In this document: piece after piece, positions 1-61,028 of the stretch | How the letters are laid out: every line of letters begins with the position of its first letter | How positions within the stretch are numbered: the stretch's first letter is position 1 | Virus record (IMG/VR): IMGVR_UViG_3300034272_001471 | Span: 1 to 61,028 of that record | Source of the DNA: a virus | Reading direction: 5' to 3' (one strand) | DNA length: 61,028 nucleotides | Notes under the pieces: model-generated | Seen by the model: only the letters and a program-made list of their open reading frames with translations | Told to the model about the DNA's origin: nothing | Databases searched by the model: none | Translations under genes and position numbers: made by a program

Positions 1-6
1 AGTCTC

Positions 7-25
7 GCAACGGGTTATCCGTTGC
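7..25. other. hairpin in the junction region
   Basis: Perfect 7-bp inverted repeat GCAACGG / CCGTTGC around a GTTAT loop. It lies in the non-coding stretch between the leftward gene ending at 114 and the start of the late genes at 60644. It is repeated at the right end of the window because of the terminal overlap. Confidence 0.7.
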
Positions 26-63
26 CGGCAGTGTACCGATCCCCCTAACGGTTTCGCAAGCAT

Positions 64-100
64 CCCGGGCCGGGCCGGTTTTTCGCCAGCCCGGCCCGGG
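64..100 (-). terminator. strong GC-rich hairpin, possible terminator
   Basis: Perfect 12-bp inverted repeat (64-75 with 89-100, CCCGGGCCGGGC and its complement) with a 13-nt loop. It starts 13 nt past the stop of the leftward gene 1028-114, a typical terminator position. There is no clean U tract after the stem on the minus strand, so intrinsic termination is not certain. Confidence 0.45.
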
Positions 101-113
101 TGTGCATTGCCCC

Positions 114-1028
114 CTACCCCCTCGCCTTTGCCGCTGCCTTGGCCAGTTCTGTCGTCAGGTCGAACGGCAACCCCCGCCATTCCGTCCCGTCCCCCGGTGT
201 CGCGGGACATCCTGCGGCCGGGGCGGGCGGCGGATTGAATTGCCGCCGGGTGTCCCGGCCAAGAATCGCCATTCTTGCCGCGGCCGTGCCGATTGCATCT
301 TGGCCTATAGCGGCCGTGCGGCTCTTGCCGATGGCCCGGTTCGGGACGGTGCCGGTATAGGGGACGTGGGGCTTTCCCCGCGGACCCGTTTCCATCGTCG
401 GCGGCAGCGGGATATAGGCTATCCGTGTGGCCGACCCGGGCCAGTAGAGCGGTCGGCCGTTCGGGGCTCTCCCCGCCATCGGGCGGCCCATTGTCCCGAC
501 GACGACGACACGGTAGCGGGTCGGCTCAGGCCGTCCCTTTACGGGCCGGCGGCGGGCCTTGCGTTGCCGGTCGGAAACGTACCGCAGCCCCTCGCGGGTT
601 GCGGTTTCGATGGCCTCTAAAATCCTATCGGGCCGGGGTTGCCGGGCGTCATCCGAAACGCCCCGGAACGGCGATTTGTTCCGCCCCTCTTCACTTTCCC
701 GGCTCCCGGGGTCACGGAGATTTTTCCGGACGGCGGCCCGTTCGCCCCGCTTGCGAATTCGATCCGTTTCGGTATCCCCGGCCCACCCCCTGACCCGCCA
801 TCGTCGGCACGTTCGGAAAATGTAGTGGAGCGGCGTAATTTCGGCCGGGATCGTCCCGGTGATTACGTCAAATATGATCCGGCCGGAAATTTCGTCCCGG
901 TCGGCCGGGGATAGGCTCGCCGGACTGTCCGGGGCGGACCATTTTCCGACATAGCCCCGGACGATTCTAAGGGCCGCGGTGGCGGTATCGTCAGGCCATT
1001 TCAGCGGGTTGCGTTCGTTCGTCTCCAT
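114..1028 (-). CDS. Arg-rich hypothetical protein, 304 aa
   Basis: I do not recognise this protein. The ATG at 1028 was chosen because GGAGGG lies 6 nt upstream (1035-1040); a longer reading to 1115 has no such site. It is strongly basic, with a run of Arg/Lys in the middle and Pro/Arg-rich ends, and may bind nucleic acid (inference). It is transcribed away from the early operon, as an immunity or control gene often is, but I see no classical HTH. Its DNA is unusually rich in CCGG and CGG compared with its neighbours, which may indicate separate acquisition. Confidence 0.6.
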   Translation of the reverse strand: METNERNPLKWPDDTATAALRIVRGYVGKWSAPDSPASLSPADRDEISGRIIFDVITGTIPAEITPLHYIFRTCRRWRVRGWAGDTETDRIRKRGERAAVRKNLRDPGSRESEEGRNKSPFRGVSDDARQPRPDRILEAIETATREGLRYVSDRQRKARRRPVKGRPEPTRYRVVVVGTMGRPMAGRAPNGRPLYWPGSATRIAYIPLPPTMETGPRGKPHVPYTGTVPNRAIGKSRTAAIGQDAIGTAAARMAILGRDTRRQFNPPPAPAAGCPATPGDGTEWRGLPFDLTTELAKAAAKARG

Positions 1029-1040
1029 TGTTATCCCTCC

Positions 1041-1068
1041 GTTGTAAAGCGGACTGAGCCCGGAACAA
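1041..1068 (-). promoter_or_regulatory. promoter/operator-like element, leftward copy
   Basis: On the minus strand this reads TTGTTC (1063-1068), a 16-nt spacer containing CAGTCCGCT, then TACAAC (1041-1046). Two rightward copies with the same spacing lie at 1147 and 1291. The -10-like box directly abuts the SD of the 1028 gene, so a transcript started here would be almost leaderless. It may therefore be an operator rather than a promoter. Confidence 0.45.
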
Positions 1069-1102
1069 TTCCGCCGGGAAACATTCCCGACGACACCTAC
1101 AT

Positions 1103-1130
1103 AGACTATCGGCATTCCACCTTAGGTCAA
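1103..1130 (-). promoter_or_regulatory. candidate leftward sigma70-type promoter
   Basis: Minus-strand TTGACC (1125-1130), a 16-nt spacer and TAGTCT (1103-1108), preceded by an AT-rich stretch. It would drive the leftward gene starting at 1028 with a leader of about 70 nt. The -10 match is weak. Confidence 0.3.
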
Positions 1131-1146
1131 CAATTATTTTCCGGAA

Positions 1147-1174
1147 TTGTTCCTGCCACAGTCCGCTGTATATT
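1147..1174 (+). promoter_or_regulatory. promoter-like element, rightward copy 1
   Basis: TTGTTC (1147-1152), 16 nt, then TATATT (1169-1174). The spacer contains CAGTCCGCT, which is shared with the other two copies. It lies about 215 nt upstream of the first early gene. Together with the leftward copy it forms a 26-bp imperfect inverted repeat (1048-1073 / 1142-1167). Confidence 0.5.
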
Positions 1175-1290
1175 GTCGCCACCGACGACGACGAACGGAC
1201 GGTATAAACGTCCCGACGACGACGCCGACGACGATACGCGGACCTGCCCTGTAATATACAGGCAGTCGCGGGGCAAAGATTTTCGGATTT

Positions 1291-1318
1291 TTGTTCCGCC
1301 GTCAGTCCGCTATCTAAT
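1291..1318 (+). promoter_or_regulatory. promoter-like element, rightward copy 2 (likely early promoter)
   Basis: TTGTTC (1291-1296), 16 nt, then TCTAAT (1313-1318, five of six bases of TATAAT), again with CAGTCCGCT in the spacer. The expected start point is at about 1325, inside the palindrome at 1319-1334. It sits 70 nt upstream of the first early gene. Confidence 0.55.
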
Positions 1319-1334
1319 GTCCGATCCATCGGAC
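1319..1334. promoter_or_regulatory. 16-bp palindrome, putative operator at the early start point
   Basis: Perfect dyad GTCCGAT-CC-ATCGGAC. It covers the expected +1 of the rightward promoter-like element at 1291-1318, a classical repressor position. The binding protein is not identified. Confidence 0.5.
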
Positions 1335-1388
1335 GCAAGGGAGTAACGGTTTACTCCATGTGTATGCGGGCAGTCAAAGGGAGGTCTT

Positions 1389-1505
1389 ATGATCTGTGCC
1401 GACAGTTTTGACCTGTACATGAACTACAGGCTCCGGGTGCGTCCGTACAACACGGACCCGTGGGATGTGCTGTGGACAGCCTTGTGCTTCGCCCAGCGTT
1501 ACTAG
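1389..1505 (+). CDS. small protein, 38 aa
   Basis: First gene of the rightward operon. An ATG at 1389 follows GGAGGT with 5-nt spacing, and the frame runs to TAG at 1503-1505. The product begins MICADSFDLYMNY and is Tyr/Trp-rich at the C-terminus. Function unknown. The call rests on the ribosome binding site and the operon position. Confidence 0.55.
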   Translation: MICADSFDLYMNYRLRVRPYNTDPWDVLWTALCFAQRY

Positions 1506-1580
1506 GCCGAAACCTGCCTACGGGCAGGTCCACCCGTGAAGCGGGTGCTGATGAGGCCAGTTGCCTACAGGAGTCTTTCC

Positions 1581-2075
1581 ATGTACCAGCCCGAACGGCT
1601 GGCGCGCTGGAAGATGCCCCGGGATTACTTCGGTGCCGAATGGCCGGAGTACTACTCCTCGGGTGTCGGGCGTTCCAGGGATTCGGACTGCCTGGAAGAA
1701 TCCAACTTCCATGCCATGCTGGCAGCCCTTGGTGGTGAATCGGACACCGTTCGCGTTGTCCGTGAATCACACTGGGCGGTCGGCTGGGTGGAGTGGATTG
1801 CTATCCATGAGTCCGACGAAAAGGCTCTCCGTGAGGCCGATAGGCTGTGCGGCGAGTTGAAAGATTATCCCATCTTGGACGAAGAGGATCACTCTTCCCG
1901 GGAGTGGGAGGAATGCGAGCGCGTCTGGTCGGACTGCTATACGGCCAGGGAGCGTGTTCGGTATCTGCGGCGGGCCCGATGCACGGAGCGATTCCGTGAT
2001 CTACGGGCAGCCGTGAATGGTGACTGGCATGCGGCGGCGAATCTGCTGCCGTGTCCTAGCGACATCATTTACTAG
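1581..2075 (+). CDS. phage hypothetical protein, 164 aa
   Basis: The ATG at 1581 has CAGGAG 7 nt upstream; the in-frame ATG at 1536 has no SD. The protein is acidic and Trp/Glu-rich, with a central segment containing VGWVEWIAIHE and a C-terminal segment with conserved-looking Tyr/Arg positions. Similar short proteins occur in early regions of many phages, from memory. Function unknown. Confidence 0.75.
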   Translation: MYQPERLARWKMPRDYFGAEWPEYYSSGVGRSRDSDCLEESNFHAMLAALGGESDTVRVVRESHWAVGWVEWIAIHESDEKALREADRLCGELKDYPILDEEDHSSREWEECERVWSDCYTARERVRYLRRARCTERFRDLRAAVNGDWHAAANLLPCPSDIIY

Positions 2076-2337
2076 ACGGGATCCGGGTCCGGGCAGTGGG
2101 TAATGGGTACAGCCGGGCGTTAGGCCCGTGCCGAGGCCATGCGGCCGTTAGTGCGGCGCTCACTGCCCGGGTTCGGCTGCCGGTGTCCGAATAGCCCCCT
2201 CTGGGCAAAACGCATTCGACGGGGTGCGTAGTCAACGCGGGGAGGACCGCCACGCAAGTGGCCTGCGATCCAACCGTTGGCGCAGAGGGTGCTATTCGGC
2301 TGCCGTTAGCAGTCGGTTTCTCTTCATGGAGGTGCGT
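2076..2337. other. 262-bp gap with inverted repeats
   Basis: No credible gene. It holds a short hairpin CGGGC-GTTAG-GCCCG near 2117 and a longer-range inverted repeat (CCGGGCAGTG near 2089 with CACTGCCCGG near 2161). It may be a structured leader or processing site in front of the gene at 2338. No convincing promoter was seen. Confidence 0.4.
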
Positions 2338-3156
2338 ATGGTCGCAAGATCACGCACCGCCCGGCCGCTCGGTGTCATTCTGCACCGGGGCCAGTCTGAA
2401 TTCGACGGTGCGCCGTATGTGGTGATCATGCCACTGGGCAAGCCGTCCAAGAATTCCAAGACGGGCAAGATGCTACAGACCTATATCATTAGGTCGCATA
2501 TGCATCCGGTCCAGGCGGTGCGCTCAGGTGGCGATTCGGCCATCTGCGGTGATTGCCCGATGCGTGGGCTGGTGACGTTTCCGAAGCGTACGCCGCGGAA
2601 GAAACGCCAGCGCCACCGGGCCTGTTATGTCAACGTCGGGCAGGGACCGGCCACGGTCTACGGTGCGTTCAAACGTGGACGCTATGTGGACTATGTGCCC
2701 GCCCTGCATGACCAGTTCATCCGGGGCCGAAAGGTGCGATTCGGCACCTACGGCGAGCCGGTGCTGATCCCCTTGGAGCTGGTGGCTCATCTGGCCAGTC
2801 TGTCGGCCGGCTGGACGGGCTACACACACCAGTGGGCGAACCTCGCCTTTCGGGACTACCAGCGGTTTCTCATGGCGTCAGTCCATGGGAAGACCGGGCC
2901 CTGGTCCCGGGAGCATGCGAAGAGTCTCGGCTGGCGAACCTTCCGCACTATGCGGGATGGCGAGCCGGATGATTCTGAGGTTCTCTGCCCGGCATCTGCC
3001 GAGGCGGGGAAGCGGTTGACCTGCGAGCGGTGCAACCTGTGCGACGGTGCCGGAAGGCGCAGGGCCGGGCTGCAACTGGTGGACGTTTACATCCCCGGGC
3101 ACGGTGGCAAGGCGATTATGTCTGCCATCCGCCACCTGCCCATCCTTCAGGCGTGA
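2338..3156 (+). CDS. DUF7227-like phage protein, 272 aa
   Basis: The ATG at 2338 follows GGAGG with 5-nt spacing. The N-terminus reads ARSRTARPLGVILHRG, followed by a CGDCP motif and an ACYVNVGQGP segment. This pattern is shared by a widespread phage family of unknown function (DUF7227, from memory). Four further cysteines in CERCNLCDG near residue 245 suggest a second metal-binding site. Its role is unknown. Confidence 0.75.
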   Translation: MVARSRTARPLGVILHRGQSEFDGAPYVVIMPLGKPSKNSKTGKMLQTYIIRSHMHPVQAVRSGGDSAICGDCPMRGLVTFPKRTPRKKRQRHRACYVNVGQGPATVYGAFKRGRYVDYVPALHDQFIRGRKVRFGTYGEPVLIPLELVAHLASLSAGWTGYTHQWANLAFRDYQRFLMASVHGKTGPWSREHAKSLGWRTFRTMRDGEPDDSEVLCPASAEAGKRLTCERCNLCDGAGRRRAGLQLVDVYIPGHGGKAIMSAIRHLPILQA

Positions 3157-3204
3157 CGCCGCGTGGCGTTACCTGTACACTTGGACAGTCCTAGGAGGTG
3201 TGAC

Positions 3205-3333
3205 ATGGTCGATGCGTACTACTCCAACGACCTCAAGTGTTGGGTTCGTCTGGAGCGTCAGATAGATGGCGAGTGGTGCCATACGTCTGGGTTTTCTACC
3301 CGAGAAGCGGCCATGCGTGGCCGGGAGGTGTGA
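3205..3333 (+). CDS. small protein, 42 aa
   Basis: The ATG at 3205 is preceded by AGGAGGTGTGAC. The product begins MVDAYYSNDLKCWVR and ends GREV. Its last codons and stop supply the SD and spacer of the next gene (GGAGGTGTGACATG). Function unknown; first of a run of genes joined by this same element. Confidence 0.65.
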   Translation: MVDAYYSNDLKCWVRLERQIDGEWCHTSGFSTREAAMRGREV

Positions 3334-3334
3334 C

Positions 3335-3562
3335 ATGACGAGTCTAACGGGCCGCCTAGTGCGGGCGGCCGATGATCTGCGGGAACTGCGGATCGATCTT
3401 CACAACTTGGCAATTCGGCTGCTGGAAGACGACGCGGGCCTATCCGCTGAGTCTTACTGGCTGCTGGATCAGGTGTTTCAGCGGGTCGGCGGGCTGGCTG
3501 CTGTCAATGCCCGGAAGCGTGATGATGGCAGGTTTTATATCCCCCCAATGGCAAAGGTGTGA
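3335..3562 (+). CDS. small protein, 75 aa
   Basis: The ATG at 3335 lies 1 nt past the previous stop in TGACATG, so translation is probably coupled. Helical, Leu-rich protein without a recognised domain. It ends in Lys-Val, and the terminal codons form part of the next SD. Confidence 0.7.
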   Translation: MTSLTGRLVRAADDLRELRIDLHNLAIRLLEDDAGLSAESYWLLDQVFQRVGGLAAVNARKRDDGRFYIPPMAKV

Positions 3563-3563
3563 C

Positions 3564-3803
3564 ATGGAGTATCTGCATGACCGCTACCCGCAGGCCACAT
3601 ACCTGCGGGTGCCCTATACGGGCCGCAAGGGGTACACGCAATCGGGCTACGGCAAGCGGTTGCCAACCGACTGGGCCGTGCGGATTGGCAAGAGGCTGCA
3701 CCGGGTGCGGTGCATGTGCTGGAGCAACATCGGCACCTTGTGGGTGCGGGTGCGAGGTGAACAACTGATCTTTGTGGACTGCTATCACAAGCAGGAGGTG
3801 TGA
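3564..3803 (+). CDS. small basic protein, 79 aa
   Basis: The ATG at 3564 is coupled to the previous stop (TGACATG). Tyr/Arg/Lys-rich, with VRCMCWSNIGTLWVRV near the middle. It ends in QEV, whose codons build the next GGAGGTGTGACATG. Function unknown. Confidence 0.65.
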   Translation: MEYLHDRYPQATYLRVPYTGRKGYTQSGYGKRLPTDWAVRIGKRLHRVRCMCWSNIGTLWVRVRGEQLIFVDCYHKQEV

Positions 3804-3804
3804 C

Positions 3805-4056
3805 ATGCGAAGGCTGGACGACGAGCCGCTGCAATGGCGGTACGGGATCACACTGCGTGGCCTGTGGCTTGCATCCAACGGGCAGTGGTTGCGGGATGGC
3901 TCACACCCATCCGTGCAGCACTGGCCGACGATGGAGCAGGCGCGGGCGTGGCGGGAGCGTCACATGCCCGGCGAGTTGGGTGCATGGGCCGAGGCCATCG
4001 GGATTTTCCAAGGCGGCGTCAATGTGACTGCCGCTGTTCATGGCGAGGAGGCGTGA
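3805..4056 (+). CDS. small protein, 83 aa
   Basis: Coupled start in TGACATG at 3805. Trp-rich sequence with QWRYGITLRGLWL near the N-terminus. It ends in GEEA, whose codons carry the SD of the next gene. Function unknown. Confidence 0.65.
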   Translation: MRRLDDEPLQWRYGITLRGLWLASNGQWLRDGSHPSVQHWPTMEQARAWRERHMPGELGAWAEAIGIFQGGVNVTAAVHGEEA

Positions 4057-4057
4057 C

Positions 4058-4228
4058 ATGCGACGAGAGACGATCCTGACACTGCGGATTACCTGGGACA
4101 CCGATGAGGTGGAACGCCCAGGTGCCTGGGACTGGGCCACGCTGATCGATGCCGAGCGTGGGCATGTGGAGATTCTTGCGGACAGCGACTGGCAGTGCCG
4201 CAACCAACTGTTAACCGAGGAGGTGTGA
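4058..4228 (+). CDS. small acidic protein, 56 aa
   Basis: Coupled start at 4058 after GAGGAGGCGTGAC. Begins MRRETILTLRITWDTDEVE and ends TEEV, again embedding the next ribosome binding site. Function unknown. Confidence 0.65.
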   Translation: MRRETILTLRITWDTDEVERPGAWDWATLIDAERGHVEILADSDWQCRNQLLTEEV

Positions 4229-4229
4229 C

Positions 4230-4412
4230 ATGCCCGACTACGACTGGCTGGGCTACGGGCTGCTGCTGAAATTCAGCAACGGCACCGTGTTCATGCAGGG
4301 TGACGAGGCGTCGGAACTGTACGACCAACTGGAGGCGTGTGCCACCAGTGAAGAGATCGATCTGCTTCTAGGTGACTACGCCGAAATGGCGGAGGAGGAA
4401 AGCGATGAGTAG
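4230..4412 (+). CDS. small acidic protein, 60 aa
   Basis: Coupled start after GAGGAGGTGTGAC. Asp/Glu-rich C-terminus (AEEESDE). Its 3' end overlaps the next gene by 8 nt and contains that gene's GGAGGAGG SD. Function unknown. Confidence 0.65.
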   Translation: MPDYDWLGYGLLLKFSNGTVFMQGDEASELYDQLEACATSEEIDLLLGDYAEMAEEESDE

Positions 4413-5130
4413 CCTGTGTCTCCATGCCGGCGGCAAGCTGGCTGGGCTGGATGAGATCAGGGGTCTGGCAATGCCGGCCCCTACGGATACGTGGACCCCT
4501 GTGCCCCATGATCTGGTCATCGATCATGTGACCAGAACCGTGGAGTCGTCGGGCCTGGCAGTCAGTGAGCGGTCATTCGCCATTGCCAAGGACGGGATGC
4601 GCATGTTCGGCATCCTCACCCTGGCAGGTGGCACGGACTATGCGACGACGATTGGGGTGCGGAACAGCCATGACAAGACCTTCCCTGTCGGGCTGGCACT
4701 GGGGAGTCGGGTGTTCGTCTGCGACAACCTCGCCTTCTCCAGTGAGGTGACGATCAGCACCAAGCACACACGCTATGTGCTGGACAGGTTGCCCCGGCTG
4801 ATCGCAGACGGGGTGGCCCGGCTTGTGCAGAGGCGGGTCCACCAGGAACGCAGGCTGGAGGTCTACAAGGAGACGCCCGTGCAGGGGCTGGCACACCTGC
4901 ATGATCTGGTGCTGCGGACCTATCGGGCCAAGGCCATCCCGGCCCGTGCGATTGCCGAGGTCTTGCAGGAATACGAGGAGCCGAAGCATCCGGAGTTCCG
5001 GCAGCCGACGCTCTGGGCCTACTTCAATGCGGTCACCGAGGTTCTCAAGACCTACGGTGAACTGCAACCCCGGACGCAACGGTTGCACGGGGTGATCGAT
5101 GCGGATTGTCCGAAACTTCTGGCGGTCTAG
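4405..5130 (+). CDS. DUF932-like protein, 241 aa
   Basis: The ATG at 4405 follows GGAGGAGGAAAGCG. The segment GVRNSHDKTFPVGLALGSRVFVCDNLAFS (about residues 86-114) is characteristic of DUF932/TIGR03299-type phage and plasmid proteins. Members are often encoded near early or DNA-metabolism genes, but the biochemical role is not established. The first 30 residues resemble a short specificity tail. Confidence 0.75.
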   Translation: MSSLCLHAGGKLAGLDEIRGLAMPAPTDTWTPVPHDLVIDHVTRTVESSGLAVSERSFAIAKDGMRMFGILTLAGGTDYATTIGVRNSHDKTFPVGLALGSRVFVCDNLAFSSEVTISTKHTRYVLDRLPRLIADGVARLVQRRVHQERRLEVYKETPVQGLAHLHDLVLRTYRAKAIPARAIAEVLQEYEEPKHPEFRQPTLWAYFNAVTEVLKTYGELQPRTQRLHGVIDADCPKLLAV

Positions 5131-5140
5131 GAGGCGAGCA

Positions 5141-5341
5141 ATGGATGACCGACACGTTGTGCATCTGGTCTTGACCGAGGTGCAGCAGGCCCAGTTGCGG
5201 CATGCGGTGGCCTACTGGGCCGACCTCAAGCGATTGTGGCGGGAGGAGGCTGGACTCCCGTACACTGCCCATGAAATCGCCGCCGAACAGGTGGCCGATA
5301 TGGTGTGGAAACTCACCGGGGGGGATTTGCAGCATGCCTAA
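5141..5341 (+). CDS. small protein, 66 aa
   Basis: The ATG at 5141 has AGGAGG 7 nt upstream. Predicted largely helical (VQQAQLRHAVAYWADLK). No known family recognised. Overlaps the next small gene by 8 nt. Confidence 0.65.
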   Translation: MDDRHVVHLVLTEVQQAQLRHAVAYWADLKRLWREEAGLPYTAHEIAAEQVADMVWKLTGGDLQHA

Positions 5342-5483
5342 AGAGGGGGTGTGGGAGTTCACGTTCATGGCGGTGCAGGCCGGCGAGACACGGCGGCAAG
5401 CCTTGGAGGCCGTGCTGGAGTATCTCGCAGAGCAGGCAGACAAGGGGGAGTTGGAGCCGACGACGGTGGAGCGAATCGAATAA
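5334..5483 (+). CDS. small protein, 49 aa
   Basis: The ATG at 5334 lies within the 3' end of the previous gene and is probably translationally coupled. Begins MPKEGVWEFTFMAVQAG, with an amphipathic C-terminal helix. Function unknown. Confidence 0.55.
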   Translation: MPKEGVWEFTFMAVQAGETRRQALEAVLEYLAEQADKGELEPTTVERIE

Positions 5484-5502
5484 GGCACCAAGGAGGTGTG
5501 CA

Positions 5503-5631
5503 ATGTGGGCGGTGAGAACCAAGGAGGAAATCCTGGCGGTGTTCAATGACCGCTGGGAGGCAGAAGAGTTTGCCCGGGAGTGGCGTTCACTCCATGGGGT
5601 GAGGTGTAAGGTAGTGCGCACGGAGAACTGA
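5503..5631 (+). CDS. small protein, 42 aa
   Basis: The ATG at 5503 follows AAGGAGGTGTGCA. The sequence MWAVRTKEEILAVFND suggests a short alpha/beta protein. No family recognised. Confidence 0.6.
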   Translation: MWAVRTKEEILAVFNDRWEAEEFAREWRSLHGVRCKVVRTEN

Positions 5632-5632
5632 G

Positions 5633-5854
5633 ATGAAGACCATAGTGCATGTCAACCAGCACATCATCCGCTCCAACTCCAAGACGGGGCAGAGGATGCC
5701 GGTGCTGACGGTCAAGACCTACAAGGACAACACCTACGCCCACTCCGTGCGGATCGATGGGCCATGCGTGGTGGTGTACAGCCCGGACAAGCCGCTGTCA
5801 TGCGGTGCGAAGGTGTGGATCGAAACCCAAGGCAACGTGGAGAGAATCGCATGA
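5633..5854 (+). CDS. small protein, 73 aa
   Basis: The ATG at 5633 follows GGAGAACTGAG. Mostly beta-strand-like sequence (PVLTVKTYKDNTYAHSVRI). It ends 4 nt inside the next gene (ATGA overlap). Function unknown. Confidence 0.65.
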   Translation: MKTIVHVNQHIIRSNSKTGQRMPVLTVKTYKDNTYAHSVRIDGPCVVVYSPDKPLSCGAKVWIETQGNVERIA

Positions 5855-6303
5855 GTTATCGACCGATTGGCAAGCGGCTCCGTGAGTGGGTGCAGGCCCG
5901 CATCGATGCGGCGATCCTGCCCCAGGTGCGGAGGTGCGTGGCAGATGTGGCCCAGCCGGTGGACCACCAGCGGCTGGCCTTAGAGGTCGGCTGTTTGCAG
6001 GAGTTCCGCCGGGAGCTGGCCGCTTCCATGCAAAGCGAGGTAAGCGAGACGTTGACAGAGCGGCTGGTGGACGAGATCGACCTGGACGATCTGGCAGACA
6101 AGGTCGCAGCCCGGAGATCGTTTGATATCGATGCGGAGGATGTCGCCCGCCACATGGATGCGGAAGATGTCGCCTCCTATGTGGATGTGGATACGGACAC
6201 CATCGCAGAGAAGGTAGCCGAGGAGATCGATGTGTTTGAGTGCGTGGACTACGACCGACTGGCGGCGGCGCTGGTCAGCAAACTGAAGGAGGTGTTGGCA
6301 TGA
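5851..6303 (+). CDS. acidic helical protein, 150 aa
   Basis: ATGA-coupled start with GGAGAG upstream. The C-terminal half is made of short repeats around DIDAEDVARHMDAEDVASYVD, and the whole protein is rich in Asp, Glu and Ala. It shares the N-terminus MSYRP with the next gene. It might be a structural or DNA-mimic-like protein; that is speculation. Confidence 0.65.
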   Translation: MSYRPIGKRLREWVQARIDAAILPQVRRCVADVAQPVDHQRLALEVGCLQEFRRELAASMQSEVSETLTERLVDEIDLDDLADKVAARRSFDIDAEDVARHMDAEDVASYVDVDTDTIAEKVAEEIDVFECVDYDRLAAALVSKLKEVLA

Positions 6304-6518
6304 GTTATCGACCCATGTTTCTGGTTGGCCGGGAGTGGGCTGGCAATGCCCTGCGATTTGCCACCCAGGCAGAGGCAGAGCAGTCTGCCTTGGAGTTGAT
6401 GGGCCGGTGGTTCATGCCATCGGACTACCGAGTGGACGAGGTGGATGACGAGGTAAACTATGGGTTCGATCCTGTACGCGGGAATGTCCCGCTGGAGGTG
6501 GTCAATGCCAACGATTGA
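6300..6518 (+). CDS. small protein, 72 aa
   Basis: ATGA-coupled start. The start region (ATGAGTTATCGACC) repeats that of the preceding gene, suggesting a local duplication of the initiation region. No domain recognised. Confidence 0.65.
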   Translation: MSYRPMFLVGREWAGNALRFATQAEAEQSALELMGRWFMPSDYRVDEVDDEVNYGFDPVRGNVPLEVVNAND

Positions 6519-6690
6519 ACTGACCGACGAGCAGGCCGACGAGCTTGAAGATGCCGTGGCCTGCAGGATCGACGACCTGGATCGCAGGCTCCGGGAATCC
6601 GCACGTTCAGACGATGACCCCGGTGTCATTCAGGTCAGGCATGTGCAGTCTGTCCTGTCCGACATCCTGGAACTACTGGAGATTGCGTGA
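6505..6690 (+). CDS. small acidic protein, 61 aa
   Basis: The ATG at 6505 follows GGAGGTGGTCA within the end of the previous gene. Begins MPTIELTDEQADELEDAV and is probably two helices. Function unknown. Confidence 0.65.
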   Translation: MPTIELTDEQADELEDAVACRIDDLDRRLRESARSDDDPGVIQVRHVQSVLSDILELLEIA

Positions 6691-7379
6691 TGCGAGTGCT
6701 GGACCTGTACTGCGGGGCAGGGATGGCGGCAGATGGGTACTACGACGCCGGGTTCGATGTGGTCGGGTGGGATGTGAGGCACCAGCCGAGTTACCCCTTC
6801 CAGCTCCATCGGGGCAGTGCCTTGGATGCCCTGGAAGATCGGGCCTACCTGCGGGAGTTCGATCTGATCCATGCCTCCCCGCCATGCCAAGCCCACACTA
6901 GGGCGAAGCACCTACGGGAAGCACAGGGTGGCAAGAGTAAGTACGACGACCTGCTGACCCCCACCCTGGCACTGCTGCGAGACTGCGGCGTGCCGTGGGT
7001 GGTGGAGAATGTGGTCGGTGCGCCCGGCATGGAGGGCGCCGTGGTCGAATGCGGCTCGGCCTACGGGCTGAAGGTCCGCCGGCACCGCCTGTTCCTGGCG
7101 TCCTTCCCCCTAGTGGGATCAGGCTGCAAGCACAAGGAGCAGGGCAAACCAGTGGGTGTGTACCACGTAATGGGCGACACCTGCAAAGGCGTGTGCAAGA
7201 AGACTGGCAAACTGGTGGTCGGCGGGTCCACTGCCAGGACGGTGGAGGAGGGACGCGCAGCCATGGGTGTCAGCCGCATGATCACATGGAACGAATTGAA
7301 GGAGGGCTTCCCGCCTGCGTACACTCGCCACGTTGGCGAGCAGGCGATGGCCTACCTGTTGAGGAGGGAGGTGGCCTGA
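6690..7379 (+). CDS. DNA (cytosine-5) methyltransferase, 229 aa
   Basis: Contains the C5-methyltransferase motifs in order: LDLYCGAGM (SAM binding, residues 4-12), SPPCQ with catalytic Cys66, VVENV (motif VI) and a YGLKVRRHRLF segment (motif VIII). It is short for the family, so the target recognition region must be small. It probably methylates phage DNA to evade host restriction (inference). No cognate endonuclease gene lies next to it. Start at ATG 6690 after GGAG; a GTG 3 nt upstream is possible. Confidence 0.88.
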   Translation: MRVLDLYCGAGMAADGYYDAGFDVVGWDVRHQPSYPFQLHRGSALDALEDRAYLREFDLIHASPPCQAHTRAKHLREAQGGKSKYDDLLTPTLALLRDCGVPWVVENVVGAPGMEGAVVECGSAYGLKVRRHRLFLASFPLVGSGCKHKEQGKPVGVYHVMGDTCKGVCKKTGKLVVGGSTARTVEEGRAAMGVSRMITWNELKEGFPPAYTRHVGEQAMAYLLRREVA

Positions 7380-7588
7380 TGTTCGACGTTCTTTCCCCCG
7401 ATGGTTTGTCGATTGAGCAGGACGAGTACTACCCCACGGTGGACGAGGCCCGGGCGGCGGCAGAGTTGTTTGCCCATCGGTTCTCCGCCCAGGGTTTCTA
7501 TTCGACGTTTCGCTGGGAGCGTATCCCAGTGACCGAGATCGTCGGCCGGTGCCGGATTGTGGAAGTGGACCCCGAGGAGGACGAGTGA
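7379..7588 (+). CDS. small acidic protein, 69 aa
   Basis: The start overlaps the methyltransferase stop (TGATG). Begins MFDVLSPDGLSIEQDEYY and contains a VDEARAAAELFAHRF helix; C-terminus DPEEDE. No family recognised. Its position suggests co-translation with the methyltransferase. Confidence 0.65.
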   Translation: MFDVLSPDGLSIEQDEYYPTVDEARAAAELFAHRFSAQGFYSTFRWERIPVTEIVGRCRIVEVDPEEDE

Positions 7589-7809
7589 TGCCATACCCGG
7601 ACAGCGAGTACCCGTCTGTGCTGCGGGGGTACGACAAGCGGCAGAGTCAGCGGTTGCTGGCGGCGGCGCCGGCCATGCTTGATCGGTTGAAGTCTCTTGT
7701 CGGAGGGGCTGAGTGCGAGTGCGACAAGGCCGACGACCAGCACCCGCTGTGCGACATCTGCTGGTCCCATCAAGTCATCGCCAAGGCAGAAGGGAGGCCC
7801 GATGCCTGA
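7588..7809 (+). CDS. small Cys-containing protein, 73 aa
   Basis: Start overlaps the previous stop (TGATG). Cysteines at ECEC and LCDICW (about residues 43-58) could bind zinc. The AAAPAMLDRLKSL segment resembles the helix found in many small phage early proteins. Function unknown. Confidence 0.65.
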   Translation: MPYPDSEYPSVLRGYDKRQSQRLLAAAPAMLDRLKSLVGGAECECDKADDQHPLCDICWSHQVIAKAEGRPDA

Positions 7810-7936
7810 CATCATTATCCACTCCCTGCTGTTGTATGAACTGGACGACGGCGACGACGCCCAGCAGATTGTTGACGAAGAGGTGCTGTGCGACACGCCG
7901 CTGGTTGTCATCCCTGCGGAGGAACCACATGCCTGA
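7802..7936 (+). CDS. small acidic protein, 44 aa
   Basis: The ATG at 7802 overlaps the previous gene by 8 nt. Begins MPDIIIHSLLLYELDDGDD. Strongly acidic with a hydrophobic N-terminal strand. Function unknown. Confidence 0.55.
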   Translation: MPDIIIHSLLLYELDDGDDAQQIVDEEVLCDTPLVVIPAEEPHA

Positions 7937-8249
7937 TCACACACCCGGACCATGGTCTGTCATCCCCACCCCATACGACCCGGACCACACCCACAAGATC
8001 ATGTACGACTGCGTCCATGAGGGATGGCGCCGGATCGGGGCTGTGGGGGGAGTGTTCGCCAAGGACAGCGACGAGGCCAAGGCGAATGCCCGGCTCATGG
8101 CAGCGGCCCCTGAACTGCTGGACGCATGCAAGGAGTTGCTGATCTACCTCGGGGACTGGGATGACATGGACAACGAGACATGCCATGCGGCACGGCATGC
8201 CATTTCACTAGCGGAGGGAACCGATGGCAAGGATCGACGGGTGGACTGA
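7929..8249 (+). CDS. phage hypothetical protein, 106 aa
   Basis: The ATG at 7929 has GAGG 3-8 nt upstream. The sequence has the common phage pattern of an N-terminal TPGPW and then ANARLMAAAPELLDACKELL, seen in many small early proteins of unknown role. Confidence 0.7.
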   Translation: MPDHTPGPWSVIPTPYDPDHTHKIMYDCVHEGWRRIGAVGGVFAKDSDEAKANARLMAAAPELLDACKELLIYLGDWDDMDNETCHAARHAISLAEGTDGKDRRVD

Positions 8250-8361
8250 CCGGAAGGTAGACTACGCTATCGCCCTGCTGGTGCAGGCGGAGCAACTGGC
8301 ACGGGACATAGAGCCTGATCTTTACGAGAAGATCAGGCGTTTCCTTTTGGAGGAGGCATGA
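8224..8361 (+). CDS. small protein, 45 aa
   Basis: Out-of-frame overlap of 26 nt with the previous gene. Begins MARIDGWTDRKVDYA and ends FLLEEA, whose codons (GAGGAGGC) give the SD of the next gene. Function unknown. Confidence 0.55.
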   Translation: MARIDGWTDRKVDYAIALLVQAEQLARDIEPDLYEKIRRFLLEEA

Positions 8362-8630
8362 TGCGGGTCACACGCACGCCTGACGCCACGCACTACGACG
8401 GGGAGGGCGAGCATGCTCACCTGCATGCCACCGTCTCTCGCCTCACGGTTTCGCGGTTCGACCGGGACAAGTCGGGCTTTCTCTTACAGTGCATGGAGGA
8501 CTACCCGGATGGCCGGGCCATGGAGTACACCTACGGGAACATCGCTCCGCTTGGCAAACGCATGGCGGAAAGCGCCGCCGAGCGGTGGGTGAATGGAAGA
8601 AAGATACCGATCAAACTGGAATGGAGGTGA
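8361..8630 (+). CDS. hypothetical protein, 89 aa
   Basis: Two adjacent ATGs at 8358 and 8361. The second was chosen because it gives normal spacing to GGAGGAGG. Mixed alpha/beta sequence with no recognised domain. Confidence 0.65.
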   Translation: MRVTRTPDATHYDGEGEHAHLHATVSRLTVSRFDRDKSGFLLQCMEDYPDGRAMEYTYGNIAPLGKRMAESAAERWVNGRKIPIKLEWR

Positions 8631-8633
8631 GCG

Positions 8634-8864
8634 ATGGCTGACATTCAGTTCACATTCGACGAGCTGCTGATCCTGCACCGGGCCTTGCGAGAGGCCATGT
8701 GGCTGGAGCGGGCACGCATCATGTCGTCACTGGACGGCGAGGCTGCCACGCACAGGTTCAATGCCATGAAGATTTTGCTGGATCGGATACACACGCGCGG
8801 CCTGGAGCATGCTGGTAAGGTGCCAGCAGGCGAGGTCGCAGTAGAGGGAGGGGATGATGACTGA
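8634..8864 (+). CDS. hypothetical protein, 76 aa
   Basis: The ATG at 8634 follows GGAGGTGAGCG. The N-terminal half is helical (FDELLILHRALREAMWLE), with a flexible acidic tail. Overlaps the next gene by 8 nt. Function unknown. Confidence 0.65.
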   Translation: MADIQFTFDELLILHRALREAMWLERARIMSSLDGEAATHRFNAMKILLDRIHTRGLEHAGKVPAGEVAVEGGDDD

Positions 8865-9255
8865 GATTGAGATTGTGCAGGATCTGTTCAACACGCTTGG
8901 CATTCACGGGTCTGTGCATGGCCCGGTCAGCATCGCTGACTTTGTCGCTGGGGCGCACGGGCTGCGGGACATGGGCCGCGACTCCTCCTCTGACCCGCGG
9001 CACATCATGCAATGCATTCGTCGCATGCGTGAAGGAATCGGGTCACGGTACTTCCAGCAGCTCATCGACACGCCCGCCGATGTCGATGACATGTGGGTTC
9101 ACTACTGGTGCCCGCAGCCGGCCGGCGTAGACCTTGCCAAGGCCGACTGCCCAGCCGGCACCATCCCGCTGTGGAGCAACGGCAAGGCCACCGTGTTCAC
9201 CCGCCTGACGAAGGACAAGCACGGGAATGATGTGTTCGATTTCGCTGTCTGCTAG
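8857..9255 (+). CDS. hypothetical protein, 132 aa
   Basis: Tandem ATGs at 8854 and 8857; the second fits the SD GGAGGGG better. The first 70 residues look helical and the rest beta-rich with Cys at WCPQ and ADCP. No family recognised. It is the largest protein of its stretch of the early operon. Confidence 0.65.
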   Translation: MTEIEIVQDLFNTLGIHGSVHGPVSIADFVAGAHGLRDMGRDSSSDPRHIMQCIRRMREGIGSRYFQQLIDTPADVDDMWVHYWCPQPAGVDLAKADCPAGTIPLWSNGKATVFTRLTKDKHGNDVFDFAVC

Positions 9256-9264
9256 GAGTCTGCC

Positions 9265-9387
9265 ATGTACAAGGATGTACTGCGGATGCTGCAGTTGCTG
9301 TCAACTGCCATCCTGATTCTGTTGGCTGGGAAGTTGCAGGATATTTGCCTGACCATTCTTATGGAGGTTCGCAATGGAGGTCGTTGA
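9265..9387 (+). CDS. small membrane protein, 40 aa
   Basis: The ATG at 9265 follows TAGGAGTCTGCC. A single hydrophobic stretch (LLSTAILILLAG, about residues 11-22) suggests one membrane span. It partly overlaps the next tiny gene. Function unknown; it might modify the host membrane or have a holin-like role (speculation). Confidence 0.5.
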   Translation: MYKDVLRMLQLLSTAILILLAGKLQDICLTILMEVRNGGR

Positions 9388-9448
9388 CTTTCTGGTTGGT
9401 GCGTGCGGTATCATTGCCTTGGGTTACTGGCTGAGTAGAGGTGACTGA
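9374..9448 (+). CDS. tiny membrane peptide, 24 aa
   Basis: The ATG at 9374 follows GGAGGTTCGCA and the stop overlaps the recombinase ATG (TGATG). The product MEVVDFLVGACGIIALGYWL plus SRGD is almost entirely a membrane span. Low coding length, but the SD and the coupling support translation. Confidence 0.45.
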   Translation: MEVVDFLVGACGIIALGYWLSRGD

Positions 9449-10218
9449 TGATCCATCTGTACGCCCGTGTATCTACCGACAAGCAGGAGAACGGCCGGGA
9501 GGCCCAGGCCAGCCGGCTCCTGGCCTGGGTGGGGGACAAGGGCTATCAGTTGTGGGTGGATGAGGATGTCTCAGCCTACCGCAACCGCCTGCCTGACCGG
9601 CCGGCTGGGAAGAAGATGTACGACGCCCTGGAGGAAGGCGACACGGTGGTCATCACCAAGATCGACCGTGCCTTCCGCCGGATGTACGACTTCGCCGTCA
9701 CACGCGAGCAGTGGGAGAAGCTGGGCGTGCAGTTGGTGATCCTGGACCTGCCCGACAATCTGTCGGGTCCGCACGGTAGGTTCTTCCTGTCGATGCTCGT
9801 CGCTGCCGGCGAGCTGGAGTCGGAGATGCACGGGCTCCGTAAGCGGGAGGTCTACGCCCACAAGCAGCGGCAGGGCGTGCCCTATGGTACGCTCCGCCCC
9901 TTCGGCTGGTCGGTCAAGACCACCGCCGCAGGTATGGAGTGGGTCCCCAACGACCGAGAGCGGGCCGCATGCCAGCAGGCCATCGCCCTGAAGGAGCAGG
10001 GCAAGAGCCTGTTTGAAATCGCTATCGCCCTGTCTGCGGCCGGCGTGAAGAAGCCTCGCCGGAGGAAGGATTGCTCCGACTTCTATCACGTGAAAGACAT
10101 TCACCTGATGGTCCGGGCGGCGGCAGCCGGATATCCAAAGATTGCGCGAGAATCTTTGCGAGGGCCCGGCTACGAACAGAGGCTAGCCGAAGCGAGATCC
10201 CGTGGTCGGCCGCTATAG
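9448..10218 (+). CDS. serine recombinase (resolvase/invertase family), 256 aa
   Basis: The N-terminal catalytic domain starts LYARVST (nucleophile Ser9), followed by TVVITKIDRAFRRMYDF (Arg residues of the active site) and ELESEMHGLRKRE (E-helix). After about residue 150 comes a segment resembling the start of the large-recombinase domain, then an HTH-like tail, but the protein is far shorter than large phage integrases. It may act in inversion, resolution or immunity switching. Its last 197 nt overlap the sigma-like gene on the opposite strand. Confidence 0.88.
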   Translation: MIHLYARVSTDKQENGREAQASRLLAWVGDKGYQLWVDEDVSAYRNRLPDRPAGKKMYDALEEGDTVVITKIDRAFRRMYDFAVTREQWEKLGVQLVILDLPDNLSGPHGRFFLSMLVAAGELESEMHGLRKREVYAHKQRQGVPYGTLRPFGWSVKTTAAGMEWVPNDRERAACQQAIALKEQGKSLFEIAIALSAAGVKKPRRRKDCSDFYHVKDIHLMVRAAAAGYPKIARESLRGPGYEQRLAEARSRGRPL

Positions 10219-10636
10219 TTCGCAGGGTATGCCCCTTCTGGAATCGGTCCTGCGCTAACGAGTGGTGTTCGTCCAGGTCGCGGATCGCCATGCCCAGGTA
10301 GTCCGGAGACTCCACCACATGGACGATCTCGCCGGCTTCCTCCAGGCTGATCTTGCTGGAGCCGGGCTGGCGGCTGGACTTCTTCACCGCCTTGCACATG
10401 GAGTTGAGGACAGCTCGGGCGAAGTACGCCTTGGGGTATGGCAGTCTCTTCTTGTCGTACGTGCGGGCCGCCTTGGTCAGGGCCAGGAACCCTTCCGCCT
10501 CCAGGTCGGGCAGCATGGCTGCCTTCTGCCAACCGGGGCGTGCCTTCAGGAAGAACCTCGCCAACATCCTGGCGAGCGGAACGTACTCAGTGACTAGGTC
10601 TTGTCGATGCTTTGAGAGTCGCGATCTCTGTCTCAT
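10022..10636 (-). CDS. sigma-70-family-like factor, 204 aa
   Basis: The segment LVTEYVPLARMLARFF... and DLEAEGFLALTKAARTYD resembles sigma region 2, YFARAVLNSMCKAVKK continues it, and HTLRTIAADHGISLRLASVRSRAL fits the region 4 helix-turn-helix. Start taken at ATG 10636, within the end of the upstream gene; the SD is weak. The last 65 residues lie antisense to the serine recombinase and look unstructured. As the last gene of the leftward unit it may redirect host RNA polymerase to phage promoters (inference). Confidence 0.7.
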   Translation of the reverse strand: MRQRSRLSKHRQDLVTEYVPLARMLARFFLKARPGWQKAAMLPDLEAEGFLALTKAARTYDKKRLPYPKAYFARAVLNSMCKAVKKSSRQPGSSKISLEEAGEIVHVVESPDYLGMAIRDLDEHHSLAQDRFQKGHTLRTIAADHGISLRLASVRSRALAKILAQSLDIRLPPPGPSGECLSRDRSRSNPSSGEASSRRPQTGR

Positions 10637-10811
10637 GTTGGTCCAGCCTGGTTTCATGCTCGGCCAGCGCGTCTCGCAACTCCTGCACCATTGCAGGCAG
10701 ATGCTCCACGGCACTGGCAATCACCGCCACCTTGGCATGGATGCTGAAAGCCCACGGCACCACTGCCGCAGAGGCGCTCACCAGCACCAGCCACATCTCA
10801 ATCTCAGTCAT
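10587..10811 (-). CDS. small membrane protein with coiled coil, 74 aa
   Basis: The ATG at 10811 follows GGAGG. One membrane span (about residues 6-26, WLVLVSASAAVVPWAF), then a coiled-coil-like ELRDALAEHETRLDQHETEI. This architecture fits a small holin or a spanin-like lysis accessory protein. Location among membrane and protease genes supports a lysis role, but the class is not certain. Confidence 0.65.
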   Translation of the reverse strand: MTEIEMWLVLVSASAAVVPWAFSIHAKVAVIASAVEHLPAMVQELRDALAEHETRLDQHETEIATLKASTRPSH

Positions 10812-11028
10812 CGCTGGACCTCCGAACCATGCTGACCAGCATCAGCCCTGCGTAGGGGTGAAGCTGTCCCTCCTCAACGTGCAACTTGATCATTTCCTCC
10901 GCCCGGTACGCCTCGTCGGGCGGGAACTGGTAGATGTGGGTGTGCCCATCCAGCGCGGCGACAAGTCGCTTAATGCGTCGAACGCCCCGACCCGTACCGA
11001 CCTCATGTCTGTGCGATTGATAATCCAT
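10804..11028 (-). CDS. hypothetical protein, 74 aa
   Basis: Start at ATG 11028 (a TTG at 11040 would add four residues). The sequence HTHIYQFPPDEAYRAEEMIKLHV and HPYAGLML looks like a folded small domain. Overlaps its upstream neighbour by 139 nt in another frame. Function unknown. Confidence 0.6.
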   Translation of the reverse strand: MDYQSHRHEVGTGRGVRRIKRLVAALDGHTHIYQFPPDEAYRAEEMIKLHVEEGQLHPYAGLMLVSMVRRSSDD

Positions 11029-11270
11029 TTGGCTATCCAATTACTGACCAGCGAAATGATGATGGGCAGCACAAAGATCAGGAATATGGAGCCGCACTCC
11101 GGGTTTGCCTGGACGAACGACCGCCTGATCTCACGCCTGTACGCCCGCATGTTGACGGGCGGATCCGGGGCAACCAGCAGGGCAGTGAGCGCGACCGTCT
11201 TGGCGTAGTCGCTGAGTCCGCGGGCACCTGATTCCCTCAAGCACTGGTCGGCTATGTCCGTGGCACGCAT
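10890..11270 (-). CDS. small membrane protein, 126 aa
   Basis: The ATG at 11270 gives a helical N-terminal half (residues 1-55), then a clear membrane span FLIFVLPIIISLVSNWIA (about residues 63-80). The last 45 residues overlap the next gene in another frame and look less protein-like, so the true end could be altered by a frameshift. Possible holin-like or membrane-anchor role. Confidence 0.55.
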   Translation of the reverse strand: MRATDIADQCLRESGARGLSDYAKTVALTALLVAPDPPVNMRAYRREIRRSFVQANPECGSIFLIFVLPIIISLVSNWIAKWIINRTDMRSVRVGAFDALSDLSPRWMGTPTSTSSRPTRRTGRRK

Positions 11271-11596
11271 TGGCCGTTCTCACATTTGGTACTACCAACC
11301 CTACGCGGTGGCTGGATGGGGATCGGGCGCGGCGGCGCCGCAGGTGGCGGGGCCGGTGGAGGTGGGGGTGCAGGCGGAGGGTCAGCCGGCCGCTTGCACT
11401 CGCAGTCAGACGGGCAGGGGCACGGAGTTGTGTGCCCATCGCCGTGGACAATGACGCCGTTCCTGCAGGAGCCGCAGCACTTCTTGGCCACGGGCTCAAC
11501 CGCCGCAGTGTGCAGGGTGTAGGCCGCTTCGACCGCCACCCGCTCAGTGAGGATGGGGGCAGCGAACATCGCCAGGAACCAGAGCAAACTATCCAT
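11252..11596 (-). CDS. secreted Cys- and Pro-rich protein, 114 aa
   Basis: N-terminal hydrophobic segment (MDSLLWFLAMFAAPIL) acting as signal peptide or anchor. It is followed by a Cys cluster (CCGSCRNG, CPCPSDCEC), a proline-rich linker (about residues 70-97) and a C-terminal CENGQC. Likely exported and disulfide- or metal-stabilised. It lies directly downstream of the intein-containing peptidase, overlapping by 8 nt, so it may be part of a lysis or envelope-disruption set (inference). Confidence 0.65.
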   Translation of the reverse strand: MDSLLWFLAMFAAPILTERVAVEAAYTLHTAAVEPVAKKCCGSCRNGVIVHGDGHTTPCPCPSDCECKRPADPPPAPPPPPAPPPAAPPRPIPIQPPRRVGSTKCENGQCVPRT

Positions 11597-13742
11597 GGCG
11601 GAGCAGTCCTATGGTGCCGTAGTCAGGCAGACGCTGCGGTGGGTAGCCGTCGATGGACCCGTACACCCAGCAGTCGCCGTCCTCCACGCAGACATTGAAG
11701 TCGTCGGCCGATGTCAAGATCATCCCCGGCACCCACTCGCCGTACTCCTTGGGCCAGCCCTTCGGCTTCTGGTTCCAATGCCACCAAGAATTGGGGATCA
11801 TCCACACGCGGAACGGGAAGAACTCCTTGGTGTCGTCGTAGCCGGCGATGGCCATGTCATGTTTCCACCCACCCGGCGTGCGGTAGTGGACGCCCTTGGC
11901 GTTGGAGTCCACTGACCAGGACGCATACTGCCCGGAGTGAGCGGCGTACCCATTGAACAGGGCGTCCATCAGGTCAGCCTGCGACCGGACCTGTGTGATC
12001 ACGCCCACCTTATTCTTGCGGCAAAGCTCGCGGACGCTCTCCGGCACACCCGACCGCCCCCAGCGGGCGCCGATGGAGGAGTCGTACTTCGACAGGTCCA
12101 CCACCCCGTCGTACTTGGTGCGAGCCAGGAAGCCAACGTCCCGCTCAAACCTGGACGCCAAGCCCGGGCTCATGCCCTGGCCGCCATGCCCACGCGCCCC
12201 GTAGGTGGGCTCGGTGGCGCCCATGCGGAACCACTCTTCGGGCTCCTTCTTCACCAGGATCTCAACCGCCCTGGTCATGTCCCGGGCATTGCGACTACCG
12301 TGGCTGACGCAGTTATGCACTGCGTACCCGTTGGCGATGAATGCGTGGTCGCACTCCACCTCCAAGCAATAAACCGTTCCAGCAAACGGCGATACCTCAA
12401 TGCTGGCAACCCGCGCCGAGAATCCGCCATCGACCTTTACGGTCAGCGACCTCCGCCCGCCTTCCAATGCTGGTGGTCGGAGCTTCGCTGGAAACAAAGC
12501 GGCTGCGCTGTCGCCGTAGAAATGCACCTCGGAGGCGACCTTTGACCTGCCCCGCGGTTTGCGAGCGACCTCCGTGCATCGGATGCCGCAGGACATGGAC
12601 AAGTATTTCATGTCCCTGACAAGACCGCGGCATACAGATACGCCGCTGGCTCGGCACATCTTGTACTTGGACTTATGCCTAAGTCCGTTTTGCACATGCC
12701 CATCGCCCTCCATCCAGCCGCGCACGCACGCAAGACGAACGGCCGATGGCGAACCAAGGATTTCTTTAGGGACCCGCTTGGTATAGGTGTTCCCCTCGCC
12801 GCACGCCCGATATATCCACCTTGCAAATGGCGCGCACGGAAACTCAACGAACAGACAATTCGGCTTTGATGGCAGCACCCGAATCTTTGCAGGCACTCCG
12901 AGCTTGTCCTGCAAAATGCTGCGCAAGCACTTGGCGATATGAACCTCGTCGCGGCACAGGTTCCACACAAGGTTGGTAGCCGCGCCGCGTTTCGACTTTC
13001 CTGTTGACCCTTCGGCAAGCCATAGGCCGATGACCCACGCCATGTCGGCGTCCAAGGTTACATGCCTGTTGCACTCGTACTTAGCCCCGGAGATCCGCAC
13101 CTTGCCATCGCCGGCTCGGATTCGTCGGGGCTTGGATGCAACCTGCGCAAACTCATTCGGGTCTTGCGAGCATCCATCCTCATTGGCAAGGTCTATTGTG
13201 TGCAGATGCTCGCTGGCAATGCTTGTCGCCGGCAGCAGCACCCGCGATCCCTGGGCCAGTGCGTCGGCCCGAACCCAAGCCCTCTCTGATTCATTCAGCG
13301 GCGAGACGAACAGGTGGTCGGGAGTTGCTACAACAGCGTCCAAGCACCCCTCTGCACGCACGGAAACGACGCTGCCTGTGTACGGCTTGCTGAATGTCGA
13401 AAGCACTCGCCGCTTCCCGCCGAAAGGCGATGCGATAATGTCTCCACTCAGCACATCTTCAATGGCCTTTTCGGTGCCGTCGCCCATTCGCACAAGGGTG
13501 CCGGCAACGAAGCAGTCTCCAGTCGTTTGCTTCTCAGTAAAACATTTGGAGTCCAGCTTCTGTGCGTACTGCCAAAGGAGCGCACGCTTCCCGATGCCGA
13601 CGCCTTTGATGTTCGGTTCAGAGAAGTACTGGTACTTCTGCGTCTCCAGGAACTCCGAGTTGGCGCGGGCGTTGAACGTCCAGCCGGAGAGGCCGTCTTC
13701 GTACGCCCTTAGCAGGGAGTGCGGGGTGTCGAACTCACTCAC
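11589..13742 (-). CDS. papain-like cysteine peptidase precursor with intein, 717 aa
   Basis: The GTG at 13742 overlaps the previous stop (GTGAGTGAG) and has GGAG 7 nt upstream. Residues 1-76 and 478-717 form the peptidase; residues 77-477 are an intein. The spliced 316-aa product would carry Gln72, Cys77 (TTGDCVSHG), His227 (GGWKHDMAI) and Asn250 in IPNSWW, matching the C1-peptidase Gln/Cys/His/Asn set and the NSW motif. The intein interrupts the motif exactly before the catalytic Cys, so the precursor must be inactive until splicing. No signal peptide. Its place among holin-like genes suggests cell-envelope degradation or host takeover (inference). Confidence 0.85.
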   Translation of the reverse strand: MSEFDTPHSLLRAYEDGLSGWTFNARANSEFLETQKYQYFSEPNIKGVGIGKRALLWQYAQKLDSKCFTEKQTTGDCFVAGTLVRMGDGTEKAIEDVLSGDIIASPFGGKRRVLSTFSKPYTGSVVSVRAEGCLDAVVATPDHLFVSPLNESERAWVRADALAQGSRVLLPATSIASEHLHTIDLANEDGCSQDPNEFAQVASKPRRIRAGDGKVRISGAKYECNRHVTLDADMAWVIGLWLAEGSTGKSKRGAATNLVWNLCRDEVHIAKCLRSILQDKLGVPAKIRVLPSKPNCLFVEFPCAPFARWIYRACGEGNTYTKRVPKEILGSPSAVRLACVRGWMEGDGHVQNGLRHKSKYKMCRASGVSVCRGLVRDMKYLSMSCGIRCTEVARKPRGRSKVASEVHFYGDSAAALFPAKLRPPALEGGRRSLTVKVDGGFSARVASIEVSPFAGTVYCLEVECDHAFIANGYAVHNCVSHGSRNARDMTRAVEILVKKEPEEWFRMGATEPTYGARGHGGQGMSPGLASRFERDVGFLARTKYDGVVDLSKYDSSIGARWGRSGVPESVRELCRKNKVGVITQVRSQADLMDALFNGYAAHSGQYASWSVDSNAKGVHYRTPGGWKHDMAIAGYDDTKEFFPFRVWMIPNSWWHWNQKPKGWPKEYGEWVPGMILTSADDFNVCVEDGDCWVYGSIDGYPPQRLPDYGTIGLLRHG
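12312..13514 (-). other. intein, 401 aa, with LAGLIDADG endonuclease
   Basis: Begins Cys1 in CFVAGTLVRMGDG (Hint block A) and ends HAFIANGYAVHN followed by Cys+1, with the usual penultimate His and terminal Asn. Block B is seen as VVATPDHLF. Two dodecapeptide motifs, WVIGLWLAEGS and VRGWMEGDGH, mark a LAGLIDADG homing endonuclease in the centre. All residues needed for splicing are present. Insertion is at D-C in TTGD|CVSHG of the host peptidase. Confidence 0.9.
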
Positions 13743-14139
13743 TCTGCCGCTCCACTTCCTTGCAGGCAGCGACGATCTGCCCTGCCACCACCTCATCCAC
13801 AGGCACGTTGTCCTGGGTGTAGTGCTTGGCCAGCACCGCTTCGACTGCCTTGTCTAGGCCGGGGTACTTCCCGACGAGGCCGGTCCCGCCAGCGGCCAGC
13901 CGGAGCGCGTCTTGGTAGACGGCGCGCCACGCTGACGTTGTGGTGATCAGCCGGCCTTTGTCCCTGGCCATCACCTCACCGAGCGCTCGGTACAGGCGGC
14001 CCACTGTGGCTCGGTCGGCATAGGAAGCCGACGCTAGAGCCGTGCGTACGGGACCAGTCGCGGCTGGCCGCTGGGCTCCGACAACAAACGACAACGCCAC
14101 CAACGCAACGGCGAGTGCCAGGGGGATGTGCCTATTCAT
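13735..14139 (-). CDS. secreted or membrane-anchored protein, 134 aa
   Basis: The ATG at 14139 gives an N-terminal signal or anchor (MNRHIPLALAVALVALSFVV) and then a soluble helical domain of about 105 residues. No catalytic motif recognised. Overlaps both neighbours by a few nt. It may be an exported lysis or envelope factor because of its neighbours. Confidence 0.65.
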   Translation of the reverse strand: MNRHIPLALAVALVALSFVVGAQRPAATGPVRTALASASYADRATVGRLYRALGEVMARDKGRLITTTSAWRAVYQDALRLAAGGTGLVGKYPGLDKAVEAVLAKHYTQDNVPVDEVVAGQIVAACKEVERQSE

Positions 14140-14342
14140 TTGAGCAGCGCCTGAAGAAGGGAGTTGCACGCGGCCTTGACCTCCTCCGACTGAGCGTTGT
14201 CGCGGATCTTGATCACGCTCTCCAGGTGCCGCAGCGTGTTGCTCTTGGCCGGCAGCCGGAATCCAGATACCTGCGGGAGGGCGAACTGCCACAGCACTAC
14301 AACTCCCAGGACGGCGAGCGACAGGATTTGAAAGAGACTCAC
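14136..14342 (-). CDS. small single-span membrane protein, 68 aa
   Basis: A GTG at 14342 overlaps the stop of the subtilisin-like gene (CTGTGAG), with GGAG 11 nt upstream. N-terminal span FQILSLAVLGVVVLWQF (residues 4-20), then a polar helical tail. Holin- or pinholin-like in size and topology; function not proven. Confidence 0.6.
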   Translation of the reverse strand: MSLFQILSLAVLGVVVLWQFALPQVSGFRLPAKSNTLRHLESVIKIRDNAQSEEVKAACNSLLQALLK

Positions 14343-15277
14343 AGTATCTTGGCTCCGGGGATCCACAGCGTCACGCCTCCAACGGAGGACCGCACCTCGT
14401 AGTTCAGCAGCTTGTGGGGATCGACGAGTCCCCACCCATAGATCGAATCCCGGCCCGCCGCCCCGGCATCGCGGCAGGTTTCGGACAGGGCTTTGACGAC
14501 GCCAGCATGGTCTACCTTGCCGCCGGCCTGCTTCTGGGCGCTCACGTACAGGGCGAGCGTGCCGACCACAAACGGCGCTGCCATGCTCGTCCCGCTCACC
14601 GTGGCGTAGCCGTCTCCAAGCCATGTGGATGTAATGTCCTGGCCGGGCGCAGCCACTGCGATCTCCTTGCCACGGCTGCTGAACTCGCACGCATTGCCAT
14701 GCCTGTCCACTGCACCCACAGCCAGCGTTTCCTGGAACGCGGCCGGGTAGTTGACCGAAGCACCGTCGTTTCCGGCGGCGCACACCACCACCACGCCCGC
14801 AGCATGCGCGGCCTTGATCGCAGCATGGAGCTGGGCATCAGGCCGGCTACTGCCGAGCGACATGCAGATGAGGTCTGCCTTCGCCTCAGTCGCATGTCGA
14901 ACCGCCTGGGATACCGCATCGTTGCTGCCCATCCCGGAATGGCCCAGGACTTTGAGCGACAGCAGCTTGGCCTCCGGGGCAATCCCCTTGGCCGCGCCGC
15001 TCTTTGCCCCGATCACGCCAGCCACGTGCGTGCCATGGCCAAGCGTGTCGTAGACGTTGCCGTCGCTGCTGAAGTTGCGGTAGTCCTCAACCTGCAAGGC
15101 CGGGTGGGGAGCGACTCCGCTGTCCACCACTGCCACCGTAACGCCTGCCCCCTTGGTTGTGCGCCAAAGCAGCGGTATGCCGTACGCCTCCAACGACCAG
15201 TCCACCCCATCCGCCATCGACTGCGATGCCTGGACGATGTCAACCCGGTACGGTGGTAGGTGTACGTATCCGCTCAC
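14339..15277 (-). CDS. subtilisin-like serine protease (S8 family), 312 aa
   Basis: Catalytic triad visible: Asp52 in VAVVDSG, His81 in HGTHVAG, Ser231 in GTSMAAP, with oxyanion Asn170 in AAGND. No propeptide and no signal peptide, so it is made in the cytoplasm and would need release or a membrane hole. The GTG start overlaps the previous stop. The last 25 residues form a short extension. One of several proteases clustered here. Confidence 0.92.
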   Translation of the reverse strand: MSGYVHLPPYRVDIVQASQSMADGVDWSLEAYGIPLLWRTTKGAGVTVAVVDSGVAPHPALQVEDYRNFSSDGNVYDTLGHGTHVAGVIGAKSGAAKGIAPEAKLLSLKVLGHSGMGSNDAVSQAVRHATEAKADLICMSLGSSRPDAQLHAAIKAAHAAGVVVVCAAGNDGASVNYPAAFQETLAVGAVDRHGNACEFSSRGKEIAVAAPGQDITSTWLGDGYATVSGTSMAAPFVVGTLALYVSAQKQAGGKVDHAGVVKALSETCRDAGAAGRDSIYGWGLVDPHKLLNYEVRSSVGGVTLWIPGAKIL

Positions 15278-15594
15278 TTGCCCGACACCGCCTGGAGGAT
15301 CGCGATCAGGATCGGGATCACCACCTCAACAATCGTCCGCCAGTCCACGCCCAGCGCGGCGTACTCCACCATCAGCGGACGGTACTCGTCGGCAGACAGC
15401 AGGGTCGGCCCGTCGAAGTAGGCCGGCTTGACCATCTCCGCCTCCAGGATCGGCAGGACGATCTTGGCGATCTCGTCCGCGACCGCCCACTTGGCAAGGT
15501 ACGAGGAGTCGCGGTCAAACTTCTTTGCGATTTCGACGACGCGGAGCAGGGCGTCCCGGTGCTTGAGTAACCACTGCAGTACTTTCAGATTCAT
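15274..15594 (-). CDS. small protein with hydrophobic C-terminus, 106 aa
   Basis: The ATG at 15594 follows GAAGGGGAAACG. Helical throughout, ending in a hydrophobic segment (VEVVIPILIAILQAV, residues 88-102) that may insert in a membrane or anchor a complex. Directly upstream of the subtilisin-like gene. Function unknown. Confidence 0.65.
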   Translation of the reverse strand: MNLKVLQWLLKHRDALLRVVEIAKKFDRDSSYLAKWAVADEIAKIVLPILEAEMVKPAYFDGPTLLSADEYRPLMVEYAALGVDWRTIVEVVIPILIAILQAVSGK

Positions 15595-15940
15595 CGTTTC
15601 CCCTTCGGTCTAGGCAGGCAATTGCCACAATGGCGTGGCCGGCGATGTCGGCAAGCGTGTCCCTAATATCAATTGTCCGCAAACGCCCCCGGAGGCGGCG
15701 GCACTTTTCCCCGATTCTGGCGACCTGATATATCCAGGGGTCAATGCCGTCTTCCTGCACGCCCAGGGCGTTTGCCAGGGGGTCGGACTCGCAGCCGTAG
15801 TAGCCCCGCTTCCGGGACAGGAGGCTGTGCAGCTGCTCGCAGATGGGCAGGTACGGGTCACCCCCATTCGACGCCCCGGCTGGCGTGCTGGATCCGGCCG
15901 TACTCGCACCAGAATGTCGGGTGGTGATAGGGGTCGTCAC
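15515..15940 (-). CDS. phage hypothetical protein, 141 aa
   Basis: Start chosen at GTG 15940 because GAGGAGG lies 6 nt upstream; no ATG fits the frame. After a flexible Ser/Thr/Gly tail (about 28 residues) comes RKRGYYGCESDPLANALGV and YQVARIGEKCRRLRG, then a DTLADIAGHAIVAIACL helix. This pattern is shared by a common phage family of unknown function. Overlaps neighbours by about 80 nt at each end. Confidence 0.7.
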   Translation of the reverse strand: MTTPITTRHSGASTAGSSTPAGASNGGDPYLPICEQLHSLLSRKRGYYGCESDPLANALGVQEDGIDPWIYQVARIGEKCRRLRGRLRTIDIRDTLADIAGHAIVAIACLDRRGNDESESTAVVTQAPGRPAPRRRNRKEV

Positions 15941-16205
15941 TGGTGTCCTCCTCGTCGTTGAGCCAGACCACCCTGCCGTGAGCCCATTCTTCACAGAGGG
16001 TGTCCAGCATGGCATCATGCGTCAGATCATTGCGTATCGAAATAATCCCACGGTCCAAGTCGTCGCTGAGACAGAAGTACCCGTAGGCTTCTGGCATCTG
16101 CTTAACGCTGCGAAGGTAGACTCTCACCGGGAATTGCAGGGGCCACCGCTCTGTGGCCCACGCCTTCCACTTCCGCACCAATTGCTTGCGCCAGTCTTGG
16201 GGCAT
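15858..16205 (-). CDS. putative degenerate metallopeptidase-like protein, 115 aa
   Basis: The ATG at 16205 follows GGAGCTGGAAG. The segment LDTLCEEWAHGRVVW followed by HHPTFWCEYGRI resembles small SprT-like phage proteins that carry LxHEWAH and HGPEWG. Here the first His of the zinc motif is replaced (CEEWAH). Either it is inactive or it uses other ligands. Assignment is from pattern memory only. Confidence 0.5.
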   Translation of the reverse strand: MPQDWRKQLVRKWKAWATERWPLQFPVRVYLRSVKQMPEAYGYFCLSDDLDRGIISIRNDLTHDAMLDTLCEEWAHGRVVWLNDEEDTSDDPYHHPTFWCEYGRIQHASRGVEWG

Positions 16206-16488
16206 CTTCCAGCTCCACTATCAGCAGCCACTTGCGATTGTTGCGCTTGTGCAGGACGACCGGCACCTTGCCGCCGCAGTCGGCCTTGGCTTGGTCCACC
16301 CAGTCGTACGGGTTCCCACGCTCCGTGCGCTTCACCTCAACATGAATGCCGCCGTGGCCGACGACGATGTCCGGACTGTCCTTTGACCCGGAGAATTGCT
16401 GCCCCCGGCGGGCATGCACGCCGAACACGCGGGACCATTCGGCCGCCGCCTCTCGCTCCCCGCGGGCCCCCTTCTGCCGGCTGTTCAT
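16102..16488 (-). CDS. PD-(D/E)XK nuclease, Holliday-junction-resolvase-like, 128 aa
   Basis: The ATG at 16488 gives NSRQKGARGEREAAAEW (conserved Glu), then SPDIVV and HVEVKRTE, the E...D...ExK layout of Hjc/VRR-like resolvases, about residues 9-60. It may process recombination or replication intermediates before packaging. Its 3' part overlaps the next gene by 104 nt. Confidence 0.7.
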   Translation of the reverse strand: MNSRQKGARGEREAAAEWSRVFGVHARRGQQFSGSKDSPDIVVGHGGIHVEVKRTERGNPYDWVDQAKADCGGKVPVVLHKRNNRKWLLIVELEDAPRLAQAIGAEVEGVGHRAVAPAIPGESLPSQR

Positions 16489-16700
16489 TTGGCCCACCTC
16501 GCCAGCCGGCCCTGGTGATCCCGGGCCTCCACAATCGTCAGCTCCGGGAACTGCTCGGCCACAAGCCGGACGCACTCCGTGACGGACTTCTTGTCCAGCA
16601 CCCGGGCGTTGCTGCCGATCCACGCACCGACCCGGCCGTAGGCGGCGAAGTCCCGCCGGTCACCCTCAGTCGGCCAGAAGCAAGAGAGACGGTGGTTCAT
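16485..16700 (-). CDS. hypothetical protein, 71 aa
   Basis: The ATG at 16700 follows GAGGTTAAGACC. Alpha/beta sequence (SVTECVRLVAEQFPELTIVEARD). The stop overlaps the start of the resolvase-like gene. No family recognised. Confidence 0.6.
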   Translation of the reverse strand: MNHRLSCFWPTEGDRRDFAAYGRVGAWIGSNARVLDKKSVTECVRLVAEQFPELTIVEARDHQGRLARWAK

Positions 16701-16720
16701 GGTCTTAACCTCGCTGCCGG

Positions 16721-17101
16721 CTAGCATTCCTCGGGCTCCTGTGAGTGCATCAGGGTCGTCAAGGTTTCCACCCAGTGGTTTGGCCGGGGGGTTGCCACGC
16801 CATGCTCAACGAGGTAGGCGCTCAGGCTCTCGCCGGACTGCAGGTCGCAGAGGTCCCCAAGCACCCGGCCATACTCGTCTCGCAGCCATTCGGCCGTATC
16901 CAGCCGCAGCCGGCAGTGGTCGGCGTGGACCTCCACCCAGTCGCAGACCGCCTGCCGGGCGGCGTCGTCGCAGTCGCAGCCGTGGATTCGCATGTACATC
17001 GAAACCTGGGACTGGAGCTGGGGGCATGCCACCCGCAGGTGGACGGTGTCGGGCCGGGTCACGCGGATGACCTGTGCTGTCAAGGGGTCCGATGTCGCCA
17101 T
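16721..17101 (-). CDS. staphylococcal-nuclease-like fold protein, 126 aa
   Basis: Begins with a strand pattern VIRVTRPDTVHLRV, then MRIHGCDCDDAA and later EYGRVLGDLCDLQSGESLSAYLVEHG. These match the beta-barrel and GRVLG...YLL elements of small SNase-like phage proteins. The catalytic Arg/Glu residues of thermonuclease are not clearly kept, so it may be a binding module. Confidence 0.6.
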   Translation of the reverse strand: MATSDPLTAQVIRVTRPDTVHLRVACPQLQSQVSMYMRIHGCDCDDAARQAVCDWVEVHADHCRLRLDTAEWLRDEYGRVLGDLCDLQSGESLSAYLVEHGVATPRPNHWVETLTTLMHSQEPEEC

Positions 17102-17478
17102 CCGGTGGTGTTCTTCTGCCTCTGTTCTTCGTAGGCCGGCGGCAGTGGCTCTGGCTCGTAGCCCAGGTGCTGCTTGTGCCGAAGGCCGGCAAGAAACTGG
17201 GGGTCAAAAAACTCTGGGTCACTCTCACGCTTACAGGCGAGCAGTATACCCTTGTTCAGATCAGGAAGTCCAGTGACTTTGCTGCCGGAATGGAAGACGG
17301 CGTGGCAGTTCTGACACAGGCTCAGAAGGTTGCGGCGATCATGCTTGCGACCGGCCCCCTGGACCAGATGGTGAATCTCCAGGCGGCGCCGCATGTCCAT
17401 CTCCGGCCACCAGCAGACTGCGCAAGACATGTGACTTGCCGCAAACTCTTGTAGAGTCACCTTGTCTGCCCTGTTCAC
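17080..17478 (-). CDS. HNH endonuclease, 132 aa
   Basis: A GTG at 17478 with GGGGAGGGTCT upstream gives the start. CAVCWW and CQNC zinc ligands frame EIHHLVQGAGRKHDRRNLLSLC, a typical HNH core at about residues 18-62. It may be a homing nuclease or a DNA-processing HNH enzyme. It is not next to the terminase, so a packaging role is less likely. Confidence 0.8.
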   Translation of the reverse strand: MNRADKVTLQEFAASHMSCAVCWWPEMDMRRRLEIHHLVQGAGRKHDRRNLLSLCQNCHAVFHSGSKVTGLPDLNKGILLACKRESDPEFFDPQFLAGLRHKQHLGYEPEPLPPAYEEQRQKNTTGWRHRTP

Positions 17479-17816
17479 AGACCCTCCCCTTCTTCTTATC
17501 AACCTCTGATCCAGTTCTGCGTCTCGGAGTAGCGGTCCATGTTCACTGACTGAAGGCTCGGTATGGGCGCACGGCGACCAATCCCTGGTGTTGAGCCAGG
17601 GTTGGCCGCCGCCCATGTCCACCGACCGTTAGGACGTATACGGGCGTCTCACAACCGCCGGGGCGTGAGCATGCGACCTGCTTATCGGGCATCCTGGCTG
17701 CCCGTGTGACTTGGCCCTGTCGCTTTCGGCTGGCCTACCCGCTGCGTCACAATCCCTTTTGGTAGCGGGGATAATGCCGGGCGGCCAAAAGGTTGACCCA
17801 AACCCGACCGGCATGA
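17479..17816. other. 338-bp gap with several hairpins
   Basis: Non-coding as far as I can see; the leftward 63-aa reading inside it has no SD and odd composition. It holds a hairpin CCCTGG-TGTTGAG-CCAGGG (17583-17601) and a stem around 17684-17705 (CGGGC / GCCCG). It may hold a terminator, promoter or small structured RNA. Cannot be resolved by eye. Confidence 0.4.
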
Positions 17817-18425
17817 TCACTCAAACTCAATCGTCGCATCCCATTCCGGGATGACAGTGCGACATTCTGCCACAGTCGCCCGGCAGAAATCCACTAACTT
17901 TGTGCGCTCGTAGTTCTTCACCGATAAAGTCATTCGGCACAGAGTCCTGGCGTAGCGGGCCATGGTCATGCAGTGCCTGTTCGTTTCCTGGCGGCCCGCG
18001 ATTCCGAGCTCCTGCCGGATCTGAGCGCCGCGCAGGTAGGCGGTCCACTCGTCCAGGATCATGGTCGGCCTGTCGGCCCATGGCCCAGCCTCACCCTGCC
18101 GGCGGTAGGTGGCGTAGATCGTCCCCCGCTCTGGCTCCGGGACGGCGTCGAACACTGCGGCCGTCCGCAGCGGCGGAATGGGAACCCACCGCACCCGCCC
18201 GCCCATGGCGTACAAGCCATGCTCCCGACCGCGGAACCGGGACAGGAAGTGACTGCCCTCATGCCCGTACGTGATCAGGTCTGGCTCCCGGGCGTCCGTA
18301 TCCCTCGGCAGGCGGCCGGCAATGTCCCGCAGCGTCGGGCCAAACCCCTGGGGCGGCGACCAGATCAGTGGCACCTCCGCCCGGCAGACGGCTGAGAGCA
18401 ACAGGAATACCGCAAAAGCCCGCAT
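17817..18425 (-). CDS. secreted HExxH metalloprotease-like protein, 202 aa
   Basis: Clear signal peptide (MRAFAVFLLLSAVCRA) with likely cleavage after about residue 16. The motif TYGHEGSHFLSRF contains HExxH, and a downstream LDEWTAYLRG offers a third ligand Glu, so a zinc protease fold is plausible. Later Cys residues may form disulfides outside the cell membrane. Similar proteins occur in planctomycete genomes, from memory. Candidate envelope-degrading enzyme. Confidence 0.65.
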   Translation of the reverse strand: MRAFAVFLLLSAVCRAEVPLIWSPPQGFGPTLRDIAGRLPRDTDAREPDLITYGHEGSHFLSRFRGREHGLYAMGGRVRWVPIPPLRTAAVFDAVPEPERGTIYATYRRQGEAGPWADRPTMILDEWTAYLRGAQIRQELGIAGRQETNRHCMTMARYARTLCRMTLSVKNYERTKLVDFCRATVAECRTVIPEWDATIEFE

Positions 18426-18612
18426 GTAGGACTAATGCCCTGCCAGGGCCCCTGGCGTGCCGCCTAAAGCCCGGCCGCCCTGGGGCGACCTCCCGCCCGG
18501 CCGGCGGCTGAAGTGCCGCCAGAACGCACAGGCGGGGCATCCACCGCCGCCCCGCGCTGCCTAAGAGCATGGAGCCCATCAGCAGACCGCAGGGCGACGA
18601 TGGATGGTGGCA

Positions 18613-18903
18613 TCACTCCTCGCGGACCAGCGACACGCCGAGCTCTCCGGGCTGTGCCGGGGCGATGGTGTCGGTGGCCACAAACTCCACCACGGCCGGC
18701 TGGCTGACGTTGCCTGCGTCGTCAACGTCCACCAGAGTCAAGACGACGGCAGCGTCCTGCGGCACCGTCACCTCACCGAAGGAGGTGGAGTCCGCACTAA
18801 ACGAAGTCGTCGTCGTTTCGCCGCCGACTGTCACCGACAGCCGCCTGGACACCACATCAGAATCCACAGCCGGCCCGGCCGTTACCGCATAGACCAATCC
18901 CAT
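18613..18903 (-). CDS. beta-sandwich (Ig/fibronectin-like) protein, 96 aa
   Basis: The ATG at 18903 follows GAGGTTTTCT. Strand-rich sequence with Thr/Val/Ser repeats (LSVTVGGETTTTSFSADS) and a DDAGNVSQPAVVEFVATD segment like bacterial Ig-like domains. No signal peptide. Could decorate the virion or bind a surface (inference). Confidence 0.6.
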   Translation of the reverse strand: MGLVYAVTAGPAVDSDVVSRRLSVTVGGETTTTSFSADSTSFGEVTVPQDAAVVLTLVDVDDAGNVSQPAVVEFVATDTIAPAQPGELGVSLVREE

Positions 18904-19173
18904 AGAAAACCTCGCTCTGCGGATGAGACAAAAACGCACCGCAAAAGGCTGGCGCATCCGAAACGACAGCCTGCGGAGTTCGCTTGCAATAGATCGTCCA
19001 AACCACATCATGTGCGCTCCCGTCAGTCAGTGGGCGCGACGGGCCGTAGGGCGCGCTATACGGCTCCGCATAACGCCGGCGTCCGCCGTTACGCCGCAGG
19101 CTGGCGTTGATTCGGCGGGGTGATATACGGCAGAGGGTGCGATATACGGAACCGCATAAATGTGGTTCTGTGG
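18904..19173. repeat. gap with two 21-bp direct repeats next to the cassette array
   Basis: No gene seen. Two copies of GCG(C/A)TATACGG(CT/AA)CCGCATAA lie at 19053-19073 and 19139-19159, with a partial copy at 19121-19130. Each contains the imperfect dyad ATACGG-NN-CCGCAT. An AACGCC/GGCGTT inverted repeat lies between them. Directly after comes the first GTTCTGTGG box of the array (19165-19173). It could be an attI-like or regulator-binding site. Confidence 0.5.
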
Positions 19174-19476
19174 CTAGTCGGCAAGCGATTGCCTCAACTG
19201 TGATAGCGCCTTATGCGCTTTCCTTCGCTCTGGTGTGTTCATCGCGACAAGGCATTTGTCACTGAACGGGTCTATCTGCGCCAGGCATGCGCCAATATCG
19301 TCTAGCATCGCGTCCACATCAGGATGATTGTTTCGGAATCGCATGCCGTACATGAATGCCGCAAGTGCCGCCGGAGAGTCGCCCCCGTCCACCCCGCATA
19401 GACGGCAGTCGCGCTGAAACTCACGAAAACCCACAGAACCACGCATTGCATCAGACCGCTCATCAACGTCGCTCAT
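19174..19476 (-). CDS. cassette protein, 100 aa
   Basis: The ATG at 19476 follows AAAGGAGGATGATTCA. Its stop is directly next to GTTCTGTGG (19165-19173). It contains CRLCGVDGGDSPAALAAFMYG and an acidic middle. No family recognised. Its N-terminal codons lie inside the first attC-like site. First gene at the left end of the cassette array. Confidence 0.65.
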   Translation of the reverse strand: MSDVDERSDAMRGSVGFREFQRDCRLCGVDGGDSPAALAAFMYGMRFRNNHPDVDAMLDDIGACLAQIDPFSDKCLVAMNTPERRKAHKALSQLRQSLAD

Positions 19477-19520
19477 TGAATCATCCTCCTTTGTTCGCGG
19501 CTGCTGAATGCAGCCGTTCT
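19435..19520 (+). repeat. attC-like site 1
   Basis: AGAAC (19435-19439) pairs with GTTCT (19516-19520). Inner arms CATT-g-CA/TG-AATG leave an unpaired G on the left arm. The loop holds the SD and the start codon of the 19476 gene. The next gene's TAG follows the right box by 2 nt. The pairing is the least regular of the set. Confidence 0.55.
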
Positions 19521-19522
19521 CG

Positions 19523-19789
19523 CTACCCACCCGCAACGATCCTCTCGCAATGCTTGCATCGCTGGACTCCCTTTGCGAGCAGGCGAGCGGCGTACTCTGT
19601 CTTTGGTTTCTCGTAGCACCACGCGCCGCAAACAGCGCGGCCGGCGTTGTCGGTGCCGCCAGTGTCAGCAATCTTGATGCAGTGCAGGCGGGTCGCGTAC
19701 CAGCCCGCGAACCACGCGAAAGCACCGTCTGCGGCAGGCAGTTTCTCATGTAGCAGTTTTGGCGATTCGGCAACAGGTTTTTCGGTCAT
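19523..19789 (-). CDS. small zinc-ribbon-like cassette protein, 88 aa
   Basis: The ATG at 19789 follows GGAGACGAC. Cysteines at LHCIKI, VCGAWC and RCKHCERI (about residues 37-82) could bind zinc. The phrase ADTGGTDNAGRAVCGA is familiar from planctomycete small proteins (memory). Function unknown. Confidence 0.65.
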   Translation of the reverse strand: MTEKPVAESPKLLHEKLPAADGAFAWFAGWYATRLHCIKIADTGGTDNAGRAVCGAWCYEKPKTEYAARLLAKGVQRCKHCERIVAGG

Positions 19790-19820
19790 GTCGTCTCCAG
19801 TAACATTGTGCCACTCAGCG

Positions 19821-19869
19821 AGAACCAAGCGATGCTGCGGACGAGCCGCTGATCGCAAGCGTTCTGTGG
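19821..19869 (+). repeat. attC-like site 2 (short form)
   Basis: A 49-bp imperfect palindrome: AGAAC ... GCGAT-g-C ... ATCGC ... GTTCT. It differs from the copy at 21431-21479 by one base. The left arm has an extra unpaired G. The stop codon of the next gene (19870) follows directly. The short loop carries no gene start, unlike the long forms. Confidence 0.7.
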
Positions 19870-20061
19870 CTACTTGCTCGCCTTTTTCTTCACGCACCGC
19901 AGCAACGCCTTGAGCCAGTGTGCGTCTCGCTCGGATAGCAGTTGCGGGCCTTTCGACGGGAACGCCTCCATCTTGTGAGCGTGCTGCTCCACACGCTTGA
20001 TGGCGTGCTTCAATGCAGACACCAAGTAGTATCGCTCGTCGTCGTCCAGCGTGACCTTCAT
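19870..20061 (-). CDS. cassette protein, 63 aa
   Basis: The ATG at 20061 follows GGAGGCAAGTG and overlaps the stop of the upstream gene, so this cassette holds two coupled genes. Helical basic protein ending CVKKKASK. Function unknown. Confidence 0.65.
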   Translation of the reverse strand: MKVTLDDDERYYLVSALKHAIKRVEQHAHKMEAFPSKGPQLLSERDAHWLKALLRCVKKKASK

Positions 20062-20303
20062 CACTTGCCTCCAGCCTGACGCTCCAGTGCCTCAATCCGC
20101 GCCCGAAGGACTTGCGTTTCTTTTATCAAGTCGCACACCACATCCGTGTCTCGGCTGTACGCGCGAGCGATCGTCCAATCAGTGGCGGCGAGTTGCTGAA
20201 TCCTGTAGAGCGCCCATCCAGAAAACAACAGGGCCGCGACGCTCGCCATCAACGCCACAGAACCAAGCGATGCAACGGACGGCCCTGCTACGTCATGTGT
20301 CAT
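20061..20303 (-). CDS. cassette membrane protein, 80 aa
   Basis: The ATG at 20303 follows GAGGACTCACC inside an attC-like loop. One membrane span (about residues 12-34, LGSVALMASVAALLFSGWAL), then a helical tail with coiled-coil character (VLRARIEALERQ). Function unknown. Confidence 0.65.
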   Translation of the reverse strand: MTHDVAGPSVASLGSVALMASVAALLFSGWALYRIQQLAATDWTIARAYSRDTDVVCDLIKETQVLRARIEALERQAGGK

Positions 20304-20343
20304 GGTGAGTCCTCAGGTGGCCGCCGTTGATCTTCCGTGTTCT
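20259..20343 (+). repeat. attC-like site 3 with two bulged bases
   Basis: AGAAC (20259-20263) and GTTCT (20339-20343) form the outer boxes. The left arm GAT-g-CAACGG-a-CGGCC (20269-20284) pairs perfectly with GGCCGCCGTTGATC (20319-20332) once G and A are bulged out. The intervening loop carries the start codon of the 20303 gene. Confidence 0.8.
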
Positions 20344-20702
20344 CATTTCGTCCGTTCAAGCAGCCCGCGAAGAGCCACCACTCGGTCAGGCTCTTTCCCG
20401 CCGTACCACTCAGCGTCCAACTCGCGCCGGATAGCCGCCTCAATCGCCTCACGCTCCTTGTCGGTGAGCCCCCCGAAATCCACCGGGTCCATCGCCTCCC
20501 GCTCCGCGTCGGTGAGCGCTGGCAAGCGGTAGAGCGGAACGATGCCGTGATTCCCAGTTACTGCCTCGTCAATCGCTTTGGCCTCTTCTTCGATGCCATA
20601 GACATCGTAGATTCGCTGGCCGTCAGCAAGCACCACAGCCCACGCGCACGGCTCCCCGTGAGAACCACGCGATGGAATGGACTGCTCATTGGCGTCTGTC
20701 AT
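20343..20702 (-). CDS. cassette protein, 119 aa
   Basis: The ATG at 20702 lies in an attC-like loop. It shares IVPLYRLPALTDAEREAM and a C-terminal LRGLLERTK with other cassette proteins here (at 22360 and 20745), so these cassettes carry related modular proteins. Function unknown. Confidence 0.7.
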   Translation of the reverse strand: MTDANEQSIPSRGSHGEPCAWAVVLADGQRIYDVYGIEEEAKAIDEAVTGNHGIVPLYRLPALTDAEREAMDPVDFGGLTDKEREAIEAAIRRELDAEWYGGKEPDRVVALRGLLERTK

Positions 20703-20745
20703 GTCTCATGCTCCTGTGTTCGCAGCCATTCATCGCTGGCGTTCT
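20661..20745 (+). repeat. attC-like site 4 with two bulged bases
   Basis: GAGAAC/GTTCTC outer boxes (20660-20665 and 20741-20746). The left arm GCGATG-g-AATGG-a-CTGC (20669-20685) pairs with GCAGCCATTCATCGC (20722-20736) when G and A are bulged. The arm sequences differ from site 3 but keep pairing, so structure rather than sequence is conserved. Confidence 0.8.
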
Positions 20746-21080
20746 CAGTGTGTTCGTTCCAGCAGCCCGTCAATGACCGCCGCGACCTCCACGCTGTCGG
20801 CAAAACGCCCCGCGAAGTAGTCCTCTCGCACTCGCCGCAGCACCTTTCGCAACGCCGTCCGCTCCTCGTCGGTGAGCGTGGGATGCGGCTTCTGCACCAG
20901 CCCGAGCCTGAACAGGGCGGTCACAACATTGAAGGCAAATGGCGATACGCCGAGCTGGTCGCACCAGCGTTCCGCCGCAACTGCCATGGATGACCGCTCC
21001 GAAAACATCGCCTGCCCATGCTCCCCGCGAGAACCAGCGGATGCAGGAGACGGCTCGTTGGTGTCGTTTGATTGGCTCAT
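20745..21080 (-). CDS. cassette protein, 111 aa
   Basis: The ATG at 21080 follows GAGGAACAAACC. Its N-terminus (NEPSPASAGSRGE) is encoded by the repeat itself and recurs in the genes at 21481 and 22042. C-terminal PTLTDEERTALRKVLRRV and IDGLLERTH link it to the neighbouring cassette proteins. Function unknown. Confidence 0.7.
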   Translation of the reverse strand: MSQSNDTNEPSPASAGSRGEHGQAMFSERSSMAVAAERWCDQLGVSPFAFNVVTALFRLGLVQKPHPTLTDEERTALRKVLRRVREDYFAGRFADSVEVAAVIDGLLERTH

Positions 21081-21116
21081 GGTTTGTTCCTCGCCGCTCC
21101 TGATCCTGCGTGTTCT
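21030..21116 (+). repeat. attC-like site 5 with two bulged bases
   Basis: AGAAC (21030-21034) with GTTCT (21112-21116). The left arm GGAT-g-CAGGAG-a-CGGC (21039-21054) pairs with GCCGCTCCTGATCC (21093-21106). The start codon of the 21080 gene lies in the loop. The next gene's TAG follows within 5 nt of the right box. Confidence 0.8.
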
Positions 21117-21120
21117 GTGA

Positions 21121-21396
21121 CTACTCTGCCTTCCAGCCGTTGTTGATGTACGCCAGCACGGCGTGGAATGCAGCCACCTCGCCAGCCGTCCTAGCGGCGT
21201 CTGCGGTCAACGGCTCGCCGCCTGCCTTTGCGATCAGGCCGATAGTGTCTAGCCGCGTCTCGCGCTTCTCAATCTGCCACCGCATCCAGTCGATGAGGCT
21301 GCCATGCTGCCTGTTCATGGCATTGCAAAAAAACTCCTGCGAGTCGCGCAGACCTGAGATAAGGTTGTCTCGCCGTTTGATTGCGTTGTAGAGCAT
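21121..21396 (-). CDS. cassette protein, 91 aa
   Basis: The ATG at 21396 follows AGGAGGATTGAA. Helical, with WMRWQIEKRETRLDTIG and LTADAARTAGEVAAFHAVL. The stop sits 4 nt from the GTTCT box of attC-like site 5. Function unknown. Confidence 0.7.
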   Translation of the reverse strand: MLYNAIKRRDNLISGLRDSQEFFCNAMNRQHGSLIDWMRWQIEKRETRLDTIGLIAKAGGEPLTADAARTAGEVAAFHAVLAYINNGWKAE

Positions 21397-21430
21397 TTCA
21401 ATCCTCCTGTTGTGTCATCCAACAAACCAC

Positions 21431-21479
21431 AGAACCAAGCGATGCTGCGGACGAGCCGCAGATCGCAAGCGTTCTGTGG
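21431..21479 (+). repeat. attC-like site 6 (short form)
   Basis: A 49-bp palindrome nearly identical to site 2. AGAAC/GTTCT outer boxes; GCGAT-g-CTGCGG pairs with CCGCAGATCGC leaving one bulged G. The next stop codon lies at 21481, 2 nt beyond. Confidence 0.75.
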
Positions 21480-21480
21480 G

Positions 21481-28875: not shown

Positions 28876-31800
28876 CGCTTCCAGCGGGTCCATGGCCGCC
28901 TTCTTCTTCTCTCGGGACCGCTTGGCTGCCTCGGACTGGATGATTTTGTACAAGAGGTACAGGTCGCGCTGCTCTTGCGGCATGCCACGCAGAACATCCT
29001 CTGGGACGGTGATGTTCTCGTAGGTTCGCACGCCGGGCGTTGTCTCTAGCATCTGATTCAGCATGTCGCGGGCCGCCTGCCGCCGGGCCTTGTTCTGGTC
29101 GATGTCAGTGATGCTGCCCAGCCCCAAAAGGTTGAACACCGTCTTGGCTGCCTTCTCCCCCGTGGAAAGTCGGTCGTCGGTCGCCTGCCGGTAGAGGCCA
29201 AGGGCCCGCGATCCGCCTGGGACGAAGTTGACTGCGAGTTGCTCAAGCGGTCGTCCGATCTCGCCCAGGTCACGCTCCAGCACGGAGTACAGGTCGTTGA
29301 GCTCGCGGCCGGAATAGAGCTGCTTGCCGGTGAAATACTCAATCGGGGCTTTGATGACCGGGCTGGTCATGCCGAGCAGGTTCGACCCCGTCTTGCGAAT
29401 GGTGTCCGCAACCTTGGCTGTGGTGGTGGCCCCCACGCCTGGAGTGAACATCTGGAAAAACGACCCCCACGGCGGATCCAGATTTGTGAGGTAGCGTTGC
29501 AATTCGGGATTGTCGCCCCCCCAGGCCGCCGGGAGTGGGATCGCCGCCGACCTCCGCATATGCTCGGGGACGAAGTTGTCCTCGCTGGGCTCCGCCAGCC
29601 GGTTCATAGCCCTGATGCCCTGCCCCTGCAACTGGCCTGGGCGGTACAGCAGGTTGTTCATGATGGACGGCACAATGCCCTTCTGGAAACTGTAGAAGGG
29701 GATGGCCTTCTTCAGGCCGCGCTCAAAGCTGGTGAACGCCTGCGGGCTGTAGTCCACCTGACTGAGCCGCACTAGGTCGGCTGCCTCCCCGGGATCCACG
29801 CCCTTGCGGATCTGGTTGAGGAATGTGCCGCCGCGGAGGGCGTCTTCCACCGACGACCCTACGGCGTCGTTGAGGACGAGCATCGGGTTCTTGTTGCGAG
29901 CGGCCGGGCGCTTCCGCCAGCCCACGCCCCGGACGGTTGCGAAGTCGTTGAGGAAGTCCTTCCACTGCTGGCCCGTGGTGCGAGTGCCAGGGGTGCCGGT
30001 GCGGTTTGTATTCCAGAACGCCTGCCCGACACTCGGCCCATCGCCTGCCCCAAGCCAGCCGCCACGGATGGACTGCTCGGGCAGCCCCGCCTCAAAGTCC
30101 GTGAACTGCCCGCCGCCGATGCGGTTGGAGGCTGTGAGGTCCATGAACCGGGCGACCCGCTGCTCTGGCGTCAGGTTGGCAAACCCAGGAGCCGTCGCCA
30201 GCCGGCGGGCTAGGGCGTCGGTGTTCCCCTGGGATGCCCGCCATGCTGCCCACATGTCCAGAGGATTGAAGGCGCCGAACGTGCTGGCGTTGATGGCGCC
30301 GGAGTACGTGTTCCTGGTGTGGAACGCCGGGGCTGCCAGCGCTCCAACCTTCCATGCACTGAGGAACTGGTCGTAGGCGTTCATCGCCCCACGCTCAACG
30401 TCGCCAAGTTGCGAGGAGCGAGCGACCGTAGCCATCTCGTCCACCAGCCGCTCCGGGACGGCCTGTGTCGCGGCGTCCATTCCGTACTGCCGCTGGAACA
30501 TGTCGGCAAAATTGTCTTGGTCAAACTTCAGAGTCTTGGCAGCGTCCAGCAGGCGGACCATGCCATCCACCGGCCCGTCAGGCCCGATGGCCAGTGAGGA
30601 CTCCCGGAGTCTGGGGACAAGCCGGCTGGCATTCGCAAGGGCTCGTCTTTGGCCCCGGTCGTACCGCTGGAAGATATTCCAGCCGGCGGAGTCGAAGATG
30701 CCGGTGTTGGTGCGGGCGAACTGCTGGTCCGACCCACGCAAGAGATTGACGAGCTTGTCCTGCCTCTCGGCCAGCTCATCTTGCAGCGGCTTCATCAACA
30801 CAGCGCGTTCAGCAGGCGACGATGCGAGGTAGGTGGGATCCCGCAGCAGGGCGTCGATCTTCTCGCGGAACGGCAGGTCTACGCCGATCTGCTGGAAGGC
30901 GTCGTCCAAGATGCCCCGTGCCGGAGTATTGCCCGCAGCGATGAGACGGCGCTGCAGATCAGCCGCGTCGAAGTCCGCTCCGCCCAGCAGGCCGCGTTGT
31001 GTGCCCGCATCAAAGTCCATCGCCCGCCCGCCGGTCAGCATGCGGAAGGTCCGCTGCCCGCCGGGAATGTCGGTGTACGCATGTCGGCTGCGATCGAAGT
31101 TGTCTGCCGTATCCAAGACGGTCGATCCGCGTGCCCATGGCTTTTCGACCCGCGGCGAAGCGTTTGGAACAGGGGTTCCGCCCCATGAGGGGAGCGGTGA
31201 TGTCAGCCGCTCTGGGTCTTCAAAGTTGTCCCACCACTTCAATTGGCGAGGGAAGAACGAAGTACCGGACGCCCCCTTCCAGTTGCGATCTGGCAGGCCG
31301 GCGCGAACCGCTTCAGTCCTGAGTGACTGCACACGGTTGACATACTCGTCGCGGATGCCCCGGAACTCCGGGACGTTCTCCAGCACCCAGTCGGCAATGT
31401 CGTTGCCAGAGGTCCGGCCAAGCGGCGATCCTGTCAGCGTCGGCCCTTGGAAGACTGGCGACTCCGCGTAGTCCACCAACGCCCGCTGCGTGTCCTTGCC
31501 GGTGAACCGCCGCAGCGTCTCGGGGATGTTGGTTGGAACCCCAGCCGCCCCTGCCGCACGCAGGGAGGCTGCGACCTCCTCGGCATCGACGTTCGACGCC
31601 TCCCGCTGCAGCCGGCCCAGCAGCAACTGCCTCGCCTCTTCGCCGCGGTCGAAGTCCCTCCTGGCAATCCTCGCATCCCACTGCAAGTCGGGGTTCAGCG
31701 TCCCGCCGGACGGTGCATGAAAGCCGGCATACAGGCGGTTGACCACGGGGGCCGTGTATGGATTGCGCTTGGACGCCTCGCCAAGCGTGTCCAGCTTGTC

Positions 31801-32592
31801 CGCGGCCCAGTCGCCAAACTGCTGGCCGAAGACATCGGTGTTGAACCCAATGTTGGTGCCCGGGATGCGGACATCCATCAGCCCGGCCGCGCGACCAGTC
31901 ATGTCGGTCGGATCGACGCCATACCTCCGGGCCTGCTGTTGATAGCGGGCGAGCGACTCCGACCGAGCGGCGGGGTCAGCGATCTCGGCCAGCGCCTGAT
32001 CGGGAGTCAGTTTCCGCAGGTGGCGACGAATGCCCATCATCGGGGCCCGCCCGGCACCGGCAGTCGTTCCCTCCCACGCAGCCTCGGCCGCATTCCGCAG
32101 CAGGCCGGCGCCCTTCATCGCCTTGCCGGTTGGCGACAATGCCCCCCGGCCCAGGATGGCCAGCGGGTTCATGTAAGTCATAGGGTCCAAAAGGACCTCG
32201 GCCGCCAAAGACCCCGTGAAGTTGCCCCATGTGTCCTTGTCGCCCACCATGCCGTACTGGCGCAGCAGGTCGCGACCGCTCACCCGCTCGTCGCTGGTGC
32301 CCAGGAACGACAGAGGCTTGCCGGCCAGGATGCCGCGGACCAAAGACCCGGGCGTATCCAGGAGCCAGCCGGCAGCGGCAAGGCCAGAGGACCCCACCTG
32401 GGCCAGCGAGTTGAGCATGCTGCTCTTCTGCTCGGCCGGCATGAGGTCGGCAATGGTGGCCTTCTGGCGAGGAAGCTCCGCCAGCCCCAGCAGTGCGATC
32501 TCATCTTCGTCACGCGGCAGCATCCCCATCTCGGCCTGCTGCTGCAGGACGCCGTACGGATCGTACAGATCAAAGAGTGGGGAGCGAGCCAT
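28852..32592 (-). CDS. very large virion-associated protein, 1246 aa
   Basis: The ATG at 32592 starts MARSPLFDLYDPYGVL. Length, position after the other internal-virion candidates and mostly helical Ala/Arg/Gln-rich sequence fit an ejected internal virion protein of a podovirus. A hydrophobic stretch (LLDPMTYMNPLAILGRGAL) lies near residue 135. No transglycosylase motif was seen. The 3' end overlaps the integrase by 24 nt tail to tail. Confidence 0.7.
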   Translation of the reverse strand: MARSPLFDLYDPYGVLQQQAEMGMLPRDEDEIALLGLAELPRQKATIADLMPAEQKSSMLNSLAQVGSSGLAAAGWLLDTPGSLVRGILAGKPLSFLGTSDERVSGRDLLRQYGMVGDKDTWGNFTGSLAAEVLLDPMTYMNPLAILGRGALSPTGKAMKGAGLLRNAAEAAWEGTTAGAGRAPMMGIRRHLRKLTPDQALAEIADPAARSESLARYQQQARRYGVDPTDMTGRAAGLMDVRIPGTNIGFNTDVFGQQFGDWAADKLDTLGEASKRNPYTAPVVNRLYAGFHAPSGGTLNPDLQWDARIARRDFDRGEEARQLLLGRLQREASNVDAEEVAASLRAAGAAGVPTNIPETLRRFTGKDTQRALVDYAESPVFQGPTLTGSPLGRTSGNDIADWVLENVPEFRGIRDEYVNRVQSLRTEAVRAGLPDRNWKGASGTSFFPRQLKWWDNFEDPERLTSPLPSWGGTPVPNASPRVEKPWARGSTVLDTADNFDRSRHAYTDIPGGQRTFRMLTGGRAMDFDAGTQRGLLGGADFDAADLQRRLIAAGNTPARGILDDAFQQIGVDLPFREKIDALLRDPTYLASSPAERAVLMKPLQDELAERQDKLVNLLRGSDQQFARTNTGIFDSAGWNIFQRYDRGQRRALANASRLVPRLRESSLAIGPDGPVDGMVRLLDAAKTLKFDQDNFADMFQRQYGMDAATQAVPERLVDEMATVARSSQLGDVERGAMNAYDQFLSAWKVGALAAPAFHTRNTYSGAINASTFGAFNPLDMWAAWRASQGNTDALARRLATAPGFANLTPEQRVARFMDLTASNRIGGGQFTDFEAGLPEQSIRGGWLGAGDGPSVGQAFWNTNRTGTPGTRTTGQQWKDFLNDFATVRGVGWRKRPAARNKNPMLVLNDAVGSSVEDALRGGTFLNQIRKGVDPGEAADLVRLSQVDYSPQAFTSFERGLKKAIPFYSFQKGIVPSIMNNLLYRPGQLQGQGIRAMNRLAEPSEDNFVPEHMRRSAAIPLPAAWGGDNPELQRYLTNLDPPWGSFFQMFTPGVGATTTAKVADTIRKTGSNLLGMTSPVIKAPIEYFTGKQLYSGRELNDLYSVLERDLGEIGRPLEQLAVNFVPGGSRALGLYRQATDDRLSTGEKAAKTVFNLLGLGSITDIDQNKARRQAARDMLNQMLETTPGVRTYENITVPEDVLRGMPQEQRDLYLLYKIIQSEAAKRSREKKKAAMDPLEALGLVRQN

Positions 32593-32595
32593 AGG

Positions 32596-33987
32596 CTAGA
32601 TGGCGCCGCCGGTAGGATTGGGCGGTGCTGCCGGAGCGCCCCTCATGCTGCTTCCGCCCCAAGATTCCGCATTCCGCCTGCGGGCAATTTCGTCAACAAT
32701 CTGCTGCGCCTTCGTTGGGGAGTAGCCTTTGTCTTTGACCAAGTGATCGACAGCCTGCTGCTGCTCTGCAAGCGTAAAGTCGCTAGATGTGCCCCACCCC
32801 TTATCAGCAGAGTACAGGCGGGCCACATAGTCATCGGCGTACTGATACTCCGATGGGTGGACGGCGGCGTCCTTTACGTGACGCGCGGCCTGCTGGTCGG
32901 CCGGCAGTTGATTCTCCAGTGACTGGGCCTGGGCGTTGGCGGCGGCCTCTTGGGCAGGGGTCATCGGCTGGAGCCCCCGCCCAAGCGCACCCTGCCGACC
33001 AGCCTCGGCCAACTGCGCCTGTCCTGCCGCCTGCACGCCCAGCGGGTTGGGTCCGAACTGAATCGGGCCGCCACCACGGTTGGCATTCAACGCGGCGTTC
33101 TGCTGGTTCATAATGACCGAAGCCATGTTCGGATCGCTGCCCGCCAATGTCATGGCACCGGCGAAGTTGCCGGCATTCATCATCATCTGAACTCGCCACA
33201 TGTTTTCGCGCTGCTGCGGCGTCGGCTTGCCCTCATTACGCTTGGCCCTGGCGGCAGCGATCAGGTCGCCTCGCGGCATGGCCATGACTTCAGGATCGTT
33301 CGGGTCCAGCCCGGCCTCCCTCGCCCACTGCGGGTGGTAGGTCTGGGACTGCCGCTCAGTCCGCTGCTGGATCCGCCCCCTGGCCCCGATGCCGCCTTCC
33401 ATCGCCAAGTATTCGTCCTGCCTCGCAGCGTCGGCGCGGTCGATCATGCGTGGCGTCCGCGGGACATGGATCGTCCCTCGCTCGTTGGCCGACCGCCACT
33501 TGTCAGCCTCGCCGGGAGCGTAGTTCTCAGCGATGTTGTCGTAGGTCCGCTGCTGTTCGACTGCCTTCTCTGCCGCCCGCGGGTCAGCCTGCGGGATCCG
33601 TCGCGTCTCATACGAACCAGTCCGTGGGTTCCACACCCGCTGCGTGCCGGGCTGGTCGCCGGGCAGCACATCGAACTGTGCCATATCGTTTGGCGCGGCC
33701 GGCGGCTGAGTCTCGGGGGTTGCGGCAGTCGGGCGGTTCTCCCACTCGTCGCGCAGCCTTTGCTGAACGGTTTCAGCGTAGCCAGTCTGCTCCAGGGCGA
33801 TGCGCACGGCTTCGTCGCGATGCATCCCGCGAGCCACCAAGTCCTCCACCATCCCCCCGACCGCGGCTTCGGCCCGCAGCGGCGGCGCGTTCCTCTTCAG
33901 AACGGCAGCCCGCAGGGCGGGATCCGCGGGGAGCGGCGCGCCCGGAGCGCCAGCGAGATTGCTTTCGGGTACGAAGCGGATCGCCAT
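32596..33987 (-). CDS. putative internal virion protein, 463 aa
   Basis: The ATG at 33987 follows GAGGCACTAG. Pro/Ala/Gln-rich, low complexity, with RRIPQADPRAAEKAVEQQRTYD and a C-terminal helical EQQQAVDHLV region. No domain recognised. Contiguous with the 1246-aa and 481-aa genes, so likely part of the same virion module. Confidence 0.6.
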   Translation of the reverse strand: MAIRFVPESNLAGAPGAPLPADPALRAAVLKRNAPPLRAEAAVGGMVEDLVARGMHRDEAVRIALEQTGYAETVQQRLRDEWENRPTAATPETQPPAAPNDMAQFDVLPGDQPGTQRVWNPRTGSYETRRIPQADPRAAEKAVEQQRTYDNIAENYAPGEADKWRSANERGTIHVPRTPRMIDRADAARQDEYLAMEGGIGARGRIQQRTERQSQTYHPQWAREAGLDPNDPEVMAMPRGDLIAAARAKRNEGKPTPQQRENMWRVQMMMNAGNFAGAMTLAGSDPNMASVIMNQQNAALNANRGGGPIQFGPNPLGVQAAGQAQLAEAGRQGALGRGLQPMTPAQEAAANAQAQSLENQLPADQQAARHVKDAAVHPSEYQYADDYVARLYSADKGWGTSSDFTLAEQQQAVDHLVKDKGYSPTKAQQIVDEIARRRNAESWGGSSMRGAPAAPPNPTGGAI

Positions 33988-33995
33988 CTAGTGCC

Positions 33996-35441
33996 TCACG
34001 TAGTGCTGGGAGTTGGTCGGCGGCGATACCCGCCCGTTGGTCCAATGACCTGCGGGCCGCCAGTCGGCCTGCCGGGAAGTCTGCCGCGACCCGGAACCTG
34101 TCCCCGGCGTGAGCCTTCCTCTTGGTCAGCCAGGGCGAACAGCTCGTCGATCCTTCGCTTCATGGCGGAGTATTCCGCCTGAGAGATATTGCCCTGCGAG
34201 GAGCGAATGTTGAGCTCCGACATCATTCGCCGGGCCTGCGAGCGGTAGTCAGTTCCCTGGTTGGCCTGGATCTGCTGGTTGGCATCACGCTGGATGGAGC
34301 TGGTCTGGGCGTTCTGCTGCTCCATCGGCATGATCGCCGGCTGAGTGCCTGCCGTCCGGCCCTCCGCAGCCTTGGCGTACAGGGCGTCGGCCTGCTTGAT
34401 CAACGCAATAGATTCTGGCGTCTGCCGGCCAGCCTGCCGCTGGATGTCGTTGGCCCTGGCGATCAACTGCCTCGCCTGTGCCGAGTAGTCGGGAGGGCCT
34501 TGCATGACGGTCGGTTCCGGAACATCCGGAGTCGCCGCCACCTGCGGGGCAGGGCGAGTCTCGTTGACGAGATCGGCCGTGGACGAGCCGAGCTTCGGTG
34601 CAGGCGGATCTCCGCTGGCCGGCGGGGTGGTGTCCTGCCTTGGAATCAGGAACGGGGCCGCGAAGCCCGCGGCCAAAGCGGCAGCGCCTGCGCCCGCACG
34701 CTTGTAGAAGTCGGAGTTGAACGGAGCGGCAGGAGGATCGCGGCGGGCCATGCCAGGGTATGGCCCGTCCACCACATCGTCGGCCATGGAAGCGGCCGGC
34801 ATCGGGCGAGGTGCCGGAAGCGGTGCGTCAACGGCTGGGCCAAGGTCTTCCGGCGAGCGGAAGGCTTGTTCGCCCATGACCGCCGGCTTCCGGCTGGCCC
34901 GCGGCCGAAGGGGAGGCGGCACAACACTGGACACGCCAGCGTCCGGAGCGGGCGGCGGGTTCGCACCGGGGCCATCCACGCCCCTGGCGCCGGGAAGAAG
35001 TTCCCGCACAGCATTGCCGTCCGGATCGACGGGCCTCTGCTTCGGGGCGCTCTTGCGGGGACGCCCCCTTCGGGCGCCCTCCGCCTTGTTGACAGCGTTG
35101 CGGTACGCCTCCATGATTTCTTCTGGAGACGCGGAGTCGATGCGGGCGGCGAACTCCGGGTCCAGCTCTTGGAGGGCGGCGCGGATGTTGCCGTCCGGTC
35201 GCAGGCCAGTGGCCGTGTTCCCGGCAACTCGCTCCTCAACGCCCACTGGACTCCGCGTGGCCGGCTTCTTGGATCCGGCTTGCAGTTGGTCGATGTACCG
35301 CTGCAGGTCCGCAACCGACATCTTCTCATAGCCTGGGATCGACCGCACAAAGGCGTCGATCTGGTCCAGCTCCATGCCGCCCACGTTGGCGGAAGCCCAG
35401 TCCATCAACTTGGCGAAGTTTGCCGCCTTGCCTTTAGCCAT
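33996..35441 (-). CDS. putative internal virion protein with one hydrophobic segment, 481 aa
   Basis: The ATG at 35441 follows AAGGAAAAGA. The N-terminal 60 residues look folded (DLQRYIDQLQAG), the middle is Pro/Arg-rich, and a span AGAAALAAGFAAPFLIP lies at about residues 252-268. The C-terminal part is Gln/Asn-rich. Possibly a membrane-active ejection protein. Confidence 0.6.
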   Translation of the reverse strand: MAKGKAANFAKLMDWASANVGGMELDQIDAFVRSIPGYEKMSVADLQRYIDQLQAGSKKPATRSPVGVEERVAGNTATGLRPDGNIRAALQELDPEFAARIDSASPEEIMEAYRNAVNKAEGARRGRPRKSAPKQRPVDPDGNAVRELLPGARGVDGPGANPPPAPDAGVSSVVPPPLRPRASRKPAVMGEQAFRSPEDLGPAVDAPLPAPRPMPAASMADDVVDGPYPGMARRDPPAAPFNSDFYKRAGAGAAALAAGFAAPFLIPRQDTTPPASGDPPAPKLGSSTADLVNETRPAPQVAATPDVPEPTVMQGPPDYSAQARQLIARANDIQRQAGRQTPESIALIKQADALYAKAAEGRTAGTQPAIMPMEQQNAQTSSIQRDANQQIQANQGTDYRSQARRMMSELNIRSSQGNISQAEYSAMKRRIDELFALADQEEGSRRGQVPGRGRLPGRPTGGPQVIGPTGGYRRRPTPSTT

Positions 35442-35691
35442 TCTTCTTTTCCTTCTTCTTCGGCAGGTCGGCCAGCTCGCCGTCGCTAGACGGGTCGTCC
35501 TCCTCCACCTTGGGCGTGTTGGGCTTGCCGTGCATCTCCTCGTCTAGGTCTGCGAGGTCGTTCTTCTCAGCCCGCTTCTGGAGCTTGTCCAGAAGGGCCT
35601 TCTCCTCGCCATCCTTGGTAACCAGGAGCTGCTTTACTAGCCGCTCCAGCGCATTGCGGTTGAGGTCGCGGAGATCAAAGTCCATCTTCAT
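35434..35691 (-). CDS. small charged protein, 85 aa
   Basis: The ATG at 35691 overlaps the previous stop (TAATGA). Lys/Asp/Glu-rich, ending PKKKEKKNG. Probably extended or coiled-coil. Might be a chaperone or minor virion protein. Function unknown. Confidence 0.6.
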   Translation of the reverse strand: MKMDFDLRDLNRNALERLVKQLLVTKDGEEKALLDKLQKRAEKNDLADLDEEMHGKPNTPKVEEDDPSSDGELADLPKKKEKKNG

Positions 35692-36134
35692 TACAAGAGC
35701 CCTGAGAGTAGGTTCTGGACGGTGCCGCCAAGGAAACCAGTGGCGTTGGATTGACGTTGCAGGGCCGCCAGCGCCTGCTGCTGTCGCATCTGCTCTTGGA
35801 GTTGCGACATCTGTAGGGCCATCTGGTCCTGCGAGGCGGCGTGTTGCAGCCCCATATTGGCGTTGGTGGAGGCGTCCTGCATGGGGATCTGTTCGGCCGC
35901 ACCAGCCGCCTGGGCGTACGCATTGGCGGCGGAGGTGGCCGCATACTGCTGCTGCCCCTTGCCGCGTGACATGCCAGCCTTGTCGTAGGCTTTCATGTTC
36001 ATGCGGGGGTCAGCCACAGCCTGGGCCTGCGCTCGCCCCTGGTTGTACGCAGCGTCGGTCTGCTGCTGTGCAAACCCCAGCGGCTTGGCGGGCTGGGTGT
36101 ACGACTGGATCTGGTCGCGTGCAAACGCCGGCAT
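35691..36134 (-). CDS. Gln/Ala-rich protein ending in a hydrophobic tail, 147 aa
   Basis: Overlaps neighbours by 1 nt at each end. Gln- and Ala-rich helices (SQLQEQMRQQQALAALQRQ) finish with TGFLGGTVQNLLSGLL. The next protein ends in a similar GLLGGLL tail, so both may dock to the same partner or membrane. Likely virion protein. Confidence 0.6.
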   Translation of the reverse strand: MPAFARDQIQSYTQPAKPLGFAQQQTDAAYNQGRAQAQAVADPRMNMKAYDKAGMSRGKGQQQYAATSAANAYAQAAGAAEQIPMQDASTNANMGLQHAASQDQMALQMSQLQEQMRQQQALAALQRQSNATGFLGGTVQNLLSGLL

Positions 36135-36505
36135 CAGAGCAACCCCCCAAGAAGCCCGGTGGAGCCAGACATGATGTCGTTAAGGAACCCATACCGAATC
36201 CGGTCGGCCTCGGCCTGCTGCTGGTAAGCGTTGGCCTGCCGCTGCGCCATGGCGTTCAGCCCACCCAGCACAGACTGGTCCTGGGCCTTCTGAGCGGTCA
36301 TGTAGTACTGACTCTGGTTCTCCGAAGCAGCCCGACCGAGATCGACCGCGGCCTTCTGTCCCTGGCCGCGGTACACATCTTGGAAATGCTTGTTGGCAGC
36401 CGGAGATCGGAACTGGGCGGCCGGCTGCTGACGCAAGCGAGCCTGACCCTGGGTGGGGTCGAAGACCTGCTTGGAACTGTCGATAGATGTGCGGTAGTCA
36501 AACAT
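36134..36505 (-). CDS. Gln/Ala-rich protein ending in GLLGGLL, 123 aa
   Basis: Start at ATG 36505 directly on the previous stop (TAATG). Gln/Tyr/Ala-rich helices and a C-terminal MSGSTGLLGGLL tail like that of the neighbour. Probable structural or ejection protein. Confidence 0.6.
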   Translation of the reverse strand: MFDYRTSIDSSKQVFDPTQGQARLRQQPAAQFRSPAANKHFQDVYRGQGQKAAVDLGRAASENQSQYYMTAQKAQDQSVLGGLNAMAQRQANAYQQQAEADRIRYGFLNDIMSGSTGLLGGLL

Positions 36506-38277
36506 TACGCATACCCAATGAGTGCTGCCGGAACCCGGCGGGCGCCGCTTGCGATGGCCCGTGCGCGGGCCGCGGTGTAGGCGTCACGCCTGACATCACC
36601 AGCCTCAATGTCGTCGCGAGCCTTATCGGCCTCTGACATGAACTGCCGCGTGCGGCCCAGCGAGTTGTTCCACAGGTTGTTGATGCCGGCGTAGGTCTGC
36701 TGGTAGTTGTTGTTCAGCCCAGCCTGCGTGCCGTCATAGGCGGAGCGAAGACCACTGCCGAACATGCCGTAGGAGCGGCCCATCTGGTCGGCCATGGATG
36801 CGATCTGGCCAGACCCGGCAGCCAGCATCGGATTTATTTCACCGGCTGCAGACCTCATCGCTCCGCCCATCTGAGCCCCGGCATTGCCAAGGAGCCCGCC
36901 AAGCCCGGCCATGCCGGAGGACATGGCCGCCGCAATCGCATTGGCCCCGGAGGCGTTGTTGCCCCCCATGGCACCAAAGACCGAGCCGGCGTCATAGCCC
37001 GACCTCGGCAGGGCCCGGGAGATGTCGCTGACGTTCAATTGGTCGTAGCCTCTGTTCATGTTCGCGGTCAGCGAATCCAGAATGCTGCGGTCGGTGGTTG
37101 CCGCCCGGTTCGCATCGAACTGCCGGCCCAGGTCGGCACGGAGCATCCCGGCCTGCGAGTCGCCGCGATCATTACGATCCAGCAAGGAATCCATGAAGCT
37201 GCGGGTCGTCTGGGCGCCATTGAACTCCGGCAGCGCGGGCGGAGTGAATGACGGCGTGGACATAGCCGGCGCAGAAGACTGCGACGAGGTCGCCCCGCCA
37301 CCAGCGGCAGGCATGTCACCTCCGCCATAGCCGGCAGCGATCAGCCCGCCTGGACCAGACGCCGTGAAGCCGATGTCGCCGCCGTAGCCAGACGACGGCA
37401 GCCCCGTCCGAAGAGTCTCCAAGATCTGCGGAAGGACTCCAGACAAGACGCCGAGCTTGGCGTACTGCGGCCCGGCGGCCTGCTGCGCTGCCGCAGCATT
37501 TCCCCTGGCGGCAGAGTCTGCAGCAGCGGCAGCAGCCAGAGAGTTGCCCAGTTGGCCCTGCATGTTGCTGTTGGCTGCCGCCATCTGCCCGTAGGCGTTG
37601 GCGGCAGCGATAGACTGGTTGGCAAGGCTGGCCGCCTGGGCCGCACCAAGGCCGCCCAAGGCCGACTGATTGGCCGCCCCGAGAGAGGCACGGGCCCCAT
37701 ACAGATTCCCAACGGCATTCCCGGCCGCCGCATCCCGGGCCGACAGACCCTGCATGGCGCTGCCGAAAGCATTGGCCATGGCTGGGTTCGACGAGCCGTA
37801 CATATCCCCCAGAGCAGAAGCCGCGGACGCGCCGAGCTGGCCAGTGGCATTGGCAACAGAGCTGCCAACCGACCCCAGCCCCTGCATGGCTGCCGCTCCC
37901 ATGCCACCCATGGCACCCACGCCCTGCCCGTACAGCCCGGCAGCCGACTGGCCAAGATTGGCTTGGTTGGCGAACAGCGACTGCGTGGCCTGGGAATAGG
38001 GATTGGTGTAGGCGTTTAGGGCCCCGACCTGGGCGCCGGCATTGGCCCCGTACAGCCCGCCCAAGGCGTTCGCAAAACTGGCCGGCTGCTGGTACAGCGT
38101 GGCGTCTCGCTGGGCGTCGGCCTGCTCGCGGGCCGCCATCCAGTTGCCTTGCGCCCCGTACAGGGCAGCATTCTCGGCCCCTTCGGCCTGCCGGTGCGAC
38201 TGGTAGGACTTGGCCGCCAGCGCCTGCGACACGGGGTTCCCCGAGTAGCGGTATGTGGGCAAGGAATTGAACGGCAT
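36505..38277 (-). CDS. Ala/Gly/Gln/Ser-rich repetitive virion protein, 590 aa
   Basis: The ATG at 38277 follows AGGAGGCCCGC. Dominated by low-complexity Ala/Gly/Ser/Asn/Gln repeats (LYGANAGAQVGALNAYTN, NAYGQMAAANSNMQGQ), with few charged residues. Looks like a long helical fibrous or ejection protein; no tape-measure motif. The extreme composition makes homology calls unreliable. Confidence 0.65.
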   Translation of the reverse strand: MPFNSLPTYRYSGNPVSQALAAKSYQSHRQAEGAENAALYGAQGNWMAAREQADAQRDATLYQQPASFANALGGLYGANAGAQVGALNAYTNPYSQATQSLFANQANLGQSAAGLYGQGVGAMGGMGAAAMQGLGSVGSSVANATGQLGASAASALGDMYGSSNPAMANAFGSAMQGLSARDAAAGNAVGNLYGARASLGAANQSALGGLGAAQAASLANQSIAAANAYGQMAAANSNMQGQLGNSLAAAAAADSAARGNAAAAQQAAGPQYAKLGVLSGVLPQILETLRTGLPSSGYGGDIGFTASGPGGLIAAGYGGGDMPAAGGGATSSQSSAPAMSTPSFTPPALPEFNGAQTTRSFMDSLLDRNDRGDSQAGMLRADLGRQFDANRAATTDRSILDSLTANMNRGYDQLNVSDISRALPRSGYDAGSVFGAMGGNNASGANAIAAAMSSGMAGLGGLLGNAGAQMGGAMRSAAGEINPMLAAGSGQIASMADQMGRSYGMFGSGLRSAYDGTQAGLNNNYQQTYAGINNLWNNSLGRTRQFMSEADKARDDIEAGDVRRDAYTAARARAIASGARRVPAALIGYA

Positions 38278-38314
38278 GCGGGCCTCCTATTTACTTAATG
38301 TCCTGGGGAGGGCG

Positions 38315-39319
38315 TCAGGAGTCAGGGAGGGGGTTGATCTCTGAAATAAGGGTCAATTGCGGCGTTTCGATGCCGACAGTCTCCCGCACCTCGCAGGTGT
38401 CGGTGTCGAAGGTCGCCCCGGCAACGATGACCTCCAGGATCTCGTCGTCGGCCTGCGGAACCACCGGCAGCAGGACCTTCACCCGCGCCCGGGTGGCCAC
38501 CAACTTGTCGTCCACGTACTCCAGTTTGGTGATGACGGTCTGGTCCATGAAGGCCATCAGAATCGGCGGCCCACCTCCCAGCGGTCGGTTGATTGTGATG
38601 CTGTTGTCGAACAAGACAGGGCCGAAGAACGTCGTCGGGCCGTAGTGGAAGGACGATGCGAACTGGTACGACGGCCCACCGTTGAACGTGGGGCCGTTGT
38701 TGGTGACGGTGCTATTGTTGGTGACTGGCCCTCCGGCGAACGTGTTGTTCGCAACGTGCATGTCCCCTTCAACGAACGTGTCCCCTTCAACGAACGTATC
38801 GCCATCCACAAAGGTGTCGCCCGCGTTGTAGATGTTCTCGGTGTAAGCGTCCCCGACATCGATTTGGCCAGCGCTCACCTCACCGGCCTGCACCCCGCCC
38901 GCAAACTGGTGGGGGTGCCCGGGAGCCCATTGGGAGATCAAGGGGTTCCAGTTGGCTGATTGCCCAGGCGTTGGGGCGTACGGGCTGTACGGCCCGCTGC
39001 CTTCAGGGACATCTACAAATGGAATGTTGTCCCACGCCATCGGCTGCCACGCCGGCATGTTGATCGACACACTGCCCGGCGTGATCGGAGGAAACCACGG
39101 GGCGCTCTGCGGGCGGTACGGCTCCACCTGTCCGGGCGGCGGCGAGATCGTCGGGTACAGTCCAGACCACGGGTCTTGGTAGGTGAACTGCATCGGGCCG
39201 CGATGCTCAAGCGTCTGGGCGCAATTGCACAGCGCCTGGGCGAGATCCTGTGCCGACCCCTGATCCTGAAACGCCCCTCGCAATGCCGTCTGAATCTGGT
39301 TGGCTTGGCGGGTGAACAT
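38315..39319 (-). CDS. tail fibre/appendage-like protein with beta repeats, 334 aa
   Basis: The N-terminal about 140 residues are Pro/Trp-rich, followed by beta-helix-like repeats (GDTFVDGDTFVEGDTFVEGD) and a folded C-terminal domain. The pattern fits a trimeric tail fibre or baseplate spike. The ATG at 39319 is coupled to the previous stop (TAGATG). Confidence 0.6.
   Translation of the reverse strand: MFTRQANQIQTALRGAFQDQGSAQDLAQALCNCAQTLEHRGPMQFTYQDPWSGLYPTISPPPGQVEPYRPQSAPWFPPITPGSVSINMPAWQPMAWDNIPFVDVPEGSGPYSPYAPTPGQSANWNPLISQWAPGHPHQFAGGVQAGEVSAGQIDVGDAYTENIYNAGDTFVDGDTFVEGDTFVEGDMHVANNTFAGGPVTNNSTVTNNGPTFNGGPSYQFASSFHYGPTTFFGPVLFDNSITINRPLGGGPPILMAFMDQTVITKLEYVDDKLVATRARVKVLLPVVPQADDEILEVIVAGATFDTDTCEVRETVGIETPQLTLISEINPLPDS
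38762..38797 (-). repeat. two tandem 18-bp repeats
   Basis: Two perfect copies of an 18-bp unit (GTCCCCTTCAACGAACGT on the plus strand) encode the FVEGDT repeats of the tail fibre-like protein. A third, diverged copy follows. In-frame slippage could change repeat number. Confidence 0.75.
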
Positions 39320-41965
39320 CTACTGCCCCACCCCCGACACAGCAATGCCGTGAAGCGTCAGGTCGTTTGCGGCCGTGCGAGTGGCCGACAGGTTGAGGGC
39401 CAGATGCCGGTCAGCGCCGGCCGACTGATCATCGACACGCCCAGAGTACGCGCAAAGCGCATGGCCGGTAGCGTCTCCCAGCGACGACCGCGTCAGCTTC
39501 AGGTTGAGTTTCGCCGCCTCGCCACCCTCGGTGGTGAACCCAGTGCCACGGTCGGTTCGCACAGCAGCCTGCCGGGCAGAGGAGGAGTTGTTGTAGTGAA
39601 GTGCAAGCGACAGCGTGCAGTCGTTGGTCGTCGGCTTGTACAGCAGTCGGATTCCCCGATCTTCGTCTTTCGGGTCGAACGGCAGATTGCCTGTCCGGTA
39701 CGTGCAGGCGATGCCCGTGGCCGCCCCGGCGCTGTTGATGTCTTGCGTGCCGGAGTCCAGGCGATAGATCGACCCCGTCTGCCCGCCGACCAAGACCGTC
39801 TGGCGACTGGAGCTGATCACGCACTCCGCGGCAGCGAAGGTCTGGGCGTAGTTCTCGGCCCACCAACTCTTGGTCATGGGGTGGAAGCACAACGCCCGAT
39901 CTGGCATACCGGCGGATGCGGCGTAGAAGAATCGGACTATGCGGGTCTGCGGATCGACGCGGACGAAGAACCACTTGGACGACGGGAAGTGGATCAGGCC
40001 GTCTGTCCAGAAGGTGTCCACGGCGTCCGACAGCGGCACAGCGATCTGACCGTCGAACATGTACATGCCGATGGAATCGACCACGTACGCAACACCGTCA
40101 TGGATGTCCCAGCATCGCTGGTTGAGGCAGCCGCGGTGCGCCAATAGGGAAATGGAGGCGTCGATCACGGGCTGGGCAGCGTACGAGAGCCGATAGGCTC
40201 GCCGCTGCTGGAAGGCGACCAGCGCCGACCCGAACGGCATCAGAGCCGATATCTTGTCGGTGCCCTTGACGTTCTCTTGGATGACCAGCTCGTTCGTCTC
40301 AGGGACCGACTCTGGCTCGTCCACCTCAGAAAAGTACAGGCTGTTGGGTTCGCTGCCGGAGGTGTCCACGCCGTACCACGCCCGGTCCTGGAACATGACG
40401 ATGGCCGACTTGTTTGTCGGCGGAGGCGTGAACCTCTTGGCATTCGGCTGCCCGTTCGGCAAGACGATGGGCAGGGCTCCAAACCATGGCGTGCGGAACG
40501 TAAAGACAGCCCCTGACGGGGGGTCAAATTCCAAGGCCGCTCCGCCAGCGGTCGCCGCGATCTTAAACGTATCGTTATCCACATCGCGCGCGTAGTATGT
40601 CACGCCCGCCGTGTAGATGAGGTCAGTTGAGGTTGTGAAGACAATAGCCTCATTGTTAGCCAGCCCGTGCGAAGGGCAAGAAAGCGTGTAGGCTGGGCTT
40701 TCAAGGACCGTGGCCGTCTTGGTCCTGTCAGGGTCGATCAGCCCAGCGTCCGACATGACATCGGTGTATGCGGTCGGCAGGTTGTTGGATCCATCCCTGG
40801 GCAGCGATGTTACGCGGTACAGCACCAATGCCTGATCGGAGGTGGTTCGCCACAGCTCCACCCGGCTGGCCCGAGCCTCGGCCCCCGAGTTCGACCAACT
40901 CCACGCCAACGAACCAGCGGGGCCGGTCAGCTCCACCTCCGTGAGGTCCGTGATGGAACTGGCTATCGGGCCGTTGGATGCCTCCGGCGTGTCATCGACA
41001 TAACGCAAAGCGCACCAGTACTTGCCTGTCAGGCACGGCTGGGCGACCGCCGACAACGACGCCGGCCTTGGCAGCAGTCCTGCGGGAGTGACAATGCTGG
41101 CTGTCGGGGCGACGAGATAGGCTCCGCCTTGCCGAACCGTGACGGCGGTGATCTGGCCCGCCGACAAGCCAGTCCCCACCGTGCATTCCGCATACGCCCC
41201 TCCGCCCTCGGACGACTGGAAGGTGAGGCGAGGAATGCCGGAGTACCCAGACCCAGCGGCGCTGACCGACACGCTGGCTACCCGATACTGGATGACCACA
41301 GTCCCGGTAGCGGTGGTGCCTGGGCTGGAGCTGAACGTGACGGTGGGGGCGGATGTGTATCCGCTGCCAGCGTTGACGACCGCCACAGCAACGACAGCGC
41401 CGTTCTCGTCGATGCTTACCCGCAGGAGCGCCCCGCTGCCGCCGCCGCCACTCACGGTAGCCGTTGGAGGCGCGGTGTATCCGGCCCCGATGTTCGTCAT
41501 CTTGATGTCCAGGACGAATCCCGAGATCGTCACCGCAAACGCGGCGCCGCTGCCGGCTGGAGAAGAGCCGTCTGGGGCGGCGACCGACACCGTTGGCGCT
41601 GCGGTGTAGTCCCGGCCGTAGCTCTGCATGACGATCCGGTGGATGCGGCCGTTCAGCACCTCGGCCTTGGCTGCCGCCGCCAAGCCAGATCCGCCAGAGA
41701 ACGTCACCGCCGGGACCTTCTGATAGCAGAACCCACCGTCCACCACATCCACGCTGCGGACAAAATACTTGGGCGTATAGTAGGAGGGGGTGACGGCGGG
41801 CGGCGTCGCTGGGGCAGTCAGCCCAAGTTGCTCCACGGCGGCTGTCACGCCATCCCATCGCAATCCGCGATCAACCCCGTTCACTCCGTAAATGTCCCCA
41901 TGACGACCTCTGGCGAAGGTCATCGGAACCGAAGTGGAGAACGGGGACGACGAGAGCTGCGTCAA
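39320..41965 (-). CDS. large tail protein, tail-tubular-B/nozzle-like, 881 aa
   Basis: Probable TTG start at 41965 coupled to the previous stop (AGTTGACGC). Residues about 60-290 contain GxGY...PTV repeats (NAGSGYTSAPTVTF, AAGSGYSGIPRLTF), a beta-rich module found in phage tail proteins. The C-terminal half (EVDEPESVPETNELVIQEN, DKISALMPFGSALVAFQQRR) resembles podovirus tail nozzle proteins. Forms part of the short tail tube, by position. Confidence 0.7.
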   Translation of the reverse strand: MTQLSSSPFSTSVPMTFARGRHGDIYGVNGVDRGLRWDGVTAAVEQLGLTAPATPPAVTPSYYTPKYFVRSVDVVDGGFCYQKVPAVTFSGGSGLAAAAKAEVLNGRIHRIVMQSYGRDYTAAPTVSVAAPDGSSPAGSGAAFAVTISGFVLDIKMTNIGAGYTAPPTATVSGGGGSGALLRVSIDENGAVVAVAVVNAGSGYTSAPTVTFSSSPGTTATGTVVIQYRVASVSVSAAGSGYSGIPRLTFQSSEGGGAYAECTVGTGLSAGQITAVTVRQGGAYLVAPTASIVTPAGLLPRPASLSAVAQPCLTGKYWCALRYVDDTPEASNGPIASSITDLTEVELTGPAGSLAWSWSNSGAEARASRVELWRTTSDQALVLYRVTSLPRDGSNNLPTAYTDVMSDAGLIDPDRTKTATVLESPAYTLSCPSHGLANNEAIVFTTSTDLIYTAGVTYYARDVDNDTFKIAATAGGAALEFDPPSGAVFTFRTPWFGALPIVLPNGQPNAKRFTPPPTNKSAIVMFQDRAWYGVDTSGSEPNSLYFSEVDEPESVPETNELVIQENVKGTDKISALMPFGSALVAFQQRRAYRLSYAAQPVIDASISLLAHRGCLNQRCWDIHDGVAYVVDSIGMYMFDGQIAVPLSDAVDTFWTDGLIHFPSSKWFFVRVDPQTRIVRFFYAASAGMPDRALCFHPMTKSWWAENYAQTFAAAECVISSSRQTVLVGGQTGSIYRLDSGTQDINSAGAATGIACTYRTGNLPFDPKDEDRGIRLLYKPTTNDCTLSLALHYNNSSSARQAAVRTDRGTGFTTEGGEAAKLNLKLTRSSLGDATGHALCAYSGRVDDQSAGADRHLALNLSATRTAANDLTLHGIAVSGVGQ

Positions 41966-42231
41966 CTGATGCCCTTTGCGACGAAGATGTGACCGCTGGA
42001 GTTCTGGTAGACCACCGCCTCCACGCCAGCCAGGGGGGCGCGAAACATCTCAACGATGGGGACGGTCGTTCCGGCATGGGTGGCAATCGTCACGCTCGCC
42101 TGCCCGTTGCGGGCCGACAGCTCCCCCGGCCGGCGGCACTGGAAGTTCGACTGCGTGACGGCAGCCCCAATCGGGACAGCGTACGGGCTGGCGTTGGTCA
42201 CCAGCCCCTTCCAGGTGTCGATGATGATCAT
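41962..42231 (-). CDS. small structural protein, 89 aa
   Basis: Start at 42231 overlaps the previous stop. Begins MIIIDTWKGLVTNASPYAVP, resembling the N-terminus of tail nozzle proteins, followed by a beta-rich region. It may be the split N-terminal part of the 881-aa tail protein that continues in the next frame through the TTG. Confidence 0.6.
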   Translation of the reverse strand: MIIIDTWKGLVTNASPYAVPIGAAVTQSNFQCRRPGELSARNGQASVTIATHAGTTVPIVEMFRAPLAGVEAVVYQNSSGHIFVAKGIS

Positions 42232-43367
42232 CCTTGGTCTGGCTTCAGGGGCGTACGCCAGCCTCCATCATGGTAGATTTCCTTGCTGCGACCGGAGAGC
42301 GGGGCTAACTGGTCCTGCTCAAACGCCAGCCGCAGGTCACGCTGGTACAACTGGAACGCCCGGTCCTCACCCTTGCCGCGGATCCGGGCCAGCCAATAGT
42401 CGCAGCAGGAGTCAACAGCCTGCTGCATGTGCGGCGCAACGTCAATCGGATCGGTGATCAGATATTTAGTCGATGAACTAATAGTTCCCGAGTCGGCGGT
42501 CGTCAGGCTGGTGGCCGATGCCACGGCGGTGATTTCGGTTTCCGCCATCCACGGCGTCAGCGCTTCGATAGGCCCGGGGGAATTAGAGGTGTCGCCAACC
42601 CGAAGGATGGAGCCGACCATCGCCGTCGCGAAGGCAGTGCTGGTTCCGGTGACGGTCGCGCTGGTCCGGGCGAGAGTGCCCTGCCGTACGGCCGTCTCAT
42701 GCCCCGAGTAGCGGATCGGCCGAGCCGACCGGCGATAGGTGAAGTCCACCGTCTCCACCTCGGTCGGGTGGCCAATCAACCGAATGGCCCAGCCGGATGA
42801 ATGCGGGTCCTTCACCACGGTCCAGTGGTACGGGCTGCCAGAAGAGTTCGACACACGCTCAATCTTCATCGCCTCGTCCGGCGTGACATAGACGCCCGAC
42901 CACCAATTGAACTCGTCGCTCGGCTCGTCCATGTTGCGGAAGTCGGACGGCAGCGGATACAGCGCGCGGAACAGCGTGTACGAGGTGCCCGCAGTCACAT
43001 TCAGTCCGGAGAACTGAGAGCCCAGAGTTGCGGAGGTCGCGGAGACATAGGCCCCGATTGGATACGAGCGGTCGCCGCACCGCAGCGTCCAGTGCTTGGC
43101 ATTGGCCGCCGTCACGCCGGCCGTGGCAAACGACCCGCCAGTCAGCGCGACCGTGCCAGACGACACCTCAACCGTGCCCGTGGAGTAGGTGGCGTTGGTC
43201 ACCACCCGCCCGTGGACATGGTAGTAGGACCAGTCCCTGATGGTCGTAACCTCGCCATAAGCCTTCTGGACGGCCGTGCGGATATCACGCTGCTCGGCAT
43301 CCTGCGGCCCGCCGTAGGACGAGACGATGAGGGATTCGACAAGGTCAAAGTAGGTGAGGTATGACAT
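42228..43367 (-). CDS. head-tail connector / tail-tubular-A-like protein, 379 aa
   Basis: An N-terminal helical segment (EQRDIRTAVQKAYGEVTTIRDWSYY) and a C-terminal CCDYWLARIRGKGED helix bracket an inserted beta domain (residues about 55-130). The YPLPSDFRNMDEPSDEFNWW motif is typical of podovirus adaptor (gp4/TTPA-like) proteins. Would seal the portal-tail junction. Confidence 0.7.
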   Translation of the reverse strand: MSYLTYFDLVESLIVSSYGGPQDAEQRDIRTAVQKAYGEVTTIRDWSYYHVHGRVVTNATYSTGTVEVSSGTVALTGGSFATAGVTAANAKHWTLRCGDRSYPIGAYVSATSATLGSQFSGLNVTAGTSYTLFRALYPLPSDFRNMDEPSDEFNWWSGVYVTPDEAMKIERVSNSSGSPYHWTVVKDPHSSGWAIRLIGHPTEVETVDFTYRRSARPIRYSGHETAVRQGTLARTSATVTGTSTAFATAMVGSILRVGDTSNSPGPIEALTPWMAETEITAVASATSLTTADSGTISSSTKYLITDPIDVAPHMQQAVDSCCDYWLARIRGKGEDRAFQLYQRDLRLAFEQDQLAPLSGRSKEIYHDGGWRTPLKPDQG

Positions 43368-43384
43368 GTGTTAGCCCGATGCAG

Positions 43385-43699
43385 TCACGGCTCGGGGGGT
43401 TGCGGTAGCAGGGCGACAGCGTCAGCCCAAGGGATGACTTCGACCGCAGCCCCGAGGGCGACCTTGTCGGCGTGCCCCCACATGGCGTGGAGCAGCCCGC
43501 CTGGTGCGACCTCTGTAAGAACGTCGGCCGAAAGCATGAGCCGTCCATCGGTCAAGACGCTTGGAACCGGGACGCAATTCGTCGATCCGTACTGGGCGTG
43601 CAGTTCACCTAGCCGCCCAGCCAACTGCACCGTGAACACCAGCGCATAACCGCGAGCGGCGGCGTAGGAAATCGGGAGCGTGAGGTCGGCGAGGGTCAT
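43385..43699 (-). CDS. hypothetical protein, 104 aa
   Basis: Starts MTLADLTLPISYAAARGYALVF, coupled to the previous stop (GTATGA). Beta-rich with Val/Leu/Ala. No family recognised. Lies between tail appendage and adaptor genes. Confidence 0.6.
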   Translation of the reverse strand: MTLADLTLPISYAAARGYALVFTVQLAGRLGELHAQYGSTNCVPVPSVLTDGRLMLSADVLTEVAPGGLLHAMWGHADKVALGAAVEVIPWADAVALLPQPPEP

Positions 43700-44529
43700 A
43701 CGTTTCGCCCGAGTGCGGTTTGGAACGCCTGCATGGCCGCGTCGTATAGCGCAATCTGCGCCGCAGACAGCCCCGCCCCTATGGAGTACGCAGCCAGCGT
43801 CTGATTTGAAAACAGGGCTGGCGTGTACGCATTTGTGTCCGTGGCTTGGTCGTTTCGCGCGAACACGGCGAACGGAATCGAAGTGCCGGTAACAGTTCCG
43901 CTGACAGTGTTCTCTGCGGACAGCACAGTTCTGCGAAACGCAACAATCACAGTGCTTGTTGTACGGGTAGCCCCGATGAACGAATCATGCGGTGTCGGTA
44001 TTGCAAAACTGCCGCCGTTGGCGCCTAGCAAATTGCCGCCCGCGCCTAGTTCCCACGTATTCCCGAGCGCGGTTGACCGCGCACTTAGCAGCACGCCGCT
44101 GTTGACTGAGGTCCGCTTGTAGACGGCGAGGTGTGACTGCACGTTTCCGCCGGTAATCCACGCGGATGACGAAACTCCTGTCTGGAGGTACTTGTTGCTG
44201 CCGTTGCCCGTCAGGCCAGAGGCTAGGGTGTAGTCGCCGCCGACGAAGTTGACGTTGGTGTCCGCGGTGTTGCCGTACTGCGTTCCAGCGCGGCTCGGGC
44301 CTCTGTAGAGCGGAACGAGTGCGGCTAACAGGCCGTCGCCGGCCATCAACGACAAACGGTAGAACCGATCCCGCAGCCCAGCCGAGTCGATACTGCGGCA
44401 GAACGTCGTAACGGCCGCCATGGTTGACGCCGACACGGTGCCACCATTGGCGATGACGGCAGATCGCCACGCCAACGCCTCGGGGTGGCCGCTAGTCTTG
44501 GGTCGCAACAGCGCACCGCTCATGCCCAT
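43696..44529 (-). CDS. lectin-like (concanavalin-type) tail protein, 277 aa
   Basis: The ATG at 44529 follows GAGGAACTGACGCC. After a helical N-terminus, residues about 90-260 form a strand-rich Asn/Thr/Ser domain (GLTGNGSNKYLQTG, VQSHLAVYKRTS, AAYSIGAGLSAAQI) like LamG/concanavalin domains in tail appendages. May bind host glycans. Confidence 0.6.
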   Translation of the reverse strand: MGMSGALLRPKTSGHPEALAWRSAVIANGGTVSASTMAAVTTFCRSIDSAGLRDRFYRLSLMAGDGLLAALVPLYRGPSRAGTQYGNTADTNVNFVGGDYTLASGLTGNGSNKYLQTGVSSSAWITGGNVQSHLAVYKRTSVNSGVLLSARSTALGNTWELGAGGNLLGANGGSFAIPTPHDSFIGATRTTSTVIVAFRRTVLSAENTVSGTVTGTSIPFAVFARNDQATDTNAYTPALFSNQTLAAYSIGAGLSAAQIALYDAAMQAFQTALGRNV

Positions 44530-44578
44530 GGCGTCAGTTCCTCGTCGGGTCAGGCTTGCCGTCGTTCGCCAACCGCGG

Positions 44579-44908
44579 TCAGCCCTTGGCCATGACGGTC
44601 ATGGCGCAGGTGGTAGCACCGACCACAACGGGCACCACATGACTCACAGAAAACAAAGCGTCCGGCACCGGATGAATGCCGACCGTCAGGGCCGTGGTTA
44701 CCGCCGCGCCGTCCGCATACACTCGCTGGGGGGCGACCCGTGGGTCAACGGTCCCGAACCAGTTGATCTGCGTGGCCCCATTGGTGTTGGCGATCATCAC
44801 GCACGCCCCACCAAAGACTCCGAACGGAAACATCCCAGAGGTGGTCGCAGCCGAGCTGTTGGCCGTGACCACGGTCCCTGGTGAAAAGTGCCTCGCAATC
44901 TCGTTCAT
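44579..44908 (-). CDS. small virion-like protein, 109 aa
   Basis: The ATG at 44908 has GGGGAGAGGGGT upstream. Beta-rich Thr/Val/Ala composition. Could be a head or tail decoration protein. Function unknown. Confidence 0.6.
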   Translation of the reverse strand: MNEIARHFSPGTVVTANSSAATTSGMFPFGVFGGACVMIANTNGATQINWFGTVDPRVAPQRVYADGAAVTTALTVGIHPVPDALFSVSHVVPVVVGATTCAMTVMAKG

Positions 44909-45438
44909 ACCCCTCTCCCCTTTGCCCGGTAGGCGTGTTTCTCAATGATCTTGGCCCGCAGCTCCTTGGCGTTGGCTGTGGGGTTCTTCCGCTTCTGTTT
45001 GTGAACCTCATCCTGAACGATGGATTCCGCTAACAGTTTGCGTTGCGGCGGCGCCGGGCCGGGGTCGTAGTTCACGCTCCCGGCGACGGCCATGCGGCGA
45101 GCCTTGGCGACCTTCAGCACATCGTCGTTGCCGCTCACCCAGGCCGCCGGATCCCGCCAGCCGCGACCGTCAGCGATCCCGGAGCAGTAGTACTTTCCGG
45201 TCGGGTTGATCCCAGCCCGCTTGGCCTCGCGAATCATGTACTGGGCCTGACGCTTCGGCAGCGTGTCGAACTGCTCGTTGTTCTGCCGGCCTTCCAGGAA
45301 CGCCCGGTCAGACCCTCTGGTGCCGGGGGGGCATTGCAGGGCGCACATCTCCGCCCATCGCTCGCCGTAGGGCAGGGCAGCCTTATAGGTAGTGACAGCG
45401 TCAGGGCCAAGCGACAGAACGGAGTCAGGAATGCTCAT
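44905..45438 (-). CDS. hypothetical structural-region protein, 177 aa
   Basis: Contains PKRQAQYMIREAKRAGINPTGKYYCSGIAD and a Lys-rich C-terminal helix (QKRKNPTANAKELRAKI). Similar short proteins follow portal genes in podoviruses (memory). Role unknown. Confidence 0.6.
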   Translation of the reverse strand: MSIPDSVLSLGPDAVTTYKAALPYGERWAEMCALQCPPGTRGSDRAFLEGRQNNEQFDTLPKRQAQYMIREAKRAGINPTGKYYCSGIADGRGWRDPAAWVSGNDDVLKVAKARRMAVAGSVNYDPGPAPPQRKLLAESIVQDEVHKQKRKNPTANAKELRAKIIEKHAYRAKGRGV

Positions 45439-45444
45439 ACAGGT

Positions 45445-47439
45445 CTATTGGGCCGGAGGGCCTTCGGGGGGTGCGGGAGGTCCTTCTAGCCCCGGCGGCG
45501 GGCCGGGGGGCGGAGGAGGGACGAGGAACTCCGAAACGTCCATCTGGTTGACCCGGCCCCACGTTGACAGGAGGGCGTTGAAGATCTCGGGCTTGCCGGC
45601 CTGCAACATCCCCTGCGACACCGGAGCCAGGATCTGCATCAGGTTGTTCAGGTTCTCGGTCTTGGTGGCGATGTTCGGCTTGCGTGCCGAGCCGGCCTCC
45701 ACCCGATACGAGTACTCCCGGACGATGTTGTCTGGGAGTTCGTTTTGGACATGCATGCCCCACGCCTGGGCTGCCATCGGCCCAAGGAGAGGCTCCACAT
45801 CCTGCGGGGAGATCAGCCACCGCGCCATCAGGGCCTCCTTGCGGGCGACCTCAGACAGCCGGTCTTCCAGCGTGTTGGCGTAATCGTCGGGCCTGACCGA
45901 GATTTGCTCGCTCTTCACGGCGGCTTCTGCCGCACTTCTGAAGGAGCTTCTGGTCATACCATAAATAAGCTCGGTCAAGCCCACCCGGCGGTCGAACATC
46001 TCCGTGACAGCCTGGACGATGTTGTACATGTCTTGGGTGACGCCGGGCATCTGGAACACCGAGATGACATCGTTCACCGAGCGGCCCACAGCCTCGGAGA
46101 TTTCTACGATGTTGAAGCCGCCTTCGCTCTTCTCCAGGATCTTCGATTTGATGTCCGGGTCCGCGGCCTTCGCCACGCCGATGAGCGTCTGCGAGGAGGT
46201 GGCAATGCGGGTCGCCAGGAACGACATCGCCCAGTTGATGAACCGCAGCTCACCGATGCCGGGCTTGATCAGACTGATCGGCCAGGAGTAGCCGGGCTGG
46301 CGATGCCAATCCAAGAGCGTGAACGGCCACCCGTTCGGCTCTGCCCAGAAGGGGATCGGCCACTGGCAAGACATGAACAGCGTCTGCGGGACGCCCGTCT
46401 CGTCCACCTCCTCTTGGAGCATGGCCGGCGGAGCGTTCAGGGGGAAGTCGATTCCCTCCGCGACGACGATGTAGCAGTTGGGCCCCAAGGCGTCGAACTT
46501 GCCTCGCAGGTCACGGTCGGCGTCCTTCAGCCGGTCGCCAAACCCAGTCTTGCTGTAGACCTCCCAGTAGCAGATCAGGTCGTTGGTCTTGCCAGTCTTC
46601 TTCTTGTGTTCGTAGCCCCGGCTGCCCTGCTCGGCCCGGGTGGAGTAGGACTCAATGTGCCCCTTCAGCTCCGAGCGATCCAGGCCGAACTTGGCCGCAA
46701 CGTCGTCGATGGGCTGCACTCGCCTCCGGGCCGCCCAGCGAATGTCGTCGAACTCGTCCGCGTCCGGGTCCCACACCAAGTTGTCGATGGAGTCATAGAA
46801 CGACCCAGCCAACTTCACGGCAGATCCGGGCGGCTGGTACAGCTCATGCCACCACACCCCAGCACCCTTAATGAACGCCTCGTCCACCACCTTGCGAGTG
46901 TGCCGCTTCAGGTCCAGTTCGTTCGGGGTGTAGTTCAGGTAGTCTTCCAGGAGTTTGGCGATCAACTTGCGCCGCTCGTACATGAACCCCTGCTGCTGGA
47001 CGGCCTGCTGGTAGGCCATCATCATCATGTCTGGCATCATCACCATCTGGCCGTCCGGCCCCATGACCGGCTGGCCATCTGGCCCCATCTGCGGAACCGG
47101 CGGCTGGGGTTGAATCCCCAGCATCGCCGGGCCGATCAGCGGATAGTCCTTGGGGGAGACAGTCCGCTGGGGGTTGCGGTGATGGATGACAGACCCAAAG
47201 AGAGTGACCGCCTCAAAGACGCGGTTCACCACCATCCGGTACGGAGGCGCCGAAATGCCCTTGTTGTAGCCCCGCTCGCCCCGGGAATGCTCGTTGCCCC
47301 ACATGGCGTTGGGGTCCGACGAGTAGAAGCCCATGGCTTCCTTGGCGTCGTCGGTGAAGGCTTTCTTGTGGGCTTCAGCCTGCTTAATGCACTCCAGCCA
47401 GCGCTTGGCTATCGGGCGCAGGGGATTGTCGTCGGGCAT
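45445..47439 (-). CDS. portal protein, 664 aa
   Basis: The ATG at 47439 follows AGGAGACGCC. Directly downstream of the large terminase cluster. Size and sequence features fit a podovirus/P22-type portal: an N-terminal helical HKKAFTDDAKEAMGFY, PYRMVVNRVFEAVTLFG, and a C-terminal stalk with GLTELIYGM and SEQISVRPDD. The C-terminus is Pro-rich. Forms the dodecameric DNA channel. Confidence 0.82.
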   Translation of the reverse strand: MPDDNPLRPIAKRWLECIKQAEAHKKAFTDDAKEAMGFYSSDPNAMWGNEHSRGERGYNKGISAPPYRMVVNRVFEAVTLFGSVIHHRNPQRTVSPKDYPLIGPAMLGIQPQPPVPQMGPDGQPVMGPDGQMVMMPDMMMMAYQQAVQQQGFMYERRKLIAKLLEDYLNYTPNELDLKRHTRKVVDEAFIKGAGVWWHELYQPPGSAVKLAGSFYDSIDNLVWDPDADEFDDIRWAARRRVQPIDDVAAKFGLDRSELKGHIESYSTRAEQGSRGYEHKKKTGKTNDLICYWEVYSKTGFGDRLKDADRDLRGKFDALGPNCYIVVAEGIDFPLNAPPAMLQEEVDETGVPQTLFMSCQWPIPFWAEPNGWPFTLLDWHRQPGYSWPISLIKPGIGELRFINWAMSFLATRIATSSQTLIGVAKAADPDIKSKILEKSEGGFNIVEISEAVGRSVNDVISVFQMPGVTQDMYNIVQAVTEMFDRRVGLTELIYGMTRSSFRSAAEAAVKSEQISVRPDDYANTLEDRLSEVARKEALMARWLISPQDVEPLLGPMAAQAWGMHVQNELPDNIVREYSYRVEAGSARKPNIATKTENLNNLMQILAPVSQGMLQAGKPEIFNALLSTWGRVNQMDVSEFLVPPPPPGPPPGLEGPPAPPEGPPAQ

Positions 47440-47463
47440 GGCGTCTCCTACTGACTAATGCCC

Positions 47464-47787
47464 CTACTTGCGACTTTTGGGGTCCAGGGCCTCCAGCTTC
47501 TTCTCCAGGAGGGAAACACGCTCGGAAAGCAGGGTAAACTTGGGGTCCCTGGGCCGATGCTCCCAGAACCCGTACCGCTTCCATTCCGGGAACTCGTTGA
47601 CGCCCTCGTCCGAGATATGGTGGACAGACGGCCGGATAATCACCCCCGACTCCCCCGACATGGCGTACAGGGTCAGGGTGCGGGCCGCCGCCTTGCAGAC
47701 AATCGCCGGCACGTGCGGGGCGCCTTCATGGACCTGGAACAGGACGATCTCGCCAACTTCCGCCTGCGGCATTTCGTAGTTGCTCAT
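47464..47787 (-). CDS. hypothetical protein, 107 aa
   Basis: The ATG at 47787 was preferred (GGGAGTATC upstream). A small beta-barrel-like start (GEIVLFQVHEGAPHVPAIVCK), then a C-terminal coiled coil (LLSERVSLLEKKLEAL). Found between terminase and portal genes in many podoviruses. Role unknown. Confidence 0.65.
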   Translation of the reverse strand: MSNYEMPQAEVGEIVLFQVHEGAPHVPAIVCKAAARTLTLYAMSGESGVIIRPSVHHISDEGVNEFPEWKRYGFWEHRPRDPKFTLLSERVSLLEKKLEALDPKSRK

Positions 47788-49478
47788 CGACTGATACTCC
47801 CATTGGGGGCTAGGAACACACACGGATCTTCGGACTTGCGCTCACGGGCCAGCCGGGCGGCCCGCCACTTCACCCACCATGGTTCGGGGCCGACCTGAGA
47901 CGGCGGCCGGTGGTATCGCGGCTCGTAGGCACAGAGGTATTCGGCTGTCTGGCAGGCATGGACCTCGCCCCGCGTCTGCGGCTCGTCGGTCACGTACACC
48001 TGCCCGTTGACTGTACTCGTCTTCTTCCGGTATCGCTTCAGCTCCCGGACGAGGTTGGGGCAGCCGCCCTCCAGGATTTTGAACTTGGTCGTCCCGTCGC
48101 CACGGATGTGCATCATCTGCCTGACCATGGCAGTGCGAGACGGGATGTCGTCCGAGCCGGGCAGGAACTGATGGCCCGTCAGGGCGAATTTGACGTTCCG
48201 CTTCTTCAGCTCCTCGGAGTACAGCTCATGCGGGAGCCGGCCGGACCCAAGGTCGCGCAGGGCTCCACCATGCATGTCCATGATCGCCGCGTAGATGTAC
48301 TGGTGCTGGGCCTTGGCGCAGAACTGCTCGCCCCAGATCAGGGCGTTGCAGTTGCGGATGTACAGCTCGTCATAGAAGAGAAGGAACTTCTCGTCTGGGG
48401 GCACGGCTGCAAACAGCGTGGCCATGACGGCGTGCCCGGGGTCAATCGCAACGTACCGCGTCCACTCAGGCGGGATCTGGCCGTCAGGCAATTTCGACCG
48501 GCCCATCATGTGGACCGACGCATTGAACGTCGGGTACATGAGCGTGGAGCCGGTGGTGAACTCGCCCTCGGCGCGCATCTTCAGTTCGTCCGGGCCGAGC
48601 GCCGCCCACCGCTCCAGGTTCTTTTTCTTCTCCTCCTGGTCGATGTGGTCGTTGTCCAAGAATCGGAGGACGAACTTCCGGATGATGGGGTTTTCAATCC
48701 CCTCCTCTTCTGCCTTGTCGGCCCGCTCGCACAGGCCAAGTAGGGCGTCATTCTTGGACCACGGCATGGCCGACCAGACGAAGCGCCCCTTGCGATCCGA
48801 GAGGCGGGCCTGCATTTCCCCCACCCAGCGCTCATTGTTGATGTCTTCGTCGATATGAACGAGGTCGGCCTGGAAGCCCTGCGGAGGCTCTCCCTCTGAC
48901 GAGAAGCAGTAGATGGTCCAGCCGTTGGTCAACTCGGCCTTATTGAGGTAGCCGGCGTTCTTCTGGGTCCACGCCATGTCCTTGATCATGCGCGGCGGGA
49001 TTAGGGGAGGGGCCGGCTTGGACTGGGCCTTCCGTTCGATGTCGCCAAGAAGCGCGGGGTTGAAGGCGCGCCACATCCCAGTCGTCCTGTCCCGGATGAT
49101 CCGGAACGCCCCGGCCTTGAACAACATCGGATACACCACCATGCCGATGTGCTGCCAGTTCTTGCCGATGATGACGAGGTTGCCACCTTCCTTCGGGTAC
49201 TTGTTGTGCGGGTCCTGCCCTGTAGCGGCGCGGGCATCTTCGATGAACGTGCATGCACTCTTGCCGGATCTGTTGCCACCGATTACCAGACGTTCACTGG
49301 CGATGCAGGAATGGAACTCCTCCTGCTTCGGCATGGGCACCCATAGACGCAGTGCCTCCAGACGACGCTCAGTGAGCGCAGCCTGAACGTCCTTCATCTG
49401 CGAAAGGGCGTGTTGCGTCAGCCCGCCGATTGGGCCTTCAGCCTTCGGCGGGGGTGGTATCTTCGGATGCTTTGGCAT
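47784..49478 (-). CDS. terL: terminase large subunit, 564 aa
   Basis: Walker A GGNRSGKS (67-74), Walker B ADLVHIDED (Asp/Glu at about 210-212) and RNase-H-like nuclease start AIDPGHAVMA (about 340). Drives DNA packaging at the portal. The start is uncertain: ATG 49478 or TTG 49490, both with poor SD and overlapping the end of the upstream gene. Confidence 0.9.
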   Translation of the reverse strand: MPKHPKIPPPPKAEGPIGGLTQHALSQMKDVQAALTERRLEALRLWVPMPKQEEFHSCIASERLVIGGNRSGKSACTFIEDARAATGQDPHNKYPKEGGNLVIIGKNWQHIGMVVYPMLFKAGAFRIIRDRTTGMWRAFNPALLGDIERKAQSKPAPPLIPPRMIKDMAWTQKNAGYLNKAELTNGWTIYCFSSEGEPPQGFQADLVHIDEDINNERWVGEMQARLSDRKGRFVWSAMPWSKNDALLGLCERADKAEEEGIENPIIRKFVLRFLDNDHIDQEEKKKNLERWAALGPDELKMRAEGEFTTGSTLMYPTFNASVHMMGRSKLPDGQIPPEWTRYVAIDPGHAVMATLFAAVPPDEKFLLFYDELYIRNCNALIWGEQFCAKAQHQYIYAAIMDMHGGALRDLGSGRLPHELYSEELKKRNVKFALTGHQFLPGSDDIPSRTAMVRQMMHIRGDGTTKFKILEGGCPNLVRELKRYRKKTSTVNGQVYVTDEPQTRGEVHACQTAEYLCAYEPRYHRPPSQVGPEPWWVKWRAARLARERKSEDPCVFLAPNGSISR

Positions 49479-49656
49479 GTTTTTTTGCAAGAAAACGTGA
49501 CGCAGGGCTGGGCGTCCATTCGCCGCACTGGTCAGTGGGGCCGGTCAGCGGGAAGGAGTTGTTGTCCGGGCCCGCTATCGGCGGGTATCTCCGGCACTTG
49601 CCGAATGTCTCCGACACTGCCTGCCACCAGCGGCAGGTTTGGCACACTATGTCCAT
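49438..49656 (-). CDS. small zinc-binding-like protein, 72 aa
   Basis: The ATG at 49656 follows GAGGTGGTCG. CQTCRWW, GKCRRYPP and QCGEW give four to five Cys positions, a pattern common in small phage proteins next to terminases. Overlaps both the upstream gene and the terminase start out of frame. Confidence 0.65.
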   Translation of the reverse strand: MDIVCQTCRWWQAVSETFGKCRRYPPIAGPDNNSFPLTGPTDQCGEWTPSPASRFLAKKHAKASEDTTPAEG

Positions 49657-50152
49657 CGACCACCTCAACTTTCTGTATGGTCAGCGCCGCCTCCAAGACC
49701 TGTCGTCTCAGTTCGGCCTCCAGCTCTTCCTCGCTCATCAACTCCAGCGGCTTCTTCGATCCACCCATGGCAGTGTTGTCCTTCACCAGTCGGACCACGG
49801 AGTCCAGCATCTTGGTGCGGAATGCCCCGCCAACAGGCGAGTCGTAGAATTGCTTCATGAAGGCGTTCGCGAACCCACGGACGCCGCCGAAGTACTCCAT
49901 GATCACTTCGGTCAGCTCGGACGAGTGCGGGATGTTTGCCCCGCCCAGGCGAGAGGCTTTGATAAAGGAGTCGATAGCCGACTTCTCAATCTTTGCCAGC
50001 CGCCGGTTGCGAACCTGCTTCCGCTCGCCTTTGAGACGAGCGTTCCGGCACTTGCGACAACGGGCGTGATACCCGTCCTTCGACTTGTGGAAGTTCGCAG
50101 TGGTGGCGGGGTAGGATTCCCCGCACTGTATGCACGCCTTATACCCCGACAC
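49532..50152 (-). CDS. candidate terminase small subunit with N-terminal zinc finger, 206 aa
   Basis: An N-terminal CIQCGESYPATT...CRKC zinc-finger-like segment (residues 7-35), then a helical middle (AIDSFIKASRLGG, EVIMEYFGGVRGFANAF) and a Glu-rich C-terminal helix. Position immediately upstream of the large terminase supports a small-terminase role. Not a confident family match. Confidence 0.55.
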   Translation of the reverse strand: MSGYKACIQCGESYPATTANFHKSKDGYHARCRKCRNARLKGERKQVRNRRLAKIEKSAIDSFIKASRLGGANIPHSSELTEVIMEYFGGVRGFANAFMKQFYDSPVGGAFRTKMLDSVVRLVKDNTAMGGSKKPLELMSEEELEAELRRQVLEAALTIQKVEVVDGHSVPNLPLVAGSVGDIRQVPEIPADSGPGQQLLPADRPH

Positions 50153-51014
50153 TCTTTAGCCACGCAGGGGGAGGAATGTCGATCAACTTCACGCCGGGGT
50201 CCACATTGCCTTCCCAGCAGGACTTCAGTTTGTTGCTGATGTCCTTGGCCGCCACAACCTGCGGCTTGCCCACGCACTTCGGCTTCCAGTGCCCCGCCCA
50301 GGCGTCCCAGTTGCAGTACACCGGGTTGTACCCCAGCTTCTGCGTGCCCACCAAGGAGAGGTCGCGGGTCATCGTTACGTCTTCTGTGGAAGCCTTCTCG
50401 GCGGCGTACTTGTCCTTCCATTCGTAGTACGCAAACGGCTTGTCTTTCTCGTCCTGCGGTTCGATCAAGTCAAAGACTCTCATGTCAAAAATAATCAGGC
50501 CGGTCGGCAGGGCTGCGCACTCTTGGATTCCAGCCAGCTTTGCTGCTTCGGATCGCTCATACATCTTCAACTGGAAGTCCGGGTTTTGATGTTCGGACTG
50601 CATGCTGTCCCACTTGAACACGTAGACGCACTCCATTGGCGGCGGTCCACAGTAAGGAGCGCCGACCACATGCGGCCCCTTGCCGTAGTTAGAAATCAAG
50701 AAGTCAAGAGAGGACTGAATGAATGGCTTGGCCAAGGGGTCTTGCCCAACGTACATGTCGGGCTTCATGTCCGAATCGACCATCACCAAGAAGTCGGTCT
50801 TGAACTCTCTAGCCTTTTTGATGGCCTGATTGCGGCTCATCGTTATTGGCGTATCAGAGATGTTGAAGATTCTTAGCTCGCCGAATCGCTCGTCGCGCGC
50901 CAGGCCGCAGACCAGCGGCACCTGCCATTCCCTAATGTCTGGAGTTTCGGATGAGATTCCTCCGTTCCCGCCATACGCAAAATGAGCGAAAGCCAAATTA
51001 TACTTCGGGGGCAT
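50139..51014 (-). CDS. glycosyltransferase (GT-A-like), 291 aa
   Basis: The ATG at 51014 follows AAAGGAAACCA. Nucleotide-sugar fold pattern with SRNQAIKKAREF and DFLVMVDSDMKPDMY (DxD metal site at about residues 81-83). Could glycosylate virion proteins or modified DNA bases. It lies as an insert between terminase and scaffold genes. Confidence 0.75.
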   Translation of the reverse strand: MPPKYNLAFAHFAYGGNGGISSETPDIREWQVPLVCGLARDERFGELRIFNISDTPITMSRNQAIKKAREFKTDFLVMVDSDMKPDMYVGQDPLAKPFIQSSLDFLISNYGKGPHVVGAPYCGPPPMECVYVFKWDSMQSEHQNPDFQLKMYERSEAAKLAGIQECAALPTGLIIFDMRVFDLIEPQDEKDKPFAYYEWKDKYAAEKASTEDVTMTRDLSLVGTQKLGYNPVYCNWDAWAGHWKPKCVGKPQVVAAKDISNKLKSCWEGNVDPGVKLIDIPPPAWLKSVGV

Positions 51015-51546
51015 TGGTTTCCTTTCTAATGAGGTCGCAGATTTCACTGAAGAGAGATGTAGCTTCCTGAGTCACTGAGCCGCTCTTTGTCCAGTTATCA
51101 ATCGGCCGCGCTGGACGAAGGTTGCGCCAGTTGTTTGCCGCAAGAACTTGGACGCGGTCGCTGGGGTCGATTGCGCAGAGCGGATAGATGTGATCAATGT
51201 GCCAGCCGGCTCTTTCCTCCCATGACATGCCTTCCAAGAACTGCTCCTCCAACTTTTCGCGAAGCTCTTTAGGCGTGCAGCCGCACATCTTGACGGCAGC
51301 AGTCACCAATCGGCCCCGACCAACCGCCTTGGAAAGGCGAGCCTTGAGTTGGCACAGCAGCCGGTAGTCAGGATCGCTGTGATAGCGCTTTCGCTTATAG
51401 TCTCGCTGAGATTGACGAAATCGTTCCGCATTTTTAACGCGGTACTTGAGATTCCACGCCCGCACCTTTTCTGGGTTGGCTAGGCGATAGGCAGCATTGC
51501 TGGCGTTTACCGAAAGCCGTTTTTGTTCTGCCGCCGCTTGCTGCAT
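50998..51546 (-). CDS. free-standing HNH homing-type endonuclease, 182 aa
   Basis: Start ATG 51546 with GAGGTGATC upstream. Highly basic N-terminal half, then GWHIDHIYPL and NWRNLRPARPIDNWTK, the HNH core of phage homing endonucleases. Its location between structural genes is typical of a mobile insertion. Confidence 0.82.
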   Translation of the reverse strand: MQQAAAEQKRLSVNASNAAYRLANPEKVRAWNLKYRVKNAERFRQSQRDYKRKRYHSDPDYRLLCQLKARLSKAVGRGRLVTAAVKMCGCTPKELREKLEEQFLEGMSWEERAGWHIDHIYPLCAIDPSDRVQVLAANNWRNLRPARPIDNWTKSGSVTQEATSLFSEICDLIRKETNAPEV

Positions 51547-51600
51547 GATCACCTCGGGGGGGTGGTGATAGTCTACCAGACTAATGGACGGCTGTCCACA

Positions 51601-52215
51601 CTACCGAAACCGGCCACTAGCAGGCGGGCTGCTGGGTCGCTGCGGCATTGGGGGCCTGCCAAATGGATTGCCAGACATCGGCTGACCGCCAAACGGCTGG
51701 CCGTACGACTGCTGCGGTGCGCCGTAGGGCTGCGGCCGGTAGCCACCTCCGCCCTCTCCGCCCCCTCGGCGGCCTCCTTCGCCACCTCCACGCATGCCCT
51801 CTCCACCACGGCGGCCTCCCTCACCACCTCCACCACCCTCGCTCCCGCCGGGGCGGTAGTTGCTGAACGGGGCCGGTGATCCGCCATACGGCGTCCCCTG
51901 CGGCGACGGCTGGATGGGCTGGGCATTCCCCATTCGCCACTGCTGCTTGGGCGTCATCGGGGCGGAGGGGGCCGGCGGTGCGGCGGGACCATACATCGGC
52001 ACCGGGCCTTGGGGCTGCGGGGCACGCTGGTAAGGCGAAAACCCGCCCGCGGCCTGCTGCTGTTGCCCCCCGTAGCCCGGCTGGTTGCCATAGGCTGGCG
52101 GGGCGTGCTGCATGGGCGGAGGGCCGTACGGCGTGCCCTGCGGCGGAGAGCCAATGGGCTGGCCCCACGGGTTATAGGGCCTCGTATACGACCCATTGGG
52201 CATAATGAGGCTCAT
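51601..52215 (-). CDS. Pro/Gly-rich disordered protein, 204 aa
   Basis: The ATG at 52215 follows GGAGGAAAGCTG. Pro/Gly/Gln-rich first 120 residues, then a GGEGGRRGGE repeat block (about residues 135-160). Disordered and basic. May bind DNA or help virion assembly. The repeat block lies at about 51745-51835 and could be slippage-prone. Confidence 0.6.
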   Translation of the reverse strand: MSLIMPNGSYTRPYNPWGQPIGSPPQGTPYGPPPMQHAPPAYGNQPGYGGQQQQAAGGFSPYQRAPQPQGPVPMYGPAAPPAPSAPMTPKQQWRMGNAQPIQPSPQGTPYGGSPAPFSNYRPGGSEGGGGGEGGRRGGEGMRGGGEGGRRGGGEGGGGYRPQPYGAPQQSYGQPFGGQPMSGNPFGRPPMPQRPSSPPASGRFR

Positions 52216-52361
52216 CAGCTTTCCTCCACGGTGTCGTCTACGCCCATGCCGGTGTCCTGCATCATCCGCAGCCGGAGCATGTCCAGATACGGATCCTCGC
52301 CACGGACCTCGGCTATTAGCTGACGCAGGTAGTCCAGGTTTTGAATGGCCGGATCGTTCAT
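52215..52361 (-). CDS. small acidic protein, 48 aa
   Basis: The ATG at 52361 follows GGAAAGTGAA. Begins MNDPAIQNLDYLRQLIAEVRG with an acidic tail. The stop overlaps the next start. First gene after the terminator at 52384-52415. Confidence 0.55.
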   Translation of the reverse strand: MNDPAIQNLDYLRQLIAEVRGEDPYLDMLRLRMMQDTGMGVDDTVEES

Positions 52362-52383
52362 TTCACTTTCCAGAAAATGGAAA

Positions 52384-52415
52384 AGCCTCTGACCAAGTTG
52401 CCCTGGTCAGAGGCT
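52384..52415 (-). terminator. intrinsic terminator after the capsid/decoration genes
   Basis: Perfect 12-bp stem AGCCTCTGACCA / TGGTCAGAGGCT with an 8-nt loop. On the minus strand the stem is followed by TTTT (52384-52381) and more T residues. It lies just past the stop of the 52443 gene. It probably limits transcription from the high-level capsid genes into the downstream packaging genes. Confidence 0.82.
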
Positions 52416-52442
52416 CCCCCCTAGCCCCAAACAGGGCATAAC

Positions 52443-53033
52443 TCAATACCGGGTCTGCAGGATCGCCAAGACGTTCGCGCCAGTGGTGGCACCGACGCTG
52501 CACGCGCGGCCCAGGACGCCCACGCCGTTATCGCCGCCGCCAGTCGTCGCAGCCGAGAGCGGCGACACCGTCACGCGACCGGAGGTCGTCGCACCGGAGG
52601 TCACCGCCGTGATGCAACTCAGGCGATTGCCGACCGCAACGTCCGAGCCCGACAGGGCCACGGCCACTTCAGTCGGCCCGCTGACCGTCACCCAGAACAC
52701 ATCCTTGTCAGCCACGCCGCCCGCCGCCAGATGCTCGTCCACCACGCCAACCCGCTCCTCGTTGGTGACAGCCGCATAGCCGTCAACATGAGCGAAGACC
52801 GCCGTGCCGGCCGTGCCGACCGCAAACCGCACCACCCGCTTCGGGAGCAGAGCGGCGCCAGAGGCGTTCCGAACTGCCACGCAGGTCTTGATGCGGTTCG
52901 ACCGCACCTTGCCGGTCGTCGGATCAACGTCCGGGAACTGCTTGACAGCACCCACCCAATTCTTGCCGTCGTCGTTGGAACTGACGCCGAGCGTCTGGCC
53001 AAGGGCGAACGGCGGATCGATCAGAAGACTCAT
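52443..53033 (-). CDS. capsid decoration/stabilisation-like protein, 196 aa
   Basis: The ATG at 53033 follows AAGGAGTAAGTGACCA. Beta-rich Val/Thr/Ala/Gly sequence directly downstream of the capsid gene. Similar size and composition to head decoration proteins. Not matched to a named family. Confidence 0.65.
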   Translation of the reverse strand: MSLLIDPPFALGQTLGVSSNDDGKNWVGAVKQFPDVDPTTGKVRSNRIKTCVAVRNASGAALLPKRVVRFAVGTAGTAVFAHVDGYAAVTNEERVGVVDEHLAAGGVADKDVFWVTVSGPTEVAVALSGSDVAVGNRLSCITAVTSGATTSGRVTVSPLSAATTGGGDNGVGVLGRACSVGATTGANVLAILQTRY

Positions 53034-53052
53034 TGGTCACTTACTCCTTGGT

Positions 53053-54165
53053 TTAGACGACGAGCTTGAAGAAGTTACGCGGGCTCTTGAACTTGAGGTT
53101 ACCGAGCGTGGACACCACGTAGCGATATTGCTGCGTGATTTCGTCGTAAAACGGTCCCTCGCTGGTCAGCAAGTTCCCTTCCATGCAGAGCAGTTCGATG
53201 TTGCCCGTAGCCAGACCGTAGCCGGTGTTGGCGGGGACACTCACCTCGCTCCCGACCTCCACGCCGTCGAACTCAAACACATCCGTGAAGCCGTAGCTCC
53301 GCAGGCCGTTGGTCCGGCTGACGATCACCCGCTCCTTGGAATCCAGCGTGTTGAGGAAGTCGATGTACAGCCGCCGGTCCAAGAGGACCATGTCGATCTG
53401 GTCCTCCTTCGTATCGTTCCGGCGAGTTTGATGGATCGCCTCACGCAGCGCCTTGGAGCAGTTCTCCTTCCAGGTCGAAGCCCCGAAGTACGAGCTGTCC
53501 GCATTCACAATCACCGGGCTGAAGAAGTCGAACTCAGGATCGACCTCGCCGTCCGGCCAGGTGGCCGTCGCATCGCCCGACCCACCGTACGCACCAAGGA
53601 CGGTCGAAAGACCGGCGTAGGAGTCGTTGGGGTAGTAGAAGCGATCCGCCGTGTTGGCCGTGCGGGCCGTAGCGCCCGCCGCACCTTCCTGGATCGTCTG
53701 AGTGGCGTTCATGAACGACTCAATGCCGTGGAACCGAAGCTCGTTCCCGGAGGCATAGCCGTCCTGGACCCACTCCTTGGCAAGATACTGCTCCATCGAC
53801 GTTTGCAGGCGGCTCGCCAGCTTGCCGGCGACGTTCACCAGAGCCTGGGCGCTCCGATTTTCCAGCATCTCTTTCTTGTAGATGGCGTCCGTAACTTGGG
53901 CACCCCGGTACTCAAGCTCTAGCTTCTTCCACAGGTTCTCGCGGGCGAACGAGCGGGGAGTCTCGCCGTTGTTGCCCGAAGGATTGTGGTTCCTGTACTG
54001 GATCTCCCAGTCGAAGCCACGGCCACTCATGTTGGTGCGGATACGGCCCGCGCCCTCCAAGGCAGCGAAGAACTTAAACTTACGCAACGAAGCGACCTCT
54101 TCCTCCCGAAGGTGGTTGATGATCGTCGTTGCAATGGAACGTGCCCAGTCAGTCGAACTGCTCAT
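53053..54165 (-). CDS. major capsid protein, 370 aa
   Basis: Follows the scaffold gene with an overlapping stop/start and GGAGTGATCTG. Helical N-terminus, then alternating strands and helices of an HK97-like shell protein (VDPEFDFFSPVIVNADSSYFGA, DMVLLDRRLYIDFLNTLDSKERV). Followed by a decoration candidate and a strong terminator, fitting high expression. Confidence 0.82.
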   Translation of the reverse strand: MSSSTDWARSIATTIINHLREEEVASLRKFKFFAALEGAGRIRTNMSGRGFDWEIQYRNHNPSGNNGETPRSFARENLWKKLELEYRGAQVTDAIYKKEMLENRSAQALVNVAGKLASRLQTSMEQYLAKEWVQDGYASGNELRFHGIESFMNATQTIQEGAAGATARTANTADRFYYPNDSYAGLSTVLGAYGGSGDATATWPDGEVDPEFDFFSPVIVNADSSYFGASTWKENCSKALREAIHQTRRNDTKEDQIDMVLLDRRLYIDFLNTLDSKERVIVSRTNGLRSYGFTDVFEFDGVEVGSEVSVPANTGYGLATGNIELLCMEGNLLTSEGPFYDEITQQYRYVVSTLGNLKFKSPRNFFKLVV

Positions 54166-55172
54166 CAGATCACTCCATCGTTAACGAGTTGGCCGCGAAG
54201 ACGCTCTTCAAAAGACATCCGCTGGCGGGGTGCCCGCGGCTCTGTGGTTCCTGCACTGCGATTGGGGGTACGGGTGGCGCGCTCCCGAAGGAACTGCATG
54301 TTGCCCTCTGCCACCGGGTCAGACGGCGTGGCGGGAGCAGCCGGCTGCGGCTGATGGGCCTGGGCGCCAAGGGCCTGGCTCTGCATCTGCTGGTAGCGGA
54401 CGTTCAGCAAGTCCCGCTGCAGCATTCCGGTGGCGAACTTCCAGCGGGCCTCGGGGGTTTGGATGCCGTATTCTGCGGCCTGCTGGATGTACGCCTGGAC
54501 GGCCTGACCTTCACGGGTCACGTTCCCCGACTCATCATAGAGCCAGTCGGAGTTCTGCCGCTCAAGGTCCTGCACGTAGTTCTGAGACTGATACTGGCCC
54601 AAGTGCTGTTCGACCAGCTCCTTGGCCTTCTGCATCGCAACGTCTTCGATGAACGGCTTCAGCGTGTTCTCAGGATCCGTGACGAACTTGCGTGCGAAGT
54701 TTGCCGTGTAGTCCTGGTACTTCCGCAGGGCCTGCTGGGCTTCGTACGGGGCGTTGGGGTCAATGACCTCCTTGCCCGTCTGTGGGTCGCGGACGATGTA
54801 GCCCTTGTAGCTCTCATCGACCGAAGGCGGCGACCACCACTTAGCCTTCTCGGCCGGCTTGGGCTGGGCGGCCTCTCGCTGTGAAGCCTGCCAGCGCTCG
54901 TACTCAGCCTTGTTGCGCAGGTACTCGTTGGCCTGCGGGATCAGGTTCTGGTACTGATTCAGAACCCGCTGACTCTCCAGGTAGCCCTGCTTGGAGCGGT
55001 ACAGGTCTTGAGCGATAGCGAGGTCGTCGGCGCCCTGGTATTCCGGAAGGTGGCGGAAAGCCTCGTACGGTGTGGAGAAGCCCTGCGAGGGCTGGCCAGC
55101 GTCAGACGGCGGCGCAGCCTCAGAGACTGGGGCGTCTGCGACCGGCGCTTCGTTGAGAATTTCGTCCGACAT
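54165..55172 (-). CDS. scaffolding protein, 335 aa
   Basis: The ATG at 55172 follows GAGGTTT. Acidic Pro/Ala-rich N-terminus, long charged helices (VLNQYQNLIPQANEYL) and a basic C-terminus (RQRMSFEERLRGQLVND), typical of phage scaffolds. Located right before the major capsid gene. Confidence 0.78.
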   Translation of the reverse strand: MSDEILNEAPVADAPVSEAAPPSDAGQPSQGFSTPYEAFRHLPEYQGADDLAIAQDLYRSKQGYLESQRVLNQYQNLIPQANEYLRNKAEYERWQASQREAAQPKPAEKAKWWSPPSVDESYKGYIVRDPQTGKEVIDPNAPYEAQQALRKYQDYTANFARKFVTDPENTLKPFIEDVAMQKAKELVEQHLGQYQSQNYVQDLERQNSDWLYDESGNVTREGQAVQAYIQQAAEYGIQTPEARWKFATGMLQRDLLNVRYQQMQSQALGAQAHQPQPAAPATPSDPVAEGNMQFLRERATRTPNRSAGTTEPRAPRQRMSFEERLRGQLVNDGVI

Positions 55173-55241
55173 AAACCTCAGTGCCTCGGGGGGAAGGGCT
55201 CTGAAAGGTTTAATGCCGCTAGAGGGGCGAAAGTGTTACAC

Positions 55242-56096
55242 CTACCGCACTTCCGCCTGCGGCTCACTCGCTGCCCCACCAGCAGCAGCCGCCATTGGTG
55301 GCAGCAGTCCATACTTCCGCAAGATGCGGATGGAGTCTTCGGTGCCAGGGAACATCACGTAGTTGCGGGTGCCTTCTGCTGCTCTGCGTGAGTTGCCATC
55401 GAAGTAGCGAACTCCCGGTATACCACGCTCCAGCAAGACCCTGGAAGCGTCCCTCGCGGATCCACCAAGGTTGTCCTGCGCCCGGGACAGGGCGTTCGAC
55501 CCACGCCATCCCTCTTGGCCGAACGTGAAGTGCGACGGGGCCCGGCCGTAGCTGCCCAGCATGTCCTGGATCGCCCGGGGCTGCTCAACCACGGGGGAGT
55601 CCAAGTCAAGCAACGCATCTTCTGGCACACCCAGCTCCACTTCGTACATGCGCCCACGGCGAACTGGCGGCGGCGGCGTATCCCCAGCACTCCGCAGAAA
55701 CTCCAGCCCCTGTTGCATGAACTCCGGGGGCGTCTCTTTCGGAAACGGAATCCCAGACAGGGCGGACTTCATCGCCTCTTCTATGTCTCGTACTGTAACC
55801 GCTTTCGCCATGGCCGCGTTGCTGGCGTGAATTCCAGAGTTCGTACGCCACCAATTGGCCGCAAATTCCTCTGGAGTCCACGCGGAAAGGGAGCGCATCT
55901 GGCGGTATGAATCTGCGACTGCCTCGTTGCCGGCAAAGTACAACCCGTGCCCGAAAGCCTGCACGCCCTCGCCTGTGCCAATCTTGCTCGCATCAAAACG
56001 GTCGAAGTCATGCGGGCTGCCGTGGTAGGCCCGGATGTACTTAGACTCCGGGGCTGCCCGGCCAACTGCTGAGAGGAGGTCGTCTAGCTTGCCCAT
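55242..56096 (-). CDS. ADP-ribosyltransferase-like (ART-PolyVal) protein, 284 aa
   Basis: The ATG at 56096 overlaps the next gene end and has GGGGGCGAGTG upstream. Residues 20-70 read YIRAYHGSPHDFDRF, SKIGTGEGVQAFGHGLYFAG, the signature of ADP-ribosyltransferase domains in phage polyvalent proteins (NAD site). Likely injected or made to modify host targets. Belongs to a three-gene polyvalent-like block. Confidence 0.78.
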   Translation of the reverse strand: MGKLDDLLSAVGRAAPESKYIRAYHGSPHDFDRFDASKIGTGEGVQAFGHGLYFAGNEAVADSYRQMRSLSAWTPEEFAANWWRTNSGIHASNAAMAKAVTVRDIEEAMKSALSGIPFPKETPPEFMQQGLEFLRSAGDTPPPPVRRGRMYEVELGVPEDALLDLDSPVVEQPRAIQDMLGSYGRAPSHFTFGQEGWRGSNALSRAQDNLGGSARDASRVLLERGIPGVRYFDGNSRRAAEGTRNYVMFPGTEDSIRILRKYGLLPPMAAAAGGAASEPQAEVR

Positions 56097-57001
56097 CACT
56101 CGCCCCCTTGTCTGCGAGCAGCCGCGCCGGCCCCGACCCACACTGCGGGGTAGGCCGCCTCTTGCCCGACCAGAGCAGCACCGCGCAGGCCGTGGATCGC
56201 CTTGGCTGCTGGCGCGGCTGCACGGAGCCCCTTGGCGAGGTGGCGAATCGCGCCCGATGCCCCACCAATTGGATCGACAACCGCTTCGGCCCCGTAGCCG
56301 ACAACGTCAGTCTTCCAGTTGTCGGCCCATCCAAAGTCGCCCTTCAACACCTGCGGGCCTTCAACCAACTCGTTGTCTTCCGGCGGCGGCATGGCCGCCA
56401 TGGGGTTGCCGCGCGTCTCAAACATGAGCGGATGATCAAACGGAATCGACTGGGCGGCATCACGTTCTTTTGCCCACGCCTCATTCGGCTCCTTGCCATG
56501 AGCGATGTTCCACGCCCCGAACGTGGCCTTGTTCGCCACGCCACCAGACTTCTCGGCCGCCTCGTCCAGATTCCAAAGCGAACGCACAGTGTTTACAACC
56601 GTGGAAGGCGCAGCACTGATGGCGTCCGCGGCGTTGCGAAGGAACATTCCAGGGGCAAGGACAGGACGTTCGCGGTAGGGCGAGGTGTCGGGCGGCTTGA
56701 GGTTCATGTACCGGCCCCGAACCGGGACCATGATCGGTCGCCCCAGTGTCTCCTCGTACACCGGCCGGCGGTAGATTTCAGCATCGTCGAAGGCCGCCCG
56801 GTCCTCCTGCTGGATCTGGGCAAGGCGTGCAATCAAGGCGGCGTGCTTGACCTTCTGCTGGTACTCAGCGTCGGTCAGCACCTGATGGGTCATAAACCCA
56901 GGGTGGTTCACTGCCACGCTCGCCATGGAGGGGTAGGGCTTGTTGGGCTGACTGGAAGTCTCGTCTATCGCCTGCTGGATGCGATCATAGATGTCAGCCA
57001 T
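56096..57001 (-). CDS. polyvalent-block protein, 301 aa
   Basis: The ATG at 57001 follows AGGAGATGAGTA. Helical N-terminus (DAEYQQKVKHAALIARLAQIQ), a Pro-rich middle and a hydrophobic Ala/Gly-rich C-terminal region. No domain recognised. Sits between the ART-like and the larger polyvalent-like protein. Confidence 0.6.
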   Translation of the reverse strand: MADIYDRIQQAIDETSSQPNKPYPSMASVAVNHPGFMTHQVLTDAEYQQKVKHAALIARLAQIQQEDRAAFDDAEIYRRPVYEETLGRPIMVPVRGRYMNLKPPDTSPYRERPVLAPGMFLRNAADAISAAPSTVVNTVRSLWNLDEAAEKSGGVANKATFGAWNIAHGKEPNEAWAKERDAAQSIPFDHPLMFETRGNPMAAMPPPEDNELVEGPQVLKGDFGWADNWKTDVVGYGAEAVVDPIGGASGAIRHLAKGLRAAAPAAKAIHGLRGAALVGQEAAYPAVWVGAGAAARRQGGE

Positions 57002-58584
57002 TACTCATCTCCTGCCGGGGCGAGAAGCGGGGCCAGGAGGGATGCCCCTATGCCTTGCTCAATGATGCGGCGGCGCATTTCGTCGGACATGAGGTAGCGT
57101 CGGCCGGGCGGGGCAGTCTCGGACTGGGCTGCCTCATACCGCCGCGCCGCTGCTCGTTCGACCCTGTCTCGGACGCGGCTCTGCGCGTGAGACATTTCCT
57201 TCATTCGCTGCACATCATGCAGCACCTCGCCAATCCTTTGGTTCGCAATGCGCTCTGCGTCATCAAACGAATGGCCCGCCAATTCCAAGTCCCCCCACAG
57301 CACATCGCGCAGGCGAGTCGCCTCTTCCATTGTGATGCTCGGATCCCATGGAGCATCCATAACGACATGCGCGGCCGTTTCGCCAATGCCGCGCCTGCCA
57401 TGCGGCCGGTTTCTTGGGAACCTGTTGTTAAGGTCTGCTTCTAGTTCCAAGATCCGGTCAAATGTCTGCCGCGCCGCGTAGCCGTCTGGGTCCATGCGCC
57501 ACGCCTCTTCGGCAAAATCCTGCATTGTTTTGGGGGCGGCAGTGTCCTCCACCAGCCCGCCCGTCTTCCTGCCGAGACGCTCCAGCGCACCAGGGACCAC
57601 CTTGCCGTATAGGTGCTGAAGGTGTTCTAAGTCGCCGCCAGAAACTGCTGCCGCGCGCGGGCTGACGACTTCTATGGCGCGGTGTCCCTGCCGGGCGGCC
57701 TCCAGCGCCAGCCGCTTGATCAACAGGTCGCTCCAGGTGTCTTCAATCGCAAAGGGGATCTGCGGTCGGAAAGGCTCGCCAACAATTTCTCCATCATCCC
57801 CAAGATTGAATCGCCACCCTGCGTTCTGCAAAGCCTCTTGATAGTCCGCGTCCGACTCGGTGCGGCCCTGCCGTGGAGCCCTGTCTTTCTGCGACTTAAT
57901 GTTGTGGTTGTTGATGTCGGACTGTATCTCGTTGATTCGCAGCGCATCGCCGTGTGTGTCGTAGCGTGCATGGGCAACTGTTCCGGCAGAGGCCGCTCGG
58001 CGCGTTTCGCGGCTGGCGTCCAGAAAGTCGCCCGGGTAATCAGTGTCGAAGTGATGAGGCTTAGGCAATTCCCGGGCCGGGTTTGCTGGGTCAACAAGCA
58101 ACAGTTCTGAATACTTTTCACCACCTTGGCCATAGGTTTCAAACCGCGGCATGCCGTGGGCAACGCCGCCGGCCAGTGGAGACGGCTCGCCCTGAGTGAC
58201 GGGCAGATCTCTGTATTGACCAGGCGTTACCACCTGCCCAGATGGATCGGTTGTTTCGTAGTGCCACACGCTTTGCGTGGGCGGATTGCCGCCCAGCACC
58301 ACCTCCTTGTGCGTGTACGCCGGGCTGCGTTCCAGGACTCTTGCCAGCAGTTCCGCCCGCGGCACCGTGTCGCGTCCTGCGATAACCGAATCCAGATCGG
58401 TCGCCTTCAGCTCCCAGCCGGGGACGCCGTCCTTGTACCGCTTCAGCAGGCCAGGGAGTTCCTGCGTGCGGACGTTCTCGGGCATGGCCTGGATGGCACG
58501 CTCCAGGCGGGAGTAGATGCCAGGGCCGGGGTTGTAGGTCAGGAGGCCGGCAATCGCGCGGCCGGCGTCGTCCAGTTTGCCCAT
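57001..58584 (-). CDS. large polyvalent-type protein, 527 aa
   Basis: Shares its first residues MGKLDD with the ART-like protein. Residues 195-300 contain LRINEIQSDINN and PFAIEDTWSDLLIKRLALEAARQGHRAIEV, a pattern seen in polyvalent proteins of phages and conjugative elements. Long helical C-terminus. Probably packaged with or injected alongside DNA (inference). Confidence 0.68.
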   Translation of the reverse strand: MGKLDDAGRAIAGLLTYNPGPGIYSRLERAIQAMPENVRTQELPGLLKRYKDGVPGWELKATDLDSVIAGRDTVPRAELLARVLERSPAYTHKEVVLGGNPPTQSVWHYETTDPSGQVVTPGQYRDLPVTQGEPSPLAGGVAHGMPRFETYGQGGEKYSELLLVDPANPARELPKPHHFDTDYPGDFLDASRETRRAASAGTVAHARYDTHGDALRINEIQSDINNHNIKSQKDRAPRQGRTESDADYQEALQNAGWRFNLGDDGEIVGEPFRPQIPFAIEDTWSDLLIKRLALEAARQGHRAIEVVSPRAAAVSGGDLEHLQHLYGKVVPGALERLGRKTGGLVEDTAAPKTMQDFAEEAWRMDPDGYAARQTFDRILELEADLNNRFPRNRPHGRRGIGETAAHVVMDAPWDPSITMEEATRLRDVLWGDLELAGHSFDDAERIANQRIGEVLHDVQRMKEMSHAQSRVRDRVERAAARRYEAAQSETAPPGRRYLMSDEMRRRIIEQGIGASLLAPLLAPAGDE

Positions 58585-58860
58585 CTAGCAGTTCCACGCC
58601 CGCAGGGATTTGTTGATGCGGCTGTCGGGATCGTTAGCCGTCTCTTTGCTCGTCAGCTTGTCTTTCATGCCCTGCATGCGGGCGCAGAATGAGTCCCGCC
58701 TGGAGCCCCCTTCTGGCTGCGGGGGCTGGAGATTGGCATCGTTGGCCCGGTTGTATGCGGCCCGCCCTCGGGCATTCAGGCCGCCATCGGGGTCCTGGCC
58801 CTCCTTACGGGTCCAGGCATCCGCCTTCAGCCTACGGATCTTGTCGCCGTCAGCATCCAT
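58585..58860 (-). CDS. DUF6321-like protein, 91 aa
   Basis: Start ATG 58860 after GAGGAGG. Residues 30-90 show ARGRAAYNRANDANLQPP, a Cys in SRRDSFCARM and the end DSRINKSLRAWNC. This is the DUF6321 pattern, frequent next to capsid genes of T7-like phages. Structural role suspected. Confidence 0.78.
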   Translation of the reverse strand: MDADGDKIRRLKADAWTRKEGQDPDGGLNARGRAAYNRANDANLQPPQPEGGSRRDSFCARMQGMKDKLTSKETANDPDSRINKSLRAWNC

Positions 58861-58899
58861 CGTCGTCCCCCTCCTCCTCAAACAAGAACCAGAAGGGGT

Positions 58900-59112
58900 T
58901 CACATGCTGGCCAGAATCTGCCGGACCATATCGCCTTCACGGTCCTGGCGGGCCTTCTCGGCCTGGATGCGGGCCAACTCCTGCTCATGCTGCATGCGGC
59001 GCATCTCTCGCATCTGGGTCACGCGGGAATCGTTCTCCCGCTGCTGAATCCCCATGTGCTGGCCCGCCATGCCGGCGAGATGGCCAGCCTGCTCGGCTGG
59101 AAAGAGAATCAT
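58900..59112 (-). CDS. small Gln/Glu/Arg-rich helical protein, 70 aa
   Basis: The ATG at 59112 follows AGGAGGCACAC. Coiled-coil-like (QMREMRRMQHEQELARIQAE). Function unknown. Confidence 0.65.
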   Translation of the reverse strand: MILFPAEQAGHLAGMAGQHMGIQQRENDSRVTQMREMRRMQHEQELARIQAEKARQDREGDMVRQILASM

Positions 59113-59121
59113 GTGTGCCTC

Positions 59122-59523
59122 CTACTGACCATTGTCCTTCCGGCGGGCGTTAGCAATTGCCCGCCGCACCAACATCCGGCCTGCCGCATCAACGAACGGC
59201 AGGTGCCTTTTCTGTGCCTCTTCCTGCAGCCAGCCGACGATGGTGTCGATGTTCTGATCGCACCAGTCGCAGCCGCGGATGTCCATTTCGATTGCTCTTG
59301 CGAGGCATTTACAGCCGGGCTTCGGCGTGATGCCGATCTTGGACAGGAGCTTTTTCAATTCCGTTCCCGGGCCCGCTTTCGGCGGCGGGGGCGTATGCTC
59401 AACAACGCGGAGCTGAACCATCCCCCGGCCAGGGCTATCGCCTAGCAGCTTGTCAATCGCCGCCGCGAGCATGGCCGGATCCACGCGCCCAGAGTACGGG
59501 AGGACCATACTGCGCGTATTCAT
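59122..59523 (-). CDS. Cys-containing hypothetical protein, 133 aa
   Basis: Start ATG 59523 was taken (CGGAGTG upstream). The C-terminal half contains LLSKIGITPKPGCKCLARA and GCDWCDQNIDTIVGWLQEEA, a compact Cys-ligated helix bundle I associate with planctomycete phages and genomes. Function unknown. Confidence 0.65.
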   Translation of the reverse strand: MNTRSMVLPYSGRVDPAMLAAAIDKLLGDSPGRGMVQLRVVEHTPPPPKAGPGTELKKLLSKIGITPKPGCKCLARAIEMDIRGCDWCDQNIDTIVGWLQEEAQKRHLPFVDAAGRMLVRRAIANARRKDNGQ

Positions 59524-60644
59524 GAACAACACTCCGGCGGATCACAAGCCCTAGTACACACAGACTCCATGCAGTCTCGCGTGCCGTCAATCGCATGCCT
59601 CACCTGCTTCCACGCATCCCCGACGCACTGGCTGCTTGGCGTACCGCCCAGACAGTTGCTCACGGTGAGGTCGTCGATGCAGTCCTGCTCGCTTGCGTAC
59701 CCGTAGCCGTCGATGACCACCGGGTCCGAGTCCTCGTTGGTAGGGGAGACAACTACGGAGACAAGCGAGCCACACGGGCAGACGGCCAGCACAACCTCAA
59801 ACTCCGTAACGGCAGGCGAGGCCGGCGAGTTTGGCGAACACTGGTTTGTCCGCGTGACCGTGATGGTGACGAGCTTGCAATTCTGCGGCGGGCATAGGCC
59901 CAGCGCGTCGGTAGACGGGTTGCACAGGTCTGTGAACGAGTCTTCTACGGTTACGGTCTTGTCGTAGAAGACTTTGTAGTCCGCGGCTGGATCACAGTCT
60001 GTCTCCAGTTCGGCCGGGTCGCCGCAAGAGGCACAGTCGTCGGCCTCCACCCACCCCTCGGCCGGCAGGTCGTCCTGCGTGCCACGCTCCAGAAGGGCAT
60101 CGACGATCCAGTCGCCAGTGCCGGGGGTGGCAAGGACGAGCTTGCGGATGTCGGGGATGGCACCTGACGATCCGGAAAACTCCTGCACGTACCAGTACCG
60201 AGTGGCGCCAGGCAAACACCAATCCGGTGCCACCGGCGCGCCGTCTGGACACTGCTCCTCCAGCGCTGCCACCGTGGCCACCACGCCGTCGATATACGGC
60301 ACGCTCCAGCCGTACCATGTGGAGCCAGTAAAAAAGATGTCATCCCGGCATTCGCCATCCTCCCAATCCTCCTGGAAAGAATCGCGAATTTGCTGCTCAG
60401 TCCACCCGGGAAGGTCAATTAAAGCCTGCGCCACCTTCGCATCAACGCACGCCTCTTGTGATTCATACAGCCGGCTGATACAGCCAGGCAGCAGGTCAAG
60501 CAGGTCGTCATAGAGACTCAGGGAATACGAATCAGGCGATAGCTCCCGGGCGTCAAATGCCCAGTCCCACGGAGCGCAGGAACAGCACACAGCGTCACAC
60601 GCCGGACAAGTGCAGCCCCCACCGCTACAGCACGCGCAGACCAT
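59520..60644 (-). CDS. large Cys-rich surface-like protein, 374 aa
   Basis: First leftward gene after the junction. An N-terminal Cys cluster (VCACCSGGGCTCPACDAVCC, residues 2-21), then about 20 more Cys spread through an acidic beta-rich sequence. No signal peptide. Cys-rich extracellular proteins are notable in planctomycete walls, so adhesion or wall mimicry is one thought. Weak SD at the start. Confidence 0.68.
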   Translation of the reverse strand: MVCACCSGGGCTCPACDAVCCSCAPWDWAFDARELSPDSYSLSLYDDLLDLLPGCISRLYESQEACVDAKVAQALIDLPGWTEQQIRDSFQEDWEDGECRDDIFFTGSTWYGWSVPYIDGVVATVAALEEQCPDGAPVAPDWCLPGATRYWYVQEFSGSSGAIPDIRKLVLATPGTGDWIVDALLERGTQDDLPAEGWVEADDCASCGDPAELETDCDPAADYKVFYDKTVTVEDSFTDLCNPSTDALGLCPPQNCKLVTITVTRTNQCSPNSPASPAVTEFEVVLAVCPCGSLVSVVVSPTNEDSDPVVIDGYGYASEQDCIDDLTVSNCLGGTPSSQCVGDAWKQVRHAIDGTRDCMESVCTRACDPPECCS

Positions 60645-60901
60645 AAGAAGCCCAAGGGAAGGTGTCCCTAGACAAGTGCCCCCAAGGGTGCCATCGGCCG
60701 CCTAATCGCAAGCCAGGGGCCTCCAGCGACACACGGCGTCAGGGGAGGGCAGAATGCGTGAAACCCGGGGGAAACACATGGGGGCCATAGGGGTGAAAAA
60801 AGTCAGGAGGTGTATTGACTGATGTATGGTGCTTCGCTGGGGGGGGTCGGGGGGTCGCCGGTCGCGCGGCGAGCCCTCCCTTCCCCCTGCCCCAACTCCT
60901 C
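60645..60901. other. intergenic region between the late genes and the junction
   Basis: No credible gene. It should hold the leftward promoter for the late unit but I cannot assign one. GC-rich runs (GGGGGGGTCGGGGGG near 60840) and short T tracts on the minus strand lie here. A reading opened by the ATG near 60821 has no stop before the window end and odd composition, so it was not called. Confidence 0.4.
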
Positions 60902-61028
60902 GTCTCGCAACGGGTTATCCGTTGCCGGCAGTGTACCGATCCCCCTAACGGTTTCGCAAGCATCCCGGGCCGGGCCGGTTTTTCGCCAGCCCGGCCCGGG
61001 TGTGCATTGCCCCCTACCCCCTCGCCTT
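60902..61028. repeat. 127-bp terminal direct repeat, right copy
   Basis: Second copy of bases 2-128. Joining the two copies gives a circular map of 60,900 bp. On that map the leftward gene ending at 114 and the leftward late genes starting at 60644 are read on the same strand across the junction. Confidence 0.95.

Follow-up and report, generated by a model that had tools for sequence, protein, structure and literature searches.

In an uncultured tailed phage, a mobile class 1 LAGLIDADG intein has very probably settled immediately before the predicted catalytic cysteine of an enzyme of papain-like (clan CA) type. The +1 residue of this intein is also the predicted nucleophile of the enzyme, so enzyme activity should require splicing.

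An intein interrupts a papain-like gene of a tailed phage

The window, by which we mean the whole stretch of DNA analyzed, is a 61,028-base virus record of a tailed phage. Its genes include those for a terminase large subunit (TerL; phrog_2; 47784-49490, minus strand), which is intein-free and reads GGNRSGKS, a portal (phrog_156; 45445-47439), a major head protein (phrog_9953; 53053-54165) and a baseplate-like protein, together with an ERF-type recombination gene (26248-26910). The papain-like gene lies on the minus strand, next to a gene for an S8 subtilase (14342-15277, minus strand) that is also intein-free here. Directly downstream of the papain-like gene (11252-11596, minus strand) is the gene for a small protein that starts with a hydrophobic stretch and has a tail rich in Cys and Pro. 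Short, membrane-type peptides, judged by eye, are encoded nearby. Beside the peptidase module is a gene for a Sigma-70 region 2-like protein (10025-10720, minus strand; 22.7 bits against a Pfam cut-off of 24), possibly a late-gene sigma factor. A serine recombinase gene (Resolvase, E 5e-27; 9448-10218, plus strand) runs opposite to the surrounding genes, and the phage may, given this recombinase, be temperate.

The reading frame of the papain-like gene (11589-13796, minus strand) is open throughout and spans 735 amino acids. The N-extein (13515-13742) runs from a probable GTG start at 13742 to the residues QTTGD; the 401-residue intein (12312-13514; CFVAG...AVHN) follows; and the C-extein (11592-12311) begins with CVSHG and is followed by a stop codon at 11589-11591. 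An earlier note on this sequence had placed the intein at exactly these positions, splitting TTGD|CVSHG before the cysteine, and had named a catalytic Cys, His and Asn; our reading of the frame confirms both the boundaries and the residue numbers. In the numbering of the spliced protein, the intein +1 cysteine (12309-12311) is Cys77, the predicted nucleophile, and the predicted catalytic His and Asn are His227 (11859-11861) and Asn250 (11790-11792), the latter in an NSW motif that reads NSWW here. All of these features are on the minus strand.

The insert shows the motifs expected of a class 1 intein: Cys1 in block A (13512-13514), a block B TxxH motif (TPDH; 13314-13325), the penultimate His and terminal Asn of block G (12312-12317), and the +1 Cys. 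Two LAGLIDADG motifs, WVIGLWLAEGST (13002-13037) and CVRGWMEGDG (12699-12728), keep their acidic residues; these coordinates, too, are on the minus strand. Three profiles scored above their cut-offs: Pfam Intein_splicing (E=7e-9, 36.1 against 35.8 bits), Pfam LAGLIDADG_3 (E=3.5e-5, 24.4 against 22.5 bits) and NCBIfam intein_Cterm (25.1 against 15.6 bits). In a six-frame run on the window record, PF14890 reached 26.2 bits, which is below cut-off. A phmmer comparison matched the intein to PI-PkoII (E 8.6e-4). The structure model of the precursor is weak (pLDDT 57, pTM 0.43), and we used the family of its Foldseek matches rather than its geometry; even so, it matches VMA inteins and PI-SceI with E down to 3.6e-10. 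The block F Asp is absent, a Cys standing in its place in VYCLEVE; this Asp is not obligatory, as only about 60% of inteins have it according to PMC7765530.

The insertion is not a product of chance, since in near relatives the gene for this protein cleanly lacks the 401 codons and three other contigs carry an allelic intein at the same bond. Cys1, TxxH, both LAGLIDADG motifs and the terminal His-Asn are common to the window intein and the two allelic inteins aligned with it, and the intein of contig L058 shows the same motifs. Together, these data confirm that the insert at 12312-13514 is a class 1 LAGLIDADG intein.

The host protein has a predicted papain-like fold

A Pfam search with the exteins of the window gave no match, even with the E threshold relaxed to 1, and PDB sequence searches with the extein family returned nothing credible. 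Among 24 relatives, 12 matched Peptidase_C1 (PF00112), none more than weakly (lowest E 0.0025); the protein of L001, an intein-free homologue, scored 15.5 bits, below the gathering score of 20.7. We modeled this L001 protein together with 24 relatives using AlphaFold2 (pLDDT 75, pTM 0.81). In the model, the long helix of the papain-like fold (residues 78-97) begins at the Cys, and both this Cys and a Gln at position -5 are invariant among the relatives. The best solved Foldseek match was xylellain (E 4.6e-6), the others listed being cathepsins and other papain-family peptidases, and VIA-align superposed the model on xylellain with a Z score of 16.8 and an rmsd of 3.1 over 224 residues. In an hhalign comparison with six proteins that pass PF00112 (probability 95%, E 3.6e-8), the His falls opposite the His of these proteins and the Asn opposite the Asn of their NSWG motif; the match spans the His and Asn and not the Cys.

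The predicted fold is thus that of xylellain and the papain-family (C1) peptidases, with the same Cys...His...NSWG order, whereas the sequence is too distant for the Pfam cut-off and the N-terminal part and long insertions differ. By modeled fold and residues the host protein is papain-like; by score it is not a member of PF00112. These results agree with the earlier proposal that the protein is papain-like and has the Cys, His and Asn at its active site.

On the basis of the model, the host enzyme is probably a protease. A less likely reading, though one with appreciable weight, is that the same Cys-His-Asn set serves a papain-like fold in another role, for example as a peptidoglycan hydrolase, an amidase or an acyltransferase. 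The matches to viral models, among which the top named are Peptidase C1 proteins, also include proteins annotated as muramidase or peptidoglycan-binding, and the membrane-type peptides encoded nearby would suit such a role; the top solved fold matches, however, are all C1 peptidases. Were the enzyme not a protease, our account of the intein would be unchanged, because that account concerns the Cys, and only the word protease would differ.

Relatives mostly have empty sites and retain the predicted catalytic residues

To place the insertion among relatives, we scanned viral contigs and genomes. With the C-extein as query, the viral contigs yielded six loci, all intein-free and aligning straight across the junction; a profile scan yielded 28 more rows, partly from the same contigs. 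The profile scan of 84,980 genomes yielded one contig, L036 (3,631 bases, titled Synechococcaceae MAG), which may be a binned phage piece. With a scan for the neighboring subtilase added, the total came to 80 contigs, of which 66 contain the papain-like gene; it is complete in 64, the two contigs with a truncated gene not being counted as complete. Against 50,697 phage records, tblastn of the C-extein gave 0 matches. In searches for named-phage neighbors, TerL gave five hits that were weak and partial, and the intein matched nothing closer than inteins of 21-31% identity, which lie in genes for tRNA synthetase, RNR, TerL and methylase.

Of these 64 contigs, to which the window is additional, 61 are intein-free, with the exteins exactly joined, and all 61 read D-Cys at the site with a Gln five residues before. 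The Cys and His are kept in all 64, and the Asn in 59. In the other five (L049, L053, L062, L078 and L079), Gln replaces the catalytic Asn, in the form MQEWG or MQSWG. The earlier note had singled out intein-free homologues as the comparison by which to judge its claim, and this comparison, like the L001 model, supports the view that the Cys at the splice junction is the predicted nucleophile. The residue after NSW is G in 54 and A in 5 of the 64 other contigs, so that all 59 NSW-bearing genes have G or A where the window has W.

By amino-acid conservation the insertion site ranks 23-40 of about 300, which places it in one of the better conserved parts of the protein. By nucleotide conservation it does not stand out in the family, ranking 255 of 924 for ±15 nt and 492 of 934 for ±10 nt. 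An exceptionally conserved DNA target is thus not supported. Because the protein around the site is conserved and the DNA is not, protection of the residue fits better.

The intein has moved laterally

The intein is present in 4 of 65 genes, counting the window. The other carriers, L007, L031 and L058, have allelic inteins at the same bond that are 96%, 57% and 59% identical to that of the window. All three were also recovered by scans with exteins or the neighboring gene; when the intein or its alignment served as the query, in two scans, no carrier other than L007 and L031 was added. In an extein tree of 57 distinct sequences including the window (L005, whose protein is identical to that of L004, was left out, and 7 identical sequences were merged), the carriers are dispersed among empty relatives. 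The empty L001 and L011 lie beside the window and L007; L065 adjoins L031; and the empty L026 and L027 (90-91% identical) adjoin L058. The exteins of L001 are 87% identical to those of the window, and those of L026 are 91% identical to those of L058.

Comparison of the window with L007 at the DNA level revealed an island of identity: the intein is 96-97% identical and the rest 66-81%, with segments that straddle the junctions at 89%. The dS is 0.087 for the intein (bootstrap 95% 0.059-0.128) and 0.96 for the exteins (0.74-1.32), and four-fold sites differ at 16 of 215 positions in the intein compared with 72 of 130 in the exteins. The dN/dS of the intein is approximately 0.21 (0.018/0.087), which shows purifying selection. 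Since the dS of the intein is so far below that of the exteins, these sequences indicate that the intein has recently spread laterally and is still under selection, as homing, which the earlier note had proposed, predicts. Recent transfer is evident in this one carrier pair; the other intein pairs, at 57-59% identity, are close to their exteins (57-64%) and are uninformative on recency.

Inteins occupy other catalytic motifs in the phage group

The neighboring subtilase gene is present in 64 of the 66 contigs that have the papain-like gene. In L016, the subtilase contains a 410-residue intein (L016:1479-2708; LGHG|C...N|THCAG) at HG|TH, two residues after the catalytic His of the HGTH motif, as positioned in subtilisin. 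This intein is unrelated to those of the papain-like gene (25-26% identical), and the papain-like gene of L016 is empty. The subtilase intein is the only one among the 76 contigs with a complete subtilase gene, and a scan with part of it (L016:1476-2657, a query that takes in the codon preceding the intein but not the intein's end) found its own contig only. We saw no record in which both peptidases are caged.

The phage of L023 has a third insertion site, in TerL. The 288-residue intein (L119:1670-2533, minus strand) interrupts the Walker A motif (GGNR|C...HN|SGKS) of a protein whose exteins are 74% identical to the TerL of the window; by its size, it perhaps lacks a full endonuclease. It was the one addition from a PF14890 search that covered 38 records, against 80 contigs in the whole set. 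The six inteins seen in the phage group, four in papain-like genes, one in a subtilase and one in TerL, all lie in catalytic motifs.

The earlier note had suggested that dependence on splicing might be a switch, for timing or for safety, on a toxic enzyme. In the form considered here, the intein would be kept in the manner of a zymogen, with slow or conditional splicing (controlled by redox state, metal or temperature) delaying the peptidase until late infection. With a Cys at either junction, control by redox state or metal is chemically plausible; other inteins are known to splice conditionally (PMC7765530); and in this phage group each of the two neighboring peptidases can have its active site caged. 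In a broader form, the catalytic centers of two neighboring peptidases of different chemistry (the Cys peptidase at its nucleophile, the subtilase beside its catalytic His) would be repeatedly occupied by inteins, splicing would amount to zymogen activation for a late module, and its speed would set when the module switches on. We consider the switch improbable, and the broader form marginally more so: 61 of 65 genes manage without the intein, the close relatives L001 and L026 among them; recent lateral movement needs no benefit, and a parasite would suffice; and the two peptidases were never seen caged together. Nothing in our analysis shows that the enzyme is toxic.

Least probable of all is that the intein is dead and the gene a broken relic: the missing block F Asp and the NSWW motif would fit decay, but the frame is open over its 735 codons, all splicing nucleophiles are present, the dN/dS of the intein is low, and the C-extein shares 81-88% identity with those of the three nearest relatives that lack the intein.

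Discussion

Our preferred account is that of a mobile intein lodged at a catalytic nucleophile. The precursor would be translated whole, and it should be inactive, because the oxyanion Gln is separated by 401 residues from the helix that starts at the nucleophile. The intein Cys1 and the +1 Cys would then perform two acyl transfers, the terminal Asn would cyclize, and the exteins would be joined through the very Cys that afterwards serves as the enzyme's nucleophile. The intein is predicted both to splice and to cleave the empty site, an activity that the contrast in dS between intein and exteins supports indirectly: the endonuclease would cut alleles that lack the intein when relatives co-infect, and the intein would be copied in by phage recombination, for which the ERF-type gene is a candidate. 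The catalytic site may act as a refuge: the +1 Cys is not free to change, and loss of the intein by anything but a precise deletion would inactivate the enzyme.

Comparable systems are known. Like the VMA inteins/PI-SceI and PI-PkoII, the window intein has a LAGLIDADG endonuclease nested among Hint splicing blocks; it differs in its low identity to them and in its new host protein and new insertion site. The mycobacteriophage TerL inteins, as described in PMC5050341, are likewise phage inteins that bear endonucleases, sit in a catalytic motif (the P-loop) and spread horizontally, and some were shown to splice and cut; an intein of that kind occurs in the phage of L023. Here, in contrast, the host is a peptidase, with the +1 residue as its predicted covalent nucleophile. 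Inteins in the chloroplast ClpP of algae (PMC5784728) also interrupt a peptidase, but ClpP is a serine peptidase of another fold.

Insertion near active sites is an established statistical rule for inteins. How far a position lies from the active site is a predictor of insertion, with an AUC of 0.79 (PMC3359363), inteins near active sites are reported for phages too (PMC5050341), and such insertion has been explained as a refuge from deletion (PMC7765530). Our searches of open-licence PMC papers turned up no report of a papain-like or subtilisin-like peptidase that hosts an intein, and a prior description may exist elsewhere.

The finding extends the hosts of phage inteins beyond DNA metabolism. 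As the nucleophile of the intein +1 residue and that of the enzyme are the same atom, enzyme activity would directly report splicing, and thiol-reactive inhibitors could act on both splicing and catalysis. Four carriers and dozens of empty alleles, together with two further insertion sites, one in the neighboring subtilase and one in TerL, form a natural set that is suited to testing whether active-site inteins are refuge-seeking parasites or regulators.
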